DNA of 64,000 bases from Oscillospiraceae bacterium (lineage in GTDB: Bacteria > Bacillota > Clostridia > Oscillospirales > Oscillospiraceae): positions 1-64,000 of the forward strand of contig CACZDN010000016.1 in the NCBI GenBank assembly GCA_902779945.1, read 5' to 3'. Below are positions 1 to 64,000 of the stretch, piece by piece. The translations under genes were made by a program, and so were the position numbers. The stretch's first letter is position 1. Each line of letters opens with the position of its first letter. Under the pieces are notes generated by a model. That model did not search any database. It was not told the DNA's origin and saw only the letters and a program-made list of their open reading frames with translations.

Positions 1-81
1 GATCGCCGCTACTTCCGTAAACGCATACGATACATGGGCGGCCGCGTTATTGCCGTCCATGGTCTTGTAGTGTCTCTCCAT
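1..81 (-). CDS. nifJ: Pyruvate:ferredoxin oxidoreductase, N-terminal 27 residues (runs off the window)
   Basis: The minus strand from 81 downwards reads an ATG followed by a peptide containing KTMDGNNAAAHVSYAFTEVA, which is the nearly invariant N-terminus of single-chain pyruvate:ferredoxin oxidoreductases. The enzyme oxidises pyruvate to acetyl-CoA and CO2 in the cytoplasm and reduces ferredoxin, using thiamine diphosphate and FeS clusters. The start is chosen because GGAG lies about 8 bases upstream and homologues begin at the same point. Only the first 27 codons are inside the window, so the catalytic domains cannot be checked. A good promoter sits about 50 bases upstream. The gene points away from everything else here, so it is probably its own transcription unit. 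Confidence 0.85.
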   Translation of the reverse strand, partial: MERHYKTMDGNNAAAHVSYAFTEVAAI

Positions 82-130
82 ACACTCATCTCCATATCTA
101 ATAAAATAGTTTTGCCAGATGGACGATTGT

Positions 131-159
131 ATTTTAACACGAAAGCCGCGCCTTGTAAA
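131..159 (-). promoter_or_regulatory. Sigma-A type promoter of nifJ
   Basis: On the minus strand TTTACA (154-159) and TAAAAT (131-136) are separated by exactly 17 bases, about 50 bases before the nifJ start. Confidence 0.6.
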
Positions 160-320
160 CTTGTTTTGTTCTTAAAATTCTTGAAGCGGCAGCGGCGCAC
201 TTTCGTCAAAAACGGATAAAAAGCAGCAGCAGTGGGGAAAGTTCCCCCCGTTTCTCCCCTGTTTGCCCGGAGTATGTGGGGCAAGATGCCCGGATATCGC
301 CCAAAAACGCGGTGAAATCA

Positions 321-349
321 TTGACGGATATGCAAACTTGTGGTAAAAT
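321..349 (+). promoter_or_regulatory. Sigma-A type promoter of the zinc-ribbon protein gene
   Basis: TTGACG (321-326), 17 bases, TAAAAT (344-349). It lies in the 335-base divergent gap 82-416, where I see no gene; the two promoters are its only recognisable content. Confidence 0.55.
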
Positions 350-416
350 ACAGCACGCATGAGGGTATTCTCGATCCATACGATTATTCGATTTTTCTGA
401 AAGTAAGGTGTTGAAC

Positions 417-1226
417 ATGATCTGTTTGAATTGCGGAAAAGCGATCGACGACGATCTGAAGGTCTGCCCCTTCTGCGGCAGCATGACGGACACATACGCG
501 GACGAGAGTCCCGCCGGTCTGCCCGACGCCGACCCTGTCAGCGAGGCCGCCCCCGATCCCGACGACGGGCAGGATTATTTCGATGAAAACCCCGTCTATC
601 CCGAGGCCCGCAGGGGCGCGGGGCCCATCCGTCTCCCGGCGGGGATGCCCGCGCTGATTGTCTCGGCCGTCGCCTGCGTGCTCTGTCTGGCCTGCCTCGT
701 CAGCATTCTGTCGCTGCGCGGCACCGTTCGGGAGCAGAACAACGTCCTCACCGGCAGCATCTCCGAGGTGCGCAACGCCGTCAACGCGGTCAACGACCGG
801 CTCTATGAGCTGGACGATACGCTCTCGCGCGTACAGTCCGAAGCCTATAACCAGCTTGCCAGCCAGTCCATCGCCGTCGTCAAGGACATCACCCCGCTCA
901 CCGGCCCAGTGGAGTCCGGCAAATACAACCGCATGTTTATCGTCAACGCCAAGGGCAACCTGAGCGTGAATTCCTCCTTCGACTGGCAGAAGTATAACGA
1001 GACCACCGGCGGCTGGGTCTCCATCGTCTTCACCGGGGACGCGACCAACAACGATGAGTATGGCCTGCGTCTGGAGAACAGCTTCGACAAAAACGAGAAT
1101 ACCTATACATCCATCCTCTGGGCCAACGGCATCAAGCCCGCGGCCAGCGGCACCTACCGCTGCGTGATCACCGACGCCACCGGCATCACCAAGACCAGCG
1201 CCGAGGCGACCGTGTCCGTGTTCTGA
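417..1226 (+). CDS. Zinc-ribbon, single-membrane-span protein with Ig-like C-terminus
   Basis: The 269-residue protein starts with a CxxC...CxxC zinc ribbon (C3, C6, C17, C20; MICLNCGK, CPFCG), then an acidic Pro/Asp-rich linker, one transmembrane helix at about 78-100, a helical stretch likely to form a coiled coil (about 104-150) and a beta-rich C-terminal domain that ends like an immunoglobulin fold (SGTYRCVITDATG). The zinc ribbon would be cytoplasmic and the C-terminus extracellular. A GTG nine bases earlier is in frame, but AAGGTG is better placed for ATG 417. Function is unknown; the layout suggests envelope sensing or scaffolding, which is inference. It has no operon partner; the next plus-strand sequence is a repeat element. 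Confidence 0.8.
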   Translation: MICLNCGKAIDDDLKVCPFCGSMTDTYADESPAGLPDADPVSEAAPDPDDGQDYFDENPVYPEARRGAGPIRLPAGMPALIVSAVACVLCLACLVSILSLRGTVREQNNVLTGSISEVRNAVNAVNDRLYELDDTLSRVQSEAYNQLASQSIAVVKDITPLTGPVESGKYNRMFIVNAKGNLSVNSSFDWQKYNETTGGWVSIVFTGDATNNDEYGLRLENSFDKNENTYTSILWANGIKPAASGTYRCVITDATGITKTSAEATVSVF

Positions 1227-1240
1227 GCACATCAAAAACA

Positions 1241-1350
1241 TAAAGGCAATACCGCATAATTCGGCAAGAGCAGATCCTGAGAAAATTTGGGTTCTGATAA
1301 AGGCACTTTTTCGCAGATGTACTTTGTGTACCTCAAGAAGTGTTGCCTAA
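1241..1350 (+). repeat. MITE-like repeat, subfamily B, internally deleted copy
   Basis: Begins TAAAGGCAATACCGCATAAT, runs through the central hairpin (GTAC-TTTGT-GTAC) and then jumps directly to the terminal GTGTTGCCTAA, so about 50 bases of the right half are missing. It is on the same strand as the copy at 17541. Confidence 0.75.
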
Positions 1351-1463
1351 AACACAGGATGTTCGTCCCAAGCGCAGTGAAGGATCTTTCCCCGGAGGGC
1401 TTCAGAAGCCTTTCGGAGAGAGATCCTTCGTCGCTTTGCTCCTCAGGATGACTGCGCGAGTGT
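1351..1463. repeat. Dispersed hairpin repeat (GAAGGATC type)
   Basis: Between two MITE-like copies lies a different repeat with inverted GAAGGATCT / AGATCCTTC arms and a trailing CTCAGGATGAC. Related GTCATCC...GAAGGATC pieces recur at 40380, 41937, 44979, 47613 and 51510. No reading frame. Together with the flanking copies this fills the gap 1227-1679. Confidence 0.6.
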
Positions 1464-1653
1464 TAGGGCAACACCGCGCAATACGGCGAGAGCGAATCCT
1501 GAGAAAAATTGGGTTCTGATGAAGGCATTTTTTTGCAGGAATACTTTGTGTATTTCAAGAAAAAGTGACAAAATCAGAGCGCAGAAAAAGTGACAAAATC
1601 AGAGCGCGAATTTTCCAGGAGGCGCCGATGGCGGATTGTGCGGTGTTGCCTTA
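1464..1653 (+). repeat. MITE-like repeat, subfamily A, with internal 25-bp duplication
   Basis: Left end TAGGGCAACACCGCGCAAT and right end TGCGGTGTTGCCTTA form the terminal inverted repeat. Inside, a 25-base unit beginning AGAAAAAGTGACAAAATCAG is present twice in tandem (1558-1582 and 1583-1607), making this copy longer than the others. Confidence 0.8.
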
Positions 1654-1679
1654 GCGCTTATCCTGATTTCATGAGTCTT

Positions 1680-2414
1680 TCACGCGGGGTAGTCCGGCGT
1701 GTAGCTCCAGACGTTGCTGCCGAGGAGTTTTTCGTGGAAGAGCGCCTTGACCATGCCGATATACGGGACGGACCAGATCTGCGCGAGGTAGCCCACATAG
1801 GGGACGAGGCCCAGCAGATACCAGCCCAGCATACTCAGGTCCAGCATAAAGAGCTCGGACTTGTGCCCGTCCATCATCTGTCTGGATTCGCGCAGGCATT
1901 GGAGAGGGGATTTCTGCGGATCGTCGATCAGTATGTAGAGCGCCTGGGAGTAGCGGTAGTACGCGATCACGCCGGGTACGATGAACAGCACCCCCCACAG
2001 CCCGATGAGCAGGCCCTCCAGCATGTCCAGCAAAATGACCTTCCACCAGAGCCCGAAGCCGTCAAAGAGGTTCCCCAGGCAGGGCTGGCGGTTGCGGATG
2101 GTGTTGAGCAGGAAAATGACGAAGCCCGCGCCGATGATCCCGGAAATGAGATGCAGCAGGAGATTGATCCCGTAGGCGGCGGCGGGCGGCTGCATGGTCT
2201 CGGCATACTGCAGGGCGTATTCGTAGTTGCCGGAGGACGCATAGCGCAGATAGTTCATGGCCTCGCTCTCGCTGATGTTGACGCTCAGCACCCTTGACGA
2301 GAGCGCCTGGAGAACGATGCTGACGATCAGGTAGACAAGCCCGACGCTGATCACGCGCGGGTTTGACGTCGCAATGACCTCACGCGCCCTGGATTTAAGT
2401 GCGGCTCTGTCCAA
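1680..2414 (-). CDS. DUF975 family integral membrane protein
   Basis: A 244-residue protein with at least four hydrophobic segments (for example VISVGLVYLIVSIV, LLIGLWGVLFIVPG, LGWYLLGLVPYVGY) and the family signature MDGHKSELFMLDLSMLGW. DUF975 proteins are Firmicutes membrane proteins without an established reaction. An in-frame ATG exists 21 bases upstream at 2435, but the AGGAGG ribosome site lies inside that extension, 9 bases before TTG 2414, and the resulting N-terminus (MDRAALKSRAREV) fits the family, so I use TTG. The gene is monocistronic with its own promoter and converges on the repeat array at 1464-1653. Confidence 0.85.
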   Translation of the reverse strand: MDRAALKSRAREVIATSNPRVISVGLVYLIVSIVLQALSSRVLSVNISESEAMNYLRYASSGNYEYALQYAETMQPPAAAYGINLLLHLISGIIGAGFVIFLLNTIRNRQPCLGNLFDGFGLWWKVILLDMLEGLLIGLWGVLFIVPGVIAYYRYSQALYILIDDPQKSPLQCLRESRQMMDGHKSELFMLDLSMLGWYLLGLVPYVGYLAQIWSVPYIGMVKALFHEKLLGSNVWSYTPDYPA

Positions 2415-2449
2415 AGCACCGCACCTCCTTGTCATAGATTTCTGCCTAT

Positions 2450-2478
2450 ACTATATCATCGTCCGCCTGTCCTGTAAA
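2450..2478 (-). promoter_or_regulatory. Promoter of the DUF975 gene
   Basis: Minus strand TTTACA (2473-2478), 17 bases, TATAGT (2450-2455). Confidence 0.55.
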
Positions 2479-2509
2479 GCAAACAAGTTATGAACGCACA
2501 CGGCAGTCG

Positions 2510-2538
2510 TTGACAATGTCCCGGGCAGATGCTACAGT
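2510..2538 (+). promoter_or_regulatory. Promoter of the DUF1624 gene
   Basis: TTGACA (2510-2515), 17 bases, TACAGT (2533-2538), 34 bases before the start codon. Confidence 0.6.
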
Positions 2539-2572
2539 CCAGGTACCGATTCCGTTATAAGGAGGGCTGCAT

Positions 2573-3325
2573 ATGGCTGCGAAGCGGCGCTTTTATCTGA
2601 TCGACGCGCTGCGTGGTCTCTCGCTTTTGAACATGGCAGGGTATCATTTTCTCTACGATGTGAACGTGGTCTTCGGGCGGGAGCCTGCGTGGTACCGGCG
2701 CGCGGATGTTTTTCTCTGGCAGCAGGGAATCTGTTGGGCGTTTATCCTGATCGCGGGCTTCTCCTTCCGCTGGGGGCGGAGGCATAACCTGCGGCGGGGA
2801 CTTTTGCTGAACGCCTGCGGCCTTTTGATCACCGCAGTCACGCTGGTGTTCATGCCGTCGGAGGCCATCTGGTTCGGCATTTTGAATTTCATGGGCTGCG
2901 CCGTACTGCTGACGCTGGCGCTGGAAAAGCCGCTGGAAAGGCTGCCCGCCGTGTGGGGGCTTGCGCTTTCGTTTGTTCTTTTTCTGATTTTTCGGAGTGT
3001 GAGCGTCGGCGTTCTCGGCGTCGGTCCCTGGACGCTGCGCCTTCCGGAGACGCTGTTCCGCTTTCGCGCCCTCGCGCCCCTCGGCTTCCCGGACGCGGGC
3101 TTTGCTTCGAGCGACTATTTTCCCCTTCTCCCCTGGTATTTCCTCTTTCTCTGCGGCTGGCATCTCGAGCGGCTCTTCCGCCGGAACAAGACGCTGCAGC
3201 GCATGGCGGAGACCCGCGTCCCCCTGCTGTCCCCGTTGGGGCGGCGCACGCTCCCGGTCTATCTGCTGCACCAGCCTGTGCTGATGGGACTGTGCATGCT
3301 TCTCTTCCGCCGGCCGGGCGCCTGA
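2573..3325 (+). CDS. DUF1624 / heparan-alpha-glucosaminide N-acetyltransferase-like membrane protein
   Basis: A 250-residue multi-span membrane protein opening with YLIDALRGLSLLNMAGYH, the usual start of the DUF1624 (HGSNAT catalytic-like) acyltransferase family, and ending with PVYLLHQPVLMGL, a motif shared with membrane acyltransferases. The first histidine (MAGYHFLYD) is in the position conserved in the family. It is the short bacterial form. It probably moves an acyl group across the membrane onto an envelope sugar, but the substrate is not shown by the sequence. AAGGAGG precedes the ATG, and a dedicated promoter is present. No operon partner follows. Confidence 0.8.
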   Translation: MAAKRRFYLIDALRGLSLLNMAGYHFLYDVNVVFGREPAWYRRADVFLWQQGICWAFILIAGFSFRWGRRHNLRRGLLLNACGLLITAVTLVFMPSEAIWFGILNFMGCAVLLTLALEKPLERLPAVWGLALSFVLFLIFRSVSVGVLGVGPWTLRLPETLFRFRALAPLGFPDAGFASSDYFPLLPWYFLFLCGWHLERLFRRNKTLQRMAETRVPLLSPLGRRTLPVYLLHQPVLMGLCMLLFRRPGA

Positions 3326-3394
3326 TCACGGGCTGATCCCCTTTTCGCCACGTTTTTTGGAGTACACGCCCCCGTAAAACGCATTGTAATCAGC

Positions 3395-3434
3395 TTTTCG
3401 CCTTGCGAGGCGAAAAAACCGGGGCCGAGGCCCC
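3395..3434. repeat. Two adjacent inverted repeats after the DUF1624 gene
   Basis: TTTTCGCC-TTGCGA-GGCGAAAA (3395-3416) followed by GGGGCC-GA-GGCCCC (3421-3434). They could stop transcription, but neither has a proper T-tract. Confidence 0.4.
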
Positions 3435-3490
3435 TCTGAACTCCCTGAGGGAATTTTCATGAAACGCCCGTGCATTTTTGCTTTTCACTA

Positions 3491-3519
3491 TTTACAACTC
3501 TCGAAACAGGGTATAAAAT
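3491..3519 (+). promoter_or_regulatory. Promoter of the Asp/Tyr-rich secreted protein gene
   Basis: TTTACA (3491-3496), 17 bases, TAAAAT (3514-3519). Confidence 0.55.
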
Positions 3520-3579
3520 AGCCGCGCTGTAAAACATTGAGAGGACAGTATAAAAACACATGAAAGGCGGATCAATACC

Positions 3580-4464
3580 ATGAAAAAACTGTTGGCGATG
3601 CTGATTGCCCTTACGCTGGCGCTCTCCTGCCTGTCCGGGACGGCCATGGCCGAGGGGTATAAATCCAGGCTTCTGAAAAAGACCATCCGGCTCCCGAGCA
3701 AGATGGCGCTTGTCGATGAGGTGAAGCTGGACGACGGCAGCGGCGTGGAGTTCACGTTCAGCGTCGAAGGCCAGCCCGATGCGAGCATCTATGTCGACGC
3801 GCAGAACATCAAGGAATTCAAGGGCTATACCATGGCCAAGCTGCCCGACGAGGTGCTTGATTCCTGGACCGAGAACTACTATCAGTACTATCCCGAGAAC
3901 GCCACCGCCGGCCGTCTGCCCTCCGACGACAAGAAGGGCGACGAGCTCTACTGCTACTGCGGCCAGGGCACGGAGGACGGCAGCATTCTTGTGTACACAA
4001 GCGTGCAGGATGAGCTCTGCGTGACCTCCTACTGCATCTCCGAGAGCGTCAACATGTCCAAGCTCGCCATGGAGGCGACCCTGGAGGCGCTGAACGCCGT
4101 GAACGCCGCGATCGCAAAGAATAACGCCTCCGGCAGCCAGGCAGCCCCCGTCTACAACCACAAGAATTACGACGTTGAGTACTTCTTCCTGATCCTGCTC
4201 GACGAGGACGATGACGACGATCTCGACCTCTACGATGACGACGATGACTTCGACTTCGATTACGACGACTGGGACGACTGGGACGACGACTACGACGATT
4301 ACGACGACCTCGACGATTACGACTACGACGACGATTACGATGACGGCTATGACGACTACGAGGACTACGGCGACTACGACGACGGTGGTTACGAGGACTA
4401 CGGCGACTACGATGACGGCGGTTACGAGGACTACGGCGACTACGATGACGGCGGCGACTGGTAA
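3580..4464 (+). CDS. Secreted protein with long Asp/Tyr/Gly-rich repetitive tail
   Basis: A 294-residue protein with a clear Sec signal peptide (KKLLAMLIALTLALSCLSG, probable cleavage after AMA near residue 24), a folded domain of about 180 residues that I do not recognise, and from about residue 207 a tail of some 88 residues made almost only of Asp, Tyr, Gly, Glu, Phe and Trp. The tail ends in three near-identical 11-residue units (YEDYGDYDDGG; 33 bases each, about 4345-4455). There is no LPXTG motif, no membrane anchor and no lipobox. The tail would be highly negative and could bind calcium or other cations or stick to surfaces; that is inference. It has its own promoter and a following stem-loop. 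Confidence 0.85.
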   Translation: MKKLLAMLIALTLALSCLSGTAMAEGYKSRLLKKTIRLPSKMALVDEVKLDDGSGVEFTFSVEGQPDASIYVDAQNIKEFKGYTMAKLPDEVLDSWTENYYQYYPENATAGRLPSDDKKGDELYCYCGQGTEDGSILVYTSVQDELCVTSYCISESVNMSKLAMEATLEALNAVNAAIAKNNASGSQAAPVYNHKNYDVEYFFLILLDEDDDDDLDLYDDDDDFDFDYDDWDDWDDDYDDYDDLDDYDYDDDYDDGYDDYEDYGDYDDGGYEDYGDYDDGGYEDYGDYDDGGDW

Positions 4465-4489
4465 TCGGCCATAACTATATAACAGCATG

Positions 4490-4534
4490 AAACGTGCGGC
4501 AAATTTGTGAAAATCACGAATTTGACGCACGTTT
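4490..4534 (+). terminator. Stem-loop terminator after the Asp/Tyr-rich gene
   Basis: Outer arms AAACGTGCG / CGCACGTTT with an inner AATTTGTGA / TCACGAATT arm pair, followed by TTTATCTGT. Same design as the hairpin at 58622-58668. Confidence 0.55.
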
Positions 4535-4673
4535 ATCTGTCACTCTGAGGCGCGCGAAGGAGCTTGCAGAGCCCTCGCGCGCCGTGAAGTCATACATGTA
4601 TTTGGTTTTTTCGTCCCCGCTTTTATACTATTTCCTGATAGAAAGCTGACTTGGCGTTTCGAGCAGAACTTGT

Positions 4674-4712
4674 ACCGGGAGGCGCCGATGGCGGATTATG
4701 CGGTGTTACCTT
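4674..4712 (+). repeat. MITE-like repeat, right-end fragment
   Basis: Only the last 35-40 bases remain: GGGAGGCGCCGATGGCGGAT followed by TATGCGGTGTTACCTTT. It lies just after the HerA-like gene on the opposite strand. Confidence 0.65.
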
Positions 4713-4723
4713 TGGGGATAGTA

Positions 4724-6418
4724 TTACTTCCTGTTCCCGAACAGGCCGCGGATGATCGCGGTGGAGCTGGAGCGCATGACAGAGCTGAGGGCGTTTCTGG
4801 CGGTGCGCTTGGCGATGGTCTGGGCGCTGGTGGTCTTGCCGCCGGTCGCGGCGTTGATAATATTGGTAGACAGCGCGCCCACGACGGTGGAGGCGGCGGT
4901 CGTCGCGGCCTGCTGGACGATCTTCTTTTTCTTTGCGGCCTCCCTCTCGGCGGCCTTCTCCGCGGCAGCGGCCTCTCTCTCGGCGACCCTCTGCGCGGCG
5001 AGCTCTTCCTTCAGGCGCTGCTTCTCCGCGGCGGCCTCCTCCTTGATGCGCTGCTTTTCGGCCTCGGCCTCAGCCTTTCTTCTGGCGGCCTCCTCGGCGG
5101 CGGCTGCCGCAGCCTCGGCGCGCTGCTTCTCGAGCTCCGCAGTGGCGCGGGTGAGGATCTCAAACGCGGATTCGCGGTCGACGCCCTCGCGGTACTTCTC
5201 GTCCAGCGCGTCGCCGTAGATGCGGAGCTTGACCTCCTCGGTCCCGGCGGCGCCCATCAGGCTCTGCGGCGGGAGGATGCTGGCGCGCTCGACGATGCTG
5301 GGGATGCCCTCCTCGTCCAGGAAGGTGACCAGCGCCTCGCCCACGCCGAGCTCCATGATGGCGTCCTCCGTCTTGAAGGCAGGGTTCGCGCGGAAGGCGC
5401 GGGCGGCGGCGCGGACGGCCTTGAGCTCGTCCGGCGTGTAGGCGCGCAGCGCGTGCTGGACGCGGTTGGAGAGCTGGGCCAGCACGTCGCCCGGGATGTC
5501 GCTCGGGCTCTGGCTGATGAAATAGACGCCGACGGCCTTGGAGCGGATGAGCTTGACGACCTGGACGATCTTCTGCAGCAGGGCCTTGGGCATTCCGTTG
5601 AAGAGCAGGTGGGCCTCGTCAAAGAAGAAGATCATTTTGGGCTTGTCGAGATCGCCGACCTCGGGCAGCTGCTCAAAGAGCTCGGTCAGCATCCAGAGCA
5701 GGAAGGTCGCGTACACGGTGGGGCTCTGAATGAGCTTCTGGCTGGATAGGATGTTGATGTAGCCGCGGCCGTTTGCGTCGGTGGCCATCCAGTCCTTGAT
5801 ATCCAGCTCCGGCTCGCCGAAGAAGAGCTCGCCGCCCTCCTGTTCAAAGGCGAGCAGGGCGCGCTGGATCGCGCCGATGCTGGCGGCGGAGACGTTGCCG
5901 TACTCCACGGTGAACTCCGCGCGGTTCTCGCCCACGAACTGGAGCATGGCGCGCAGGTCCTTGAGGTCGAGCAGCAGCAGGCCGTTGTCGTCCGCGACCT
6001 TGAAGACGATGTTCAGTACGCCGGCCTGGATCTCGGTCAGGCCGAGCAGGCGCGACAGGAGCACCGGGCCCATGGAGCTGACCGTGACGCGCACGGGATG
6101 GCCGACCTCGCCGAAGATGTCCCAGAAGCGGGTGGGGTAGCCGTGGAAGCTGAAATTCTCGATCCCGAAGCGCTCGATCCTCGCCTGCATGTCGGCGCTG
6201 TCCCTGCCGGGCTTGCACATCCCGCTCAGGTCGCCCTTGATGTCCGCGAGAAAGACCGGGACGCCCATATCGGAGAAGGACTCCGCCATGACCTTCATGG
6301 TGACGGTCTTGCCGGTGCCGGTGGCGCCTGCGATCAGGCCGTGGCGGTTGGCCATGTTCGGCAGCAGAAACAGCCGCCTGTCCGACTGCGCCAGCCAGAT
6401 TTTATTTTCTGTAAACAT
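4724..6418 (-). CDS. HerA-like P-loop ATPase (DUF853 / YjgR family)
   Basis: A 564-residue ATPase of the HerA-FtsK superfamily. Walker A is GATGTGKT (31-38), with the family feature [10 protein letters not shown] soon after (57-66), and Walker B is FFFDEAH (264-270), followed by an arginine/QSP motif ([10 protein letters not shown]). The C-terminal third (about 400-510) is an Ala/Glu/Lys-rich coiled coil ([19 protein letters not shown]). DUF853 proteins are thought to be DNA- or protein-translocating ATPases, but their role is not settled. No NurA-like nuclease or Sir2 partner is adjacent, so there is no reason to call this a defence system. GGGGGACAG precedes the ATG. Confidence 0.9.
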
Positions 6419-6454
6419 GAATCTGTCCCCCTGTTTGTTTCAAAATGTGTATAT

Positions 6455-6483
6455 ATTGTAGCACAGTCTGCCGCAGGGCACAA
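6455..6483 (-). promoter_or_regulatory. Promoter of the HerA-like gene
   Basis: Minus strand TTGTGC (6478-6483), 17 bases, TACAAT (6455-6460). Confidence 0.5.
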
Positions 6484-6537
6484 TATCAATGTCATGAAAC
6501 TTTTGAAATCTTTTATTGCGCGTATCGCGTTGTCCTG

Positions 6538-6566
6538 TTGTGTTTCCGCCTGCTATATGTTATGAT
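6538..6566 (+). promoter_or_regulatory. Promoter of cdsA
   Basis: TTGTGT (6538-6543), 17 bases, TATGAT (6561-6566). Confidence 0.5.
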
Positions 6567-6620
6567 ACATGAGAATTATACGCTTTACGTCATCCCCGGC
6601 CGAGAAAGAGAGGATGCCCC

Positions 6621-7415
6621 TTGAAGGACCGTTTTAGATCCGCCGCGATCCTGATTTTGATTACCGCGGCCTGTATGCCCTTCGCCCCGACCCGGATTCT
6701 GTATTTCCTGGGTACGGGCGGGATTTGCGCCTATGAATACAGCAAGAATGTCGAAAAGCTCAATGCCCGCTGCACGCTGTGGGTCATGTTCGTGTATCTT
6801 GCGGCCCACGCGGTGCTGACGTTTCTGGACGCCGGGCTCTTTGCCTATTCGGTGTGCTTTGTGTTCTGCCTGTATCTCGCGCTGTTCTCGGGTGTCATCC
6901 ACAGGCAGGTATCCGGCATCGGGGCGCTGTACACGCTGGCCGGGCTCACCTATCCCTGTGTGCTCTTCGGGATCATCATGACCATCAGCGTCAGTCGCAT
7001 CTGGTGGCAGACGATCCTGACGGCGGTCTTCGCCACCATCGGCTGCGACACCGCCGCGCTCTTCGGCGGGATGCGCTTCGGCAGGCACAAGCTCGCCCCT
7101 GCGGTCAGCCCCAAGAAGACCGTGGAGGGGGCCGTGTGCGGGGCTCTGTCCTCGCTGCTGACCGGGGCGCTCGCCTGGCTCATTATCACCCGCGCCGGCG
7201 ATCCCATCCCCCTGCCGCTCTGCCTTGCCACGGCCTTTGTCGGCTCCTGCATGGGCCAGATCGGCGACCTTGCGGAGTCTCTTCTCAAACGCATGATCGG
7301 CGTGAAGGACTTCTCCAATCTCATACCCGGCCACGGCGGCATGTTCGACCGGGCCGACAGCCTGCTCTTTTCCATCCCCACGGTCTACTTCTGCTTCCTC
7401 GTCGCGGGGATATGA
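6621..7415 (+). CDS. cdsA: Phosphatidate cytidylyltransferase (CDP-diglyceride synthase)
   Basis: This 264-residue membrane enzyme makes CDP-diacylglycerol from CTP and phosphatidic acid, the branch point of phospholipid synthesis. The C-terminal CdsA signature is complete: SLLKRMIGVKDFSNLIPGHG followed by GMFDRADS, about 218-247, and SPKKTVEGAVCG is the usual cytosolic motif. Seven or so hydrophobic segments precede it. The start is TTG 6621, with AGAGGA seven bases upstream; the nearby ATG at 6614 is out of frame. Unlike many Firmicutes it is not next to uppS, dxr or rasP here, so it may be a second copy outside the usual cluster. A strong bidirectional terminator follows. Confidence 0.9.
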   Translation: MKDRFRSAAILILITAACMPFAPTRILYFLGTGGICAYEYSKNVEKLNARCTLWVMFVYLAAHAVLTFLDAGLFAYSVCFVFCLYLALFSGVIHRQVSGIGALYTLAGLTYPCVLFGIIMTISVSRIWWQTILTAVFATIGCDTAALFGGMRFGRHKLAPAVSPKKTVEGAVCGALSSLLTGALAWLIITRAGDPIPLPLCLATAFVGSCMGQIGDLAESLLKRMIGVKDFSNLIPGHGGMFDRADSLLFSIPTVYFCFLVAGI

Positions 7416-7420
7416 ACCTC

Positions 7421-7457
7421 ATAAAAATTCCCCCGGCCCGGCCGGGGGAATTTTTAT
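7421..7457. terminator. Bidirectional terminator between cdsA and the DUF4353 gene
   Basis: Perfect 17-bp arms ATAAAAATTCCCCCGGC / GCCGGGGGAATTTTTAT around CCG. It gives A-tract/stem/T-tract in both directions and overlaps the TAA stop of the minus-strand gene. Confidence 0.9.
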
Positions 7458-9508
7458 CGTCTGTACGCCACGGCATAGAGGATGCCGAGGAGGAGGACCA
7501 GGAGGCAGGCGCCGACCATGATCCAGGTATCGCTGCTGACGAGCTGCGGGCCGGCCAGGGTCTCCACGACGGCGTCGTCGACGGACTGCTCCGTCGACGT
7601 CTGTCCCGGGCGCTGCCAGCCGCCGAAGTCGGTGGGCGTGCTGCCGAAGCCGGGAGCTGCGCCGCCGAAGTCGGGAGGCGGGCCGCCGAAATCGGGAGGC
7701 GGGCCGCCGAAATCGGGAGGCGGGCCGCCGAAATCGGGGGGCGGGCCGCCGAAATCGGGAGGCGGGCCGTTAAACCCGGGAGGCGGCTGCATGTCCGTGG
7801 GCGTCGGGCGCATCCCCGCTCCGTCCGGGCGCGGACCGCGCGGCCCGCCGTCGCGCGGGCGCATCTGGCCGAAATTCATGTTCCCGCCGAAGCCGTCGCT
7901 TTTCACGTCGCCGTAGGAGGCGGAGATCTCGCTGAGGGTGATCTGCTCCTCCTTCTCGCCAATGACAAGGGTATAGGTCTCGCCGAGCTTCATTTTGGGC
8001 GAGCTGAGGGAGACGGAGGAGAAGGCGCAGGGCGGCGTATAGCGCAGCAGCACGCGGCCCTCGGCGTCCTCGAGGCTCAGCTCCGTGCCGGCGGCGACGC
8101 CGTAGCTGATGTTGTAGAGGATGGAGCACTGGGTGGACGAGGAGCTGAAGCCCTCGGCCATCATGTAGCTGCCGCAGGCGACCACCTCGCCGCCGCTGAT
8201 CTCGCAGGTGCCGCCGCTTTCGCTGCCGAAATCGATGGCGCTGTTGCTGCCGTTGGAGCTGAGACTGATATTCACTCTGCCGCCGCTGATACGGATATTC
8301 CCGTTGGAGTCGATGCCGTCCGCGTCGCGGGCGACGTTGTTGACGATCGTGAGGCTGCCGCCGCTGATGTGGACCCAGGTCTCCTCATCCTCCGCGCCGG
8401 CGTCCCCGCTGTCGGACGGAGGGCCGAAGCCGGCGCCGCCGTTGGCGTTCAGGCCGTCGTCGCTGGGGTAGAGGGTAACGTCGCCGCCGCTCAGGTCGAT
8501 GGTCAGGGCCTCGATGCCCTCGTAGCACTCGCTGACGGTGAGACTGCCGCCCGCAACCGCTACCGCCCGGTCGGCGTGGACGCCGTCGTCCCCGCTCGCG
8601 ATGCGCAGGGCACCGTCCGCCATACAGAAGCTGCCGCCGGTGTGGACGCCGTCGGCCTCGCTGCGGATGTCAAGCGTGCCGCCCTCCGTCAGCATATCGG
8701 CCGCGCACTTGACCCCCGCGCCCGTGCTTACGATCTCGAGACTGCCGGAGGCGATGTAGAGCAGGCTGTCCTCCGCCCGGAGGTCGATCCCCTCGTCCCC
8801 CGCGTGCAGGGAGAGCACGGCGTTCTCGACGCGCAGGCCGTCGTTGACGTGGATCGCGTCGCCCGGGGCGTCGACGTCGATGCTGCCGCCGGTGATGACA
8901 AGCTCGTCATTGACGTCGATGCCGTGACGGTATTGCGAAAGGACCCGGAGGCTGCCGCCGCCGTTGATGGTGAGATCGTCATGGCTGAAGATCGCGCCGC
9001 TCCGGTTGTCGGCCACGGCCTCCTCGCTGAATTCCGCGCCGCTCGTCAGGCTGTTCTCGGTGCCCTCGGCCAGGGTCAGGAAGACCTTGTCGGCCTGGTC
9101 GACGCGCAGGCACGCGTCGTCGGAGCAGGAGATGTCCGCCCCGTCGAGCCTGATCCAGACCTTGGACTCGGCTTCGGCGCTGACGACGATGCTGCCGTCA
9201 TCCAGCGTGCCGGAGACCAGATAGCGGCCCGGCTGCGCGATGACCACGTCGCCGTCATAGAAGTACGCGCCGCCGCCGAAAACGCGGGCATGGTCCCCGA
9301 GCAGCGTGATCTTTGCCGCGTCGGGGGTGTTCCAGGCGCCGTCCCGGTCGTTTCTGGTGAAGTACGCGGAGTCGGTGCTGTTGACGGAGTCGCCGTCCGC
9401 GAGGACCGCGACTCCGAGGCGCTCGCCGTTGATGAACAGCAGCGTGAGCAGGAGCGTACAGACGAGCACGGCAACGCAGATATAATCAATATACTTGTGC
9501 GCTGACAC
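7454..9508 (-). CDS. Surface-exposed DUF4353 (carbohydrate-binding, beta-helix) protein with GPPPDFG repeats
   Basis: A 684-residue protein anchored at both ends: an N-terminal hydrophobic helix (YICVAVLVCTLLLTLLFI, about 9-26) and a C-terminal one (WIMVGACLLVLLLGILYAV, about 660-680). Between them, residues about 50-450 carry repeating GG-S-L-x-I turns of the DUF4353 family (Cthe_2159-like right-handed parallel beta-helix, reported to bind polygalacturonate-type sugars in that relative). Before the last helix lies a Pro/Gly linker with five tandem 7-residue GPPPDFG units (about 580-616, encoded by 21-bp repeats at 7661-7770). It is the third gene of a minus-strand operon, 12 bases after the DUF4956 gene. 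The partner genes suggest a surface structure linked to polyphosphate, which is inference. Confidence 0.85.
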   Translation of the reverse strand: MSAHKYIDYICVAVLVCTLLLTLLFINGERLGVAVLADGDSVNSTDSAYFTRNDRDGAWNTPDAAKITLLGDHARVFGGGAYFYDGDVVIAQPGRYLVSGTLDDGSIVVSAEAESKVWIRLDGADISCSDDACLRVDQADKVFLTLAEGTENSLTSGAEFSEEAVADNRSGAIFSHDDLTINGGGSLRVLSQYRHGIDVNDELVITGGSIDVDAPGDAIHVNDGLRVENAVLSLHAGDEGIDLRAEDSLLYIASGSLEIVSTGAGVKCAADMLTEGGTLDIRSEADGVHTGGSFCMADGALRIASGDDGVHADRAVAVAGGSLTVSECYEGIEALTIDLSGGDVTLYPSDDGLNANGGAGFGPPSDSGDAGAEDEETWVHISGGSLTIVNNVARDADGIDSNGNIRISGGRVNISLSSNGSNSAIDFGSESGGTCEISGGEVVACGSYMMAEGFSSSSTQCSILYNISYGVAAGTELSLEDAEGRVLLRYTPPCAFSSVSLSSPKMKLGETYTLVIGEKEEQITLSEISASYGDVKSDGFGGNMNFGQMRPRDGGPRGPRPDGAGMRPTPTDMQPPPGFNGPPPDFGGPPPDFGGPPPDFGGPPPDFGGPPPDFGGAAPGFGSTPTDFGGWQRPGQTSTEQSVDDAVVETLAGPQLVSSDTWIMVGACLLVLLLGILYAVAYRR
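7661..7770 (-). repeat. Tandem 21-bp coding repeats (GPPPDFG)
   Basis: Five near-identical 21-base units inside the DUF4353 gene; third-position changes distinguish some units. Copy number is likely to vary by slippage. Confidence 0.85.
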
Positions 9509-9520
9509 CGCCGCGCCCCC

Positions 9521-10192
9521 TTATCCCATGTAGTCGCCGTTATAGCTGACGAGGACCGCGCTGTTCACGCCCTTGAGGCGGGCAAGCTCGTTGACGAAGT
9601 CGGTGTCGCCGTTTCTGAGTCTGACCTCCACCGTCAGCTCCACCTGATCGGGCCGGGCGGTTTTGCTCTTGACGGCGCAGCGCGAGGTATACTCCCGCAG
9701 CAGGTGCATGGCCGACCTCTCGCTGCTGTGCCCGTCGCACTCGATGACAACGATAAAGGGTCTTGTCACGTCCTTGAGGTTTGCGAAGACGAGCAGGATG
9801 ATCCCGATGACGACGCTGCCGAACACGACCAGCGGGATGAGGCCCGCGGCCAGCACGATGCCGTCGGCGATCGCCCAGAACAGGAATGCGATATCCAGCG
9901 GCTCCTTGATGGCCGTGCGGAAACGGACAATGGACAGGGCGCCGACCATGCCGAGGGACAGCACGATGTTCGACGTGACGGCGAGGATAACCAGCGTCGT
10001 GATCATGGTCAGGGCGATCAGCGTCACGCCGAAGTTTGTGGAATACATCACGCCCGCGTAGGTCTTCATGTAGATGAAAAAGATGAATACGCCGAGGCCG
10101 AAGGCCAGCAGCATCGCCAGCGCCATGTCCAGCACGCTCACGCTGTTCACGTTCTCCAGAAAGCTGGATTTGAAAATGTCCTGAAAGCTCAT
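9521..10192 (-). CDS. DUF4956 family membrane protein
   Basis: A 223-residue protein with four or so transmembrane segments in residues 20-140 (MLLAFGLGVFIFFIYM, VTLIALTMITTLVILAV, GIVLAAGLIPLVVFGSVVIG) and a soluble C-terminal alpha/beta domain. The motif LGMVGALSIVRFRTAIKEPL is the core of DUF4956. The family has no known reaction but is usually found beside VTC-domain polyphosphate polymerases, as here: 18 bases separate it from the upstream VTC gene and 12 bases from the downstream surface protein. It may be the membrane partner of the polymerase; that is inference from context. AAGGAG precedes the ATG. Confidence 0.85.
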   Translation of the reverse strand: MSFQDIFKSSFLENVNSVSVLDMALAMLLAFGLGVFIFFIYMKTYAGVMYSTNFGVTLIALTMITTLVILAVTSNIVLSLGMVGALSIVRFRTAIKEPLDIAFLFWAIADGIVLAAGLIPLVVFGSVVIGIILLVFANLKDVTRPFIVVIECDGHSSERSAMHLLREYTSRCAVKSKTARPDQVELTVEVRLRNGDTDFVNELARLKGVNSAVLVSYNGDYMG

Positions 10193-10210
10193 GATCTCTG
10201 TCTCCTTCTG

Positions 10211-10888
10211 TTAATCATAAATTCTGCATTGGGCGTATTTGGAAAACGCCTCGGCCCGGCGGCCCGGGGTCTGGACGGCGTCGCGGATGATCGAGGGCAG
10301 GAAAGCGTCCCACTTCACCTCCAGCAGGATCGGCGCGTCCCCGGCGGGGACGGTCACGCAGTCCGGTCTGAGAAAGTCCGTGCACCGCAGGCCGGTACGG
10401 ATGTCGTAGTCCAGCGTGACTCGGACGTTGCCGGGGTGGTAGATATAGGGCTCGCGCATGTAGTCAACGATAGTTTTCGGCCTGAGCGCCTGATAGCGCA
10501 TCTTGCAGTAGAGCTCCTGCACCAGCGGCCTGCCGCTGTCCATCATCCAGCCGAGCTCCCCGTCCACGAGCATCTGCGCCTCCTCCGGGCTCAGGGGGGC
10601 CGAAAACTTGGTGCCGAGACCGCCGCGCTTGCTCTTTTTCTCCAGGCGGATGACGGAACAGTCGTTGTTATAATATCGGATACGGAACTTCTCGCGCAGG
10701 TTGACCCCGTCGATCTTTTCGCGCAGGGCCTTGTCGCCCGGGCTGTCGAAGTACAGACTGCGTATCCTGTAGCTGCCGTTCACAGCGTGGGGGTCGGTCT
10801 CCGCGATCGCGCGCAGGCGCTGGCGTATCGCCAGAAGATCGGCATAGCTGATCTCATGCTTGAGCTCATGCCTGTATTGCAGAGCCAC
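10211..10888 (-). CDS. VTC-domain polyphosphate polymerase
   Basis: A 225-residue cytoplasmic VTC domain, the tunnel-shaped nucleotidyl/polyphosphate transferase fold first defined in yeast Vtc4. Seen here: the opening YRHELKHEIS, basic strand KFRIRYYN, LEKKSKRGGLGTKF, a KMRYQALRPKTIVDYMREPY segment and the acidic metal-binding strand LLEVKWDAFLPSIIRD. I use GTG 10888 as start because AAAGGAGGG lies 7 bases upstream and homologues begin near MALQYRHE; the frame is open further upstream to 11077 but that part has no ribosome site or similarity. It is the first gene of the VTC-DUF4956-DUF4353 operon. No CotH kinase gene, often found with these families, is in the cluster. Confidence 0.85.
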   Translation of the reverse strand: MALQYRHELKHEISYADLLAIRQRLRAIAETDPHAVNGSYRIRSLYFDSPGDKALREKIDGVNLREKFRIRYYNNDCSVIRLEKKSKRGGLGTKFSAPLSPEEAQMLVDGELGWMMDSGRPLVQELYCKMRYQALRPKTIVDYMREPYIYHPGNVRVTLDYDIRTGLRCTDFLRPDCVTVPAGDAPILLEVKWDAFLPSIIRDAVQTPGRRAEAFSKYAQCRIYD

Positions 10889-10931
10889 GGGGCATCCCTC
10901 CTTTCGGGCTTGATTGCCTGTGATTTGAGTG

Positions 10932-10960
10932 ATTATAACACAGTTTCGGGCGCTTGTATA
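10932..10960 (-). promoter_or_regulatory. Probable promoter of the VTC operon
   Basis: A perfect -10 TATAAT (10932-10937, minus strand) 44 bases before the GTG start; the -35 (TATACA, 10955-10960) is weak. Confidence 0.4.
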
Positions 10961-11077
10961 TCGGTTTTTTCGCCGCGGCCGCTCGTTCGCGGAGCTTTCT
11001 CCCGACGCCGCCGGGCAGCTTTTTCTTCTTTTTGCGGAGAAACCCGTCTCACGAGTCGGAGAATGTGCAAAAAACAA

Positions 11078-11105
11078 TTGATTTTTTGAATGATCGTGCT
11101 ATAAT
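11078..11105 (+). promoter_or_regulatory. Promoter of the Lys/Ala-rich small protein gene
   Basis: TTGATT (11078-11083), 16 bases, TATAAT (11100-11105). Confidence 0.5.
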
Positions 11106-11167
11106 ACCAGCGATATCCGCAAAAAGATATCGCATTCTGTATTCTGTTTAGAGGAGGACTTTCTCTC

Positions 11168-11470
11168 ATGGCACCCAGAAAAGCAAGCGAAGAGACCGCG
11201 GCTGCGAAGAAGACCGCCGCCAAGGCCGAGGCCCCTGCGGTGAAGGCTGAGGCTCCCGCCAAAAAGCCCGCGGCGAAGAAGCCCGCGGCCCGGAAGCCTG
11301 CGGTCAAGAAGACTGCCGAGATCATCGTTCAGTCTCCGCTCGGCGGTGAGATCTCCTTTGCCGAGATTCTTGCCAAGGTCGGCGACGTTGATAAAGTATA
11401 TGTGAGAGTCGATCAGAACAAGGCGTACTGGGTACGCGGCGAAGAGACCGGCGACACGGATCTCTGGTAA
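11168..11470 (+). CDS. Small DUF6465-type protein with Lys/Ala/Pro-rich N-terminus
   Basis: A 100-residue protein in two parts. Residues 1-50 are a low-complexity basic tail of Lys, Ala, Pro and Glu (KKPAAKKPAARKPAVKK), resembling histone H1 tails. Residues 51-100 are a compact domain (IIVQSPLGGEISFAEILAKV, then YVRVDQNKAYWVRGEETGD) of the type called DUF6465 in Clostridia. No enzymatic motif is present. The basic tail suggests nucleic-acid or polyanion binding; since it sits back to back with the polyphosphate operon, polyphosphate binding is a possibility, but this is inference. AGGAGG precedes the ATG and a strong terminator follows. Confidence 0.75.
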   Translation: MAPRKASEETAAAKKTAAKAEAPAVKAEAPAKKPAAKKPAARKPAVKKTAEIIVQSPLGGEISFAEILAKVGDVDKVYVRVDQNKAYWVRGEETGDTDLW

Positions 11471-11504
11471 AAAAACACCCGGCAGTCCTGCCGGGTATTT
11501 TTTT
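11471..11504 (+). terminator. Rho-independent terminator
   Basis: AAAAACACCCGGCAG-TC-CTGCCGGGTATTTTTTT directly after the small Lys/Ala-rich gene. Confidence 0.9.
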
Positions 11505-11505
11505 A

Positions 11506-11644
11506 TTAAGGCAACACCGCACAATCCGCCTTCGGCGCCTCCTGGAAAAATCGCGCTCTGATTTTGTCACTTTTTCTTGAAATACACAAAGTATTCCTGC
11601 AAAATCAGGATTCGCTCTCGCCGAATTATGCGGTGTTGCCTTAA
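11506..11644 (-). repeat. MITE-like repeat, subfamily A, reverse orientation
   Basis: TTAAGGCAACACCGCACAAT at one end and ATTATGCGGTGTTGCCTTAA at the other. About 30 bases present in other copies (the AAATTTGGGTTCTGAT segment) are deleted, leaving 139 bp. Confidence 0.8.
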
Positions 11645-11689
11645 AAACGCGCGTCGAATCCGCAGGCTGTACGGGTTCGATGCGCGTTT
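11642..11689 (-). terminator. Terminator of the 320-residue secreted protein gene
   Basis: Minus strand AAACGCGCATCGAA / TTCGACGCGCGTTT arms followed by TTTTTAA. The T-tract merges with the end of the adjacent MITE-like copy. Confidence 0.65.
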
Positions 11690-11699
11690 CGCTGCGGGA

Positions 11700-12662
11700 T
11701 CATTCCGTGATGGTGTAGCCCGAGAGGTCGAAGAGCGTTTCGTCCACCTTGTCGTCGATCGAACGGACGGTATAGAAGGTCTCGCCGAAGTCGGGCATAT
11801 AGACCGGCGGGCCCACGAGCACGTGGACGAGCCTGCCCGCGTCGTCATAGAAGAAGACCGCCTCCGCGCTGTAGTCCTGGGCCGGGAACACCTCGGTCGT
11901 ATACTGCACGCCCTCGAGCTCGCGCTTTTCCTCGGTGAAGTCCTTGCGAAAGGCGCACTCGTAGATCTCCTTGAAAAGCTCGTCCATCAGGAGAATGTTC
12001 TCGGTCAAAAGGCTCGAGGAATACGAGAGCGCAACCGTGCCGCGCTTTTCATCCGGATACAGGTTATAGGCCTTGCCGTCGCGGTACAGGGTGGCGGAGG
12101 GCTGCTCGTACCCGCCCGCCTTTGTGACGCGCCCGGAGTAGTACATGCCGTCCTTCGCGTGCACGTCAAGGATGGAGGTGGAGTCCATGTAGTCCGCGTG
12201 GAACTCATAGTCCAGGTGCGCGCCCTTTTTGGCGTCGACGCCCTTGTAGATCGCCGCGGTCCTCGAGCCCGTGGAGTGATCCCACGGTCGAAAGTCCTTC
12301 AGGTCCACGCCCTCGCGCGCGAGGTAGAGATAGACGCCGCCGAGGTCCATCTCGATCACGCCGTTCTCGAGCGTGAGCGTCTCCGTGCTCCCCACGCCGT
12401 CCGACGCGGTGATGGTTTTCCCGTCGATGCTCCACGAGGCAAGCGTCTGCTCGTCCCCGTCGACGACGAACTTGCCCGTGCCGTCCTCATACAGGGCGAG
12501 GTAACCCTCCAGGCCGAGGACCGCGGGGTCCGTCTGCGTTCCCATCATGTCTATGGTGAAGATCGTGTACTTCCCGGCAGCGCCCTCCGCCGCCAGGGTC
12601 CCGGCGGGGCAGAGCGCCAGGAGCAGTACCATTGTCAGGAGGATCGCAAGTGTCCGTTTCAT
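11700..12662 (-). CDS. Secreted protein of unknown function
   Basis: A 320-residue protein with a typical signal peptide (KRTLAILLTMVLLLALCPAG, cleavage probably after LAA near 25). The first mature half looks like lipocalin-type beta strands of the kind common in gut Clostridia: YLALYEDGTGKFVVDGDE, SWSIDGKTITASDG, ETLTLENGVIEMDLGGVYLYL. The second half (VQYTTEVFPAQDYSAEAVFF and following) is not recognised. There is no lipobox or wall-sorting signal. AAGGAG lies 8 bases before the ATG. The gene follows the DUF3592-like gene on the same strand after about 70 bases and ends in its own terminator. Confidence 0.75.
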   Translation of the reverse strand: MKRTLAILLTMVLLLALCPAGTLAAEGAAGKYTIFTIDMMGTQTDPAVLGLEGYLALYEDGTGKFVVDGDEQTLASWSIDGKTITASDGVGSTETLTLENGVIEMDLGGVYLYLAREGVDLKDFRPWDHSTGSRTAAIYKGVDAKKGAHLDYEFHADYMDSTSILDVHAKDGMYYSGRVTKAGGYEQPSATLYRDGKAYNLYPDEKRGTVALSYSSSLLTENILLMDELFKEIYECAFRKDFTEEKRELEGVQYTTEVFPAQDYSAEAVFFYDDAGRLVHVLVGPPVYMPDFGETFYTVRSIDDKVDETLFDLSGYTITE

Positions 12663-12732
12663 TGTGTTCTCCTTTTCGCCGCGCGTGTGCGGCAGGTGTT
12701 CCGTCGTTCTTCCTGTCCTTCGACGCCGGAGC

Positions 12733-13167
12733 TTATTCCGCGCGCCGCTGCTTTCTTCCGTAGCGCAGGCCCGAGATGATCAGCGCGATCCCGACGAAGA
12801 GACCGGTGATGAAAACGGCGACCGGGGTGATGAGGCTGTGCTCATGGACCGAGAGCCCCTCCGCGACCTGGATCGTATCGCCGACCGCGGGGAGCTGCGA
12901 CTTGCTGCTTCTCTTCACGCGAACGCCGTCGGCCTGCTTCTCGACGCCGTTTTTGTCGGTGTAGACAACGCTGACCTTTTCATTGTATTTGATGCGCTTT
13001 GAACTGGACCCGGACTGCTGCCGCGTCGTATAGGGATCGCCGGTCCCGGTGATGACGGCGGGGTAATGCGGTCTTGCCGCGCTGATAAACAGGGTCAGGC
13101 TGCCGGCCAGGATCAGGACCAGTCCCAGAATCACGGTGACCAGCATGCCTTTCTTCTGTTCGCTCAT
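12733..13167 (-). CDS. DUF3592-like two-span membrane protein
   Basis: A 144-residue protein with a membrane helix at each end (about 8-29, MLVTVILGLVLILAGSLTLF; and about 110-132, PVAVFITGLFVGIALIISGL) and a beta-rich extracytoplasmic domain between them containing KRIKYNEKVSVVYTDKNG and a short VGDTIQV strand, as in DUF3592 proteins. Function unknown. AAGGAGG lies 9 bases before ATG 13167; an upstream in-frame ATG at 13197 has no ribosome site. Likely co-transcribed with the secreted protein gene downstream. Confidence 0.7.
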   Translation of the reverse strand: MSEQKKGMLVTVILGLVLILAGSLTLFISAARPHYPAVITGTGDPYTTRQQSGSSSKRIKYNEKVSVVYTDKNGVEKQADGVRVKRSSKSQLPAVGDTIQVAEGLSVHEHSLITPVAVFITGLFVGIALIISGLRYGRKQRRAE

Positions 13168-13290
13168 GAACAGTCGCCTCCTTTTCTCCTTTTTCATTCC
13201 TACCGAGCTTGTGTTTTAATTGTATCATGCCCGCAGGAAGCTGTAAAGAGCGGATATTTTCGCGCGCGAAAAAGAGCCGCCCGACGCCTC

Positions 13291-13450
13291 CGGCAGACCG
13301 GTTCAGGGTTGGGAGCGGCATATGCAAAAAGAGAGCACCTGCATAAGCCACCCGGACTTGACGCCGCTTCGCGGCACTCGGCGTCCAGCTTCGCCTGACG
13401 CCTTCGCCGGAATCAGTCTTCGGCAGACCGGTTCAGGATTGGGAGCGGCA
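13291..13450. repeat. Direct repeat and decayed duplicate of the tRNA-Cys 3' region
   Basis: The 30-base segment starting CGGCAGACCGGTTCAGG occurs at 13291-13320 and again at 13421-13450 with one difference. After each copy comes a terminator-like stretch and then CCACCCGGACTTGA, which in the second case is the real tRNA-Cys T-arm (13500s) and in the first case (about 13350) is an isolated remnant. The non-coding gap 13168-13493 therefore holds a partial, decayed duplication of the end of the tRNA operon. Confidence 0.6.
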
Positions 13451-13456
13451 CGTGCC

Positions 13457-13494
13457 AAAACGAAGGCACCCGCTTATGCGGGTGCCTTCGTTTT
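13457..13494 (-). terminator. Terminator of the tRNA operon
   Basis: Perfect 17-bp arms AAAACGAAGGCACCCGC / GCGGGTGCCTTCGTTTT around a 4-base loop, directly after the tRNA-Cys CCA. Confidence 0.85.
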
Positions 13495-13567
13495 GGAGGC
13501 GCCACCCGGACTTGAACCGGGGGTCAGGGATTTGCAGTCCCGTGCCTTACCACTTGGCTATGGCGCC
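13494..13567 (-). tRNA. tRNA-Cys (GCA)
   Basis: Minus strand cloverleaf with acceptor GGCGCCA, anticodon stem GGGAC/ATCCC around anticodon GCA, T-arm CCGGTTCAAGTCCGG, discriminator U and encoded CCA (13494-13496). Last tRNA of the operon. Confidence 0.95.
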
Positions 13568-13573
13568 ATATAT

Positions 13574-13610
13574 CGAATTTGCGGACGAAGCGTCCGCAAA
13601 TTCGTTTTTT
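13574..13610 (+). repeat. Perfect hairpin between tRNA-Gly and tRNA-Cys
   Basis: Arms CGAATTTGCGGACG / CGTCCGCAAATTCG (14 bp, loop AAG) followed on the plus strand by TTTTTT. It has terminator shape only in the direction opposite to the tRNAs; on the tRNA transcript it is a processing-site-like spacer hairpin. Confidence 0.6.
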
Positions 13611-13685
13611 GGAGCGGCTTACGAGGCTCGAACTCGCTACCTCCACCTTGGCAAGGTGGCGCTCTACCGGATGAGCTAAAGCCGC
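13610..13685 (-). tRNA. tRNA-Gly (GCC)
   Basis: Acceptor GCGGCTT pairs with AAGCCGC, anticodon loop CTTGCCAAG gives GCC, T-arm GCGAGTTCGAGCCTCGT, encoded CCA (13610-13612). Confidence 0.95.
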
Positions 13686-13688
13686 GGA

Positions 13689-13764
<76 letters not shown>

Positions 13765-13785
13765 AGATCCCGTGAGTGGGAAGCA

Positions 13786-13862
13786 TGGTGGGAACAACTG
13801 GACTCGAACCAGTGACCCCCTGCTTGTAAGGCAGGTGCTCTAACCAGCTGAGCTATGCTCCC
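13786..13862 (-). tRNA. tRNA-Val (UAC)
   Basis: Acceptor GGGAGCA pairs with TGTTCCC (one G-U), anticodon loop CTTACAA gives UAC, T-arm ACTGGTTCGAGTCCAGT, encoded CCA at 13786-13788. First tRNA after the promoter. Confidence 0.95.
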
Positions 13863-13878
13863 GCGTCACAGCTTTGTT

Positions 13879-13907
13879 ATCATACTAAAGGTTTTCGGAT
13901 TTGTCAA
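13879..13907 (-). promoter_or_regulatory. Promoter of the four-tRNA operon
   Basis: Minus strand TTGACA (13902-13907), 17 bases, TATGAT (13879-13884), 17 bases before tRNA-Val. The -35 overlaps the end of hslO. Confidence 0.75.
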
Positions 13908-14800
13908 GTATCATTTTCGGTTTTTTTGTTTTTGCCGTCCAGCACATCCCGGAGCGCCTTGGGGGAGAAGGCGTACTTTCGGTCGCAGAACTGGCAGGAG
14001 ATGGTGATCTCCTCCCCCTCCGCGATCATCTCCGCAAGCTCCGCATCGTCGATGACCGAGAGGGCGGACGCCACCCGCTCACGGCTGCAATAGCAGCGGT
14101 ACTGAACCGGGTACTCCCCGACCGTGTGCCAGTCGAAGCCGCGCAGCACCTGCCTGAACAGGGCCCCGGCCCCGTCCTCGTCGAGGACGGTGGTGAGCTG
14201 ATCCATCATCAGGATGTTCTCCTCAAGCGTCTCGATCAGCTCCTCCTCCGCTCCGGGCATGAGCTGTACGAGAAAGCCGCCGGCGGCCCGGATGCTCAGA
14301 TCCGTGTCCACCAGCACACCCAGGGCGCAGGCGGAGGGGACCTGCTCGCTCTCGAGGAGATAGGCCGTGAGATCCTCCGCGATCTCCCCGCTGACAAGCT
14401 CCACCGAGCCGATGTAGGGCTCGCGCAGACCCAGGTCGCGGCTGACTGTGAGCATCCCGTCCCGGCCGACCGCCCCGCCCACGTTGAGCTTGCCGTCGGA
14501 TCTGAGGGGCAGCTCGCAGCGTGAGTTGTCCACGTAGCCTCGCACATTGCCCTCATGATCCGAGACCGCCACCACGCTGCCGATGGGCCCGCCGCCGTTG
14601 ATCCGGATGGTGAGGCTGGCCTTCTCCTCCTTCATGGCCTGGCCCAGCAGGGAAGCGCCGCACAGCGTCCTGCCGAGGGCGGCGCAGGCCGTGGGGCTGA
14701 GAGCGTGGATCTGCCGCGCCCGCTCCACCGTGTCCTTTGCGCTGATGACCGCCATTTTGACAAAGCCGTCCGCCGACGTCGCTCTGATGATTTTATCCAT
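13904..14800 (-). CDS. hslO: Hsp33 redox-regulated chaperone
   Basis: A 298-residue cytosolic holdase that is activated by oxidation when its zinc is released. The four zinc cysteines are present as CxC (C236, C238 in RCYCSRE) and CxxC (C269, C272 in SCQFCDRKYAF). The N-terminal core has the usual IRATSADGFVKMAVISAKD and GGGPIGSVVAVSDHEGNVRG motifs. Length is normal. It is the last gene of a minus-strand group yerC - methyltransferase - hslO, starting 2 bases after the methyltransferase stop. The tRNA promoter overlaps its 3' end. Confidence 0.95.
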   Translation of the reverse strand: MDKIIRATSADGFVKMAVISAKDTVERARQIHALSPTACAALGRTLCGASLLGQAMKEEKASLTIRINGGGPIGSVVAVSDHEGNVRGYVDNSRCELPLRSDGKLNVGGAVGRDGMLTVSRDLGLREPYIGSVELVSGEIAEDLTAYLLESEQVPSACALGVLVDTDLSIRAAGGFLVQLMPGAEEELIETLEENILMMDQLTTVLDEDGAGALFRQVLRGFDWHTVGEYPVQYRCYCSRERVASALSVIDDAELAEMIAEGEEITISCQFCDRKYAFSPKALRDVLDGKNKKTENDT

Positions 14801-14802
14801 GT

Positions 14803-15528
14803 TTACAGCCTTTCCGCAATGATATAGAGTCTGCCCGCGTTTCCCTGGGGGCCGTCGCGCCGGAGGCGGACATTCCCGAAGCCGGCATGTTCAAGAGCCC
14901 CGCGCAGGACCTCCGGCTCGTGTGCGTATTCGACGTGCTCCTCGCCGCGGCGCTCCCAGAGGCGGCCGCGGCGCTCGAAAAGGTCCATCCCGTAGACCAG
15001 CGCGCCCTGCGCCTCGTCAAAGTCCGCGCGCCAGAGGCAGAGCACGTCCTCCGTCTCGTCCACGAAGATTTGACCATCGAGCGCGCGCAGAAATTCCGGT
15101 GTGCGGATATCGAAGATCAGAAGCCCGCCGGGCCGTACGAAAAGATGCAGCCGGCGGAAAACCTCCCGCAGAACGTCGGGCGCGATGTAGTTGAAGCCGT
15201 CCAGACAGCAGAGCGCGGCATCCACCGTCCCGTAGAGGTCCAGCTCCTCCGCCGCCTGGCAGAGAAAGAGGGGCCGCACGCGGCATTCCCCCTGCTTGCC
15301 CTGCGCCTGCATGAGCATGTCCACCGAGCGGTCGGCCGCGATCATCTCATACCCGCGGCGTGCCAACTCCCAGGTCATCGAGCCCGTTCCGCAGCACAGA
15401 TCCAGCAGGAGACGGAACTTTCCGCCGTCCGCTTTGAATTCCGCCTCGTAGAGGTCCGCGATGCCGCCGTAGGGCACGTCCCCCGTCAGCCTGTCGTACC
15501 AGGGGGCGAGAGCGCTGTAGCAGCTCAC
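14803..15528 (-). CDS. Class I SAM-dependent methyltransferase
   Basis: A 241-residue methyltransferase. SAM motif I is LLDLCCGTGSMTWELARRG (about 40-58), followed by the acidic end of strand 2 (MIAADRSVDML) and a motif-IV-like segment (VDAALCCLDGFNYI). Such proteins resemble the YbaJ/CmoA-like small-molecule group; the substrate is unknown. The GTG start at 15528 overlaps the TGA of yerC by four bases (GTGA), and GAAGGAG precedes it, so the two are translationally coupled. Longer in-frame readings upstream lie inside yerC and are rejected. Confidence 0.85.
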   Translation of the reverse strand: MSCYSALAPWYDRLTGDVPYGGIADLYEAEFKADGGKFRLLLDLCCGTGSMTWELARRGYEMIAADRSVDMLMQAQGKQGECRVRPLFLCQAAEELDLYGTVDAALCCLDGFNYIAPDVLREVFRRLHLFVRPGGLLIFDIRTPEFLRALDGQIFVDETEDVLCLWRADFDEAQGALVYGMDLFERRGRLWERRGEEHVEYAHEPEVLRGALEHAGFGNVRLRRDGPQGNAGRLYIIAERL

Positions 15529-15821
15529 GTCTCCTTCTCCTTCAGGCGCTCGAACACCACAGCGTAGCCGCCCCTGCCGTACTGCAGCGAACGGTTGACG
15601 CGGCTGATGGTCGCGCTGGACGCGCCGGTCTGGGCCAGAATATCGTTGTAGATCATCCCGTTGTTCAGGCAGGACGCGACCTGATAGCGCTGTTCCATCG
15701 CCATAAGCTCCGACACGGTGCACAGATCGTCAAAGAAGCGCATACACTCATCCATGGTCTTGAGTGCAAGGATGGCCTCGTACATCTTCTCGTTGCGGGG
15801 CTTCCGGGAATGCTTGTTCAT
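15525..15821 (-). CDS. yerC: YerC/YecD family TrpR-related DNA-binding protein
   Basis: A 98-residue helix-turn-helix protein of the TrpR superfamily. Helix-turn-helix region: YNDILAQTGASSATISRVNR; the family core MRFFDDLCTVSELMAMEQRY is intact. In Bacillus the YerC family is named but poorly defined; it is expected to be a small dimeric repressor. I use ATG 15821, five bases after GGAGGT; an in-frame GTG at 15833 overlaps the ribosome site and is not used. It heads the yerC-methyltransferase-hslO group. Confidence 0.85.
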   Translation of the reverse strand: MNKHSRKPRNEKMYEAILALKTMDECMRFFDDLCTVSELMAMEQRYQVASCLNNGMIYNDILAQTGASSATISRVNRSLQYGRGGYAVVFERLKEKET

Positions 15822-16089
15822 GTTGACCTCCACCCGGAGCGTGAGCCTCCGGTATCATTCTCATGGTGCGTTCGAAGCTGTCCGGCTCCTCCATGCCATC
15901 TCGCGCGGGGCGAGGTCGAAGGAGCTTTTCCGGATTGCCGGGAAAAAGGCGGGCACGGCATGCTGCGCGCTTCCCGCGCGCCGGAATGACAGCGCTTATG
16001 CACATTCACACTTTACATCATTACACTGAAAAAGTAAAGGGGCATTTGCGAAGTTTACCGAAAATTCAACAAGCGCTCTGCATTCCCAC
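15822..16089. other. Non-coding intergenic region with dispersed-repeat remnants
   Basis: Holds a small inverted repeat (CCGGAG / CTCCGG, 15834-15853) and a stretch GGTCGAAGGAGCTTTTCCGG followed by CCGGAATGAC that resembles the GTCATCC/GAAGGAG repeats elsewhere. I see no reading frame with a ribosome site, and no clear promoter for yerC. Confidence 0.5.
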
Positions 16090-16118
16090 TTGCGGTTTTT
16101 CGCGCTGCATACTATAAT
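16090..16118 (+). promoter_or_regulatory. Promoter of the nfeD-SPFH operon
   Basis: TTGCGG (16090-16095), 17 bases, perfect TATAAT (16113-16118). Confidence 0.65.
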
Positions 16119-16168
16119 AGTGTCCGGAAAGACAGAAGCGGGGCCGCGCCCCGCGGAAAGGAGAAGCC

Positions 16169-16630
16169 ATGTTTGGTTCCGTATTCAGAACAGGGATGCC
16201 CGCGGTCTGGCTTGCCGCGATGATCGTCCTGCTGGTCGTTGAGGGGCTTGCGCCGGGGCTTGTGTCGATCTGGTTCGCGCTCGGGGCGCTGGCCGCGATG
16301 ATCTCGGCCCTGCTGGGCGCACCGGTCTGGCTCCAGCTCGTCTGGTTTTTCCTCGTCTCGATCATAACGCTGCTGCTCACGCGGCCCTTTGCGAAGAAAT
16401 ACGTCAACGGCCGTGCCGTGCCCACCAACGCCGACATGGTTATCGGGCAGGACTGCGTCGTGACGGAGGCGATCGACAACGTTCTCGGCCAGGGCGCGGT
16501 GAGCGTCGGCGGCAAGACCTGGACCGCCCGCATGGACGCGGTCGACGGGAAGGCCCCGAAGGGCAGCGTCCTGCGTGTGCTGCGCATCGAGGGCGTCAAG
16601 CTCATCGTGGAAGAGAAGCCAACTACATAA
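16169..16630 (+). CDS. NfeD family membrane protein
   Basis: A 153-residue short-form NfeD protein: two or three membrane helices in residues 10-72 (WLAAMIVLLVVEGLAPGLVS, WLQLVWFFLVSIITLLL) and a C-terminal OB-fold domain (about 85-150) with GQDCVVTEAID, GAVSVGGKTWTARMD and a closing VLRIEGVKLIVE strand. Short NfeD proteins act with SPFH/flotillin proteins in membrane microdomains, and the next gene, 19 bases downstream, is exactly such a protein. AAAGGAG precedes the ATG and the promoter lies 50 bases upstream. Confidence 0.9.
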   Translation: MFGSVFRTGMPAVWLAAMIVLLVVEGLAPGLVSIWFALGALAAMISALLGAPVWLQLVWFFLVSIITLLLTRPFAKKYVNGRAVPTNADMVIGQDCVVTEAIDNVLGQGAVSVGGKTWTARMDAVDGKAPKGSVLRVLRIEGVKLIVEEKPTT

Positions 16631-16649
16631 CATTACAGGAGGTTGTCAC

Positions 16650-17543
16650 ATGAATTCCATCGTCCCCATCGCCATCGTCGTGCTCATCGCGGTGTTTATC
16701 GCGGTGCGCTGCATCCGCATCGTCCAGCAGGCGAGAGCCTATGTCATCGAATTCCTCGGCGCCTACAAGACCACCTGGAACGTCGGCATCCACTTCAAAC
16801 TCCCGTTCGTGGAACGGATCGCGAAGGTCGTCTCCCTCAAGGAGCAGGTGGCGGACTTCCCGCCCCAGCCCGTGATCACGAAGGACAACGTCACCATGCA
16901 GATCGACACCGTCGTCTACTTCCAGATCACCGACCCGCGCCTCTACACCTACGGCATCGAGCAGCCCATGCTCGCCATTGAAAATCTCTCCGCGACCACG
17001 CTGCGAAACATCATCGGCGACCTGGAACTGGACCAGTGCCTCACCAGCCGCGACATCATCAACTCCAAGATGCGCTCCATTCTGGACGAGGCCACCGACC
17101 CCTGGGGCATCAAGGTCAACCGCGTCGAGCTCAAGAACATTCTGCCACCCAAGGAGATCCAGAACGCCATGGAGAAGCAGATGAAGGCCGAGCGCGAGCG
17201 GCGTGAATCCATCCTCCGTGCCGAAGGTGAAAAGCGCGCCGCCATCCTCGAGGCCGAGGGCGAGAAGGAGTCCGCGATCCTGCGGGCCGACGCGAAGAAG
17301 CAGCAGCAGATCCTTGAGGCCGAGGGCCAGGCCGAGGCCATCCTGAAGGTCCAGACCGCCACCGCCGAAGGCATACGCCTCATCAACGAGTCCATGCCCT
17401 CCGAGGCCGTCATCAAGCTCAAGGCCATGGAGGCCTTCGCCAGCGCCGCCAACGGCCAGGCCACCAAGATCATCATTCCGAGCGAGATTCAGGGCGTTGC
17501 CGGCCTCGCGGCGGGCCTGATCGAGTCCGTCAAGGAGAAGTAA
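16650..17543 (+). CDS. SPFH/Band 7 (stomatin-like) membrane protein
   Basis: A 297-residue slipin/stomatin-type protein: one N-terminal membrane helix (IVPIAIVVLIAVFIAVRCI), the SPFH domain (about 20-190; VIEFLGAYKTTWNVGIHFKL, VDFP-type motif EQVADFPPQPVITKDNVTM) and a coiled coil of EAEGEK repeats (ESILRAEGEKRAAILEAEGE). It oligomerises at the membrane and probably scaffolds proteases or lipids together with the upstream NfeD protein. The start is ATG 16650, 8 bases after AGGAGG. Its stop codon TAA (17541-17543) is the first triplet of a MITE-like repeat, so the insertion appears to have supplied the present C-terminus. Confidence 0.9.
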   Translation: MNSIVPIAIVVLIAVFIAVRCIRIVQQARAYVIEFLGAYKTTWNVGIHFKLPFVERIAKVVSLKEQVADFPPQPVITKDNVTMQIDTVVYFQITDPRLYTYGIEQPMLAIENLSATTLRNIIGDLELDQCLTSRDIINSKMRSILDEATDPWGIKVNRVELKNILPPKEIQNAMEKQMKAERERRESILRAEGEKRAAILEAEGEKESAILRADAKKQQQILEAEGQAEAILKVQTATAEGIRLINESMPSEAVIKLKAMEAFASAANGQATKIIIPSEIQGVAGLAAGLIESVKEK

Positions 17544-17679
17544 AGGCAATACCGCATAATTCGGCAAGAGCAGATCCTGGGAAAATTTGGGTTCTGATAA
17601 AGGCACTTTTTCGCAGATGTACTTTGTGTACCTCAAGAAAAAGGCTCGAAATCAGGGCGCAAATTTTCCAGGAGATGCC
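17541..17679 (+). repeat. MITE-like repeat, subfamily B, right end truncated
   Basis: Starts TAAAGGCAATACCGCATAAT, of which TAA is the SPFH stop codon, and runs to TTTTCCAGGAGATGCC. The expected right terminal repeat is missing; the hexokinase reading frame begins there instead. The AGGAG of the repeat is the only ribosome-site-like sequence before the hexokinase. Confidence 0.8.
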
Positions 17680-17723
17680 TGACCACCAATGAAAAAGCCC
17701 TCGCATTTCTGGCCAGGCACAAC

Positions 17724-18953
17724 ATGACGCCCGAGAGCGTCGATCCCGACGTGTGCATCTACCGTATGCTCGCCGAGATGCGCAGCGGTCTCCAGGGCGA
17801 AGCCTGCTCCATGGACATGATTCCCACCTACCTCTCCAACGACGGGGAGCTCCACCCCGGCGTCAGCGCCGCCGTGATCGACGCGGGCGGGACGAATTTC
17901 CGCAGCGCCCTCGTCCGCTTTCAGCCGACGGGCTGCACCGTCACCGATATGATCAAGCGCAAAATGCCCGGCACGGAGAGCCCCTGCACCTGGGAGGAGT
18001 TCATCCGCTTCACGGCCGACGCCATTGAGCCGCTGATGGACCGGGCCGACGTCATCGGTTTCTGTTTCTCCTACGCTGCCACGATCACGCCGGAGATGGA
18101 CGGCCGCGTCATCACCATCGACAAGGAGGTCGTCGTCACCGGCTGCGAGGGGCAGCTCATCGGCGCGTCCCTGCTGGCGGAGCTGGAGCGCCGCGGCATC
18201 ACCGGCAAACGCATCGTCATCCTCAACGACACCGTGGCGGTGCTGCTGGGCATGGCAGCGGGGCTGGACAAGTCCAAATACGCGGGCTTCATCGGGCAGG
18301 TCAGCGGCACCGGCACCAACACCTGCGTCTCCCTGCCGGTCTCGGCCATCGGCAAGCTCGGCCTGAGCGGCGAGCGCGGCATGATCATCAATCTCGAGTC
18401 CGGCAAGTATGACGGCATCCAGGGCGGTGACTTTGACCGCCTGCTCGACGAGGAGAGCCACAACCCCGGCCAGAAGCACTTTGAGAAGCTGACCGCGGGC
18501 GTCTACCTGGGTGAGATCTGCCATCTCATGCTCAATGCCGCCGCTGACGAGGGGCTCCTGAGCCCGGAGTGCGCCGAGAGAGTGCGCAGTCTCCCGGTCT
18601 TCGATTCCGCCGTGATCGACGCCTGGGCCTGCGGCGAGGGCTATGACATGCTGGGCGGGAACGAGGACGACCACAGCTTTGCCCGTACGCTCAGCATTGC
18701 GCTCTTCCACCGTTCGGCACGCTGCATGTGCGTGAATCTCCTGGCGCTGGCGGAGCTCATCGGCGGGCGCGAGAAGCCTATCTGTATGCTGGCGGAGGGC
18801 TCCCTCGTCCAGAAGGGACGCTGCTACCGGCCGGAGCTCGAGCGTCTGCTGCAGCTCTACGGCACCGAGAAGCGCGGCATCGCTTTCGAGCTGCGCGTCG
18901 GCCAGGAGACGACGCTGCCCGGCTCCGCCGCCGCGGCGCTGCTCAATACATAA
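17724..18953 (+). CDS. Hexokinase-family sugar kinase
   Basis: A 409-residue kinase of the eukaryote-type hexokinase fold, ATP-dependent phosphorylation of a hexose. Motifs: VIDAGGTNFRSALVRF (phosphate 1, about 46-61), IGFCFSYAATITPEMDGRVI, catalytic loop ILNDTVAVLLGMAAGLDKS (about 168-186), GQVSGTGTNTCVS (about 191-203) and a C-terminal LAEGSLVQKG. ATG 17724 is given as start, but the frame is open to 17679 and the extra codons read TTNEKALAFLARHN, a plausible native N-terminus; CTG 17679 would lie 4 bases after the AGGAGA of the repeat. The native start region seems to have been replaced by the repeat. Its stop TAA is again the first triplet of a repeat. Confidence 0.85.
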   Translation: MTPESVDPDVCIYRMLAEMRSGLQGEACSMDMIPTYLSNDGELHPGVSAAVIDAGGTNFRSALVRFQPTGCTVTDMIKRKMPGTESPCTWEEFIRFTADAIEPLMDRADVIGFCFSYAATITPEMDGRVITIDKEVVVTGCEGQLIGASLLAELERRGITGKRIVILNDTVAVLLGMAAGLDKSKYAGFIGQVSGTGTNTCVSLPVSAIGKLGLSGERGMIINLESGKYDGIQGGDFDRLLDEESHNPGQKHFEKLTAGVYLGEICHLMLNAAADEGLLSPECAERVRSLPVFDSAVIDAWACGEGYDMLGGNEDDHSFARTLSIALFHRSARCMCVNLLALAELIGGREKPICMLAEGSLVQKGRCYRPELERLLQLYGTEKRGIAFELRVGQETTLPGSAAAALLNT

Positions 18954-19114
18954 GGCAGCACCGCATCATTCGGCGAGAGCGTATTCCGAGACAAATCGAG
19001 TCCTGACGAAGGTGGTTTTTTGCAGGAATTCTTTGTGTATTGCAAGAAAAAATGACAGAATCAGAGCGCGATTCTTCCGGAAGGCGCCGAAGACGGATGG
19101 TGCGGTGATGCCAT
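18951..19114 (+). repeat. MITE-like repeat, subfamily A, diverged copy
   Basis: TAAGGCAGCACCGCATCATT at the left end (TAA is the hexokinase stop) and GGTGCGGTGATGCCATA at the right. It is more diverged than other copies, with imperfect central hairpin (GAATTC / GTATTGC). Confidence 0.75.
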
Positions 19115-19126
19115 AAAACAAAGCGC

Positions 19127-19155
19127 TTGTAATTGTACGGAATGCGTGGTATAAT
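19127..19155 (+). promoter_or_regulatory. Promoter of the small multidrug-export family gene
   Basis: TTGTAA (19127-19132), 17 bases, TATAAT (19150-19155). A 15-base direct repeat (AAGTCGAAGTAATTC / AAGTCGGAGTAATTC) lies between the promoter and the start codon. Confidence 0.6.
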
Positions 19156-19208
19156 GCTGCAGGTTTGACCAAATACAAGTCGAAGTAATTCCAAGTCGGA
19201 GTAATTCT

Positions 19209-19691
19209 ATGTTTGATTGGCTGACCGGCACAGACGCCGGCAAGATGTGCGCGACCTTTTTCCTGTCGATGCTTCCGGTGGGCGAGCTGCGCGTCGGTCT
19301 CCCCTACGGGATCGCGCTGGGGCTGGAATACCCGCTTGCGCTGATGGCGGCGCTGCTGGGGAACATGCTTCCGGTGCCCTTCATTATCGTGTATATCAAG
19401 CGCATTTTCGAATGGCTGCGAAAGCGTATGCCGTGGCTGGATTCCTTCGTCACGAATCTGGAGACCCGGGCGAATCTCAAGGGAGAGACGGTGCAGAAAT
19501 ACGGCCACTGGGGCCTGCTCATCTTCGTGGCGATCCCGCTTCCCGGCACCGGCGCCTGGACGGGCGCGCTGATCGCGGCGCTGCTGGACATCCGCACCGC
19601 CAAGGCTACGCCCGTGATCCTGATCGGCGTATGCATCGCCGCGGCGATCATGACTCTCGTCACCTACGGCGTGATCCATATTGTATTGTAA
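19209..19691 (+). CDS. COG2426 / small multi-drug export family membrane protein
   Basis: A 160-residue integral membrane protein of the Sm_multidrug_ex family, with features SMLPVGELRVGLPYGIALGL, NMLPVPFIIVYIKRIFEWL and AIPLPGTGAWTGALIAALL. The twin proline-rich re-entrant motifs resemble the DedA fold. Despite the family name, transport activity is not established. Four hydrophobic segments span nearly the whole length apart from a basic loop at about 65-95. The gene has its own promoter and stands alone. Confidence 0.85.
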   Translation: MFDWLTGTDAGKMCATFFLSMLPVGELRVGLPYGIALGLEYPLALMAALLGNMLPVPFIIVYIKRIFEWLRKRMPWLDSFVTNLETRANLKGETVQKYGHWGLLIFVAIPLPGTGAWTGALIAALLDIRTAKATPVILIGVCIAAAIMTLVTYGVIHIVL

Positions 19692-19696
19692 TATAC

Positions 19697-19819
19697 CGTA
19701 AACATAATTAAAAATTGCGTTTACGATATTGCCGTGTTTTTCGCTTGCCCCGCCAGGGGCGAGAAAAAACGGCATCAAATCTTATATAATTATAGTAAAC
19801 GATAATCATTTTCGTTTAC
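19697..19819. repeat. Inverted repeats between converging genes (GTAAAC motifs and a G+C hairpin)
   Basis: Three inverted repeats in an AT-rich gap: CGTAAAC / GTTTACG (19697-19703, 19719-19725), GCCGTGTTTTTCGC... / ...GAGAAAAAACGGC (19731-19773) and GTAAACGA / TCGTTTAC (19795-19802, 19812-19819). The GTAAACGATA word occurs in both outer pairs. Role unknown. Confidence 0.55.
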
Positions 19820-19822
19820 TGC

Positions 19823-19866
19823 AAAACGCCCTGTCACGGCTTCGTCCCTCGAAGTCATGACAGGGT
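19823..19866 (-). terminator. Terminator of the P-type ATPase operon
   Basis: Minus strand CCCTGTCATGACTTCG / CGAAGCCGTGACAGGG stem followed by CGTTTT. Confidence 0.75.
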
Positions 19867-19871
19867 GCTTT

Positions 19872-21749
19872 TTACTTTGTCCGCAGGGCGCGCATGGCGT
19901 TGAGGACCGCGAGGACCATGACGCCCACATCGGCGAAGATGGCGGCCCACATCCCCGCGAGGCCCAGCGCGCCCAGCAGCAGGCAGCCGAGCTTCACCGC
20001 GAGGGCGAAGACGATATTCTCGTACACGATGCGCAGGCACTTGCGGGAGATTCTGATGGCACGGGCGATCTTCATGGGATCGTCGTCCATGAGCACCACG
20101 TCCGCCGCCTCGATGGCCGCATCGGAGCCCAGCGCGCCCATGGCGATGCCGATGTCGGCGCGGGAGAGGACCGGCGCGTCGTTGATGCCGTCCCCCACGA
20201 AGGCAAGCTTCCCGCCGTTCGGGAGCTCCTTTAAAAGCTGCTCGACCTTCTCTACCTTGTCGCCGGGCAGCAGCTCGCTGTGGTACTCGTCGACGCCTAC
20301 GCTCTCTGCCACCTGTCTGGCCGCGCTCTCCATGTCGCCAGTGAGCATGACGGTCTTCTCCACACCCGCCTCACGCAGAGCCGCCAGCGCCTCGCGCACA
20401 TTCTCCTTCTCCACGTCGGAGATCAGGATGTGCCCGGCGTAGCTGCCGTCTATGGCTACATGTACGACGGTGCCCACGCTGTGGCAGGGGATGTAATCGA
20501 CGCCGAGGCGGCGCATGAGCTTGTCGTTGCCGGCGGCGACCGTGCGATCGTCCACCGTGGCGGTGACGCCGTGGCCGCTGATCTCCTCAATGTCGCGCAC
20601 GCGGTCCCGGTCCGGCTCCTTCCCGTAGTGACGGCGCAGGCTCTGGCTGATGGGGTGGGAGGAGGCGCATTCGGCCAGGGCGGCGTACTCGATCAGTTCC
20701 TCGCCGCGCCCCTCGCAGTGGTGGACACCGCTGACCTCGAACACGCCCCTGGTGATGGTGCCCGTCTTGTCGAAGACCACGGTTTTGACCCTCGAGAGAG
20801 TTTCGAGATAGTTGGAGCCCTTGATGAGGATGCCCTCGCGGCTGGCCCCGCCGAGACCCGCAAAGAAGCTGAGCGGGATGGAGATGACGAGCGCGCAGGG
20901 GCAGCTGATGACGAGAAAGGTCAGCGCCCGGTAGCCCCAGTCCCCGAAGGCAGGAGGCACCCCCGCCGCAAGACGCGCAAGCGGCGGAAGCAGCGCCAGC
21001 GCCAGCGCCCCGTAGCACACGGCAGGGGTATACACGCGCGCAAATTTGGAGATAAAGTTCTCCGACTGCGACTTGTGGGAGCTGGAATTCTCCACCAGTT
21101 CGAGGATTTTGCTGACCGTGGACTCGCCGAACTTCTTCGTGGTCTGCACGCGCAAAACGCCGCTTAGGTTGATGCAGCCGCTGATCACCTCGTCCCCGAC
21201 CGTCACGTCCCGCGGGACGCTCTCGCCGGTGAGGGCCGCGGTGTCGACGCCGGAGCTGCCCCCGATCACCGTGCCGTCGATGGGGATGCGCTCGCCCGGC
21301 TGCACGACGATGACGCTGCCGACCGGAATCTCCTCCGGGTCCACCTGCTCGAGCCCGTTCTCGGTCTCGAGATTGGCGCTGTCCGGGCGGATGTCCATGA
21401 GCGCGGCAATGCTGCGCCTGCTCTTGCCGACGGCGACGCTCTGGAACAGCTCGCCGATCTGGTAGAAGAGCATGACGGCGACAGCCTCATTGAAATCGCC
21501 GCTGCCCTCCACGACCGCCAGGGCGATCGCACCCAGGGTGGCAACCGCCATGAGGAAGTTCTCGTCGAAGATCCGGCGGTTTTTCACACCGAGAGCCGCC
21601 TTGCGCAGGATATCCCAGCCGATGGTGAGATAGGCCGCGGCGTAGACGAGGCAGGACGCCCCGTACGGCAGCGGGGCGAGGTTCGCGGCGAGCAGCAGCG
21701 CGGCGGCGATCAGGATGCGGTACAGCGCTTTTTTCTGCTTTCTGTTCAT
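19872..21749 (-). CDS. Heavy-metal P1B-type ATPase (Zn/Cd/Pb-exporting type)
   Basis: A 625-residue P-type ATPase without its own N-terminal metal-binding domain. Seen: the transmembrane CPC motif (VISCPCALVISIPLSF), phosphorylation loop VFDKTGTITRG, ATP-binding histidine-proline (CASSHPISQSLRRHYG), hinge GDGINDAPVLSRADIGIAMG and the terminal FADVGVMVLAVLNAMR. The GALGSDAAIEAADVVLM run and the Asp in FADVGV are typical of the ZntA/CadA group rather than the copper group. It sits 30 bases downstream of the HMA-domain gene, so the metal-binding domain is supplied as a separate protein. Exact metal is inference. Confidence 0.9.
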   Translation of the reverse strand: MNRKQKKALYRILIAAALLLAANLAPLPYGASCLVYAAAYLTIGWDILRKAALGVKNRRIFDENFLMAVATLGAIALAVVEGSGDFNEAVAVMLFYQIGELFQSVAVGKSRRSIAALMDIRPDSANLETENGLEQVDPEEIPVGSVIVVQPGERIPIDGTVIGGSSGVDTAALTGESVPRDVTVGDEVISGCINLSGVLRVQTTKKFGESTVSKILELVENSSSHKSQSENFISKFARVYTPAVCYGALALALLPPLARLAAGVPPAFGDWGYRALTFLVISCPCALVISIPLSFFAGLGGASREGILIKGSNYLETLSRVKTVVFDKTGTITRGVFEVSGVHHCEGRGEELIEYAALAECASSHPISQSLRRHYGKEPDRDRVRDIEEISGHGVTATVDDRTVAAGNDKLMRRLGVDYIPCHSVGTVVHVAIDGSYAGHILISDVEKENVREALAALREAGVEKTVMLTGDMESAARQVAESVGVDEYHSELLPGDKVEKVEQLLKELPNGGKLAFVGDGINDAPVLSRADIGIAMGALGSDAAIEAADVVLMDDDPMKIARAIRISRKCLRIVYENIVFALAVKLGCLLLGALGLAGMWAAIFADVGVMVLAVLNAMRALRTK

Positions 21750-21779
21750 ACAGCCGCCTCCCGGTCCGCTGCGACGGGC

Positions 21780-21998
21780 TCACATATAGATTTCACAGTC
21801 GGGCTCGACCTTGCGGCAGGCTTTGAGCACGTCCTGCATGACCTTTGCGGGCTCCGCGCCGTCCTCGAATTCGACCGTCATCTTGAGGGCCATGAAGCTG
21901 ACCGCGGCGTTCTTCACGCCGGGGATCTTCTTTGCGGCCTGTTCCATAAGGTTTGCGCAGTTGGCGCAGTCGACCTCGATCTTGTAGCTCTTTTTCAT
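21780..21998 (-). CDS. Stand-alone heavy-metal-associated (HMA) domain protein
   Basis: A 72-residue HMA domain: beta strand YKIEVDCANCANLMEQAAKK with the metal-binding CxxC (CANC), GVKNAAVSFMALKMTVEFED, and the terminal PDCEIYM. Normal HMA domains have GMTC before the first cysteine; here it is EVDC, as in CadA-linked clostridial forms. It would hand metal to the ATPase encoded next to it. ATG 21998 is preceded by GGAGG at 8 bases; the upstream ATG at 22013 is inside the ribosome-site region. Confidence 0.9.
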   Translation of the reverse strand: MKKSYKIEVDCANCANLMEQAAKKIPGVKNAAVSFMALKMTVEFEDGAEPAKVMQDVLKACRKVEPDCEIYM

Positions 21999-22047
21999 GC
22001 TGCTGTCCTCCATATCAATTCAAAAATGATGCGATGAGCGCGAGTCC

Positions 22048-22079
22048 TATTATTGCGAAACCAGAGTTTCGCAATAATA
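22048..22079. promoter_or_regulatory. Perfect 14-bp inverted repeat in the divergent metal-resistance promoter region
   Basis: TATTATTGCGAAAC-CAGA-GTTTCGCAATAATA. It lies between the HMA and regulator genes and is a candidate operator or leader hairpin for the HMA-ATPase transcript. Confidence 0.6.
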
Positions 22080-22081
22080 AA

Positions 22082-22101
22082 GATTAAATACTTGTTTAAT
22101 C
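22082..22101. promoter_or_regulatory. Candidate operator of the ArsR-AraC regulator
   Basis: GATTAAA-TACTTG-TTTAATC, a perfect 7-6-7 dyad of the AT-rich type bound by ArsR/SmtB proteins. It covers the -35 of the regulator promoter. Confidence 0.55.
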
Positions 22102-22120
22102 CTTCTGCGCGGAGTATAAT
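22092..22120 (+). promoter_or_regulatory. Promoter of the ArsR-AraC regulator
   Basis: TTGTTT (22092-22097), 17 bases, TATAAT (22115-22120). Confidence 0.55.
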
Positions 22121-22210
22121 CCTGCCGTACAGGAAAGTCAATGGCAGGGGCAAAGCCCCTGCCAAAAGGGAGAAAAGGATTTCCGATCAGGCGAAAGGGA
22201 GGACGGCACG

Positions 22211-22939
22211 ATGAAGGATACGCTCATGCTCCACAACCACGGGAACCTCCAGAGGGCCGCGAAGCTCAGGAAAGCGCTGGAGCGCGGAGGCGGCTTTGAC
22301 AGCGTGGCCGCGATCTTCCAGCTGCTGGACGACGGCAGCCGCGTGCGCATCTTCTGGCTGCTGTGCCACTGTGAGGAGTGCGTGCTCAATATCTCCGCGC
22401 TGACGGGGATGTCCAGCCCCGCCGTGTCGCACCATCTGCGGCTTTTGAAGGACGCGGGGCTCATCGTCAGCCGCCGTGAGGGGAAGGAGGTCTGCTACCG
22501 CGCGGCGGACACCCCTGTGGTGAAGCTGCTGCACGGCGTCATCGAGAGGACCATGGAGATCTCCTGCCCCGAATACGCCGGGGAGGAGGGCGAGGGCGCG
22601 GCGGACTTTACCCCGGAGCAGGCCGCCACCGTGCGCCGTATGCACGACGAGCTCCTGCAGCACCCGGAGAAGCGCGTCACGATCGAGGAGCTGGCGCGCC
22701 GCTGCCTGATGAACCCGACCACGCTGAAAACGGTATTCAAGGCGGTGTACGGGGACTCTCTCGCCTCGCACATGAAGGAGCACCGCATGGAAAAGGCGGC
22801 GGAGCTTCTGCGGCGCGGGGAACTGAGCGTCGCAGAGGTCGCCGCCGCCGTGGGCTACGACAGCCCCAGCCGCTTCTCCGCCGCCTTCCGCGAACGCTAC
22901 CACATGCTGCCGAGCGAGTACAGAAAGAAACGGGATTGA
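22211..22939 (+). CDS. ArsR/SmtB - AraC fusion transcription regulator
   Basis: A 242-residue protein joining two DNA-binding modules. Residues about 28-105 form an ArsR/SmtB winged helix (RIFWLLCHCEECVLNISALT, SSPAVSHHLRLLKDAGLI, then GKEVCYRA), with cysteines in HCEEC at the position of the metal-sensing alpha-3 site of ArsR/CadC. Residues about 135-240 form an AraC-type double helix-turn-helix (ARRCLMNPTTLKTVFKAVYG, then SVAEVAAAVGYDSPSRFSAA). It is divergent from the HMA-ATPase genes and presumably represses or switches them in response to metal; the dyads between them are likely targets. GGGAGG lies 8 bases before the ATG. Confidence 0.85.
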   Translation: MKDTLMLHNHGNLQRAAKLRKALERGGGFDSVAAIFQLLDDGSRVRIFWLLCHCEECVLNISALTGMSSPAVSHHLRLLKDAGLIVSRREGKEVCYRAADTPVVKLLHGVIERTMEISCPEYAGEEGEGAADFTPEQAATVRRMHDELLQHPEKRVTIEELARRCLMNPTTLKTVFKAVYGDSLASHMKEHRMEKAAELLRRGELSVAEVAAAVGYDSPSRFSAAFRERYHMLPSEYRKKRD

Positions 22940-22958
22940 GGAGCGGCGTTCAGGCCGC

Positions 22959-23690
22959 TCAGATGACCGGGAAGCCCCCGTCCACATGCAAAACCTGTCC
23001 CGTGACGTAGTCCGCTTCGGCGAGGTAGAGGACCGCCTGGGCAATCTCCTGCGGTTTTCCCAAACGGCCCAGGGGGATCTCGTCTGCCAGCATGTTCAGC
23101 GTCTCTTGCCCGAGGACCTGGACCATGTCGGTGTCGATGACGCCCGGGGCGACGGCGTTGACGCGGATGCCGCTGGGGGCGAGCTCTGCGGCAAGGGAGC
23201 GTGTCAGGCCGATGATGGCGTGCTTGGTGGCGGAATAGGTCGCCTCGCATGACGCGCCGTGCCTGCCCCAGATTGAGGAGACGTTGACGATGCAGCCCGC
23301 GTGCTCATGCAGCATGGAGGGCAGTACCGCCTGGATCGTGTTGTAGCAGCCGCCGAGGTTCACCGCGAAGACGCGGTCCCAGGTGGCGCGGTCGATGTCC
23401 TGAAAGAGCTGCTGCTTCGCGATGCCTGCGTTGTTCACGAGCAGCGTGATCCTGCCGAGCTCCTTTTCCGTCTGCGCGGCCATGGCGGCGACGGCATCGG
23501 CGTCTGCCACGTCTGCCCGGACCCAGATGGCGTCCCTCCCCTGCGCGCGGAGCTTTTCGCAGAGTGCGGAGGCGAGGTCCGTGCGCTCCACGCAGTTGAT
23601 GCAGACGGCGTATCCCTCCCCTGCCAGTGCCTCGGCGCAGGCTCTGCCGATGCCGCGGGAGGAGCCGGTGACAAGCGCGACCCTTCTCAT
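22959..23690 (-). CDS. Short-chain dehydrogenase/reductase, FabG-like
   Basis: A 243-residue SDR with TGSSRGIG (dinucleotide loop, 8-15), NNAG (about 86-89), catalytic Ser/Tyr/Lys (VNVSSIWG...ATYSATKHAIIG) and PGVIDTDM. Like FabG it likely reduces 3-oxoacyl-ACP with NADPH. The start overlaps the stop of the next upstream gene, plsC, by four bases (ATGA), which supports a lipid role. It is not inside a fab cluster, so it may act on a special acyl chain. I keep the gene symbol empty because FabG-like SDRs are often misassigned. Confidence 0.8.
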   Translation of the reverse strand: MRRVALVTGSSRGIGRACAEALAGEGYAVCINCVERTDLASALCEKLRAQGRDAIWVRADVADADAVAAMAAQTEKELGRITLLVNNAGIAKQQLFQDIDRATWDRVFAVNLGGCYNTIQAVLPSMLHEHAGCIVNVSSIWGRHGASCEATYSATKHAIIGLTRSLAAELAPSGIRVNAVAPGVIDTDMVQVLGQETLNMLADEIPLGRLGKPQEIAQAVLYLAEADYVTGQVLHVDGGFPVI

Positions 23691-24496
23691 GCCGCGGCCT
23701 CCGCGGTCCCGAGACTGCGCGCGATCTCATCCCGGCAGTACTGGGACAGTTCCTGGGTGCTCATGGCCTTGACCTTCTCCGCCGGGATCACATCGAGGAT
23801 GTCGAGCGTGACGTGCGTCGGGCAGAAGGGGAAGTGCCTGCTCACAAGCTCCGTGCCGCGGATCGAGGCCACCACGACGGGGACGTTCGCCCGCTGGGCG
23901 ATCTTGAAGCTGCCGGCGTGGAAGGGGCCGAGCTCCCCGGTCTTGCTGCGTGTGCCCTCGGGATAGATGGCCATACTGCAGAAATCACGCCTGAGATAGT
24001 CCGCGGCCAGCAGGATGCTCTTGAGCGCCTCGCGGTCGTTCTCGCGGTTGATGGCGACAAAGCCCGCGCCGACGGCCAGCTTGCTGATGCCGGGAATCAT
24101 CAGGTTCGACGGCTTGGAGACGAAGGCGAGGGTGTACCTTCGCAGCTGATACTCGGTGACGATGGGATCGAACATGGAGCGGTGGTTGCACACCAGCAGG
24201 AAGCGGCTGTCGGCCGGCAGCTTCTCCATGCCGTTCACCGCCGTGCGGACGCCGCCCCAGGCGCAGAGCCAGCCTGCGACGGAGGCGCAGCCGCGGGGAT
24301 AGATCGGGCGCACTTTCTCGATCGGCTTGTCGCGGTCCACCGTGAAGGAGACCGCGTACCAGAAGAGCACGTACAGCAGGTTGATGCCCAGAAACGCGCC
24401 GAAGCACACCAGCAAAGCCTGCCAGATGTTCAGCCCCGCCGCAGACGCGCCGATCCCGGCGCCGGCGGAGAAGAGAGCAAAATACACAAGAATCAT
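23687..24496 (-). CDS. plsC: 1-acyl-sn-glycerol-3-phosphate acyltransferase
   Basis: A 269-residue lysophosphatidate acyltransferase that would make phosphatidic acid at the membrane. The HX4D motif is NHRSMFD (about 108-114), the glycerol-phosphate site is YPEGTRSKTGELGPF (about 179-193), and an N-terminal membrane region of about 45 residues precedes them. GGAGG lies 6 bases before the ATG and a promoter lies about 130 bases upstream. Together with the overlapping FabG-like gene it forms a two-gene lipid operon. Confidence 0.9.
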   Translation of the reverse strand: MILVYFALFSAGAGIGASAAGLNIWQALLVCFGAFLGINLLYVLFWYAVSFTVDRDKPIEKVRPIYPRGCASVAGWLCAWGGVRTAVNGMEKLPADSRFLLVCNHRSMFDPIVTEYQLRRYTLAFVSKPSNLMIPGISKLAVGAGFVAINRENDREALKSILLAADYLRRDFCSMAIYPEGTRSKTGELGPFHAGSFKIAQRANVPVVVASIRGTELVSRHFPFCPTHVTLDILDVIPAEKVKAMSTQELSQYCRDEIARSLGTAEAAA

Positions 24497-24621
24497 GACA
24501 AACCTCCAGATTTGAAAACTTCTGTCATGCCGGGCAAGGTCGAAGGAGCCGTCGGGATGGGCCTTCGCTTTGCTCCGAATGGCACGGTTTTTCCGTAATA
24601 AACCCGCAACAATTCATGCTC

Positions 24622-24649
24622 ATTATAGTCTCTTGCGGCGAAAATTCAA
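24622..24649 (-). promoter_or_regulatory. Promoter of the plsC operon
   Basis: Minus strand TTGAAT (24644-24649), 16 bases, TATAAT (24622-24627). Between it and plsC lies a GAAGGAG/CTTCG dispersed hairpin (about 24530-24590). Confidence 0.5.
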
Positions 24650-24659
24650 GCGATTCTTC

Positions 24660-24688
24660 TTGACCCCGGGGCGGGCAGCCTGTATGCT
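24660..24688 (+). promoter_or_regulatory. Promoter of the S24-like gene
   Basis: TTGACC (24660-24665), 17 bases, TATGCT (24683-24688), only 19 bases before the start codon. Confidence 0.55.
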
Positions 24689-24707
24689 TGGAGGCAGAGG
24701 TGATCCA

Positions 24708-25061
24708 ATGACCGAAGAATACAGCTTTCTGCCGCGGACGAAGGAGACGCCGGAGGGAGCGGACTTCTGCCTGCGGCTGGACAACGACTGCATGGAACCC
24801 TTTCTCATGCGGGGCGAGCTCTTGTACATCGACCGGCACGGCGCGCCGGAGGAGCTGCAGCCCGGGCTCTTTTGGTACGGGGGCCGTGTCCTCTGCCGCC
24901 AGTGGTGCGAGGACAGCGCCGGCACGCTCCACCTGCTGTGCGCCAATCCGAAGCGGGAGAGCGAAAACCTGTCGCTGAGCAAAAGTGAAAAGGCGGCCTG
25001 TCTCTGCCTCGGCCGGGTGGTGCTGAAAAAGCGTCTGCCCATACCGATCTACAGGACGTGA
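24708..25061 (+). CDS. S24/LexA-peptidase-like domain protein with Ser-to-Cys change
   Basis: A 117-residue protein made only of an S24-like domain. FCLRLDNDCMEPFLMRGELL (20-39) matches the catalytic loop of LexA/UmuD/signal-peptidase-like proteins, in which the nucleophile lies in G-[DN]-S-M-x-P; here the serine is Cys28. The second motif, where a catalytic Lys is expected (about GRVLCRQWCED), carries no obvious Lys. There is no DNA-binding domain. It may be an inactive or thiol-based relative; the homologous short proteins in Clostridia are uncharacterised. ATG 24708 follows AGAGGTGA; an ATG upstream at 24684 lies in the promoter. Confidence 0.7.
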   Translation: MTEEYSFLPRTKETPEGADFCLRLDNDCMEPFLMRGELLYIDRHGAPEELQPGLFWYGGRVLCRQWCEDSAGTLHLLCANPKRESENLSLSKSEKAACLCLGRVVLKKRLPIPIYRT

Positions 25062-25072
25062 CCGCGTTTTTC

Positions 25073-25101
25073 TTGACTTTTATCTTCCGAGCAGATACAC
25101 T
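25073..25101 (+). promoter_or_regulatory. Promoter of the FeS/FAD oxidoreductase
   Basis: TTGACT (25073-25078), 17 bases, TACACT (25096-25101). Immediately downstream GTTATAT / ATATAAC (25111-25143) forms a wide inverted repeat that may be an operator. Confidence 0.6.
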
Positions 25102-25166
25102 GTGAAACGAATGTTATATGCGGTGAATCCGACTATTATATAACGTATTCTAAGGAGGGAATCTTT

Positions 25167-27776
25167 TTGGCAGTCAGAGAGAATCTGATCAGGCTGTGTG
25201 AAAAAATCAACGGCGGGCACTATACCATCACGCCCGACTGCGCGGAGTACAAGGTCTTCGAGCAGTGGATCACGGACGAACAGATCACCGTTATGCTGGC
25301 GCTGACCGACATGAAGCCGGCTTTCGTACCCATCATCGCCCGCAAGGCGAAAATGAGCGTCAAACGCACCCGCGAGGTCCTGCACGAGCTCTTCGATATC
25401 GGCCTCGTGGTGCAGGTCGTCGTCCCCCGGGTGGGGCTGGAGATCTATCTTCTGCCGCCCTACACTCCCGGCATTTTTGAATTTCTGCTCATCAACGAGA
25501 AGTTCTGCCTCCAGCACCCCGAGATCGCCTATGCCTTCCACCAGCACGCCACCACGAGCCAGATCGAGCACGCGCCGAACACCCCCATGGGCGCGGGCAT
25601 CATGCGCGTCATCCCGGTGGAGAGCGCCATTCCGGCCGACGCCGTCTGCATCGAGAACGAGCTGTGCAGCAAGTACATCGAGGAAAACGAGGGACACCTG
25701 AGCGTCACGCCCTGCCAGTGCCGCCGCGTGCGCAGGCTGATGAACGAGGGCAGCGGCGATCTGGACGAGGGTTTGTGCATCTTCATGGGCCACGTGGGCG
25801 ACATGTTCAACCGCTCCGGCAAGGGCAGGCCCGTCACGGTGGAGGAAGCCAAGGCCCTCGTCAGGAAGTGTGACGAGCGCGGCTGCGTCCACCAGATCAC
25901 CACCCTCCACCAGGGGGAGACCTTCGCCATCTGCAACTGTATGCCCGAGAGCTGCCTGGCCCTCGGCGTGACCCAGTACTACAACACCCCCGCCACCTCG
26001 AAGAGCAACTATGTCGCCGAGATCGACGAGGCCAAGTGCGTCGCCTGCGGCCAGTGCACCGACCGATGCGCCAACAACGCCATCCAGATGGGCCAGAAGC
26101 TCTGCGCCAAAACGCCCATCGTGCACGAGCACATGGAGCTGCCCGACGACATTGAGTGGACGCCGGAGCACTGGAACCCCGAGCACCGCACCAATCGCGA
26201 GTATATCGCGCCCGAGGGCACCGCGCCCTGCAAAACCGCGTGTCCCGCGCACATCGCCGTGCAGGGCTATCTCAAGCTCGCCGCGCAGGGACGGTATCTC
26301 GAGGCGCTGGAACTCATCAAGAAGGAGAACCCCCTGCCCGCCGTCTGCGGCCGCGTCTGCAACCGCAAGTGCGAGGATGTGTGCACCCGCGGCGATGTGG
26401 ACCGGGCCGTCGCCATCGACGAGGTCAAGAAGTTCATCGCCGACCGCGAGCTCGAGCGCGACACCCGTTTCGTACCGAAGAAGCTCTACGATTTCAGCGA
26501 TAAAAAGATCGCGGTCATCGGCGCCGGCCCCGCGGGGCTGAGCTGCGCCTATTACCTCGCCTGTGACAATTACCGCGTCACCGTCTTCGACAAAAACGAG
26601 CAGCCCGGCGGTATGCTGCGCTATGGCATCCCGGCCTTCCGCCTCGAAAAGCCCGTTCTGGACGCCGAGATCGACGTGCTGAAGGAGCTGGGCGTGATCT
26701 TCCGCTGCGGCGTGGAGGTTGGAAAGGACGTAACGCTCGATGAGCTGCGCGCTCAGGGCTTCGACGCCTTCTACCTCGCCGTCGGCGCGCAGAAGTCCGC
26801 GCCCCTCGGTATCCCGGGTGAGGAGCTCAAGGGTGTATGGGGCGGCATCGACTTTCTGCGTGAGGTCAATTCCGGCGCAAAGCCCGCCGTCGGCAGGAAG
26901 GTCGTCGTGGTCGGCGGCGGCAACGTGGCCATGGACGTGGCCCGCACCGCCGTGCGTCTCGGCGCGCAGGTGACGGTCGCCTACCGCCGCAAGGAGAGCG
27001 ACATGCCCGCCGACCCCGCCGAGGTTCTGGAGGCGAAGGAGGAGGGCGTGAAGTTCCTCTTCGAGCACAGACCCGTGGAGATCGAGGGCAGGAACGGCAA
27101 AGTCACCGCGCTCAGGTGCGAGGGTGACAAGCTCATCAAATGCGACGCTGTCCTCGCCGCCGTCGGTCAGCGCATTGAGCTTGCGGCGCTCGACCTCGGG
27201 GCGCTGGAATGCGACGACAAGGGCCGCGTGAAGGCGGACGAGGTCACCTGTCAGACCGCGCAGCCGGACGTCTTCGCCGGCGGCGACGTGCACACCGGGC
27301 CGAAGTTTGCCATCGACGCCATCGCCCAGGGCAAGCAGGCGGCCATCTCCATCCACCGCTTTGTCCAGCCCGGGCAGAGCCTCACCGTCGGCCGCGACAG
27401 ACTCACCTACCGCGCCTTCGACAAGGACAACGTGGACTTTGACACCGTCAGGCGCGAGTATGACGCCTCCCCGCGCCAGGTCCCCGGCAGGGACGAGAGC
27501 AAGGCCTCCACCTTCAGGGATGACCGCAGGACCTTCACCGAGGAGCAGCTCAAGAAGGAGACGGCCCGCTGCCTCGGCTGCGGCGCGTCCTTCGTCGATC
27601 CGAACAAGTGCCTCGGCTGCGGCGTGTGCACGACAAGGTGCAAGTTCGACGCCATCCACCTGCGCAAGCGCACCTACGTGGAGAGCATCGACTACTTCGA
27701 CCGTCCGACCGAGCTGCCCGTCTTTATCGAGGGCCGCAGAAAGCGCATCGAGATCCGGAAGATGAGCGGGAAATAA
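25167..27776 (+). CDS. Multi-domain FeS / FAD / NAD(P)-binding oxidoreductase (GltD-like)
   Basis: An 869-residue cytoplasmic protein. Residues 1-110 resemble a winged helix (AKMSVKRTREVLHELFDIG); about 180-265 hold a CxC (TPCQCRRV) and a CNCMPESC cluster; about 291-302 a ferredoxin motif (CVACGQCTDRCA); about 350-440 a GltD-type cysteine region (CKTACPAHIAVQGYL, CGRVCNRKCEDVC); then an FAD fold (VIGAGPAGLSCAYYL, about 450) and an NAD(P) fold (VVVGGGNVAMDVARTA, about 580); and finally a second ferredoxin-like part (CLGCGVCTTRCKFDAI). The middle is homologous to the small subunit of glutamate synthase. It probably passes electrons between NAD(P)H and ferredoxin; partner unknown. Start is TTG 25167, 8 bases after AAGGAGGG. 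Confidence 0.85.
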   Translation: MAVRENLIRLCEKINGGHYTITPDCAEYKVFEQWITDEQITVMLALTDMKPAFVPIIARKAKMSVKRTREVLHELFDIGLVVQVVVPRVGLEIYLLPPYTPGIFEFLLINEKFCLQHPEIAYAFHQHATTSQIEHAPNTPMGAGIMRVIPVESAIPADAVCIENELCSKYIEENEGHLSVTPCQCRRVRRLMNEGSGDLDEGLCIFMGHVGDMFNRSGKGRPVTVEEAKALVRKCDERGCVHQITTLHQGETFAICNCMPESCLALGVTQYYNTPATSKSNYVAEIDEAKCVACGQCTDRCANNAIQMGQKLCAKTPIVHEHMELPDDIEWTPEHWNPEHRTNREYIAPEGTAPCKTACPAHIAVQGYLKLAAQGRYLEALELIKKENPLPAVCGRVCNRKCEDVCTRGDVDRAVAIDEVKKFIADRELERDTRFVPKKLYDFSDKKIAVIGAGPAGLSCAYYLACDNYRVTVFDKNEQPGGMLRYGIPAFRLEKPVLDAEIDVLKELGVIFRCGVEVGKDVTLDELRAQGFDAFYLAVGAQKSAPLGIPGEELKGVWGGIDFLREVNSGAKPAVGRKVVVVGGGNVAMDVARTAVRLGAQVTVAYRRKESDMPADPAEVLEAKEEGVKFLFEHRPVEIEGRNGKVTALRCEGDKLIKCDAVLAAVGQRIELAALDLGALECDDKGRVKADEVTCQTAQPDVFAGGDVHTGPKFAIDAIAQGKQAAISIHRFVQPGQSLTVGRDRLTYRAFDKDNVDFDTVRREYDASPRQVPGRDESKASTFRDDRRTFTEEQLKKETARCLGCGASFVDPNKCLGCGVCTTRCKFDAIHLRKRTYVESIDYFDRPTELPVFIEGRRKRIEIRKMSGK

Positions 27777-27790
27777 GACTCTTCCCTGAT

Positions 27791-27827
27791 AAAAAGCCCA
27801 GACGCCGCGGCGCCTGGGCTTTTTTTA
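27791..27827. terminator. Bidirectional terminator
   Basis: AAAAAGCCCAGACGCC / GGCGCCTGGGCTTTTTTT between converging genes; it serves both. Confidence 0.9.
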
Positions 27828-28901
27828 CAATACGTGGACGGATGCGGGATCGAAGACGAGGCAGCAGGTATCGCCCACCTGATAGATGTGCTTGTTCTTG
27901 GGGTTGTGCTCCTCGAGCTTGACGAGCGTGTCGCCCACCATGACGTGGTAGTTCTGGTAGGAGCCCATGAAGCAGCTCAGCACCACCCTGCAGGGCAGGC
28001 CGCCCTGATCCGCGAGCGTCGCGGCCTCGGGACGGAGGACAACGGTGTACTCCCTGCCCTTCTCCATATCGTCGCGTCCTTCCACCTTGAGGGGGTTGCC
28101 CTCGATATTCAGAGTGACGAATTTGCCGTCCTTGCCGGTCATGGGGCCCTTGAGGAAGTTGGCCTCGCCGATGAAGTCCGCCACGAACTCGTTGACCGGG
28201 TGGTAGTAGATCTCCTGTGGCGTGCCCATCTGGGCCACGACGCCCTTGGACATGATGATGATGTTGTCGGACAGGGCCATGGCCTCGGACTGGTCGTGGG
28301 TGACGTAGATGGCAGTGATGCCGACCTCCTGCTGGATGCGGCGGATCTCGGTGCGCATCGTGACGCGCAGCTTCGCGTCGAGGTTACTCAGCGGCTCGTC
28401 GAACAGGAGGACCGAGGGCTCGATGACCAGGGCTCTCGCCAGGGCGACGCGCTGCTGCTGGCCGCCGGAGAGCTGGTTGGTCATGCGCCCCTCCATGCCG
28501 GTCAGCTCCACGAGGTCGAGGATCTTCATGACGCGCTCCTTGATCTCCGCCGCGGGGACCTTGCGCAGCTTGAGACCGTAGGCCACGTTGTCGAACACGT
28601 TGTAGTGCGGCAGCAGCGCATAGCTCTGGAAGACCATGGCGGTGTCGCGCTTGTTCGGGGTCAGCTCGTTGATGGGCTCGTCCCCGAGGTAGATTTCGCC
28701 CTCGTCCGGGCTTTCAAAGCCGGCGATCATTCTGAGCGTCGTGGTTTTGCCGCAGCCGGAGGGGCCCAGCAGCGTCACAAAGGAGCCCGGCTCGATGACC
28801 AGGGAGGTATCCTTGACCGCGTAAAACTCCTTGCCCGTCTTGGGGTCCTGATAGATCTTGGAAATATGCTCCAGGCGAACGCCTTTCTTGACTTTAGCCA
28901 T
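27825..28901 (-). CDS. ABC importer ATPase (ferric iron / spermidine type)
   Basis: A 358-residue ATPase of the FbpC/PotA group. Walker A GPSGCGKTTTLRM, Q-loop region VFQSYALLPHYNVFDNV, signature LSGGQQQRVALARAL, Walker B LLFDEPLSNLDAKLR, H-loop YVTHDQSEAMALSD, then a C-terminal TOBE regulatory domain (about 240-358). It starts 4 bases after the permease stop. It powers uptake by the neighbouring permease and binding protein. The substrate is most likely Fe3+ or a small anion such as those carried by AfuABC-like systems; the sequence alone does not settle it. Confidence 0.9.
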   Translation of the reverse strand: MAKVKKGVRLEHISKIYQDPKTGKEFYAVKDTSLVIEPGSFVTLLGPSGCGKTTTLRMIAGFESPDEGEIYLGDEPINELTPNKRDTAMVFQSYALLPHYNVFDNVAYGLKLRKVPAAEIKERVMKILDLVELTGMEGRMTNQLSGGQQQRVALARALVIEPSVLLFDEPLSNLDAKLRVTMRTEIRRIQQEVGITAIYVTHDQSEAMALSDNIIIMSKGVVAQMGTPQEIYYHPVNEFVADFIGEANFLKGPMTGKDGKFVTLNIEGNPLKVEGRDDMEKGREYTVVLRPEAATLADQGGLPCRVVLSCFMGSYQNYHVMVGDTLVKLEEHNPKNKHIYQVGDTCCLVFDPASVHVL

Positions 28902-28905
28902 GGAC

Positions 28906-30615
28906 TCAATCCTCCTTTATGGATTTGCTGGTGCCGAAGCGCTTGATGAACAGGTTCATCAGCAGCACGGCGCTGTAGGTGATGGCGATCAGAATGGTGG
29001 CAAACGCGCAGGCCAGGCTGTAGGAGCCCTTTTCGGCAAACTCGTTGATCTGCACGGTGATGAGCAGGTAGCTCGGCGTGACGAGCAGGATGATCGCGGA
29101 GATGGCGGTGATGCTTCTGACGAAGGCGGTGACAAGGCCGGAGAGGAAGGAGTCCTTGATGAGCGGCAGCGTGACCGTCATGAAGACCCTGTAGCTGTCC
29201 GCGCCCATGTCGTAGGCGGATTCCTCAATGGACTTGTCGATCTGCCGGAGGGCGGAGATGCCGCTGCGGGTGCCGGTCGGCAGGGAGCGGACCACGAAGA
29301 CGATGACGAGGATGAGGCCCGTGCCGTAGATGCCCTGCAGAAAGCCGGTGTGGAACACACCCTGGGAGAAGCCGCGGATATAGCCGACGCCGAGAACGGT
29401 GCCGGGCACGGCCATGGCGAGCATGGACACGGCCTCGATGAAGCCCTTGGCCCTGAACCTGCGCTTGACGACGAGGTAGGAGATGATCATGCTCAGCAGG
29501 GCGGTGATGGGCGCGGAGATGAGGCTGAGCACAAAGGAGTCTTTAAACGCCTTGAAGCCGTGGTAGCGGGTAAAGACCTGACTGAACCACTTGCCCGTCA
29601 GCGGGAAGAACTTGTAGCCCCAGGTGGGGAAGCAGGCGCCGATGGGGACGCAGATGTACATCATGATGACGAAGGCCGCGGCGATGCCGCAAAAGATCGT
29701 CAGCGGGATCTTGACGCTCCGGTCCTCGATGAGCATACGGCCGCGGCTGGCCTTGCCGGTGAGGGTCGCGGCGGTCTTGGCTTCGAGATAGTACTTCTGC
29801 ACCGCAAACATGGCGAGCGTGATGCACAGCAGCACCACGGCCATCGCGGCGGCGCCGGCCTTGTCGTACGCGCCGGTGATCTGGAGGTAGATCGTGGTGG
29901 CCAGCGTGTCGTAGGAGCCGCCGATGAGCATGGGGTTCGCGAAGTCCGCGATGGACTCGATAAAGGTAACCAGGAAGGCGTTGCCGAGACCGGGCAGCAT
30001 CAGCGGCAGGGTCACGTCCGCGAAAACCTTCCAGCGGCCCGCGCCCATGTCGCGCGCGGCCTCCTCAAGAGAGGGGTCGATGTTTTTCAGCAGGCCCTTG
30101 AGCATCATGTAGCAGACCGGGAAGAAGGTCAGCGTCTGCACGACGACAATGCCCCAGAAGCCGTAGACGTTGTTGTCATAGATGCCGAGCAGAAAGCGTG
30201 TGATGATGCCCGCCTTGCCGAAGAGCATGATCATCGACAGGGACAGGACGAAGGGGGGCGACACGACCGGCAGCATGGACACGACCTTGAACAGGCCGCC
30301 CACGATCCTGTGCATCCGGACGTAGACCTCCACATACGCGAACAGCAGGCCGATCAGCGCCGAGAGGATGCCGACCAGAAAGCCGACCTTGAGGGTGTTC
30401 GTGATGGCGCGGGTAAAGCTCGGCATGGCGAAGATGCGTTTGAAAATCGAAAAGCCGAAGCTGCCGTCGCCCACGAAGCTGTCCACCAGCAGGATCGCCA
30501 GCGGATAGAGGATGAACAGCGTCAAAAAGGTAATCAGCACGACAATGGTGGTGACCATGATGGGGTCGGCCATCAGCTTTTTCCGGTCCAACGCCGCGCC
30601 CTGGCCTCTTGCCAT
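28906..30615 (-). CDS. ABC importer permease, two fused permease domains (FbpB/AfuB type)
   Basis: A 569-residue membrane protein with about twelve hydrophobic helices in two homologous halves. Each half has the EAA loop: EEAARDMGAGRWKVFADVTL (about 190-210) and EESAYDMGADSYRVFMTVTL (about 470-490). Such fused permeases serve ferric, thiamine and 2-aminoethylphosphonate importers. ATG 30615 is preceded by AGGAG at 8 bases; an open extension upstream to 30765 lies in an inverted-repeat-rich spacer and is not coding. It stands between the ATPase and the binding-protein genes in one minus-strand transcription unit. Confidence 0.9.
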   Translation of the reverse strand: MARGQGAALDRKKLMADPIMVTTIVVLITFLTLFILYPLAILLVDSFVGDGSFGFSIFKRIFAMPSFTRAITNTLKVGFLVGILSALIGLLFAYVEVYVRMHRIVGGLFKVVSMLPVVSPPFVLSLSMIMLFGKAGIITRFLLGIYDNNVYGFWGIVVVQTLTFFPVCYMMLKGLLKNIDPSLEEAARDMGAGRWKVFADVTLPLMLPGLGNAFLVTFIESIADFANPMLIGGSYDTLATTIYLQITGAYDKAGAAAMAVVLLCITLAMFAVQKYYLEAKTAATLTGKASRGRMLIEDRSVKIPLTIFCGIAAAFVIMMYICVPIGACFPTWGYKFFPLTGKWFSQVFTRYHGFKAFKDSFVLSLISAPITALLSMIISYLVVKRRFRAKGFIEAVSMLAMAVPGTVLGVGYIRGFSQGVFHTGFLQGIYGTGLILVIVFVVRSLPTGTRSGISALRQIDKSIEESAYDMGADSYRVFMTVTLPLIKDSFLSGLVTAFVRSITAISAIILLVTPSYLLITVQINEFAEKGSYSLACAFATILIAITYSAVLLMNLFIKRFGTSKSIKED

Positions 30616-30638
30616 AGGGTTCTCTCCTTTCTTGAATT

Positions 30639-30665
30639 CAATTGTGAAGCGATGTTTCACAATTG
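30639..30665. repeat. Inverted repeat before the permease gene
   Basis: CAATTGTGAA / TTCACAATTG separated by 7 bases, in the 278-base spacer between binding-protein and permease genes. A second inverted repeat (AAAATCAATGC / GCATTGATTTT) lies near 30760-30784. No reading frame in the spacer. Confidence 0.55.
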
Positions 30666-30825
30666 AGATGCTCGCGCTCGCGTCAGAAGAAGCTCGCTCC
30701 GCTCCGTTTTCGTCAGGCGTGACGAAAACTGCGCTCTGCTCCCTCCTTCTTCCTTCCAAAATCAATGCCCGTGCATTGATTTTGAGTGGTTTGATTCGTG
30801 ACGAATTGAAAGGCCGTCAGATTCT

Positions 30826-30857
30826 AAAAAAGAGGGATGGCGGTTAACCGCCATCCC
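30826..30857 (-). terminator. Terminator / attenuator after the binding-protein gene
   Basis: Minus strand GGGATGGCGG-TTAA-CCGCCATCCC followed by TCTTTTTT. It stops most transcripts after the binding protein, giving it higher expression than the permease and ATPase. Confidence 0.8.
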
Positions 30858-30893
30858 TTGCGGAATCGTTATGCGTTCAAAAAGGTATTCAGA

Positions 30894-32000
30894 TCACGAG
30901 GTCTTGAAGCGGCCCTCGCCGGTGTCGCTGCCGGAGGCGGCGATCGCGGCCATCACGTCCTCGACGTTCTGGGCGGTGTCGGCCGCGGCCTCGGCGAAGT
31001 CATAGCCGTCCCACACGAGGCTGGGATCGAGACCGAACTCCGCGGCAACCTCGGGCTGCTTGGCGTTGTCGATGACGAGGAACTGGTAGGAGCCGTGGTT
31101 GGCGGCGATCTCAACGCAGTCGGGGCTCAGAGCGTACTCCACAAAGAGGCGGGCGGCGTTGAGGTGCGCCGCGCCCTTGAAGATGGCGACGGGGCCGATC
31201 TCGCAGGCGGTGCCGTCGGACGGGACGACCAGGCCCACGTTGTCGTAGCCGTTGTCGACGATCTGGGTGATGCCGTCATGCAGGAAGCCGATGCCGATGA
31301 CGCACTCGCCGGTGCCGACGTTCTTGGACGGGCCGGAGCCGGACTTGGTGTAGACCTGGATGTTCTTGTCAAGGTCTACGAGGTACTGGATGCCCTCGTC
31401 ATGGCCCTTGAGCTGGATCATGAGGTTGGCGACGAGCTTCGGGGTGCCGGCGGTCATGTAGTTGGACAGCCAGATGAGGCCCTTGTACTCGGGCTTGAGA
31501 AGATCGTCCCAGCTCTGGGGCGTCTCGAGGCCCATGCGATTAAGCTCATCCTTGTTGACCATGAAGCCCAGAAGGCCGGTGTAGATGCCGTACCAGTAGC
31601 CGTTGGGGTCCTTGTAGATGTCCTTGGTCAGGTGGGAGGCGTTCTGGGGGACATAGGAGTTGTCCAGGAAGCCCTTGGCGGCCAGGCCGTCGTAGGGGTT
31701 GTTCGTGCCGCCGAACCAGACGTCAGCGGAGGGCTTGCCGTTCTCTTCCTCGATCTTGGCAGGCACCTCGCCGGTGGACAGGCGCTGATAGGTGGTCTTG
31801 ATGCCGTAGAGCTTCTGGAAGTTCTCGCACGCGGCGGCGAGATATTCCTCCTCGCAGGAGCCGTAGACGACGAGCTCGCCCTCGGCCTTGGCGGCGGCGA
31901 TCAGATCGTCCATGCCGTCGGCATAGGCGGCGCCCTGTCCGAACACGCACAGCGCGAAAACCATGGACAGGACAAGAAGCAGAGATAAGGTCTTTTTCAT
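30894..32000 (-). CDS. Extracellular solute-binding protein (AfuA/FbpA-like, family 1)
   Basis: A 368-residue secreted receptor of the ABC importer. The signal peptide is KKTLSLLLVLSMVFALCVFG with cleavage after AYA near residue 27; the FALC stretch does not fit a lipobox, although lipidation cannot be excluded. Mature features: ELVVYGSCEEEYLAAACENF, PSADVWFGGTNNPYDGLAAKG, NPYWYGIYTGLLGF-like PNGYWYGIYTGLLGF and GTGECVIGIGFLHDG. These are typical of ferric/2-aminoethylphosphonate-type binding proteins. It is the first gene after a consensus promoter, with GGAGGAGG before the ATG. Confidence 0.9.
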   Translation of the reverse strand: MKKTLSLLLVLSMVFALCVFGQGAAYADGMDDLIAAAKAEGELVVYGSCEEEYLAAACENFQKLYGIKTTYQRLSTGEVPAKIEEENGKPSADVWFGGTNNPYDGLAAKGFLDNSYVPQNASHLTKDIYKDPNGYWYGIYTGLLGFMVNKDELNRMGLETPQSWDDLLKPEYKGLIWLSNYMTAGTPKLVANLMIQLKGHDEGIQYLVDLDKNIQVYTKSGSGPSKNVGTGECVIGIGFLHDGITQIVDNGYDNVGLVVPSDGTACEIGPVAIFKGAAHLNAARLFVEYALSPDCVEIAANHGSYQFLVIDNAKQPEVAAEFGLDPSLVWDGYDFAEAAADTAQNVEDVMAAIAASGSDTGEGRFKTS

Positions 32001-32085
32001 GGGAATCCTCCTCCATAAAGTATATTGTATTTATCGGCCGAAGCCGTTAAATCCCGATGATGCTTTCACATTTTTAACAAAGTGC

Positions 32086-32114
32086 ATTATACACCCTGCC
32101 CCGTTTCCTGTCAA
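32086..32114 (-). promoter_or_regulatory. Consensus promoter of the ABC importer operon
   Basis: Minus strand TTGACA (32109-32114), 17 bases, TATAAT (32086-32091): a perfect sigma-A promoter, with an 85-base leader. I see no clear Fur box over it. Confidence 0.85.
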
Positions 32115-32319
32115 TCATGCCCTAAAACTCCACAGCGCAGGCGCACTATTTTTGTACCTTTCGCGCAAAAAATTCAGGAAAAAACTGTGGGTATTGACAA
32201 TTGACAAACTTGTGAGACGTGCTCCCGGTTGTCATCCCGCGCGAAGCAGAGGCTGCCGGGATCAGGGCTGTACACAGCAGGGGCCGGCGTTTTTGACGCC
32301 GGCCCCTGCTGTGTGGTGT
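32115..32319. other. Intergenic region with repeat remnant and a 19-bp perfect hairpin
   Basis: Contains a GTCATCCCGCGCGAAGC dispersed-repeat remnant (about 32231-32265) and a perfect hairpin ACACAGCAGGGGCCGGCGT / ACGCCGGCCCCTGCTGTGT with loop TTTTG (32272-32314). The hairpin probably ends the minus-strand transcript of the next gene, although it lacks a T-tract. No gene seen. Confidence 0.6.
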
Positions 32320-32778
32320 TTACTTGTCTTCTTTGTCCTCGTCCTTGTCGAGGGCCTTTTTGGCGGCCTCCACGACGTCTTCGACGAAGTCCTGGGCCTT
32401 GGCTTTGTACTCGGGGGCGTTCTCGCGGACGTCCTCGACGAAGTTCTGCACCTTGCCGATGACCTCGGGGGCCTTCTCCTTCATGGTCTCGAAGACCTCG
32501 CTGACCTTGTCGGAAGCGGGCTCCGCGTCGGGATAGGTGTAGCCGTTCTCGCCCTCGTCGGAATAGCGGTAGCCCCCGTCCTTCACGCCGACGGCGGACT
32601 TGACCGTGTCGACAACCATTTTGGAGTTCATCACGGCGAGGTCCTTGAAGCTGCGCGCAAATTCGTCAGCCCTGATCCTGCCGGTCTCCTTGTCCTTTGA
32701 GACCGTGGCGGCCTGATAGGCGGTGATGCTGGCCCCTGCAATGAGGCCGGTCTTGAGAAGAGTGGAAATGAGTCCCAT
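32320..32778 (-). CDS. Small helical protein of unknown function (YtxH/apolipoprotein-like)
   Basis: A 152-residue protein with a weakly hydrophobic N-terminus (LISTLLKTGLIAGASITAY), then a Lys/Asp-rich middle and an amphipathic, alanine- and charge-rich C-terminus with 11-residue-like periodicity (KVQNFVEDVRENAPEYKAKA). This resembles YtxH or LEA-like stress proteins, but the similarity is by composition only. AGGAGG lies 8 bases before the ATG. It follows the clostripain-family gene after 48 bases and may be its operon partner. Confidence 0.65.
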   Translation of the reverse strand: MGLISTLLKTGLIAGASITAYQAATVSKDKETGRIRADEFARSFKDLAVMNSKMVVDTVKSAVGVKDGGYRYSDEGENGYTYPDAEPASDKVSEVFETMKEKAPEVIGKVQNFVEDVRENAPEYKAKAQDFVEDVVEAAKKALDKDEDKEDK

Positions 32779-32826
32779 GGTATATGCCTCCTGTCGGTAG
32801 TATACGTTTTGAATGGCTGCCCGCGC

Positions 32827-35511
32827 TCAGAACGCGAGCCAGTAGTGATTGCCGTAGACGTCGGTGAAGCGGAAGCTGGGCAGCAGCTCGTTTTCAAAGC
32901 GAAGGTTTTCAAGCGTCAGCTCTCCGCTGACCGTGAGGCCGGTGCCGAACACATGGCTGCTCCTGTAGCTGCCGTCGTAGCCGTAGTAGTCGCAGACGAA
33001 TTCGAGCCTGTCGCCGTCCAGCAGCGGGACGAGGCCCTTGGGCGCGGTCTCGGTCTCGCCGTTATCGTAGAAGGGGTAGGCCCCGGTGACGGTGCCGTAG
33101 GGGTCGGCGTCGTCAAAGATCACCTGGAGGTTTACGAGCTCCCCGTTCAGCAGCGCCGGGATGCGGCCGACGGTGGTCCAGCTCCCGTCCGGGTTCTGGC
33201 TGTCGGAGACCAGGTAATAGGCCACCGGCTGGCCGTTGAGGGTGAGCCAGGTCCCGTCGTAATCGAGAAGCAGATCGTCCCCGTCCATGTCGAAGACGTT
33301 GTCGAAGCCGAGGTCCAGATAGCCCTCGCCGTCGTCGACAAAGACGTTGAGCTCCACGGTCTGCACAAGGCCCCACTCCTCATCCGTCAGAGAGACGACG
33401 GAGCGGCCGTTTTTGTTCGTGACGGCGATGCGGCCGGGATCGAGGAAGCTGTTGGCAATGTCGGCAGCGCGGTCCGCGATGAGGCCGGTGTCGACCCAGG
33501 CCCTGTCGGCGGGCAGGCTGCGGCCCGAGAAGGCGGACAGCAGGCCGAAGATGTCGGACATGTCGATCGAATAGCCGGCGCTGCTCTGGCCGTAGCTGTT
33601 AGTGTAGCCGCCGGAGAGGGAACCTGCGGGGGACGCGCTGCCGTAGGGCGAGCTGCCGGATGAGCCGGAGCCCGCATAGGAGTAAGAGCCGAGCAGGGCC
33701 TCGAGCAGATCGCCGTAGCCGCCGTAGGACGAGCCGGAGCTGCCGGACTGGCCGTAGCCGCCGTAGGACGAAGCGGAGGAGCCGAGCTGTCCGCCGTACT
33801 CCAGGCTCGCAAAGCTCTTGATGACCTTGGCGTACTCCTCGTCAAGGCCGAGGCTGTCGTAAGTGTTGATGGCGGAGGAGACGGAGTTCATGGTCTCGTA
33901 GGGGAAGTAGATGCTCAGGCCGTAGCACTTGGTGATGGTGGTGCCGTTATACTTTACGCAGCTCTGGATGGCTTCGGCGAGGGCCTTGCCCTCCGAGGAC
34001 CCGATGCGCAGGGCCAGGTCCGCCAGGTCCACCTGGTTGATGCGCGTAGACTGGGCAAACTGCCTCGCCCCGGCGCGGGCGTTTGAGACCTGCCTGTAGC
34101 CGCTGGAGCCGATAAGCTCGTTGGTGGAGACGGAGAAATCCCGGAACGCGGCGGGGACGACACTCTGGAGCCGGGCCAGGTCCGTCATCGCCAGAGTGAC
34201 CTGGGCGTTGTAGGATTTGGCGCGGCAGGCCGAGACATAGCTGTCGATGATGGTCTTGCCGAGGCTCTCGGTGGCGACGGAGGTATTCTTCGACAGGGCG
34301 TTGAGCCAGTCGGTGTAGTACCAGCCGGTGCCGGGCTCGACCTCCTCGGAGGCGATGAGGTAGTCGGCGTACCTGGCCGATACCAGCGCCGTCTCGAGCG
34401 TGGACATGAGGCAGGCGTCATAGCCGATCCAGTCGAAGGTGACGTTCGCGTCGGACAGGGCTTTGTCGATCTGCGGCAGAGTCATGGAGCTGCGGCCGCC
34501 GCTCTTCTCGTCGTAGCCGTAGCCGCTGATGGAGCCGCCGCCGTGGTCCCAGAGGATGAGGACGTTGCGGTTGGCGGGGTAGTTCTTCGCGCAGTAGCGG
34601 ATGAACGATGTGAGGTTTGCGGGGTCCGTCATGGCGGACCTGCCGAAGTTGTCCTCCAGGCGCTCGAGCCCGCCGCTGCGGACGCGGTAGATCTGGTTGA
34701 CGGAGCTGGAGACCACGCTGTTCTTCCAGGATTTGCAGCCGCCGGTCTCGACGATGACGTTGACCTTGTCGGAGAGATTGGCCTTCGCCATCTCCGTCAG
34801 GTCCGAGGTACCCATGCCGTAGCGGGATTCCAGGTCCGTGCCGCACATGTAGACCATGACGGTCACGGTATCCCTGCCGTTTCCGAGGGGCTTTACGCGC
34901 TTCTCCCGGGCAGAGGTCTGCACCGCGGAGACAGCCGCCGTGGGTTTGGGCGTTGCGGCGGGTTTGGCGGTCGACGCGGGCTTCGGGGTCGCCGTGGGCT
35001 TCGCGCCGGGCAGGTCCTGCAGAAGGCCGCTGCCGCCGGAAGATCCGCCCGTGGGATTTTCGCCGGAATAGCTCTCCCCATAGCCGAAGAGGGTATTCAG
35101 GAGCTCGGCCCAGTCGTCGGAGCTGCCGGAGGAGAACATCATGTTTGCGTCGTCGATGGACTCCAGCCCCGCGTCCTGCTGCGGGGCGAGGGTGTAGCCG
35201 GGCTGCGCCGTGACATAGGCCGTGGGCTTCGGCGTGGCGGCGGGGAGCGTCGTCACATCGCCGGAGCCGCTGCGCAGGAAGGTGAAGAGCGCGATCAGAA
35301 TGAGGCCAACGATGCCGATGCCGCCCGTGGCGCGATTCGGGCCGCCGCTGCGGCGGGGCCCCTGTCCGCGCTGAGGGCCGACGGGACCTGGTCCGGGTCT
35401 GCCGCCCTGAGCGCCGCCGACGGGCCTGCCGGTGTTGACCTCGCGGCCCTTCTGCGCGCTGACAGAGCCCTCGCCGACCCGTTTGTCTCTGCTGTGAGGT
35501 CTGTTTTCCAT
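32827..35511 (-). CDS. Clostripain-family (C11) cysteine protease, membrane anchored
   Basis: An 894-residue protein. The N-terminus is a Gly/Pro/Arg-rich cytoplasmic stretch, followed by one membrane helix (GGIGIVGLILIALFTFL, about 63-80), a Pro/Thr/Lys/Ala linker (PKPASTAKPAATPKP) and a C11 peptidase domain (about 213-560). The catalytic pair is His323 (LILWDHGGG) and Cys367 (GYDACLMS). After the domain comes an unusual Ser/Gly/Tyr-rich spacer (about 575-650, with repeated SYGGYG) and a beta-rich C-terminal domain (about 680-894) often found in these large relatives. Specificity is probably after Arg/Lys, as for clostripain. It starts 14 bases after galM on the same strand. Confidence 0.9.
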   Translation of the reverse strand: MENRPHSRDKRVGEGSVSAQKGREVNTGRPVGGAQGGRPGPGPVGPQRGQGPRRSGGPNRATGGIGIVGLILIALFTFLRSGSGDVTTLPAATPKPTAYVTAQPGYTLAPQQDAGLESIDDANMMFSSGSSDDWAELLNTLFGYGESYSGENPTGGSSGGSGLLQDLPGAKPTATPKPASTAKPAATPKPTAAVSAVQTSAREKRVKPLGNGRDTVTVMVYMCGTDLESRYGMGTSDLTEMAKANLSDKVNVIVETGGCKSWKNSVVSSSVNQIYRVRSGGLERLEDNFGRSAMTDPANLTSFIRYCAKNYPANRNVLILWDHGGGSISGYGYDEKSGGRSSMTLPQIDKALSDANVTFDWIGYDACLMSTLETALVSARYADYLIASEEVEPGTGWYYTDWLNALSKNTSVATESLGKTIIDSYVSACRAKSYNAQVTLAMTDLARLQSVVPAAFRDFSVSTNELIGSSGYRQVSNARAGARQFAQSTRINQVDLADLALRIGSSEGKALAEAIQSCVKYNGTTITKCYGLSIYFPYETMNSVSSAINTYDSLGLDEEYAKVIKSFASLEYGGQLGSSASSYGGYGQSGSSGSSYGGYGDLLEALLGSYSYAGSGSSGSSPYGSASPAGSLSGGYTNSYGQSSAGYSIDMSDIFGLLSAFSGRSLPADRAWVDTGLIADRAADIANSFLDPGRIAVTNKNGRSVVSLTDEEWGLVQTVELNVFVDDGEGYLDLGFDNVFDMDGDDLLLDYDGTWLTLNGQPVAYYLVSDSQNPDGSWTTVGRIPALLNGELVNLQVIFDDADPYGTVTGAYPFYDNGETETAPKGLVPLLDGDRLEFVCDYYGYDGSYRSSHVFGTGLTVSGELTLENLRFENELLPSFRFTDVYGNHYWLAF

Positions 35512-35525
35512 CTTGCTTTCCTCTC

Positions 35526-36569
35526 TCAGCTTTCCTGATCCACGGAGAAGATGTAGCTGGTGGTGCTGGCGAGCTTTTCACCCTTCCTGAGAATCGCGGA
35601 GGGGAAGCCCCAGTGGTTCGTGGCGTCGGGCCAGAGCTGGGTCTCGAGGCAGATCGCGCCGCGGTAGCGGATCATGCTGCCGCCCTTGCCGCGCGCGTCG
35701 GTGAGGAAGTTGCCGCTGTAGAGCTGCATCCCGGGCAGATCGGTGGAGACCAGCATCCGGATGCCGGTCGCGGAGCTCGAAACCGAGGCCGCGTCGTAGC
35801 GGTTATTGAGGCAGTAGTTGTGGTCGTAGCCGCCGCCGAGGCGGAGCTGTTCGCTGTCCGCGTTCAGGTCCCGGCCCACGGGCTTGGGGACGGTGAAGTC
35901 GAAGGGCGTGCCGCTGACGACGCCGATGACGCCGGACGGGCGCGTGCCCGCCCCGAGCTCGAGATACCTGTCGGCGTTGATCCAGAGCAGCTGATCCATG
36001 GCCTCGCCGCAGCCGGAGAGGTCGAAGTAGCTGTGGTTCGTGAGATTCACGATCGTGTCCGCGTCGCACACGGCCTCGTATTCGATGCCCAGCGCGCAGC
36101 CGGTGCGCGAGAGGCGGAAGGTGACCGCAACGTCCATGTTGCCGGGGAAGCCCTCCTCCCCGTCCGGGCTCTTTCTCGAAAAGCGCACGGCGAAATCGTC
36201 CTCCGTGTACGTCGCCTGCCACACATGGCGGTCAAAGCCCTTCCTGCCGCCGTGGAGGCAGTTGCCGCCGTCGTTGTCGGCGAGCTCGTAGGTCCTGCCG
36301 CCGAGCTCGAAGCGCGCCCCGCCGATGCGGTTGGCAAAGCGGCCGATGGTCGCGCCGAGGAAGAAGTTCCCGTCCTCGTACTCCGCGACGGTATCATAGC
36401 CGAGGACGACGTCGGTGAAGCCGCCGTTTTTATTGGGGACGTTCAGCGCCTGCACGGTCGCGCCGTAGTCCAGCAGGGTGCAGCTTGCGCCGATCTCATT
36501 GACGATGGTATAGGCCTTGACCTCCTCCCCCGCGCGGGTGAAGCCGAAGGGTTGAACGGTAACGGACAT
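35526..36569 (-). CDS. galM: Aldose 1-epimerase (mutarotase)
   Basis: A 347-residue cytosolic enzyme interconverting alpha and beta anomers of aldoses. Seen: FLGATIGRFANRIGGARFEL, the substrate histidines in NCLHGGRKGFDRHVW and LTNHSYFDLSG, and the closing catalytic-Glu segment ICLETQLWPDATNHWGFPS. Length is normal. AGGAGG precedes the ATG by 8 bases. It heads a minus-strand group with the C11 protease gene 14 bases downstream; this pairing has no obvious metabolic logic. Confidence 0.92.
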   Translation of the reverse strand: MSVTVQPFGFTRAGEEVKAYTIVNEIGASCTLLDYGATVQALNVPNKNGGFTDVVLGYDTVAEYEDGNFFLGATIGRFANRIGGARFELGGRTYELADNDGGNCLHGGRKGFDRHVWQATYTEDDFAVRFSRKSPDGEEGFPGNMDVAVTFRLSRTGCALGIEYEAVCDADTIVNLTNHSYFDLSGCGEAMDQLLWINADRYLELGAGTRPSGVIGVVSGTPFDFTVPKPVGRDLNADSEQLRLGGGYDHNYCLNNRYDAASVSSSATGIRMLVSTDLPGMQLYSGNFLTDARGKGGSMIRYRGAICLETQLWPDATNHWGFPSAILRKGEKLASTTSYIFSVDQES

Positions 36570-36645
36570 AGAAACGCCTCCTATTCAGTTAGTTAAAATG
36601 ATTGTAGCACAGATTCCAAAAAAAGAAAATGCCTTTCGACCCCCA

Positions 36646-36674
36646 TTGACAAATGTTCACATTCTTTTTATAGT
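36646..36674 (+). promoter_or_regulatory. Promoter of the PfkB-family kinase gene
   Basis: TTGACA (36646-36651), 17 bases, TATAGT (36669-36674). Confidence 0.75.
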
Positions 36675-36708
36675 TAGGATAGACATTATATATTAACGGA
36701 GGTCAGCT

Positions 36709-37644
36709 ATGGCAATCGTGGTTGTGGGCGCGGTATTTGTGGACGTGAAGGGCTTTCCGGAGGATCTGTATCTGCCGACCGGGCGCAACGCCGGGTCGAT
36801 TGAATTTGTACACGGCGGCGTGGGCCGCAACGTGGCGGAGGATATTGCAAATGTCGAGCTCCGCCCCACCTTTGTCAGTCTCGTGGATGAGAGCGCCCAG
36901 GGCGAGGAGGTCCTGCGCAAGCTCCGCAACCACAAGGTCAACACCGACTATATCCGCGTCGTCCCCAACGGCATGGGGATGTGGCTGGCAGTCTTCGACA
37001 GCACGGGCGATCTGGCGGGCTCCATCTCCCAGCGGCCCGACCTGCACCCCATCCGCACCATCCTGGACGAAAAGGGCGACGAGATCTTCAGGAACGCGGA
37101 CAGCGTGATCATCGAGGCCGACATCGGCAAGGAGATCGTCAAGCGAGTGCTGGACCTTGCCGAGAAGTACGGCAAGCCCGTCTACGGCGTGGTGGCCAAC
37201 ATGGGCATCGCGTCCGAGCGGCGGGACCTGCTGCAGCGCATGGACTGCTTCGTCTGTAACCAGGCCGAGGCGGGCATCCTTTTCGTGACGGACTACTCCG
37301 ATTCGACGCCCGAGCAGATGTGCGCCGACCTGCCCGCGAGGCTGCGCAGCGCGAACATCCCTTCCATCATCGTCACGCTGGGCAGCCGCGGCTCGGTTTA
37401 CGCGAGAAGCGACGGGGAGGCCGGCTTTTTCCCCGCGGAGCATGTCAAGGTGCGCGACACTACGGGCGCCGGGGACGCCTTCTGCGCCGGCGTTGCCATC
37501 GGGCTGACCTATCACAAGTCGATGCGTGATTCCGTCGAGATCGGCACCCGGCTCGCCGCCTCGGTCATCAAGGTCTCGGAGAACGTCTGCCCCCGCTTCC
37601 GTCCGCGTGAGCTGGGACTGGAGCTGGACGTGGAAGAAGAATAG
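36709..37644 (+). CDS. PfkB-family carbohydrate (or nucleoside) kinase
   Basis: A 311-residue ribokinase-fold kinase. The N-terminal motif HGGVGRNVAEDIANV (about 42-56) and the C-terminal catalytic motif RDTTGAGDAFCAGVAIGL (about 247-264) with its base Asp are intact. The GGVGRNVAE form is also seen in pseudouridine kinases, so both a sugar kinase and a nucleoside kinase are possible; no transporter or glycosidase (psuG) gene is adjacent to decide. AGGTCAGCT before the ATG is a modest ribosome site. The gene has its own good promoter. Confidence 0.85.
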   Translation: MAIVVVGAVFVDVKGFPEDLYLPTGRNAGSIEFVHGGVGRNVAEDIANVELRPTFVSLVDESAQGEEVLRKLRNHKVNTDYIRVVPNGMGMWLAVFDSTGDLAGSISQRPDLHPIRTILDEKGDEIFRNADSVIIEADIGKEIVKRVLDLAEKYGKPVYGVVANMGIASERRDLLQRMDCFVCNQAEAGILFVTDYSDSTPEQMCADLPARLRSANIPSIIVTLGSRGSVYARSDGEAGFFPAEHVKVRDTTGAGDAFCAGVAIGLTYHKSMRDSVEIGTRLAASVIKVSENVCPRFRPRELGLELDVEEE

Positions 37645-37655
37645 GATTCGTTTTT

Positions 37656-37678
37656 GAGGCGGCAAGGCCGCCTCAAAA
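37656..37678 (+). terminator. Short hairpin between the kinase and nitroreductase genes
   Basis: GAGGCGGC-AA-GGCCGCCTC, followed by AAAACTACTTTG; a weak terminator or processing site. Confidence 0.4.
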
Positions 37679-37715
37679 CTACTTTGACAAGGATCGATCA
37701 GAAAGGGGATCAGAT

Positions 37716-38243
37716 ATGGAAAACGCACTGGAACTCATGCGCACGCGCCGCAGCATCCGCAGCTACAGGCCAGAGCTGCCGCCGAAGGAGGCGCTGGAGC
37801 AGATCATCGAGGCGGGCCTCTACGCCGCCAGCGGGAAGGGCCTGCAGTCCGCGGTCATCGTGGCCGTCACAGACAGGGGCCTTCGCGACAGGCTCATGGA
37901 GATGAACCGCAGGATCGGCGGCTGGAAGGAGGACTTCGACCCCTTCTACGGCGCGCCCGCGCTGCTGCTGGTGCTTGCGGACAGGTCCAGCTCCAACTGC
38001 GTGTACGACGGCAGTCTCGCCATGGGGAACATGATGCTGGCCGCCCACGCGCTGGGTCTCGGCAGCTGCTGGATCAACCGCGCGAGAGAGGAGTTTGACA
38101 GCGACGAGGGCAAGTCCATCCTCCGGGAGCTCGGCATCGAGGGCGACTACCAGGGCATCGGCCACTGCATCGTCGGCTATCCCGCCTCCCCCGCCCCGCA
38201 GCCCGCGCCGCGCAGAGAGGGCCGCGTGTTCTGGGTCGAGTGA
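37716..38243 (+). CDS. Nitroreductase-family FMN oxidoreductase
   Basis: A 175-residue flavoprotein of the short nitroreductase family. The N-terminal FMN-contact motif is MRTRRSIRSYRPE, AASGKGLQSAVIV follows at about 36-48, and the dimer-interface region SLAMGNMMLAAHALGLGSCW at about 97-116 is typical. It would reduce nitro compounds or quinones with NAD(P)H. AAAGGGG lies before the ATG. It follows the PfkB kinase by 71 bases. Confidence 0.9.
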   Translation: MENALELMRTRRSIRSYRPELPPKEALEQIIEAGLYAASGKGLQSAVIVAVTDRGLRDRLMEMNRRIGGWKEDFDPFYGAPALLLVLADRSSSNCVYDGSLAMGNMMLAAHALGLGSCWINRAREEFDSDEGKSILRELGIEGDYQGIGHCIVGYPASPAPQPAPRREGRVFWVE

Positions 38244-38360
38244 GGCAGCCCGCCGTTTTGGCAGCGCCAAGGCAGTACATGCCTTGCGCTCCCCTGGCGG
38301 GGACAAAACATGTCGTTGATAATATGTAAATAATTTTATGTAAACTCAAAGGAGGTCGCC

Positions 38361-40337
38361 ATGTCGGATCTGAGTTTTGACGAAAAGACCCTGCGCTATC
38401 TCAAGACGCTCTCCCGCAGCTATCCGAACACCCAGGCGGTGTCCACCGAGATCATCAATCTCCGCGCGATCCTGAATCTCCCCAAGGGGACCGAGCACTT
38501 CATCAGCGACATCCACGGCGAATACCAGGGCCTGCGCCACATCCTGCGCAACGCCTCCGGCTCGGTACGGCGCAAGATCGACCAGGCGCTGGGTGACTAT
38601 CTCTCCTCCGCGGACCGCGACGCGCTGGCGGCGCTGATCTACTACCCCGAGCACAAGCTGCGCCACCTGCGCCACCTGGGGCTGCTGTGCCCGGAGTGGT
38701 ACACCATCACGCTCAAGCAGCTTGTCGCCATCTGCAAGATCACGACCTCGAAGTATACCCGCTCCAAGGTGCGGCGTATGCTGCCGAGGGAGTTTGAGTA
38801 CATCATCAGCGAGCTCATGACCACCGGCAGCAAGGACTTCAACAAGGAGGACTACTTTGAGCAGATCCTCCAGTCCATCATCGAGACCGAAGCCGCCGAC
38901 CAGTTCATCACCGCCATGTGCCATCTGGTGCAGGACTCCGTCATTGACAGGCTCCACGTCGTCGGCGACATCTATGACCGCGGCGACAGCCCCCATCTCG
39001 TGATGGACGAGCTCGAGAAGCAGCGCCACATCGACATCCAGTGGGGCAACCACGACATTCTCTGGATGGGCGCGGCCGCCGGCGATCTATGCTGCATCGC
39101 CAACGCCGTGCGCATCTGCCTGCGCTACAACAACTATGATTTCATGGAGGGCGGCTACGGCATCAACATGCGCCCGCTCTCGCTGTTCGCGCTGGAGACC
39201 TACGCGGACGATCCCTGCACCTGCTTCCAGCCCAAGAGCGGTCCGGACGACGTTGTCGACCCGCACAACGACGCCGTCATCGCCAAGATGCACAAGGCGA
39301 TGGCCGTCATCCAGTTCAAGATCGAGGGGCAGACCGCCCGCCGCCACCCGGAGTACGGCATGGACGACCGGCTGCTGCTGGACAAGATGGACCTGTCGCG
39401 CGGCGTCATCACGCTGGACGGGACCGAGTATCCCCTGCTCGACACCTTCTTCCCCACGCTGGACCCGAACGACCCCTACGCCCTCAGTCCCGGGGAGCAG
39501 AAGGTGCTCGAGGGCCTGCAGATCTCCTTCCTCAACTGCGAAAAGCTCCAGCGCCATGTGGACTTCCTGTACAAGAAGGGCTCCATGTACCGCTACTTCA
39601 ACGGCTGCCTGATGTTCCACGGCTGCCTCCCCATGAACCCCGATGGCAGCTTTACGGAGCTGGAGGTCTACGGCGTCACCTGCAGCGGGCGCAGCCTTTT
39701 CGACCGCTGTGAGGAGCTGGTGCGCCAGGGCCGCTACTCCAGAGACAGCGAGGAGCGCCAGCGCGGCGCGGACTTCATGTGGTATCTCTGGTGCGGCAGC
39801 AAGTCGCCGCTGTTCGGCAAGGATAAGATGGCAACCTTTGAGCGCTACTTCATCGACGACAAGAAGACCCACAAGGAGACCTCCGACCCCTACTTCACCC
39901 TCGCCTACAACGCCGACGCCTGCGAGCGCGTGCTGGAGGAGTTCGGTATACACGACAAGGAAGCCGTGATCGTCAACGGCCACATCCCCGTCAAGATCCG
40001 CAAGGGCGAGAGCCCCATCAAGGTCCCGGAAAAGCTCATCATCATCGACGGCGGCATGTCCAAGGCCTACCAGTCCGTCACAGGCATCGCGGGCTACACG
40101 CTGGTCTCGAACTCCCACCAGATCTACCTCTCGGAGCACGAGCCCTCCGTCTCCGAGGAGGAGACCGTCCACAGCAACCACGACATGATCTCCAAGATCA
40201 TCCCGGTCAAGACCTTCCCCCGGCGCGTCACCATCGCCGACACCGACGACGGGCGCGAACTTGCCGCACAGATCGAGGACCTGAAGCTCCTGCTGGAGGC
40301 CTACCGCACCGGTGTCATCAAGCAGGACAAGGGCTGA
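38361..40337 (+). CDS. fbp: Fructose-1,6-bisphosphatase, class III
   Basis: A 658-residue Firmicutes-type gluconeogenic phosphatase that converts fructose 1,6-bisphosphate to fructose 6-phosphate. It has the metallophosphatase fold: ISDIHGEYQG (D50, H52), VVGDIYDRGDSPH (about 201-213) and WGNHDILWMGAA (about 228-239), and a C-terminal VNGHIPVK and IDGGMSKAYQ. Length agrees with the Bacillus enzyme. AAAGGAGG precedes the ATG. The gene is monocistronic, with a large hairpin behind it. Confidence 0.95.
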   Translation: MSDLSFDEKTLRYLKTLSRSYPNTQAVSTEIINLRAILNLPKGTEHFISDIHGEYQGLRHILRNASGSVRRKIDQALGDYLSSADRDALAALIYYPEHKLRHLRHLGLLCPEWYTITLKQLVAICKITTSKYTRSKVRRMLPREFEYIISELMTTGSKDFNKEDYFEQILQSIIETEAADQFITAMCHLVQDSVIDRLHVVGDIYDRGDSPHLVMDELEKQRHIDIQWGNHDILWMGAAAGDLCCIANAVRICLRYNNYDFMEGGYGINMRPLSLFALETYADDPCTCFQPKSGPDDVVDPHNDAVIAKMHKAMAVIQFKIEGQTARRHPEYGMDDRLLLDKMDLSRGVITLDGTEYPLLDTFFPTLDPNDPYALSPGEQKVLEGLQISFLNCEKLQRHVDFLYKKGSMYRYFNGCLMFHGCLPMNPDGSFTELEVYGVTCSGRSLFDRCEELVRQGRYSRDSEERQRGADFMWYLWCGSKSPLFGKDKMATFERYFIDDKKTHKETSDPYFTLAYNADACERVLEEFGIHDKEAVIVNGHIPVKIRKGESPIKVPEKLIIIDGGMSKAYQSVTGIAGYTLVSNSHQIYLSEHEPSVSEEETVHSNHDMISKIIPVKTFPRRVTIADTDDGRELAAQIEDLKLLLEAYRTGVIKQDKG

Positions 40338-40361
40338 GCCGTATCAGCGAAAAAATATGAA

Positions 40362-40443
40362 AGGCTGTCTCAAAGCACCCTGTCATCCCGAGCGCGGGCG
40401 AAGCGGCGCCGAAGGATGACCAAACGGAAATCTGAGACAGCCT
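40362..40443 (+). terminator. Long hairpin behind fbp, containing a dispersed repeat
   Basis: Outer arms AGGCTGTCTCA / TGAGACAGCCT (40362-40372, 40433-40443) enclose a GTCATCCCGAGCG...GAAGGATGAC repeat. Probable terminator, followed by CTCTT. Confidence 0.55.
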
Positions 40444-40461
40444 CTCTTCAAGGAGTAAGCC

Positions 40462-41895
40462 ATGACCGAAAAGCGCAATATCTGTCTCGTCAACGATGCC
40501 TTCCCGCCGGAGATCGACGGGGTGGCCAATGCCGTTTTGAACTACGCGGACATCATCAGCCGCAGCAGCCGCGTCACCGTCGTCACGCCGGACAACCCGG
40601 AGGCGGATGACTCCGTATACAGCTTCCCCGTGCTGCGCTATCCCAGCGTGGACCTCACGAAGCTGGTGGGTTATTACGCGGGCTTCCCCTTCTCGCCCGA
40701 GGTGCAGAAACGCCTTGTGGCGGAGGGCTTCGACCTCATCCACACCCACTGCCCCATCACGTCCACCATGCTGGCCCGCTCCCTGCGCGACAGGATCGAC
40801 GCGCCGGTGGTGCTGACCTACCACACCAAGTTTGACATCGACATCGCCAACGCCATCTCCGGGAAGCTGCTGCAGGAGGAGGCCAAACGCCTGCTGGTCC
40901 AGAACATCGACGCCTGCGATGAGGTCTGGACCGTCAGCCGGGGGGCCGGCGAGAACCTGCGCTCCCTCGGCTTTGAGGGAGACTATATCGTCATGCCGAA
41001 CGGCGTGGACTTCCCCAGAGGCCGGGTGGACGACACGCTCATCGACGAGGTGACCGGGGCCTGTGACCTGCCGGACGGCGTGCCGGTCTTCCTCTTTGTC
41101 GGGCGCATGATGTGGTACAAGGGCATCCGCATCATCCTCGACGCGCTGAAAACCCTGCGCGAATCGGGGCAGGACTACCGCATGGTCTTCGTCGGAGGCG
41201 GCGGCGACCGGGACGAGATCGTCGCTTACACGCAGGAGCTGGGGCTTTCGGACCGGGTTCTGTTTGTCGAGCCCATCCGCGACCGCAGCCGCATCCGCGC
41301 CTGGTATTGCCGCGCCGACCTCTTTCTCTTCCCCTCCACCTTCGATACCAACGGTCTCGTCGTACACGAGGCCGCGGCCTGCGCTCTCGCAAGCGTCCTG
41401 ATCGCGGGCAGCTGCGCCGCGGAGGACGCGGTTGACGGCGTCAGCGGCTTTTTGATCGAGGAGAACGCCGCGAGCATGGCCGCAAAGCTCACGGAGCTGT
41501 GCAAGGCCCCCGAAGTTTTCCGTGCCGTCGGCGACGGGGCGCAGCGCGAGCTCTACATCTCCTGGGACGAGGCTGTCGCCAGCGCGATGGCGCGCTACGA
41601 GATCGTGATCGAAAACTACCGCGCCGGCAAATACCCCCGGCACACCGGCCTCTCCGACGATCTGATCCACAGCATTGCCCGGAGCATGGACGGCTACAAC
41701 CGCAGCGTGGAGTACAGCCGGGCCCGGATGCATGAGCTGAGCGAGAGCTACCGAAAGCTCCGCCGCGAGGTTTTGGAGCAGAGCCAGAAGCTCCAGGGCA
41801 TCACCGCCGACCGGGAAAACGTGCAGGGGCGCCTCACCAAAGAGCTCCGCAGCCGCTTTGAGGATCTGGCGAAGTATTGGGAGAGATTTATGTAG
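40462..41895 (+). CDS. GT4-type glycosyltransferase
   Basis: A 477-residue GT-B glycosyltransferase. N-terminal: NDAFPPEIDGVANAVLNYAD and THCPITSTMLARSLRDRI; C-terminal: FVGRMMWYKGIRIILDALKT and the donor-site segment FDTNGLVVHEAAACA, in which the first acidic residue of the EX7E motif is Asp instead of Glu. It resembles diglucosyl-diacylglycerol synthases and related glycolipid enzymes; the last 80 residues are a charged helical extension. The acceptor is not known. AAGGAG precedes the ATG. It appears monocistronic. Confidence 0.85.
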   Translation: MTEKRNICLVNDAFPPEIDGVANAVLNYADIISRSSRVTVVTPDNPEADDSVYSFPVLRYPSVDLTKLVGYYAGFPFSPEVQKRLVAEGFDLIHTHCPITSTMLARSLRDRIDAPVVLTYHTKFDIDIANAISGKLLQEEAKRLLVQNIDACDEVWTVSRGAGENLRSLGFEGDYIVMPNGVDFPRGRVDDTLIDEVTGACDLPDGVPVFLFVGRMMWYKGIRIILDALKTLRESGQDYRMVFVGGGGDRDEIVAYTQELGLSDRVLFVEPIRDRSRIRAWYCRADLFLFPSTFDTNGLVVHEAAACALASVLIAGSCAAEDAVDGVSGFLIEENAASMAAKLTELCKAPEVFRAVGDGAQRELYISWDEAVASAMARYEIVIENYRAGKYPRHTGLSDDLIHSIARSMDGYNRSVEYSRARMHELSESYRKLRREVLEQSQKLQGITADRENVQGRLTKELRSRFEDLAKYWERFM

Positions 41896-41916
41896 GCCCG
41901 TTTTGCTTCCGCTATC

Positions 41917-42167
41917 GTAACGATTCAGACCCGCGTGTCATCCTGCGCGCAGGCGAAGGAGCTTTTGGGCAACACCGCGCAATTCGCCTGCGGCATCTCC
42001 TGGAAAATTTGCACCCTGATTTCGAGCCTTTTTCTTGAGGTACACAAAGTACATCTGCAAAAAAGTGCCTTTATCAGAACCCAAATTTTCTCAGGATCTG
42101 CGCTTGCCGAATTATGCGGTATTGCCTTTGCGGTATTTATGAAAAATGACAGTGACGGAATCGTTAC
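41917..42167. repeat. Inverted repeat GTAACGATTC / GAATCGTTAC enclosing a MITE-like copy
   Basis: Arms at 41917-41926 and 42158-42167. Between them lie a GTCATCC...GAAGGAG remnant and the MITE-like copy at 41966-42129, as if the element had landed in the loop of an older hairpin. Confidence 0.55.
41966..42129 (-). repeat. MITE-like repeat, subfamily B, full-length copy, reverse orientation
   Basis: GGGCAACACCGCGCAATTCG at one end and GAATTATGCGGTATTGCCTTT at the other; the only nearly complete subfamily B copy. It shows the subfamily B right half (CCGCAGGCGAATTGCGCGG on the reverse strand). Confidence 0.8.
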
Positions 42168-42176
42168 CCGCCATGC

Positions 42177-42250
42177 AAAAATGTAAAGCTCGCTTGACAA
42201 CATTCTTCGGATGTGTTATGCTCCGGTTGTCAAGCGAGCTTTACATTTTT
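42177..42250. promoter_or_regulatory. Perfect 25-bp inverted repeat enclosing the Xre operon promoter (double operator)
   Basis: Left arm 42177-42201 and right arm 42226-42250 are exact reverse complements, with a 24-base centre. Each arm contains TGTAAAGCTCGCTTGACA, itself a nearly perfect dyad (TGTAAAGC / GCTTGACA). The promoter TTGACA (42194-42199) - 17 - TATGCT (42217-42222) starts in the left arm and ends in the centre, so one operator covers the -35 and the other the start of transcription. Confidence 0.8.
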
Positions 42251-42271
42251 CTTTTTGAGGAAGGTGACGGA

Positions 42272-42469
42272 TTGAAGAATCGAATCGAGGAAATACGAAA
42301 CGCGAGGGGCATACGGCAGGAGGAATTTGCCCGGCTGATGGGGGTATCGCGGCAGACGATCAGCTCGCTCGAGAACGGCCGCTATAACCCCTCCATCCTG
42401 CTGGCGCACAGGATCGCGGCCTTCTTCGGGCTGACGATCGAGGAAGTCTTTATCTTTGAGGAGGAATAA
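42272..42469 (+). CDS. Xre-family (YozG-like) transcription regulator
   Basis: A 65-residue single-domain helix-turn-helix protein: RQEEFARLMGVSRQTISSLE with the conserved NGRYNPSILLAHRIAAFFG tail and VFIFEEE end, typical of the small YozG/YqaE-like regulators that precede a two-to-four-span membrane protein. The start is TTG 42272, 5 bases after GAAGGTGA; the frame stays open upstream but that part is the operator region. It very likely represses its own operon through the double operator. The membrane protein gene starts 2 bases after its stop. Confidence 0.9.
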   Translation: MKNRIEEIRNARGIRQEEFARLMGVSRQTISSLENGRYNPSILLAHRIAAFFGLTIEEVFIFEEE

Positions 42470-42471
42470 AC

Positions 42472-42879
42472 ATGTACTACAACAACTGGAGACTGGCGCT
42501 GAGCATCTTCTGGGCCGTCCTCGGCGCGGTGCTGATCGTGCTGACACAAACGGAGCTGCTGGATTCCTCGATGTACTCCGGCATGGGCGGCGCGCTGGTC
42601 GCCGTCGGGGCGCTGCAGATCGCGCGGAACCTGAAATACCGGAAGGACCCCGCGTACCGCGAGAAGATCGACATTGAGCTGCAGGACGAGCGCAGCCGTT
42701 ATCTACGACAGAAAAGCTGGGCCTGGACCGGCTACGTGGTGGTGCTCGTTGAGGGCGTCGGCGCGATCGCGGCAGCGTTGCTCGGGAACCGGACCGTGCA
42801 GCTCGCGCTCTCCTATTCCGTGTGGCTGATCATTTTTGTGTACTGGGTATCGTATCTGGTCCTGAGCCGGAAGTACTGA
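42472..42879 (+). CDS. Membrane protein co-transcribed with the Xre regulator
   Basis: A 135-residue protein with four predicted helices (RLALSIFWAVLGAVLIVL, GMGGALVAVGALQIARNL, GYVVVLVEGVGAIAAALL, YSVWLIIFVYWVSYLVL) and a conserved acidic/basic loop DPAYREKIDIELQDERSRYL between the second and third. The DERxxxLRxKxW motif is common to DUF2178-like partners of YozG-type regulators. Function is unknown. The pair is a one-promoter operon. Confidence 0.8.
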   Translation: MYYNNWRLALSIFWAVLGAVLIVLTQTELLDSSMYSGMGGALVAVGALQIARNLKYRKDPAYREKIDIELQDERSRYLRQKSWAWTGYVVVLVEGVGAIAAALLGNRTVQLALSYSVWLIIFVYWVSYLVLSRKY

Positions 42880-42912
42880 CGGGCACTTTGCCTCTTCGCG
42901 CACATTTTCTCT

Positions 42913-43035
42913 TGGGCAACACCGCGCAATCCGCTTGCGGCATCTCCTGGAAAATTTGCGCCCTGATTTCGAGCCTTTTTCTTGAGGTACACAAAGTACA
43001 TCTGCGAAAAAGTGCCTTTATCAGAACCCAAATTT
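42913..43035 (-). repeat. MITE-like repeat, subfamily B, truncated, reverse orientation
   Basis: TGGGCAACACCGCGCAATCC followed by the subfamily B body through CAGAACCCAAATT, where it stops; the left terminal repeat (GAATTATGCGGT...) is missing. The break is at the presumed promoter of the GntR operon. Confidence 0.75.
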
Positions 43036-43075
43036 ACTAATTGACTAATACAGCAATACAGAGGAGGTGCCGCCT

Positions 43076-43459
43076 TTGCTTTGGCATTTCGATAACGAGC
43101 TGCCGATCTATACGCAGCTTGTCAGCCGGATCAAGCTCGCCATCGCGACGGGTGAGCTGGCGCCCGGGTCGCGGATGACCCCGGTGCGGGACCTGTCGCT
43201 GGAGGCGGGCGTGAACCCGAACACCATGCAGCGGGCGCTGCAGCAGTTGGAGCGCGAGGGGCTTGTCTATTCCCAGCGCGGCAACGGCCGCTATATCACC
43301 GAGGATACGGCCGCGGTCGCGCGGGTGCGGGACGCGCTCGCCGCCGGACATGTCCGGCGCTACCGCGAGGCCATGCGCGGTCTCGGCTACTCGGACGAGG
43401 AGATGAAAGCGCTGCTCAGCTGCGGCGCGGAGGAGGACGAAGATGGAAAACTGCCTTGA
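43076..43459 (+). CDS. GntR-family (YtrA-type) regulator
   Basis: A 127-residue regulator with an N-terminal winged helix (PIYTQLVSRIKLAIATGELA, RDLSLEAGVNPNTMQRALQQ, GLVYSQRGNGRYI) and a short helical tail, as in the YtrA subfamily that controls ABC exporters. The start is TTG 43076, 8 bases after GAGGAGG; an in-frame GTG at 43067 overlaps the ribosome site. The gene overlaps the following ATPase gene by 17 bases. Two ACTAAT-type words (ACTAATTGACTAATACAG, 43036-43053) just upstream may be its operator. Confidence 0.88.
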   Translation: MLWHFDNELPIYTQLVSRIKLAIATGELAPGSRMTPVRDLSLEAGVNPNTMQRALQQLEREGLVYSQRGNGRYITEDTAAVARVRDALAAGHVRRYREAMRGLGYSDEEMKALLSCGAEEDEDGKLP

Positions 43460-44141
43460 ATGCACAGAGCTGACCCGGCGTTTCGGCCCTGTGGCGGCGC
43501 TGGACGCGGTGAGCCTGCGCATCGCGCCGGGCCGCGTGGTCGGCCTGCTGGGGCCGAACGGGAGCGGCAAGACCACGCTCATCAAGCTGGCAACCGGGCT
43601 TTTGACCCCGACGGCGGGCAGGATCGCGGTATGCGGCCTTGCGCCCGGAAAGGAGAGCAAGGCGCTGGTGAGCTATCTGCCGGACCGGATGTGTCTGCCG
43701 GAGTGGATGAGCGCGGAGGAGCTCATGGACTACTACGCCGATTTCTTCGCAGACTTTGACCGCGCAAAGGCCGCCGACATGCTGGCGCGTCTCGGACTGC
43801 GGGCGGAGCAGAAGGTCTCGCAGATGTCCAAGGGCACGAAGGAGAAGGTGCAGCTCGTCCTTGTCATGAGCCGGAGCGCAAAGCTCTACCTGCTGGACGA
43901 GCCCATCGGCGGCGTGGACCCCGCGACACGGGACTATATTCTCGACACCATCATCCGCAACTACAGCGAGGACGCGGGCGTGGTAATCTCCACGCATCTC
44001 ATCTCCGACGTGGAGAACGTGCTGGACGACGTGATCTTCCTGCGCGAGGGCAAGGTCGCCATGCAGGCCAGCGCCGACGACATGCGCGAGCAGTACGGCA
44101 AGAGCGTGGACGCGGTATTCCGGGAGGTGTTCAAATGTTAG
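43443..44141 (+). CDS. ABC exporter ATPase
   Basis: A 232-residue ATPase: GLLGPNGSGKTTLIKLATG (Walker A, about 35-53), a degenerate signature MSKGTKEKVQLVL in place of LSGGQ, and Walker B LYLLDEPIGGVDPATRD. The degenerate signature is usual for ATPases of the YtrB/BcrA-like group paired with YtrA regulators. It overlaps the GntR gene upstream and the permease gene downstream (by 7 bases), so all three are translationally coupled. Probably exports a peptide or cell-wall-active compound; substrate unknown. Confidence 0.9.
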   Translation: MENCLECTELTRRFGPVAALDAVSLRIAPGRVVGLLGPNGSGKTTLIKLATGLLTPTAGRIAVCGLAPGKESKALVSYLPDRMCLPEWMSAEELMDYYADFFADFDRAKAADMLARLGLRAEQKVSQMSKGTKEKVQLVLVMSRSAKLYLLDEPIGGVDPATRDYILDTIIRNYSEDAGVVISTHLISDVENVLDDVIFLREGKVAMQASADDMREQYGKSVDAVFREVFKC

Positions 44142-44956
44142 GCAGGCTTATCAGGCACGAGTTTCGCGCGACCGGGCGCATCATGCTCCCCCTCCTCGCG
44201 GCGGAGCTGATCCTCGCGGTGCTGGCGGGCTTCTCGGTGCGCGGCCTTGCGCGCATGGAGGATATGAGCTTTCTGCGCTCGATGTACGTCATGACGCTCA
44301 TCGTTTTCGGGCTCGGCATGTTCGCCATCGCGGTGGTGGCTTTCGTGCTGATGATCCAGCGCTTTTACAGGAGCCTTCTGCGGGACGAGGGTTATCTCTC
44401 CATGACGCTGCCCGTTACAGTGGACGCGCAGATCTGGGCGAAGCTCCTCAGCTCCTTTGTGTGGTTTATCGCGGTGGGGGCGCTGTTTTTCCTGTCGATG
44501 TTCGTCGTGATGAGCATCGGTTCCTATATCACGCTCCCCGATCAGGAGGAGCTGCTGGAGATGCTGCACGCCATGCGGGAGGCGCTTCGTGAGCTCGGTG
44601 TCGGGAGCATGATCCTCTACCTCCTGGAGATGGCGGCGGTGGTCTTCTTCGGCATCTGCGCCACCTGCCTGCGCTGCTATGCCTCCATGGCCATCGGTTG
44701 CAGCGCGGCGGACCACAAGCTGCTCCTCTCCTTCGTCGCCTATTTTCTGATCGGCATCGCCCTCGGCATGGTGGCGAACGCCGCGGCTTTCGCCGTGCTG
44801 CCCCATATGGACGCGGCCTATTTCTATGAGCGCATCCCGGCGGACCGTCTCATGCATGTCGTGATGCTCGGAAATCTCATCGTTGAGGCGGGGCTCTCCG
44901 CCCTGTTCTACTTCGTGACGCGGTATTTTCTGCAGAACAGGCTGAATCTCGCGTAA
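44135..44956 (+). CDS. ABC-2 type permease of the GntR-controlled exporter
   Basis: A 273-residue protein with six hydrophobic segments (MLPLLAAELILAVLAGF, MTLIVFGLGMFAIAVVAF, FIAVGALFFLSMFVVMS, SMILYLLEMAAVVFFGI, LLLSFVAYFLIGIALGM, LIVEAGLSALFYFVTRYF). The N-terminal LIRHEFRATGR cytoplasmic helix is typical for ABC-2 permeases. It overlaps the ATPase gene by 7 bases and works with it. A repeat-type hairpin follows. Confidence 0.88.
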   Translation: MLGRLIRHEFRATGRIMLPLLAAELILAVLAGFSVRGLARMEDMSFLRSMYVMTLIVFGLGMFAIAVVAFVLMIQRFYRSLLRDEGYLSMTLPVTVDAQIWAKLLSSFVWFIAVGALFFLSMFVVMSIGSYITLPDQEELLEMLHAMREALRELGVGSMILYLLEMAAVVFFGICATCLRCYASMAIGCSAADHKLLLSFVAYFLIGIALGMVANAAAFAVLPHMDAAYFYERIPADRLMHVVMLGNLIVEAGLSALFYFVTRYFLQNRLNLA

Positions 44957-44978
44957 ACGCGGACACGCGCCGCAAAAA

Positions 44979-45040
44979 ATGTCATCCCGAGCGCAAGCGA
45001 AGGATCCTGCCGGGATCCTTCACCGCGTTCGGGATGACAT
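44979..45040. terminator. Two-stage hairpin made of the dispersed GTCATCC repeat
   Basis: ATGTCATCCCGA / TCGGGATGACAT outer arms and GAAGGATCC / GGATCCTTC inner arms, followed by GTCTTTT. It lies between converging genes and probably stops both. Confidence 0.65.
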
Positions 45041-45063
45041 GTCTTTTCGATCCGGCAGCTTTT

Positions 45064-45306
45064 CTACAGGATCTCCTTATACATCGCCGGGGCGTCGGCT
45101 TTGGCGACGTTGTCCTGGACCTGGGTGACCTCGACCTTCAGGGTGCGCTGGCCGAAGGCGATCTCGATCACGTCGCCCACCTTGACCTGGTAGCTCGCCT
45201 TGGCCTGGCGGCCGTTGACGAGGATGCGGTCGGCGTCGCAGGCGTCATTCGCCACGGTGCGGCGCTTGATGAGCCGCGAGACCTTCAGATATTTGTCCAG
45301 ACGCAT
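45064..45306 (-). CDS. S4-domain RNA-binding protein (RqcP/YabO type)
   Basis: An 80-residue S4 domain: MRLDKYLKVSRLIKRRTVAN, ILVNGRQAKASYQVKVGDVI. Small S4 proteins of this kind bind the 50S subunit in ribosome quality control (RqcP in Bacillus) and are often encoded next to the HU gene, as here. GGAGGGATT precedes ATG 45306; the open frame further upstream lies in the HU terminator. Expression may be read-through from the HU promoter. Confidence 0.9.
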   Translation of the reverse strand: MRLDKYLKVSRLIKRRTVANDACDADRILVNGRQAKASYQVKVGDVIEIAFGQRTLKVEVTQVQDNVAKADAPAMYKEIL

Positions 45307-45342
45307 CAAACAATCCCTCCTCCGGTTTTCCGTTTCACTGCT

Positions 45343-45376
45343 GAAAAAGACCGCCTTTCCGAACGGAGAGGCGGTC
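45343..45376 (-). terminator. Terminator / attenuator after the HU gene
   Basis: Minus strand GACCGCCTCTCCG-TT-CGGAAAGGCGGTC followed by TTTTTC, between HU and the S4 gene. Confidence 0.75.
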
Positions 45377-45395
45377 ACACGCATTGCGTCTGTAA

Positions 45396-45671
45396 TTACT
45401 TGGCAACGGCGTCCTTGAGGGCTTTGCCGGCTTTGAAGACAGGAACACTGCTCTCGGGGATCTCGATCTCTTCCTTGGTTCTGGGGTTGCGGCCAACGCG
45501 CGCGTTGCGCTTCTTGGTCTCAAAGGAACCGAAGCCGACGAGCTGGACCTTGCCGCCCGCGACGAGCTCAGCCGAGACGGCCTCGATCGCGGCGTTGACG
45601 GCCTTCTCACTGTCCTTCTTGGAGAGACCGGACTTCTCAGCGACTACAGCGACTAATTCTGCCTTATTCAT
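45396..45671 (-). CDS. hup: HU-type DNA-binding protein
   Basis: A 91-residue histone-like protein with the standard fold: [20 protein letters not shown] at the start, [20 protein letters not shown] and [20 protein letters not shown] (DNA-binding arm with its proline). It bends and compacts DNA as a dimer. AGGAGG lies 9 bases before the ATG. A long leader of about 120 bases separates it from the promoter. Expected to be highly expressed. Confidence 0.97.
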
Positions 45672-45795
45672 TACTGGTTTCCTCCTGAATTATGGTTGGC
45701 TTTTATGCCATGTTATGGTGAGTTTTCCCGCTATTTTGCGGATTACTCATGCTCCTTACGCGCCGAAAAACCAACCCGGCGCTGAAAGCAAATAG

Positions 45796-45824
45796 ACTCT
45801 ACCATATTTCTCTCTGTTTCGCAA
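45796..45824 (-). promoter_or_regulatory. Promoter of the HU gene
   Basis: Minus strand TTGCGA (45819-45824), 17 bases, TAGAGT (45796-45801). Confidence 0.5.
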
Positions 45825-45863
45825 GACCTTATTTGTGTTTTTTCAAGCATTTTGTACCACTTC

Positions 45864-47522
45864 TCAGCGCATATGGAGAATTCGTGCAATTTTTTCTCCA
45901 CCGGGGATGAGCTTCATGTCCTCTTTTGTCACCGCTCTGAACGCGATGGCGGCAATGAGGTAGACCGCGACGGCTGCGAGGATCGCAATTCCCATGGCGA
46001 GCAGGGTCCCGAGACGGCGGTAATGCATCAGCGCGCGCTGCAGGATGCCAAAGACGCCCCAGGCCGTGAGGCCCATGAGCGCGCTCGCGAGGACCGGACC
46101 CGTGAAGACCTTCAAAAGCCGCGGCCTGTGCGAGAGCGTGCGGCACATGAAGAGATAGTTCATCGCGGCCATGGTGCAGTAGCTGCACAGCGTCCCGATC
46201 GGCGCGCCGTAGATGTTGACGTCCCGGCGGGCGACAAGGAACCAGTTGATCACGATTTTGATGACGCCGCCCGTGATGAGCGTGAGCATGGTGAGCTTCT
46301 CGCGCCCCGAGGCCTGGAGCACGGCATTTTCCATCAGCACGAGGCAGACGAAGAAGGAGGCCGCGCCCATGATCTTCAAAAGCCCCGCGCCCGCGAGATG
46401 GCTGCCGGGATAGAGGACCTGCATGATCGGCTCTGCCAGCACCGCGAGGCCCACGCCCATCGGGATGGCGAGGAAGGCCGAGATGCGCATCGAGTCCTCG
46501 GACACGGCGGCGGCGGTCTTGAACTCGCGCCTGGCCAGGGCCCCGGAGATGGCCGGGACGATGGAGATGGTCAGCGGCGTGATGAAGGCCGCGGGCAGGT
46601 TGAAGAGCGTCTGCGCCTTGCCGTACACGCCGTAGAGCACCTTCGCCTCCCGGTAGCTGAAGCCGGCGGCGCTCTGCAGGCGGTTCATACAGAGCTTGGA
46701 GTCCACGCTGTTCAAAAGCGCCATGATGCACGCGCCGGTGGCGATGGGGATGCCGATGGTGAGGATGTCGCGGACGATCCTGAGGGCGGGGTCAGCCGTG
46801 TCGTCGTCCTCCGGCACATCGTTCGGGTCGACGACGCCGGCGGTGTAGGGCCCGGAGAGGGCGGCGTAGTGCCGGCGCTTGTAGACGATCATATACCCGA
46901 GCGACACCGCCGAGCCGACGGATACGCCGAAGATTGCGCCCGCCGAGCCCATGGGCAGGGCCATGGGGTCCCCGCGGTATGCCCGCAGGACCAGCACCGC
47001 GATCACGAGGCCGGAGACGACCTTGAAGAAGACCTCCAGCACCTCGTCCACGGTGGTGGGGAGCATGTTGCCGTTGCCCTGGCAGTAGCCGCGATAGGCG
47101 GACACGATGCACACCAGCAGGATCGCCGGGGCCATTGCCCGCACGCTGGGGCCCGCGTCGGGGTTTTCCAGATATGTGGAGGCCAGCCAGTTCGGGAAGC
47201 AGAACATGATGAGGGCAAAGACCGTGCCGATCACCGTAAACGTGACAAGGGCGACGCGGAAGGTCTTCTCCTCCTGCCGGACCCGCCCGTTGGCGTCCGC
47301 CTCGGCCACCATGCGCGACAGCGCCACCGGCAGGCCCGCAGTCGCGAGGGTGAAGAAGATGTAGTAGATGCTGTACGCGCCCATGAACATCGAGTAGCCC
47401 TCGTCCCCCAGGATATTGCCGAGGGGGATCTTGTAGCAGAAGCCCAGGATCTTCATGATGATGACGCCGACGGTCAGAATGGCCGCTCCGTGCATGTAGT
47501 TTTGGCCTTTGGTTTTAGACAT
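45864..47522 (-). CDS. MVF-family flippase (SpoVB-like polysaccharide/lipid II exporter)
   Basis: A 552-residue membrane protein with about fourteen hydrophobic helices and the family motifs KTKGQNYMHGAAILTVGVII, LGNILGDEGYSMFMGAYSIY and GLPVALSRMVAEADANGR. The closest group is SpoVB/stage V sporulation protein B and related oligosaccharidyl-lipid flippases; spore cortex precursor transport is likely but a general role cannot be excluded. ATG 47522 is preceded by GGAGG at 6 bases; the open extension to 47657 is repeat sequence. It appears monocistronic. Confidence 0.88.
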   Translation of the reverse strand: MSKTKGQNYMHGAAILTVGVIIMKILGFCYKIPLGNILGDEGYSMFMGAYSIYYIFFTLATAGLPVALSRMVAEADANGRVRQEEKTFRVALVTFTVIGTVFALIMFCFPNWLASTYLENPDAGPSVRAMAPAILLVCIVSAYRGYCQGNGNMLPTTVDEVLEVFFKVVSGLVIAVLVLRAYRGDPMALPMGSAGAIFGVSVGSAVSLGYMIVYKRRHYAALSGPYTAGVVDPNDVPEDDDTADPALRIVRDILTIGIPIATGACIMALLNSVDSKLCMNRLQSAAGFSYREAKVLYGVYGKAQTLFNLPAAFITPLTISIVPAISGALARREFKTAAAVSEDSMRISAFLAIPMGVGLAVLAEPIMQVLYPGSHLAGAGLLKIMGAASFFVCLVLMENAVLQASGREKLTMLTLITGGVIKIVINWFLVARRDVNIYGAPIGTLCSYCTMAAMNYLFMCRTLSHRPRLLKVFTGPVLASALMGLTAWGVFGILQRALMHYRRLGTLLAMGIAILAAVAVYLIAAIAFRAVTKEDMKLIPGGEKIARILHMR

Positions 47523-47533
47523 TTGCGACCTCC

Positions 47534-47737
47534 AAATGAGAGTGGAGTTGGGCGAGAGTGAAGTGTGGAGAGTGGTGTTGTGGTGTCGCTGCGCGACGAT
47601 TGAAAATGTGCGCATGTCATCCTGAACGTCAGCGAAGGAACCCGTGGTTGGTTGCAATTGGTACGGGATTCTTCGCTTCGCTCAGAATGACACAGTTTTT
47701 AAATTTGTCCCCGAAGGGGACACATTAACTCCACTCT
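47534..47737. repeat. Dispersed repeats between the flippase and FAD-dehydrogenase genes
   Basis: An outer pair of GAGAGTGGAGT-like / ACTCCACTCTTCACTCTC arms encloses ATGTCATCCTGAACG...CTCAGAATGACA and a GTCCCC-GAA-GGGGAC hairpin (47707-47721). No reading frame. Confidence 0.5.
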
Positions 47738-49114
47738 TCACTCTCCACTCTTTTTCAGGATTTGCCTTGCGGCGTAAACGCCGCTGGCTGAGGCGTGGGA
47801 GAGCGAGTGCGTCACACCGGAGCAGTCCCCGATCACGTAGAGGCCGGGGCAGCGGGTCTCCAGTCTGTCGTTGATTTCGACCTCCATGTTGTAGAACTTG
47901 ACCTCCACACCGTAGAGGAGGGTGTCGTCGTTGGCGGTGCCGGGGGCGATCTTGTCGAGGGCGTAGATCATTTCGATAATACCGTCGAGGATGCGCTTGG
48001 GGATCACGAGACTCAAATCGCCCGGAGTGGCGGCGAGGGTCGGGGTCACGAAGCTCTCACGGATGCGCTGCTCGGTGCTGCGGCGACCGCGGACCAGGTC
48101 GCCGAAGCGCTGGACGATCACGCCGCCGCCCAGCATGTTCGACAGGCGCGCGATGCTCTCGCCGTAGCCGTTGGAGTCCTTGAAAGGGACGGAGAAATGC
48201 TTGGAAACCAGCAGGGCGAAGTTGGTGTTCTCGGTGTGCCTGCTCCTGTCCTCGTAGCTGTGGCCGTTGACCGTGACGATGCCGTTGGTGTTCTCGTTGA
48301 CGACGACACCGTGCGGGTTCATGCAGAAGGTGCGCACCATGTCCTCGAATTTCTGGGTGCGGTAGACGATCTTGCTCTCGTACAGCTCGTCGGTGAGGGG
48401 GGCGAATATCTCCGCCGGCAGCTCCACGCGCACGCCGATGTCCACGCGGTTGGACATGGTGGGGATGCCCAGCGAGCCGCACACGCTCTCCATCCACTTG
48501 CTGCCGCTGCGGCCCACGGAGATGATGCAGCTTTTGCAGGAGAAGCGCTTCTCCCCGGCGCAGAGCTCATACCCGCCGTCGGTGCGGACGATGGACTCCA
48601 CCGCGGTCTCAAAGTAGAAGTCGACCTTGCGGCGCAGCTCCTCGTACAGGTTTTCCAGCACCACATAGTTGATGTCCGTGCCCAGATGGCGGACCTGCGC
48701 GTCCAGAAGGTGCAGGCCGTTTTGCAGGCACATGCGCTTGATGTCGGAGTTTGCGGTGGAATAGAGTCTCGTACCCGCGCCGCCGTGGGTAAGGTTGATG
48801 GAATCGACGTACTGCATCAGCTCTATGGCCTCGGTCTTGCCGATATGCTCGTAGAGCGTGCCGCCGAACTGATTCGTGATGTTGTACTTGCCGTCGGAAA
48901 AGGCGCCCGCGCCGCCGAAGCCGCTCATGATGCTGCAGGTCTGGCAGCGGATGCAGGACTTGACCTTCTTCCCGTCGATGGGGCAGCACCGCTTGTCGAG
49001 CGCCCGGCCCAGCTCCAGCACCGCGATCCTGAGCCCGCGCCCGGCGTTTGCGAGCTCATAGGCGCTGAAGATCCCCCCGGGTCCCGCGCCGACAATGATA
49101 ACGTCATAATTCAT
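47738..49114 (-). CDS. FAD-dependent dehydrogenase (COG2509 type)
   Basis: A 458-residue flavoprotein: dinucleotide fold DVIIVGAGPGGIFSAYELAN (3-22), a conserved cysteine group CPIDGKKVKSCIRCQTC followed by GFGGAGAFSDGKYN, and the C-terminal FAD segment PGLYVIGDCSGVTHSLSHAS. COG2509 proteins have no assigned substrate. The start is ATG 49114, 8 bases after AAGGAG; an in-frame GTG at 49123 is too close. The gene is preceded by a short leader that is almost entirely a terminator-type hairpin, so it may be controlled by attenuation. Confidence 0.88.
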   Translation of the reverse strand: MNYDVIIVGAGPGGIFSAYELANAGRGLRIAVLELGRALDKRCCPIDGKKVKSCIRCQTCSIMSGFGGAGAFSDGKYNITNQFGGTLYEHIGKTEAIELMQYVDSINLTHGGAGTRLYSTANSDIKRMCLQNGLHLLDAQVRHLGTDINYVVLENLYEELRRKVDFYFETAVESIVRTDGGYELCAGEKRFSCKSCIISVGRSGSKWMESVCGSLGIPTMSNRVDIGVRVELPAEIFAPLTDELYESKIVYRTQKFEDMVRTFCMNPHGVVVNENTNGIVTVNGHSYEDRSRHTENTNFALLVSKHFSVPFKDSNGYGESIARLSNMLGGGVIVQRFGDLVRGRRSTEQRIRESFVTPTLAATPGDLSLVIPKRILDGIIEMIYALDKIAPGTANDDTLLYGVEVKFYNMEVEINDRLETRCPGLYVIGDCSGVTHSLSHASASGVYAARQILKKSGE

Positions 49115-49133
49115 AAAAAACACTCCTTACCAG

Positions 49134-49192
49134 CAAAAAACAGAACCTCATCTCCCTGAAAGACGGGAAATGAGGCTGTGCGCCATCGTTCC
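49134..49192 (-). promoter_or_regulatory. Hairpin leader / candidate attenuator or riboswitch of the FAD-dehydrogenase gene
   Basis: Minus-strand leader: outer pair GGAAC / GTTCT (49188-49192 with 49142-49146), inner stem CCTCATTTCCC / GGGAGATGAGG, then TGTTTTTT (49135-49141) and only afterwards the ribosome site. I cannot match it to a riboswitch class I know. Confidence 0.5.
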
Positions 49193-49198
49193 TCGGCG

Positions 49199-49228
49199 AT
49201 CATAACACGAAACGAAGAGCGCTGTCAA
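49199..49228 (-). promoter_or_regulatory. Promoter of the FAD-dehydrogenase gene
   Basis: Minus strand TTGACA (49223-49228), 18 bases, TATGAT (49199-49204). Confidence 0.65.
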
Positions 49229-49403
49229 GCGAAAAACGGGTGCATTCCTCACAAAAAAGTGACGGCTTTGCCGTCTGACAAAGCCGCCCCGCGCTGCAGA
49301 ATGACAGCGGAGAGCAGACCACGCAGCACGGTCGGCTTCTCTGTGGAAATGGTTTTTCCGCAGCATGGGTGCAAAACAACCGTCTCTTTTGGGGTGCTTG
49401 CTT

Positions 49404-49568
49404 TAGGGCAACACCGCATAATTCGGCGAGAGCGAATCCTGAGAACATTTGGGTTCTGATGAAGGCATTTTTTTGCCGGAATACTTTGTGTATTTCAAGA
49501 AAAAGTGACAAAATCAGAGCGCGAATTTTCCAGGAGGCGCCGAAGGCGGATTATGCGGTGTTGCCTTA
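49404..49568 (+). repeat. MITE-like repeat, subfamily A, complete copy (type copy)
   Basis: About 165 bp. Left end TAGGGCAACACCGCATAATT, right end GGATTATGCGGTGTTGCCTTA: terminal inverted repeats of about 20 bases with two mismatches. Centre: GGAATAC-TTTGT-GTATTTC hairpin. Near the right end TTTTCCAGGAGGCGCC carries a ribosome-site-like AGGAGG. No reading frame of its own. The rest of the gap 49229-49611 holds only a remnant CCCCGCGCTGCAGAATGACA. Confidence 0.88.
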
Positions 49569-49611
49569 GGTCTTTGCTTTTATGCCCGTGCTTCGCGGGA
49601 GGCCGGCTGAA

Positions 49612-51351
49612 TTATTCCTCCGCGCGCGGAGCGAAGATCGGGCCGTTTTGGTACTGGACCGTGACGGTCATGGACGCGCCGGGGGTGATAAAACTCGCGC
49701 GCTTGCGAAGGCCCGTCTCGTCGTACTCGAAGCTCATGCGGCTGAGCATCGTGCCCGCCTCGTTGTAGCGCTCCTGCTTGACGAGCAGCCCGTTTTCGTA
49801 CTCGTTGACGAACTGGGTGACCGACCCGTCCGCGTCCTGGATGGCGGAGATGTTGCCGTGCTCGTCATAGGCGGTGGAGCCGCGGTAGAGCTTTGTCTTT
49901 GCGTCGTAGGAGGCGAAAAAGTGCACGCTGCCGTCCTCATAGTAGTGGTAGTCGTAGGTGAAGGCACGGAGATTGCCCTGGCCGATCAGGTTGCCCTCTT
50001 TGTCATAGCGCATTTCCACCTGGCCCTCCGTGATCGACCAGCCGCCGTCCTCCTCGTAGCTGTATTCGTATTCGCGGTCGCTCATGCCGTCGTAGGCGGA
50101 GAAGTGCTCCGTGCGCCCGGACAGGCGGCCGTAGATGTCATAGCGGTAGCTGGTTTTCAGCGGGCCGCCGCACTCCTGATTGTAGCTGATCTCTTCGGAG
50201 AGGCAGCGGTTGTGAAAGGCGGTGACGATGCCAGGCGCGTCCTTGTAATCCCCCAGGGCGATGAACTGCTCCTTTGCCTCGGCATAGCGCCCGTCCGCGA
50301 TGAACGCAAGGCCCTTCTGGTACAACGCCTCCTGCGCGAGCTCCGCGCTGTCGGCGTAATCGCCCAGCTCCAGATACGCCGCGTACGCGTCGTCCCAGCG
50401 TCCGTTTTCCAGGAACCTGCCGGCCCGGGCGTAAGAGGCGACCTCCGCGTCTGCCTTCTTTGCGTTTGCGGCCATCTGGCGCGCGTCGCGGTAATTCAGA
50501 AAGCGGCTGAGTTTGCTGAAATGCACCGCCGCCTCCGCGTATTCGCCGGCGCTGTAGAGGCGGCTGGCCTCCTCGTAGGCGGCGGCACGGCGCGACATGA
50601 AAGCAAAAACCCCGGCGGCGAGCCCGGCGATCAGCACAAGCGGCAGCAGCATCAGCAGGACGCGGCGTATAATCCTGCCGAGCTCCTGCTTTTTCTTCTC
50701 CTCGATCGCGGCCTGTACCGCCTCGGCGTTGAGGCGCAGGTACTTGTTCTCCCGGAGACGGTCCACCCGCAGGCAGGCCTTCATATGCTCGAGCGTCTGG
50801 TCGCAGCGGTAGCAGCTCTCCCCCTTGTGGTTGATCTCCCCGCAGGCGCAGAGCCAGAGGTCCGCCGTCTCCAGCGGGACGAAGCGGCTCAGCGAGCCGG
50901 TTTCCAGCCTGTACTGACGGATGAGCTCCGCGTCGAACAGGCGCTTGTTCAGATTTTCCTGCGGCGGCAGGGTTTTCATCGGCCCGCCGGTATAGCGCCA
51001 GCGGCTGCCGTCCGTGAAGCTGACCGCAATGAGCTGCACCGTGAAGCGGCGGACCCGGTCGTCCGGCAGGCGCACCGCCTCCCGCGCGCCGAAGAGCGCG
51101 TCGCGCCCGGCGTTCAGGCCCTCATAGACGTGCCCGGCGCGGCAGAGCTCCCCTCCCCCGGCGTCCAGGCCGATCACGGTGAGCCTGACAGTGTCGATCG
51201 TCCCGGGGGAAATGCTGCGCAGCTTGAGCTGGGCCAGGATGCGGCCGCTCTGGTTGTCCATGAGCAGCGCGCCGGCCGCGATCACCAGCGGCGCGCCGGG
51301 CGTATAGAGATCTTCCGGCAGACTGTACAGCCTGGAATATCGCTCCGCCAT
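49612..51351 (-). CDS. Zinc-ribbon / membrane / TPR / YD-repeat protein
   Basis: A 579-residue protein with an unusual order of parts. Residues 1-160 are a beta-rich domain with no clear family (ILAQLKLRSISPGTIDTVRL); a zinc ribbon follows (CAC...CYRC: C168, C170, C180, C183), then one membrane helix (about 229-253), tetratricopeptide-like repeats (about 258-380; LYSAGEYAEAAVHFSKLSRF, ENGRWDDAYAAYLELGDYAD, ADGRYAEAKEQFIALGDYKD) and a C-terminal series of YD/RHS-like strands (YRYDIYGRLSGRTEHF, MRYDKEGNLIGQGNL, AYDEHGNISAIQDADG). The TPR and YD parts are probably outside the cell. ATG 51351 follows GGGGG; an earlier ATG/CTG at 51393 is not supported. Function unknown. Confidence 0.75.
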   Translation of the reverse strand: MAERYSRLYSLPEDLYTPGAPLVIAAGALLMDNQSGRILAQLKLRSISPGTIDTVRLTVIGLDAGGGELCRAGHVYEGLNAGRDALFGAREAVRLPDDRVRRFTVQLIAVSFTDGSRWRYTGGPMKTLPPQENLNKRLFDAELIRQYRLETGSLSRFVPLETADLWLCACGEINHKGESCYRCDQTLEHMKACLRVDRLRENKYLRLNAEAVQAAIEEKKKQELGRIIRRVLLMLLPLVLIAGLAAGVFAFMSRRAAAYEEASRLYSAGEYAEAAVHFSKLSRFLNYRDARQMAANAKKADAEVASYARAGRFLENGRWDDAYAAYLELGDYADSAELAQEALYQKGLAFIADGRYAEAKEQFIALGDYKDAPGIVTAFHNRCLSEEISYNQECGGPLKTSYRYDIYGRLSGRTEHFSAYDGMSDREYEYSYEEDGGWSITEGQVEMRYDKEGNLIGQGNLRAFTYDYHYYEDGSVHFFASYDAKTKLYRGSTAYDEHGNISAIQDADGSVTQFVNEYENGLLVKQERYNEAGTMLSRMSFEYDETGLRKRASFITPGASMTVTVQYQNGPIFAPRAEE

Positions 51352-51595
51352 TGCCTGACCCCCTTTCGTCAGCCTCGCAGGGTTACATAACACGATTCAG
51401 TATAGCATTCCCCCTGTGCGTTTTCAAGCGGGATTTTCAGGCATACGCGCCGAATATGCATTTTTTTGCAAAAAAGCACCCCCGGTTTCCTGATGCGTTT
51501 CTTCGACTTTGCTTTGCTGCGCTCAGGATGACAGTATTACGCGGCGGGCGCGGGCATAGACTTGGAGGGAAACGGTACGGCGGGAGGCGAATGCG

Positions 51596-52618
51596 TTGAA
51601 CAGGTTTGCAAGAGGGATCGCGGGGCTGCTTACGGCGGCGGGGCTCTGTCTGTTGTCGGCGGGCGGGGCGCTCGGCGGGCTCAGCGCGCGCCTGGCGGAG
51701 CGGCCGCAGGAGGAGCGGATGCGAAACGTCCGTCTGCTGCGGGCGTCGGCGCCCGCAGCCGCGCGCGCCGTCAGGACCGTCCGGGAGAATCCGCCCGCCG
51801 CCATGACGCCCGAGCCGACGCGCGAGCCCATCGAGGACTTCACGGTAAACGCCCCGGACACCGTGCTCGAGACGACGATCGAGGGCGGGATGCGCATCAA
51901 GAACGAGACCTCCTACTGGGTGGACGCGGCGCAGATCCTGTCCGAGGGTCCGGGGCTCACGCTGCCGGCGGACGAGCCGCAGATCCTCATCATCCACACC
52001 CACGCCAGCGAGGCCTACACGCAGGCGGGGCTCGACCGCTATTCGGCCAGCGACGACAGCCGCACCGAGGACACGCAGTTCAACGTGGTGCGCATCGGCG
52101 ACGAGCTGACCGCGCTTCTGACCGAGTGCGGGCTGAACGTCATCCACGACCGCGGCATCTATGATTATCCGAGCTATACCGGCTCCTACAACCGCGCCGC
52201 GGCGGCCATCGGACAGTACCTCCAGAGCTGCCCCGGCATCCGCATCGTGCTGGACATCCACCGCGACGCCCTGGGCGCAAACGGCGTGGTCTACAAGACC
52301 ATGGCCGAGGAGGAGGGCACGGTGGCAAGTCAGATCATGCTCCTCGTCGGGACGGACGAGAGCGGACTTTCCCACCCGTACTGGCGCGGCAATCTCGCCC
52401 TGGCGCTGTATCTGCAAAACGCCGTCAACAGCGCGTTTCCCACGCTCATGCGCCCGGTCGATCTGGTGCCGCAGCGCTATAATCAGGAGCTCACGCCGGG
52501 CTCGCTCATTCTCGAGGTGGGCAGCAGCGGCAACACCCTGCGCGAGGCGCTGGCCGCCATCCGCCTCTTCGGCCGCGCCGCGGGCCCCGCGCTGGCGGAG
52601 CTTGTGGAGGCGCCGTGA
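51596..52618 (+). CDS. spoIIP: Stage II sporulation protein P
   Basis: A 340-residue cell-wall amidase/endopeptidase needed for septal peptidoglycan thinning and engulfment. Signature: ILIIHTHASEAYTQAGLDRY with the zinc-type His and Glu, VVRIGDELTALLTECGLNVI and HDRGIYDYPSYTGSYNRAAA. An N-terminal membrane helix (about 7-28) anchors it. The start is TTG 51596 after GGGAGG; ATG 51591 is out of frame. No gpr gene is adjacent, unlike in Bacillus. Its presence supports a spore-forming ancestry. Confidence 0.93.
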   Translation: MNRFARGIAGLLTAAGLCLLSAGGALGGLSARLAERPQEERMRNVRLLRASAPAAARAVRTVRENPPAAMTPEPTREPIEDFTVNAPDTVLETTIEGGMRIKNETSYWVDAAQILSEGPGLTLPADEPQILIIHTHASEAYTQAGLDRYSASDDSRTEDTQFNVVRIGDELTALLTECGLNVIHDRGIYDYPSYTGSYNRAAAAIGQYLQSCPGIRIVLDIHRDALGANGVVYKTMAEEEGTVASQIMLLVGTDESGLSHPYWRGNLALALYLQNAVNSAFPTLMRPVDLVPQRYNQELTPGSLILEVGSSGNTLREALAAIRLFGRAAGPALAELVEAP

Positions 52619-52625
52619 AATCCGC

Positions 52626-52654
52626 TTTACAAGGCATTCAAAGTATGCTATAGT
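52626..52654 (+). promoter_or_regulatory. Promoter of the rubrerythrin operon
   Basis: TTTACA (52626-52631), 17 bases, TATAGT (52649-52654), right after spoIIP. Confidence 0.6.
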
Positions 52655-52715
52655 CAGAGCATCAGAAGGCTGAGGCCCGTTTCTGTCAATCACTTACAAA
52701 CAGGAGGAATTCACA

Positions 52716-53282
52716 ATGAAAAAATGGGTATGTTCCGTATGCGGTTACGTTCACGAGGGCGACACGCCCCCCGAGTTCTGCCCCGTCTGCAAGGTTCCCG
52801 GCTCCAAGTTCGTGGAGCAGGCCGGTGAGATGAGCTGGGCGGCCGAGCATGTGGTCGGCGTCGGCAAGGTCTTCGGCGCGGACGTCCCGGCCGAGGTACA
52901 AGAGGAGATCATCGCGGGTCTGCGCTCCAACTTCCAGGGCGAGTGCTCCGAAGTCGGCATGTACCTCGCCATGGCCCGCGTCGCTTTCCGCGAAGGCTAT
53001 CCCGAGATCGGCATGTACTGGGAGAAGGCAGGTCTCGAGGAGGCCGAGCACGCCGCCAAGTTTGCCGAGCTGCTGGGCGAGGTCGTCACCGACAGCACCA
53101 AAAAGAACCTGCAGATGCGTGTCGACGCCGAGAACGGCGCCACCGCCGGCAAGACCGATCTTGCCAAGCTCTGCAAGAAGTACAATCTCGACGCCCTGCA
53201 CGACACCATCCATGAGATGGCCCGCGACGAGGCCCGCCACGGCAAAGCCTTCAAGGGCCTGCTGGAGAGATACTTCAAGTGA
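52716..53282 (+). CDS. Reverse rubrerythrin (rubredoxin domain first)
   Basis: A 188-residue peroxide-scavenging protein. The rubredoxin-like iron site is at the N-terminus (C6, C9, C22, C25: [20 protein letters not shown]) and the di-iron ferritin-like domain follows (about 40-188; [54 protein letters not shown]). This reversed order defines revRbr, which reduces H2O2 and O2 with electrons from NADH oxidoreductase/rubredoxin. AGGAGG precedes the ATG. Its stop overlaps the next gene by four bases, and a stand-alone rubredoxin follows. Confidence 0.95.
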
Positions 53283-53704
53283 GCAGGAAAAAGCGCAGAC
53301 ACTATAACGGGCCGCCGAAAGGCGCGGTTGTGATCTATGAAAACTCTCCCAAGAGCAGATGGATCAACCAGTGGTTCCCGCCCAAGGGTTCTGCCGCTTA
53401 TTTCCACATGGAGTCCGACGCCGATTTTCAGCGGCGGCACCCCGTCGGCTATGTTTTTGCGGTGCTGCTGGGGATTTTTGCCCTGCTGCTGCCGGAGATT
53501 GTGTATCTTTTACTATTGCTGCCGCCTCAAGCACCCCCAAGCTTTGGGGTCTTCCTCGGCATGGCGGGCGGATTCATTTTCGGAATCGGACTGTTCAATT
53601 TTGTCGCGATTATCCTGCACCAGTATCTGGGGCATCTGGTCTCCATCCTGAGCTTTCTCATCGGCGGCGTTCTGATGGCTGTGAGCGTTTCGCTGATCAG
53701 GTAA
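53279..53704 (+). CDS. Small membrane protein between rubrerythrin and rubredoxin
   Basis: A 141-residue protein beginning at GTG 53279, which overlaps the revRbr stop (GTGA). A basic N-terminus ([14 protein letters not shown]) is followed by a soluble stretch and three hydrophobic helices ([60 protein letters not shown]). No family recognised. Translational coupling to revRbr suggests a shared role or shared expression in oxygen response; this is inference. Confidence 0.75.
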
Positions 53705-53743
53705 CGGGGGAGAGCATCATTTTCACGAAAGGAGAAATCACCA

Positions 53744-53878
53744 ATGAAATACGTCTGCAATGTATGCGGCTGGGTCTATGATGAGGACGAGCAGGGCACA
53801 AAGTGGGAGGACCTGCCCGACGATTTCACCTGCGAGCTCTGCGGCGTCGGCAAGGACGAGTTCACCGCCGAGGAATAG
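53744..53878 (+). CDS. Rubredoxin, compact form
   Basis: A 44-residue protein, too short for usual ORF cut-offs: two CxxC knuckles (C5, C8 in [15 protein letters not shown]30, C33 in [12 protein letters not shown]) bind one iron. It is shorter than the usual 52-54 residues because the loop after the first knuckle is reduced to [17 protein letters not shown], losing the DPxxGIxPGT segment. AAAGGAG precedes the ATG by 7 bases. It is the third gene after revRbr and is the likely electron donor for it. Confidence 0.9.
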
Positions 53879-53895
53879 CATACCACATCAAACAG

Positions 53896-53929
53896 AGAAG
53901 AGGACCGGGTGACCGATCCTCTTCTTTTG
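53896..53929 (+). terminator. Terminator of the rubrerythrin-rubredoxin operon
   Basis: AGAAGAGGA / TCCTCTTCT stem followed by TTTT, in the gap between converging genes. Confidence 0.75.
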
Positions 53930-53944
53930 CTGTCCGGTATTCCA

Positions 53945-55837
53945 CTACTCCGCCGCCTTGCGTGTTCCGGCTTTGGCGATGGCAAAGAGCAGCACGGCAA
54001 GCACGGCCAGGCTCCCCGGCAGGCCGATGTTCAAAGCGCCTGACAGGTCGATCTTATCCGCGATGCCGCCCGCCGTGAGGACGGCCATCAGGATGCCGAC
54101 GAGTCCTTCGCCCGCGATCATGCCGGAGCAGAACAGGACGCCTCCGTCCGGATTGGGTTTTCTGAACTTCCCGAGGCCCCTGTCCGTCAGATACCGGGCC
54201 AGACCGCCTATCATACAGGCTGCGGAGAGCTCAAGGGGCAGATAGACCCCGATGGCGACCGCGAGGACCGGAACGCCGAGGATGTCGATGACGATCCCGA
54301 GAAACACGCCGATCATCACCATCGACCAGGGGAGGTTGCCGTCCATGACACCCTCCACGATCATCTTCATCATGGTCGCCTGCGGGGCGGCCAGCTCCTT
54401 GCTTCCGAAGCCCCAGGCGTTGTTCAAAAGCACCAGCACCGCCCCGATGACCGCGGCGGAGGCCAGGACGCCGATCATCTCCCCGATCTGCTGCTTCTTC
54501 GGCGTCGCGCCGAGCAGGAAGCCGGTTTTCAGATCCTGCGAGGTATCGCCGGCGATGGCGGCCACGATGCACACCACGGCGCAGACGGTGATGGCGGTGA
54601 CCATCCCGGGCATACCGACGTTCCCCGTGCTCTTCAAAATCAGCGTTGTGAAAAGCAGCGTGGCGATCGTCATGCCGGACACGGGGCTGTTGCTGCTGCC
54701 GATCAGGCCCACGATGCGGGAAGCCACCGCGCCGAAGAAGAAGCCGAAGAAGACGATCAGAAGCGCCGCCGGGAGTGAGACCGACACCTGCGGCAGAAGC
54801 CACAGCAGCAGCATGATCACGAGCACGAGACACATGCAGAGCCTCATGCCGAGATTCTGATCGGTGCGCTTTTCGGACGCGCTGTTCGCGTCCTTCATGC
54901 CTTTGAGCGCGGCGACGAAGGTGCTCACGATGAGGGGCGCCGACTTGATGAGGCTGAGGATACCGCCGGAGGCCACCATGCCCGCGCCGATATAGCGGAT
55001 GTACGTGCTCCAGATCGCGGACGCGCCGCCGGCCTCATACATCGCCCCGATGGGCTCGGTCCCCGGGAACAGCGTCGTCTCCGCGCCGAAGAGCACGATG
55101 GCGGGGATGAGGACGAACCAGCCGAGCAGGCCGCCGGAGAACATGTAGGAGGTGATCTTCGGGCCGCAGATATAGCCGACGCCGATGAGCGCGGGATAGA
55201 TCTCCAGCGAAAGCTCCGTCCGCAGCGCTTTGATCGGGGCGGTGATCACGCCCGGTATGAGCTTGAGCCCGTCAACGAAAAACTTGATGGCAGCCGAGAC
55301 GCCCAGGCCCGTGAATACGGCTCTGGCGCCCGTCCCGCCCTTCTCGCCGGCGAGAAGCACCTCGGCGCAGGCGGTCCCCTCAGGGTAGGGCAGGACGCCG
55401 TGCTCCCTGACGATCAGGGTGTTGCGCAGCGGGATCATGAACAGCACGCCGAGCATACCGCCGCAGAGTGCGACCAGAAAGATGCCCAGCATCCGGGGCG
55501 AGTCGATCTTCCCCTCCTCCGTCCACAGAAACAGGACCGGCAGCGTGAAAATCACGGCGGCGGCGACCGACTCGCCCGCCGAGCCGATGGTCTGGACCAT
55601 GTTGCTCTCGAGGATGGAGTTTCGTTTCAGCAGGATGCGCGTCACGCACATGGAGATGACCGCCGCCGGAATGGACGCGGAGATCGTCATGCCGACGCGC
55701 AGGCCGAGGTAGGCGTTGGCCGCGCCGAAAACCACGGCCAGCAGACTGCCCAGAACAATTGCCGTTACGGTCAGCTCCGGCGGTTTCTGTTCGGCCGGTA
55801 TGTAGGGCTTGAAATCCGTTTTCTTTTCGTCTTGCAT
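53945..55837 (-). CDS. OPT family oligopeptide/metal-complex transporter
   Basis: A 630-residue transporter with some fifteen hydrophobic helices. Typical OPT segments: ELTVTAIVLGSLLAVVFGAA, YLGLRVGMTISASIPAAVIS, LPYPEGTACAEVLLAGEKGG, ATPKKQQIGEMIGVLASAAV and FCSGMIAGEGLVGILMAVLT. Bacterial OPT proteins take up small peptides or, in some cases, metal chelates by proton symport. The start is ATG 55837, 9 bases after GAGGAG; the longer open frame to 55915 would cross the ribosome site. It is monocistronic, with a dyad over its -10. Confidence 0.92.
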   Translation of the reverse strand: MQDEKKTDFKPYIPAEQKPPELTVTAIVLGSLLAVVFGAANAYLGLRVGMTISASIPAAVISMCVTRILLKRNSILESNMVQTIGSAGESVAAAVIFTLPVLFLWTEEGKIDSPRMLGIFLVALCGGMLGVLFMIPLRNTLIVREHGVLPYPEGTACAEVLLAGEKGGTGARAVFTGLGVSAAIKFFVDGLKLIPGVITAPIKALRTELSLEIYPALIGVGYICGPKITSYMFSGGLLGWFVLIPAIVLFGAETTLFPGTEPIGAMYEAGGASAIWSTYIRYIGAGMVASGGILSLIKSAPLIVSTFVAALKGMKDANSASEKRTDQNLGMRLCMCLVLVIMLLLWLLPQVSVSLPAALLIVFFGFFFGAVASRIVGLIGSSNSPVSGMTIATLLFTTLILKSTGNVGMPGMVTAITVCAVVCIVAAIAGDTSQDLKTGFLLGATPKKQQIGEMIGVLASAAVIGAVLVLLNNAWGFGSKELAAPQATMMKMIVEGVMDGNLPWSMVMIGVFLGIVIDILGVPVLAVAIGVYLPLELSAACMIGGLARYLTDRGLGKFRKPNPDGGVLFCSGMIAGEGLVGILMAVLTAGGIADKIDLSGALNIGLPGSLAVLAVLLFAIAKAGTRKAAE

Positions 55838-55905
55838 TCTTCTCAGCTCCTCTTTTTCTGTCGCCCCGGTTTCCCTTCCGTCGAGGCGGCTCTGCCTCAA
55901 AACGG

Positions 55906-55944
55906 CCTGTGACAATTATATCACAGGGCAATTTTTCTTGTCAA
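55906..55944 (-). promoter_or_regulatory. Promoter of the OPT gene with a dyad over the -10
   Basis: Minus strand TTGACA (55939-55944), 18 bases, TATAAT (55915-55920). The -10 is inside a perfect dyad CCTGTGA-N8-TCACAGG (55906-55927), a likely repressor site. Confidence 0.65.
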
Positions 55945-55995
55945 ACCGCTTTGAGCAGAATGCCTGCTGTGCATCCCGGATACGGGCATTGGGTC

Positions 55996-56024
55996 TTGAA
56001 AAAAACATGCGCCGCTGTTACACT
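55996..56024 (+). promoter_or_regulatory. Promoter of the ROK-like kinase - nagA operon
   Basis: TTGAAA (55996-56001), 17 bases, TACACT (56019-56024). Confidence 0.5.
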
Positions 56025-56096
56025 GTTGCCAGGAGCAAGCGTTGAAAAAGCTGCGCCTGGCACGGAATAATGCTGACTGCACAGGAGGTCATGACC

Positions 56097-57473
56097 ATGA
56101 ACTACCTTGGCATTTCGTATGACTATCAAAACAGGCCCCCGCTGGACGAGAGCTTCATCCCCTTCGGCGTGTGGGCGAGGGCTTATCTCAAGGGTGCGGA
56201 CCGGCCCTTCCGCGTCGCGCTCGAGCGGGAGAACGGGCTGGTCTCCGTCTTCTCCTCCTTCCTCCGCGGCGAGGAGTATGCCGACGCGAACCTCCGTTAC
56301 ATGGAGCGCTACGTCAAGTTCCTGCTGTGGAGCGTGGGCGGCTGGCGCGTGACGGTCTGCGGCTGCGCGGAGACGGCGGAAAAGCTCCGGGATCTCTACC
56401 GCCCCGGCGGTGCGCGCGACTTTGACGCAAACTTTGAGTTCGACATTTTTGAAAAGCCCTTCGAGCTGGTCCTGTGCGGGGAGGAGGACTTCCCTGCCGC
56501 AAACGAGCGGGCCAGATCCATCGGCGGCCACCTTGAGGGCTGCCGCATCGGCTTCGACGCGGGCGGCTCGGACCGCAAGGTCTCCGCCGTCATCGACGGG
56601 GTGAGCGTCTATTCCGAGGAGGTCGTCTGGTTCCCCAAGCAGTCGGCAGACCCGACGTACCAGTACAACGGCATCGTCGAGGCCTTCAGGACCGCCGCCT
56701 CCAAAATGCCCCGCGTGGACGCGATCGGCGTCTCCTCCGCGGGCACCTTTGTCGGCAACAGCCCCATGGTCTCCTCCCTCTTTATCAAGGTCCCGCGTGA
56801 GCGGCGCGAGGAGGTCAAGAGCGTCTATGACCGCGCGGCGAAGGAGATCGGCCCGGATGTGCCCATCGTCGTGGCAAACGACGGGGACGTGACCGCCCTC
56901 GCCGGCGCGATGAGTCTCGGCTCCGGCGCGGTCATGGGCATCGCCATGGGCACCAGCGAGGCCGCGGGCTATGTGACAGAGGACGGCAAGATCCTCGGCT
57001 GGTTCAACGAGCTGGCCTTCGCCCCCGTCGATCTCCAGCCCGACGCGCCCCGGGACGAGTGGTCCACGGATTACGGCGTCGGCTGCAAATACTTCTCCCA
57101 GGACGCGGTCATCCGCCTCGCCCCCCGCGCGGGAATCGAGCTGGACGGCAGTCTCAGTCTCGCCGACAGACTCAAGGCGGTCCAGCGCCTCGCCGAAGAC
57201 GGACATGAGGGCGCACGGCAGATTTTTGTGACCATCGGGACCTACCTCGGCCACACCCTGCCGCTCTACGCGAGCTTCTACGATCTGCGTTATCTGCTGG
57301 TCCTGGGCCGGGTCGCCTCCGGCGTCGGCGGCGATCTGCTGATTGCGGAGTGCAACCGCGTCCTGTCCGAAGAATATCCGGAGCTCGCGGCGAAGCTCAC
57401 CGTCATGCTGCCGGACGAAAAGGCGCGCCGCGTCGGGCAGAGCATCGCGGCGGCGAGTCTGCCGGAGGTGTGA
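56097..57473 (+). CDS. ROK-like sugar kinase (ASKHA fold)
   Basis: A 458-residue protein whose N-terminal 150 residues are unrecognised and whose middle carries ASKHA motifs: GFDAGGSDRKVSAVIDG (about 153-169), VDAIGVSSAGTFVGN, PIVVANDGDVTALAGAMSLG (about 256-275) and IAMGTSEAAGYV. ROK proteins have an EGH-type zinc site; I do not see the usual CxCGxxGC cysteines, so it is an atypical member. ATG 56097 is chosen over ATG 56091 because AGGAGG then lies 8 bases away. The next gene, nagA, follows after one base, which suggests an N-acetylglucosamine or similar amino-sugar kinase. Confidence 0.8.
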   Translation: MNYLGISYDYQNRPPLDESFIPFGVWARAYLKGADRPFRVALERENGLVSVFSSFLRGEEYADANLRYMERYVKFLLWSVGGWRVTVCGCAETAEKLRDLYRPGGARDFDANFEFDIFEKPFELVLCGEEDFPAANERARSIGGHLEGCRIGFDAGGSDRKVSAVIDGVSVYSEEVVWFPKQSADPTYQYNGIVEAFRTAASKMPRVDAIGVSSAGTFVGNSPMVSSLFIKVPRERREEVKSVYDRAAKEIGPDVPIVVANDGDVTALAGAMSLGSGAVMGIAMGTSEAAGYVTEDGKILGWFNELAFAPVDLQPDAPRDEWSTDYGVGCKYFSQDAVIRLAPRAGIELDGSLSLADRLKAVQRLAEDGHEGARQIFVTIGTYLGHTLPLYASFYDLRYLLVLGRVASGVGGDLLIAECNRVLSEEYPELAAKLTVMLPDEKARRVGQSIAAASLPEV

Positions 57474-57474
57474 T

Positions 57475-58593
57475 ATGCTGTATACGAACGCCTTTGTCTT
57501 TACGCCGAGGGGCTTTGTCCGCGGCGGCTTCACGGTTGAGGGCGGACGCTTCGCGGAGGTTTTCGCGGGCGCGCGCGGCGGCGGGACCGATCTCGGCGGC
57601 GCGGCGGTGCTGCCGGGCCTTGTGGACATCCACACCCACGGGGCCGCGGGCGCGGACTTCTCCGACGGGGACGCCGAGGGGCTCAGACGCATGGCGGCGC
57701 ACCTCGCAAAGCGCGGGGTGACGAGCTTTGCGCCCACCTCCATGACCCTGCCGTACGAGACGCTGGAAAGGGCCTTCGCGACCGCGGCTGCGCTCTCCGA
57801 AAACCGGCCCGCGGGCTGCGCGCGGGTCGTGGGCATCCATATGGAGGGTCCCTACTTCTCCGAAAAGAAAAAAGGCGCGCAGAACGCCGCGTACCTGAGG
57901 CTGCCCGATGCAAAGGGCTTTCGCCGGCTGTACGAGGGCTGCGGCGGTCTTGTGCGCATCGTGGACGTGGCCCCGGAGCTCGAGGGTGCGGCGGCGTTCA
58001 CCGAGGCGGCAAAGAAGCTCTGCACCGTCTCGGTCGCGCACACGGACGCAGATTACGACGAGGCCGCGGCGGTCTTTGAGGCAGGGGCGACGCATCTGAC
58101 TCACCTCTTCAACGCCATGCCCGGCATCCACCACCGCAAGCCCGGCGTCATCGGCGCGGCCTCGGAGCGCGAAAGCGTCGCCGCGGAGCTCATCTGCGAC
58201 GGGCTGCACGTCCATCCCAGCGCCGTGCGCATGGCCTTCCGCCTCTTCCCCGGGCGCGTGTGCCTGATCTCGGACTCCCTGCGCTGCTGCGGAATGCCGG
58301 ACGGGGAGTACGAGCTCGGCGGCCAGCAGGTCTTTCTCTCCGGCGGCGTTGCGCGGCTTCGGGACGGCACCATTGCCGGCGCGGCCTCCGACCTCTACCG
58401 GGATATGCAGAACGCCGTCGCCTTCGGCATTCCCCGCGAGGAGGCGATCCTGGCGGCGACGATACGCCCCGCCCGGGAGATCGGCCGCGGGGATGAGATC
58501 GGCTCCATCGAGCAGGGCAAGCTCGCCGACTTTGTGCTGTGCGACGAGGCCCTCAACGCCCGCGCAGTCTACATCGGCGGGGAACGGGTATAG
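57475..58593 (+). CDS. nagA: N-acetylglucosamine-6-phosphate deacetylase
   Basis: A 372-residue amidohydrolase that converts GlcNAc-6-P to glucosamine-6-P and acetate. The metal and catalytic residues are visible: H53 and H55 in VDIHTHGAAG, E124 in HMEGPYFS, a His in SVAHTDADYDEA, HLFNAMPGIHHRKPGVIGAA, DGLHVHPSAVRMAF and the catalytic D267 in LISDSLRCCGMPDG. GGAGG lies in the end of the upstream kinase gene, one base away, so the two are co-translated. No nagB is in the window. Confidence 0.95.
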   Translation: MLYTNAFVFTPRGFVRGGFTVEGGRFAEVFAGARGGGTDLGGAAVLPGLVDIHTHGAAGADFSDGDAEGLRRMAAHLAKRGVTSFAPTSMTLPYETLERAFATAAALSENRPAGCARVVGIHMEGPYFSEKKKGAQNAAYLRLPDAKGFRRLYEGCGGLVRIVDVAPELEGAAAFTEAAKKLCTVSVAHTDADYDEAAAVFEAGATHLTHLFNAMPGIHHRKPGVIGAASERESVAAELICDGLHVHPSAVRMAFRLFPGRVCLISDSLRCCGMPDGEYELGGQQVFLSGGVARLRDGTIAGAASDLYRDMQNAVAFGIPREEAILAATIRPAREIGRGDEIGSIEQGKLADFVLCDEALNARAVYIGGERV

Positions 58594-58621
58594 ACCCGCC
58601 TGCCCGGCGATATGGCTATAA

Positions 58622-58668
58622 AAACGTATGGCGAATTCGTGAAAGCTACGAATTCGCCATACGTTTTA
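58622..58668. terminator. Perfect 20-bp hairpin between nagA and aroQ
   Basis: AAAACGTATGGCGAATTCGT / ACGAATTCGCCATACGTTTT around a 7-base loop. It can terminate both converging operons; same pattern as 4490-4534. Confidence 0.75.
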
Positions 58669-58770
58669 TGTTTTGCACGTTACAGGGTTCTGCCGGGATT
58701 CTCCGGGCGCCTGGGGACGGCGCGTCTTTTTCGGCGTTGCGAAGGCGGTGAGCCCTCTGCACGTCCGGTC

Positions 58771-59217
58771 TCAGACGTTTTCGTTTCCCTCGAGATAGTC
58801 CTTGAGAAACAGGATCGCCTGGCGATAGCCCTCGAAGCCGAGACCGATGTAGCGCTTGATGCAGGCGAGGCCCGCATAGGAGATCTGCCGGAAGCTCTCG
58901 CGTCTGGAGACATCCGAGATATGCACCTCCACAGCCGGGAGCTGTACGGCCTTGAGCGCGTCCAGGATGGCGACGCTGGTGTGGGTATAGGCGGCGGGGT
59001 TGATGACGATGCCGTCGATCCTGCCGTAAGCGCCCTGGATCGCGTCGACGATCGCGCCCTCGTGGTTGGACTGAAAAAGCTCGACCTCGATGCCCTCCGC
59101 CCGGCAGCTCTCGCGGATGAAATCCTCGAGCGCGCGGAAGTCCTGCCTGCCGTAGATGTCCGGCTCACGCAGGCCCAGAAGGTTCAGATTCGGCCCGTTG
59201 ATGACCAGAAATTTCAT
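58771..59217 (-). CDS. aroQ: 3-Dehydroquinate dehydratase, type II
   Basis: A 148-residue shikimate-pathway enzyme removing water from 3-dehydroquinate. Seen: VINGPNLNLLGLREPDIYG with the catalytic Tyr, FQSNHEGAIVDAI, VINPAAYTHTSVAILDAL and VEVHISDVSRRESFRQISY. Normal length. It overlaps the aroE/K stop by four bases (ATGA) and is the last gene of the aro operon. Confidence 0.97.
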   Translation of the reverse strand: MKFLVINGPNLNLLGLREPDIYGRQDFRALEDFIRESCRAEGIEVELFQSNHEGAIVDAIQGAYGRIDGIVINPAAYTHTSVAILDALKAVQLPAVEVHISDVSRRESFRQISYAGLACIKRYIGLGFEGYRQAILFLKDYLEGNENV

Positions 59218-60437
59218 GTCAGCGCCTCCAGAACGGCGTTCGCCGTCTCCTCCGGCGTACCCGTGTTATCGATCGTATAGTCGGCAAACTTCTCATACAG
59301 GGGCCTGCGCCTTTCGTACATTGCCTTCAGGTCCCCGTTCTGCGACAGGGGTCTCCCCTCCCGCGCGAGTTTTTCGAGCGGCCTCGTCAGGCAGACGATG
59401 ACGCCGTTCTGGTGCAGGAGCGGATAGTTCTCGCTTCGGGTGACGCAGCCGCCGCCGGTGGAGAGCACGATTCCGGAGCGCTTGCCGAGCTCGGACAGGA
59501 TGGCGGTCTCGCGCCGGCGAAAGCCCGCCTCCCCCTCCCTCTCGAAGATGGCGGGGATCCTCATGCCCGCGGCCCGCTCGAGCTCCCGGTCCGCCTCGAC
59601 GCAGGGGCGGTCCAGCTTTCGCGCGAGTATCCTGCCGACGGTGGACTTGCCGCAGCCCGGCATCCCGATCAGGATGATGTTCTGCATGGAGCGGGAGAGC
59701 TTCCCGGTAATGCGCGCAAGCTCACTGTCGGGGAGCGTATGGCCCAGATAGATCTCCGCGCTGCGCTTGGCCTGCGCCACCAGCATCGTGAGACCACCGG
59801 CGCAGGGGATGCCGCGGGATTCCGCCTGCATAAGCAGAGCGGTGCGGGCGGGGTTATACACCACGTCCAGCACAGCCTCGAGCTTTGGGAAGGCGGAGAG
59901 CTCCACAGGACTGACACCGTTTTTCGGGTACATGCCCACGGGCGTGGCGTTGACGAGGAGGCGCGCGTCCGCGTGGCGGCCGAGATTTTCATAATTGTCC
60001 TCACCGCTGCGGGAGATGGGGACGACCTGCGCCCCGCGCCCGCGCAGGACCGCGCAGACCGTGACAGACGCGCCGCCGGTGCCGAGGACCAGGGCCTTTT
60101 TCCCCTCGATGCTGCCCGGCACGGTCCTGTCAAGCAGGGTCTCAAAGCCGAAGGCGTCCGTGTTGTCGCCGAAGATCGTCCCGTCCGGGCGCCTGAGCAG
60201 GGTGTTGACGCTGCCGATGGCGCGGGCCGTGTCCGACAGCTCGCTGCAGAGCGGGATCACGGTCTTTTTATACGGGATGGTGACGTTCAGGCCGTGCCAG
60301 TCCCCCTCCCGGACGAAGGCCTCCACCTCGTCGGGGGCCTTCTCGTAGAGCTTGTATTCGTAATCGGCCAGCTCCGCATGGATCTGCGGGGAGTAGCTGT
60401 GGCCGAGCTTTTCGCCGAGCAGTCCGCAGCGCATCAT
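59214..60437 (-). CDS. aroE-aroK: Fused shikimate dehydrogenase - shikimate kinase
   Basis: A 407-residue bifunctional protein. Residues 1-250 are AroE (GLLGEKLGHSYSPQIHAELA, NVTIPYKK with catalytic Lys, DNTDAFGFETLL with Asp, VLGTGGASVTVCAVLRGRG for NADP). Residues 251-407 are AroK (GMPGCGKSTVGRILARKL at 258-275, EADRELE, FRRRETAILSELG, STGGGCVTR). The two activities follow each other in the pathway (3-dehydroshikimate to shikimate to shikimate-3-P). The fusion junction SMQNIILIG still carries the Met of a free kinase. ATG 60437 overlaps the pheA stop. A naturally fused form is known in some Clostridia. Confidence 0.95.
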   Translation of the reverse strand: MMRCGLLGEKLGHSYSPQIHAELADYEYKLYEKAPDEVEAFVREGDWHGLNVTIPYKKTVIPLCSELSDTARAIGSVNTLLRRPDGTIFGDNTDAFGFETLLDRTVPGSIEGKKALVLGTGGASVTVCAVLRGRGAQVVPISRSGEDNYENLGRHADARLLVNATPVGMYPKNGVSPVELSAFPKLEAVLDVVYNPARTALLMQAESRGIPCAGGLTMLVAQAKRSAEIYLGHTLPDSELARITGKLSRSMQNIILIGMPGCGKSTVGRILARKLDRPCVEADRELERAAGMRIPAIFEREGEAGFRRRETAILSELGKRSGIVLSTGGGCVTRSENYPLLHQNGVIVCLTRPLEKLAREGRPLSQNGDLKAMYERRRPLYEKFADYTIDNTGTPEETANAVLEALT

Positions 60438-61576
60438 ATCACCTCACTGTAGCTTCCGAGATATTCGTACTCGTCCGTGAGCTCGCCGAGCTCGCCCATG
60501 AGCTGGATGAAGCGCGGGGAGTAGACGGAGGTATCGAAGTCAAAATAGAACATGAACTCAAAGCTGCGCTCCGGCATGGGGCGGCTCTCGAGCTTGGTCA
60601 GGTTGATGCCCAGGGCGTTGAAGCGCGAGAGCAGGCGGTAGAGGGAGCCCGGCTCATGCGGCAGCACCACCATGAGACTGGTGCGGTTCGCGCCGGGGTA
60701 GATCTCCAGCTCCCGCGAGATGCAGATGAAGCGGGTATAGTTGTTGCCGGAGTCCTGCACGTCGCTTTTCAGAATGTCCAGCCCGTAGAGCCTGCTGCAC
60801 GCGCGCGATGAGAGGGCCGCGATGCCGGGCTCCGTGGACTCCGCTGCCATCTTCGCGGCGAGGGCCGTGTTCTCGCAGGGGATGACCTTGACCTTCGGCA
60901 TGGTCTGGAGGAAGGCCGCGCACTGGGCGATGGCCTGGGGGTGGGAATAGATCTCCCGGATGTCCTCCGGCTTCGTGCCGGGGCGGACGAGCAGGTTGTG
61001 GTCCACCTTCACGCGGACCGAGCGCACGATGCGAAAGTCGTGCTTTCTCATCAGATCGTACACCGCGTTGACCGTACCGGCGGTGCTGTTTTCAACCGGG
61101 ATCACGCCGTAGCGGCAGAGGCCCTTTTCGATGGCGGAGAAGACCGCGTCGAAGGTGGAGAAATAGAAGATATTTGGCCTTGCGAAGAGCTTCTCGCAGG
61201 CGATGCCCGAATAGGCCCCCTCCACGCCCTGGCAGGCAACCATGGCGGTCTCGGGGAAGAGCTGCGGCGTATCCCTGAGCGCCTTCTCGATGGCGAGGGT
61301 CTCCGCGCTCTGCGGGTTCAAAATGCGGTTCTGGCGGCTGCGCGACAGCTCCATGATGAGCGAGAAGAGAGCCGAGGTATACTCGCGCAGCTCCTCCGGG
61401 CTCTGCTCCTCCACGGCTCTGAGCTTCTCCTTCTCCCGGCGCAGGTCGAGCACGCGCATCCCGTTTGCCTGCTTCCAGAGGGCGATGTCCGCGGCAACGC
61501 CCATGCGCTCTGCAAAGAGGCGGACAAGCTCGCTGTCGATACGGTCGAGCTCCTGCCGGTATTCCTTCAACTCCAT
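60434..61576 (-). CDS. pheA: Bifunctional chorismate mutase - prephenate dehydratase
   Basis: A 380-residue P-protein. Residues 1-90 form an AroQ-type chorismate mutase (MELKEYRQELDRIDSELVRL, ELSRSRQNRIL), about 110-290 the dehydratase (GVEGAYSGIACEKLF, VIPVENSTAGTVNAVYDLM, and NNYTRFICI with the catalytic Thr-Arg-Phe), and about 300-375 an ACT domain (EPGSLYRLLSRFNALGINLT, LESRPMPER) for feedback inhibition by phenylalanine. It makes phenylpyruvate from chorismate. It begins three bases after the aroC stop and overlaps aroE/K. Confidence 0.97.
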   Translation of the reverse strand: MELKEYRQELDRIDSELVRLFAERMGVAADIALWKQANGMRVLDLRREKEKLRAVEEQSPEELREYTSALFSLIMELSRSRQNRILNPQSAETLAIEKALRDTPQLFPETAMVACQGVEGAYSGIACEKLFARPNIFYFSTFDAVFSAIEKGLCRYGVIPVENSTAGTVNAVYDLMRKHDFRIVRSVRVKVDHNLLVRPGTKPEDIREIYSHPQAIAQCAAFLQTMPKVKVIPCENTALAAKMAAESTEPGIAALSSRACSRLYGLDILKSDVQDSGNNYTRFICISRELEIYPGANRTSLMVVLPHEPGSLYRLLSRFNALGINLTKLESRPMPERSFEFMFYFDFDTSVYSPRFIQLMGELGELTDEYEYLGSYSEVI

Positions 61577-61579
61577 TTG

Positions 61580-62635
61580 TCAGTCCTCCATGAAATCATA
61601 GATTGCGAGGGAAGCCGCGGCCTCGATGACCGGTACCGCGCGCGGGACGATGCAGGGGTCGTGCCTGCCGGTGATGCGAAGCTCCTCCTCTGTGAGAGTC
61701 TGCAGATTGACGCTCCGCTGTGCTTTTGCAATGGACGGCGTGGGCTTGACGGCCACGCGGAACACCACCGGCATCCCGTTCGAGATGCCGCCGAGGATGC
61801 CGCCGGCGTTGTTCGTAAGGGCTTCGACGCGCCCCTCCCGTATGCAGTAGGCGTCGTTATTGTCACTGCCGCGCAGGTTCGCGGCGGAAAAGCCCGCTCC
61901 GAACTCGAGTCCCTTGACCGCGGGCACGGCGAAGAGCACGCGGGCAAGCTGGTTTTCGAGCCCGTCGAACATCGGCTCGCCCACCCCGGCGGGCAGGCCG
62001 CGGACCACGCACTCGATCACGCCGCCGACGGAGTCCCCGTCCGCACGGGCACTTTGGATCGCCGCGCGCATCTTCTCACCTGCGGCATCGTCGACGACGG
62101 GAAATTCCTTCCCTGCGACCGACGCCTCGAAGGGGCTTCGATCCCAAATCCCGGCGATGGCCGCGATGCGCGCGTCCACCGTGACGCCGCGCCTTTCGAG
62201 TATCTTTTTGAGGATCCCGCCCGCGACACAGAGCGGCGCAGTCAGCCTCCCGGAGAAGTGCCCGCCGCCGCTGCAGTCCTGAAAGCCGCCGTATTTTACC
62301 TCCGCCGTGTAGTCGGCGTGGCCGGGGCGCGGCATGATCCTGAGCTGCGAATAGTCCTTCGGGCGCGTATTAGCGTTCCGGATGACCGCCGTGAGCGGCG
62401 CGCCGCAGGTGAAGCCGTCCTTGAGCCCGCAGAGAAATTCCGGCCTGTCCTCCTCCCTGCGGGGGGTGGACCAGTCGTTCCGGCCCGGGGCGCGGCGGTT
62501 CAGAAAGAGCTGGAGCGCGTCCAGGTCCACGGGGATGCCGGCGGGCAGCCCGTCCAGCGTCATGCCGACCGCCTCCGAATGGCTCTGGCCGAAGATGCTC
62601 AGCCGCAGTCTTTGTCCGATAAAGGTACTGCTCAT
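61580..62635 (-). CDS. aroC: Chorismate synthase
   Basis: A 351-residue FMN-dependent enzyme converting EPSP to chorismate. Seen: RLSIFGQSHSEAVGMTLDGL, GGHFSGRLTAPLCVAGGIL, GDSVGGVIECVVRGLPAGVG and GRHDPCIVPRAVPVIEAAA near the end. ATG 62635 is preceded by GGAGG at 8 bases; an in-frame ATG three codons earlier (62644) is less well placed. It overlaps the aroA stop by four bases (ATGA). Confidence 0.97.
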   Translation of the reverse strand: MSSTFIGQRLRLSIFGQSHSEAVGMTLDGLPAGIPVDLDALQLFLNRRAPGRNDWSTPRREEDRPEFLCGLKDGFTCGAPLTAVIRNANTRPKDYSQLRIMPRPGHADYTAEVKYGGFQDCSGGGHFSGRLTAPLCVAGGILKKILERRGVTVDARIAAIAGIWDRSPFEASVAGKEFPVVDDAAGEKMRAAIQSARADGDSVGGVIECVVRGLPAGVGEPMFDGLENQLARVLFAVPAVKGLEFGAGFSAANLRGSDNNDAYCIREGRVEALTNNAGGILGGISNGMPVVFRVAVKPTPSIAKAQRSVNLQTLTEEELRITGRHDPCIVPRAVPVIEAAASLAIYDFMED

Positions 62636-63894
62636 CTCGCGCACCTCCAGAAGTCCTCCCAGAAAGCGGGATAGGATTTTTGTACACAGTGTGCGCCGCC
62701 GATCGTTACGCTCTCACGGCACAGGCCGGCGGCGACGGCGGCGCTCATGGCAATGCGGTGATCGTTGCAGGAATCGACCCAACCGCCGCGAAGTCCGCCT
62801 GTCCCGTGGATAACGAGGCCATCGGGCAGTTCCTCCACCGCCCCGCCGACGTCGCTTATCAGCTTTGCCGTCGTTTGCAGACGGTCGGACTCCTTCATGC
62901 GAAGCCGTGCCGCGTTGATGATGCGCGTGTTCCCCGCCGCCCCGCAGGCAAGCACCGACAGGACCGGAACTAGATCAGGGATGTCGGCGGCGTCAATGGT
63001 GACAGGCCGCAGCTCCGTGCGCCGTACTGTCACCTCGCCCCCGGAGGCTTCGACCGAAGCGCCGAACTGTCTTAATATGTCCAGAACGGCCATGTCCCCC
63101 TGGGCAGAGCGGAGATTCAGCCCACGCACGGTGACGCCCTTTTCACTCAGCGCGCCCATGCAGAGGAAGAAGGCGGCGTTGGACCAGTCCCCTTCCACGC
63201 GCAGGATGCCGGGCAGCGTAAAACGCTGTGAGCCGGGGACGCGCCAGCTCTGTCCCTCCCGCTCGAGCCGGACGCCGGAGAGCGTGAGGGCGTCCTCCGT
63301 CAGGCGTATATAGCCCGCGGATTCCAGCGTCCCCTCCACCGTGACCGTGCTGTCGCCTTCAAGCCGCGGCAGGGCCATCAGCAGACCGGAGAAATACTGG
63401 CTGGACACGTCCCCCGGCAGGCTGTACGTCCCGCTTTTGAGCTGTCCGCCGAAGCACAGCCAGCTTCCGTCCCGGGAAATCGCCATCCCGTGGGCGCGCA
63501 GGACGTCTTCATAGACCTGCATGGGCCGCTCGGGCAGGCGTCCTTCCATTTCGAAATACCCGGAAACGCCCAGTGCCCCGGCCACGGGGAGCAGGAAGCG
63601 CAGCGTCGAGCCGCTCTCCCCGCAGGGGAGCAGACCGCCGCCGACAGGCTTTTGAACGGGCGTGACACGGATGCGGCGTCCGCTCGTTTCGATCCCCGCG
63701 CCGAGCGCTTTGAGGCACTTCGCCGTGGCGAGGATGTCCCTGGAGAAGCCGTCGATCAGAAGCGTTGTTTTCTCCGACCCCAGCGCGGCGCAGATCAGCA
63801 GGCGGTGGGCAACGGATTTGGAGGAGGGAATGCAGACTTCGCCCGCACAGGGCCCCGGTGTCAGCCTGACAGAAAAACTGCGTTCCTTCTTCAT
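62632..63894 (-). CDS. aroA: 3-Phosphoshikimate 1-carboxyvinyltransferase (EPSP synthase)
   Basis: A 420-residue enzyme joining shikimate-3-P and PEP. Seen: CIPSSKSVAHRLLICAALGS (Lys/Ser site), GESGSTLRFLLPVAGALG, DGSWLCFGGQLKSGTYSLPG with VSSQYFSGLLMALP, ADIPDLVPVLSVLACGA with catalytic Asp and RMKESDRLQTTAKLI. The start is ATG 63894, 10 bases after GGAGG; the aroB stop overlaps it (ATGA), which also argues against the upstream ATG 63915. Length is normal. Confidence 0.96.
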   Translation of the reverse strand: MKKERSFSVRLTPGPCAGEVCIPSSKSVAHRLLICAALGSEKTTLLIDGFSRDILATAKCLKALGAGIETSGRRIRVTPVQKPVGGGLLPCGESGSTLRFLLPVAGALGVSGYFEMEGRLPERPMQVYEDVLRAHGMAISRDGSWLCFGGQLKSGTYSLPGDVSSQYFSGLLMALPRLEGDSTVTVEGTLESAGYIRLTEDALTLSGVRLEREGQSWRVPGSQRFTLPGILRVEGDWSNAAFFLCMGALSEKGVTVRGLNLRSAQGDMAVLDILRQFGASVEASGGEVTVRRTELRPVTIDAADIPDLVPVLSVLACGAAGNTRIINAARLRMKESDRLQTTAKLISDVGGAVEELPDGLVIHGTGGLRGGWVDSCNDHRIAMSAAVAAGLCRESVTIGGAHCVQKSYPAFWEDFWRCAR

Positions 63895-64000
63895 CTCAGC
63901 CCCGCCTCCAGCCATTTGTACGCCTCCTCCGCCGTCAGGGGGAGGATATCGCAGGAGCCGATCGCGCGCGGCACGATCAGGTGCAGCCTGCCGCCGGAAA
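63891..64000 (-). CDS. aroB: 3-Dehydroquinate synthase, C-terminal fragment (runs off the window)
   Basis: The minus strand from 64000 to 63891 reads the last 35 residues, SGGRLHLIVPRAIGSCDILP and then LTAEEAYKWLEAGLR, followed by TGA. This matches the LxLVLPxxIGxxxxxxV-type end of AroB, and the position at the head of an aro operon fits. The TGA overlaps the aroA ATG by four bases. Most of the gene is outside the window, so the assignment rests on a short tail and context. Confidence 0.7.
   Translation of the reverse strand, partial: SGGRLHLIVPRAIGSCDILPLTAEEAYKWLEAGLR

Follow-up and report, generated by a model that had tools for sequence, protein, structure and literature searches.

A hairpin core, probably kept for its fold, within IS5-type MITEs of an Oscillospiraceae genome

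The window analysed here, 64 kb of contig C16 from an Oscillospiraceae genome (2.87 Mb in 39 contigs, 85.8% complete), carries copies of a short repeat that is an IS5-type MITE. With confidence a little better than even, we regard it as a non-autonomous element, moved in this genus by IS5 elements, that carries an old core under selection for its folded shape, with RNA as the likeliest form. The common view of hairpin MITEs is that they are debris of insertion sequences within a single genus; to our knowledge, selection on their RNA fold is still an open question in the field.

The repeat unit and its mobiliser

The intact unit is 159 bp long, starts with GGCAAYACCGCAYAAT and closes with the inverse of GGCAAYACCGCAYAAT (Table 1). 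A first-pass annotation had listed nine copies with shared ends and bodies of about 165 bp without a reading frame. The repeat, or a piece of it, is present at all nine places; one end is missing at three of them (17541, 42913 and 4674), and only the copies at 1464 (with a tandem duplication), 18951, 41966 and 49404 are full length. Those at 11506 and 1241 have lost interior sequence and retain both outer ends and their duplications. The span given for the last copy, 49404-49568, was too long, as it included most of the TTAG target site duplication (TSD): the element itself occupies 49407-49565. The non-coding nature of the element is judged from its size and its truncations. The end pattern matches the window 14 times, against a mean of 0.21 in shuffled sequence, which excludes chance for the window repeat.

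Table 1. Copies of the repeat in the window and features of the copy at 49407
Feature	Position	Strand	Detail
Full-length subfamily A copy, 159 bp	49407..49565	+	ends GGCAACACCGCATAAT / ATTATGCGGTGTTGCC
Left TSD (TTAG) of the 49407 copy	49403..49406	.	sequence
Right TSD (TTAG) of the 49407 copy	49566..49569	.	sequence
Inner structured region of the 49407 copy	49428..49544	+	covariance model R1, 101.2 bits (this copy is a seed row of R1)
46-nt core (stem, GCC/AA internal loop, tip hairpin)	49464..49509	+	row of alignment A6
Subfamily A copy, internal tandem duplication, 184 bp	1467..1650	+	TSD TTAG; R1 79.2 bits
Subfamily B copy, internal deletion, 103 bp	1245..1347	+	TAAA on both flanks; R1 48.1 bits
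Right-end fragment, 36 bp (element positions 124-159)	4675..4710	+	
Subfamily A copy, internal deletion, 131 bp	11510..11640	-	TSD TTAA; R1 46 bits
Subfamily B copy, right end lost (element positions 1-135)	17545..17679	+	R1 89.6 bits
Full-length diverged subfamily A copy	18954..19112	+	TSD ATAA
Full-length subfamily B copy	41968..42126	-	TSD CAAA on the element strand
Subfamily B copy, left end lost (element positions 36-159)	42915..43038	-	R1 67 bits

Elsewhere in the window Rfam places a cluster of four tRNAs at 13497-13862 on the minus strand. A GAC/TAC-rich, highly repetitive segment (4195-4467) lies inside the ORF at 3580-4464 and would encode a very acidic Asp/Tyr-rich tail, and GCCGCCGAAATCGGGAGGCGG-like tandem units of 21 bp occupy 7598-7807 inside a long minus-strand ORF.

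Allowing for two mismatches at most, the end pattern matches 401 times across the home genome (250 forward and 151 reverse, one full copy being able to yield two matches); the reversed pattern, used as a control, has no match there. In the same genome at least 153 matches are obtained with a covariance model of the inner part, a lower bound with 150 of 995 first-look candidates scored. Matches are present in 21 of the 36 other genomes of the genus that were searched and in one of 23 genomes from other families of the order. The loci examined hold 172 distinct copies, 106 in the home genome and 66 in relatives, 91 of them near full length, and contigs of the relatives often start or stop inside copies, as expected of repeats. 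Short, non-coding, multi-copy and bounded by terminal inverted repeats, the element has the general features of a MITE. BLASTN of the 49404 copy against plasmids and phages returned no match. In a viral collection the exact core pattern occurs in four stretches (L375-L378), three of which lie with the pattern no more than 30 bases from where the available sequence ends.

Target site duplication, a further feature of MITEs, is frequent: exact 4-bp TSDs flank 59 of 85 near-full copies with both ends aligned (mean for shuffled flanks, 10.7) and 41 of the 56 home-genome copies checked. The commonest in the home genome are TTAA (14), TTAG (6), TAAA (3) and CTAA (3), and the 41 exact duplications have T at the first position in 30, T at the second in 32, A at the third in 38 and A or G at the fourth in 39, a YTAR-like site. 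One nested copy (L040) sits inside another copy with CAAG on both sides, the target being the element's own body. A 4-bp target duplication of the YTAR type is a defining feature of the IS5 family. Two loci (L061:2368-2528 and L062:2678-2838) show a MITE with the same ends, a different body and the same flanks in two species; it matches the core model.

Transposases of this family are found in the genus. Proteins with a DDE_Tnp_1 match occur in 14 of 41 genus genomes, and 18 of 81 such genomes have a match in a protein search. The DDE_Tnp_1 matches of two loci, L075 and L077, sit between ends of the MITE's type. Their proteins (P0002 and P0001, respectively), with domains DUF772 and DDE_Tnp_1, score above the cut-off of the NCBIfam IS5 model NF033581 (310.7 bits against a cut-off of 140); the remaining transposases are placed in the family by similarity to P0001 only. 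Among its best 80 matches, the L077 protein is identical to one in the uncultured Clostridiales isolate RUG467, shares 89% identity with one in the sheep-rumen MAG RGIG6770, and has relatives 56-63% identical in Lachnospiraceae bacterium CE91-St56, Neglectibacter timonensis and Ruminococcus albus 8. At L075, L077, L100-L104, L180 and L182 relatives of one transposase are enclosed by matching ends, so that the MITE has its ends in common with an autonomous element. These insertion sequences are mostly about 1.1 kb long with GGCAAYACCGCACAA-like ends, and of the eight readable on both sides six have an exact 4-bp TSD (TTAG four times, ATAG and TTAA); the duplications of L075 and L182 differ by one letter between sides. 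The ends of more distantly related IS5 elements are different (GGAAACACTGATTTAATC, GGAAGGTCTGAACAA). The L075 element (401-2166) is some 0.6 kb longer than its relatives, the extra segment lying upstream of the transposase.

A transposase source in the same genome, which is not strictly required of a MITE, was not found: searches of the home assembly (85.8% complete) with PF01609 and with P0001 gave no IS5 transposase. The absence of a transposase from the assembled genome leaves present-day mobility unproven. MITEs outlive their transposase source, and many copies here are truncated and diverged, as in a decaying family; the MITEs of the window have probably ceased to move, unless the 14% absent from the assembly contains a transposase. 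Among genomes carrying the core described below only eight of the 34 tested have a transposase match. When ten transposase loci from these were scanned for ends, a decayed insertion sequence in genome G392 alone had both, a fragment in G185 had one side, and an intact-looking frame in G398 had ends on neither side over the 2.5 kb covered.

An IS5-family element producing 4-bp duplications of the YTAR type is supported on both counts as the putative mobiliser. An IS5-family transposase that recognised GGCAAYACCGCAYAAT ends and cut YTAR-like sites would have moved the element in trans, by presumed transposition. Movement in trans had been proposed from the window alone, and it gains from the shared ends and 4-bp TSDs of IS5-family elements in the same genus and in other bacteria, as well as from the nested insertion with CAAG; the expected transposase with the same terminal repeats exists in the genus and beyond, though not in the assembled home genome.

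Subfamilies, gene context and action in host transcripts

The 91 near-full copies (58 from the home genome and 33 from relatives) form two main clusters, A with 33 and B with 48 copies, with mean distances within subfamilies of 0.08 and 0.10; the two subfamilies recognised in the window are therefore real. Each consensus folds end to end into a single hairpin, with plus-strand folding energies of -86.5 (B) and -92.0 (A) kcal/mol and minus-strand energies of -61.2 and -64.4. The first-pass annotation had read an A-T to G-C change in the central hairpin as covariation. This holds for tip pair 75/87; the neighboring pair 74/88 breaks (A-T to unpaired T-C), pair 73/89 changes from G-T to A-T, and the evidence from the window alone is thin. 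Over the whole consensus there are two double changes that keep a pair, three one-sided changes between Watson-Crick and G-T, and one pair that breaks; five further changes fall on sites that are unpaired in A and B alike. The difference between A and B alone would not prove selection; support for selection comes from the wider family. We also dropped G-U pairs in the consensus as proof of RNA: when pairs are assigned by a strand-symmetric rule, the counts are GU 5 versus AC 3 in B and 4 versus 2 in A.

By our own gene calls, 41 of 42 assessed home-genome copies (out of 58 near full length) lie between genes. This placement would fit an action in cis within host transcripts, comparable to that of ERIC in Yersinia or NEMIS/Correia in Neisseria, by which the element alters the processing or stability of neighboring mRNAs. 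Divergent gene pairs are rare, at two of 42 in the wider set and five of 42 in the home genome, copies are kept at the same sites across species of one genus, and known MITE hairpins are, in the excerpts consulted, cut by RNase III or change mRNA decay (PMC2267715, PMC2229807, PMC10969869). The same excerpts describe the effects of ERIC as orientation-dependent, however, and no orientation preference was found here: among 23 home-genome copies with co-directional neighbors the counts are 11 (++) and 12 (--), one further -- copy overlapping a gene call, and among 28 copies of the wider set, again with our own gene calls, 12 and 16. This argues against a strand-specific role in host mRNA, and we consider action in cis unlikely, if still a serious contender.

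The folded core beyond the genus

Returning to a core selected for its fold, we note that some partial matches in relatives cover only the centre of the element, and that one genome of another family has a complete hairpin with the same centre and other ends. A tip pattern (CAGGAATACNNNNNGTATTNCAAGAAA, two mismatches) is found in 28 of 394 genomes of the order, the home genome included, and in 19 of 169 genera, one relative having as many as 27 matches; with the pattern reversed, the total was three hits. Thirty order-level loci were inspected by eye and 26 have the fold or part of it. The other four (L298, L299, L308 and L309, in genomes G287, G465, G169 and G457) lack a fold and were rejected as chance pattern matches, so the 28 genomes include four or more chance hits.

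Read 5' to 3', the core comprises G, GC, an 8-bp stem, GCA, a 7-bp tip stem, a 5-nt loop, the tip stem, AA, the stem, AA and C. The 8-bp stem, which varies, thus carries a hairpin tip and is bounded at both ends by a short mismatched loop. An alignment of 23 sequences has 27 consensus pairs, of which 20 show at least one double change. This alignment contains three home-genome rows (the window copy, L037 and L305), leaves out L297, L301, L302, L311 and L314, and was made without a pair-count filter after removal of the four foldless hits; at order level, rows were picked out with a sequence pattern in which four letters of the 3' stem are fixed.

A covariance model built from the 23 rows matches 64 of 391 genomes and 45 of 223 genera of the class (E up to 1e-5), and 11 of 398 genomes of the phylum, seven of them outside the class. 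All seven loci inspected from the phylum search, six from outside the class, are long hairpins; the letters GCAG...CAAG are plain in L379-L382 and not in L383 and L385. A motif search gave no match in five G1249 copies (L433-L437). At L338:1501-1617 a GC-rich hairpin takes the place of the AATAC tip, with similar stem and loops, and at L330:1235-1436 a cobalamin riboswitch lies near a core copy.

The second alignment draws on 50 loci (23 of 30 at order level and 27 of 30 at class level, L315, L316 and L332 being out) and two home copies. Of these 52, 38 passed a filter on loop length (5), loop letters and Watson-Crick pairs (at least 10 of 16), and 36 gapless rows from 32 genomes were used (L329 and L342 were left out). 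Double changes affect 13 of the 16 pairs and 92.7% of cells pair; the covariation score is 0.543, against 0.177 (sd 0.016) after shuffling, a score that none of 500 shuffles reaches and that sliding the partner brings to no more than 0.206, although the filter inflates both the percentage paired and part of the excess over shuffles. Because the 36 rows were preselected partly on pairing, the 23-row result provides the cleaner support. Covariation thus grows as distant copies are added rather than vanishing, and the original suggestion that the structure itself is selected emerges strengthened.

The arms outside the core differ from lineage to lineage, and also among copies of one genome that share a core. 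In G104, a genome of the same family and another genus, four copies (L303, L386, L388 and L389) have closely similar cores and four different pairs of arms, while L387 has window-type ends and L390 yet other ends; the four copies of G644 also differ in their arms, two only partly. One locus in three species of the G104 genus has conserved flanks and differing arms: of 133 pair cells, 116 are the same, five doubly changed, two singly changed and ten broken. At a second locus, in five species, the counts are 220, 0, 10 and 6. Some copies in this genus have therefore long been inherited in place. In other families the core occurs in a composite element, in which two hairpins, their cores oriented oppositely, lie between outer ends of about 20 bp. 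Eight such composites (L320, L322, L325, L326, L327, L336, L343 and L311) are Y-shaped, about 280 nt long, with two opposed cores, and several of their ends, from more than one family, are similar to TTAGGCATAAGRGAGTCGAA. Whether the target serves as template for the arms was examined at locus L315, where G274 has the whole element, G1242 (the closest relative) and G205 keep the arms without the core, and G1230, G1244 and G1245 have unrelated short hairpins. The arms without core read as an internal deletion, and no clean empty site was found at this locus among the relatives compared. An automatic search for ends and duplications at 50 distant loci, which often picked inner arms, gave one clear TSD (L306, CTAA).

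It is conceivable that the core is under no selection, that the palindrome repairs itself by template switching and that paired changes arise from mutation bias alone. Arms that differ wholesale between copies with the same core and yet remain complementary would be expected from such repair, as would arms that vary at one orthologous locus with palindromy roughly kept (the 133 cells above). But repair would erase mismatches, and mismatch is retained in all 36 core rows at loop 1, on which the row preselection was partly based, and in 32 of 36 at loop 2. The letters of loop 1 are also the least variable of all (GCA in 32 and AA in 33 of 36; their mean entropy is 0.20, that of the 8-bp stem 1.35), and repair would produce Watson-Crick pairs, not the excess of G-U over A-C reported below. 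Since both loops stay mismatched, copying from arm to arm alone does not explain the paired changes, and we regard self-repair without selection as improbable. Supported by these alignments, selection for pairing and for two mismatched internal loops would account for the maintenance of the core. In this reading the middle of the MITE hairpin is a member of an old family of folded cores, common to many genomes of the class and to some others of the phylum.

Strand asymmetry bears on the form in which the core might act. With pairs positioned from Watson-Crick matches alone, GU outnumbers AC cells by 57 to 17 in 61 rows (some misplaced or repeated) and by 33 to 8 in the 36 core rows; the asymmetry weakens once rows at least 80% alike are removed, the 14 left having 11 against 3 (p 0.057), and purine-purine exceeds pyrimidine-pyrimidine by 18 to 3 (p 0.0015). 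Model R1 permits G-U, so class-level rows lean toward it. The plus strand folds more stably at 48 of 50 loci. These data suggest that the GCAG...CAAG strand works single-stranded, as RNA or as single-stranded DNA. G-T pairs stabilise single-stranded DNA too, and a folded single strand or cruciform could be a signal for a recombinase or transposase, as in REP or attC, with RNA irrelevant; arms that differ among same-core copies of one genome, odd if the ends alone were recognised, and composites with one core per strand are in line with this, but the ends and 4-bp duplications of the window genus fit an IS5 transposase that cuts double strands, and we rate a DNA signal as a poor prospect.

We keep to a core that would act as a single strand, most likely RNA rather than DNA, with GCAG...CAAG as its active strand, a proposition supported and not proven. 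The alternatives posed at the outset, RNA or transposase substrate, are not settled: folding of one strand is favored, and gene orientation gives an mRNA role no support. As a guess, the long RNA hairpin would be bound or cut by a host factor for double-stranded RNA of the RNase III type; such handling would make intergenic insertions tolerable and so allow the element to persist.

Relation to known elements and significance

The family had not been recognised by name, and it has no counterpart in the sources searched. At the gathering score Rfam finds only the four tRNAs in the window, and only sub-threshold microRNA hairpins with the 49404 copy alone; for 18 of 30 class-level loci it gives no hit on the cores, and no family with a relaxed E-value either. 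Among the titles and abstracts brought up by searches of the open-licence PMC literature, none describes this core.

IS5-family MITEs are the nearest relatives: ends and 4-bp duplications match insertion sequences of the same genus and other bacteria. By eye, however, only about the terminal 16 bp are common with the insertion sequence, and the body holds a core conserved far beyond the genus. ERIC, NEMIS (Correia), YPAL and RUP are, in the excerpts consulted, palindromic MITEs each found in one genus or group, mostly with TA termini (PMC2267715, PMC2229807, PMC10969869). They resemble the present element in size (about 100-200 bp), in being mostly non-coding and multi-copy, in the terminal repeats that most possess and in their long stable hairpin; here, in contrast, the same core is found in different families and classes, and its ends vary. 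The repeats bcr1-bcr18 of Bacillus cereus include MITE-like members (bcr1-3) and conserved secondary structures predicted to be functional RNA (bcr10 and bcr18), but are described as specific to the B. cereus group, with TTTAT motifs (PMC6542083, PMC3446304). REPs, in the part of the source seen, measure 20-40 bp and have GTAG or CGTC tags (PMC3733652). REP, BIME and REPIN elements are likewise high-copy hairpins with composite forms of alternating orientation; going by their description, they differ in that target duplications here point to a DDE transposase. Finally, 250 of 3161 candidate structured RNAs from the human microbiome are palindromic (PMC8040213). The examples described in the excerpt are mostly or wholly from Bacteroidetes, unlike this core, which may nonetheless already be an unnamed entry among those candidates.

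More tentatively, we suggest that the core represents a phylum-wide structured family, probably of RNA, with two lives: in some lineages as the core of an IS5-type MITE present in more than 100 copies, in others kept in place from species to species with its arms replaced in complementary pairs. The fold, rather than the ends, would then define the element, and the conserved GCA/AA and GC/AA loops would be a putative binding site for a common partner. One strongly covarying core across many families, with changing ends, makes selection on the fold directly testable, and the covariance model supplies many natural variants and a defined two-loop motif with which a partner may be sought.
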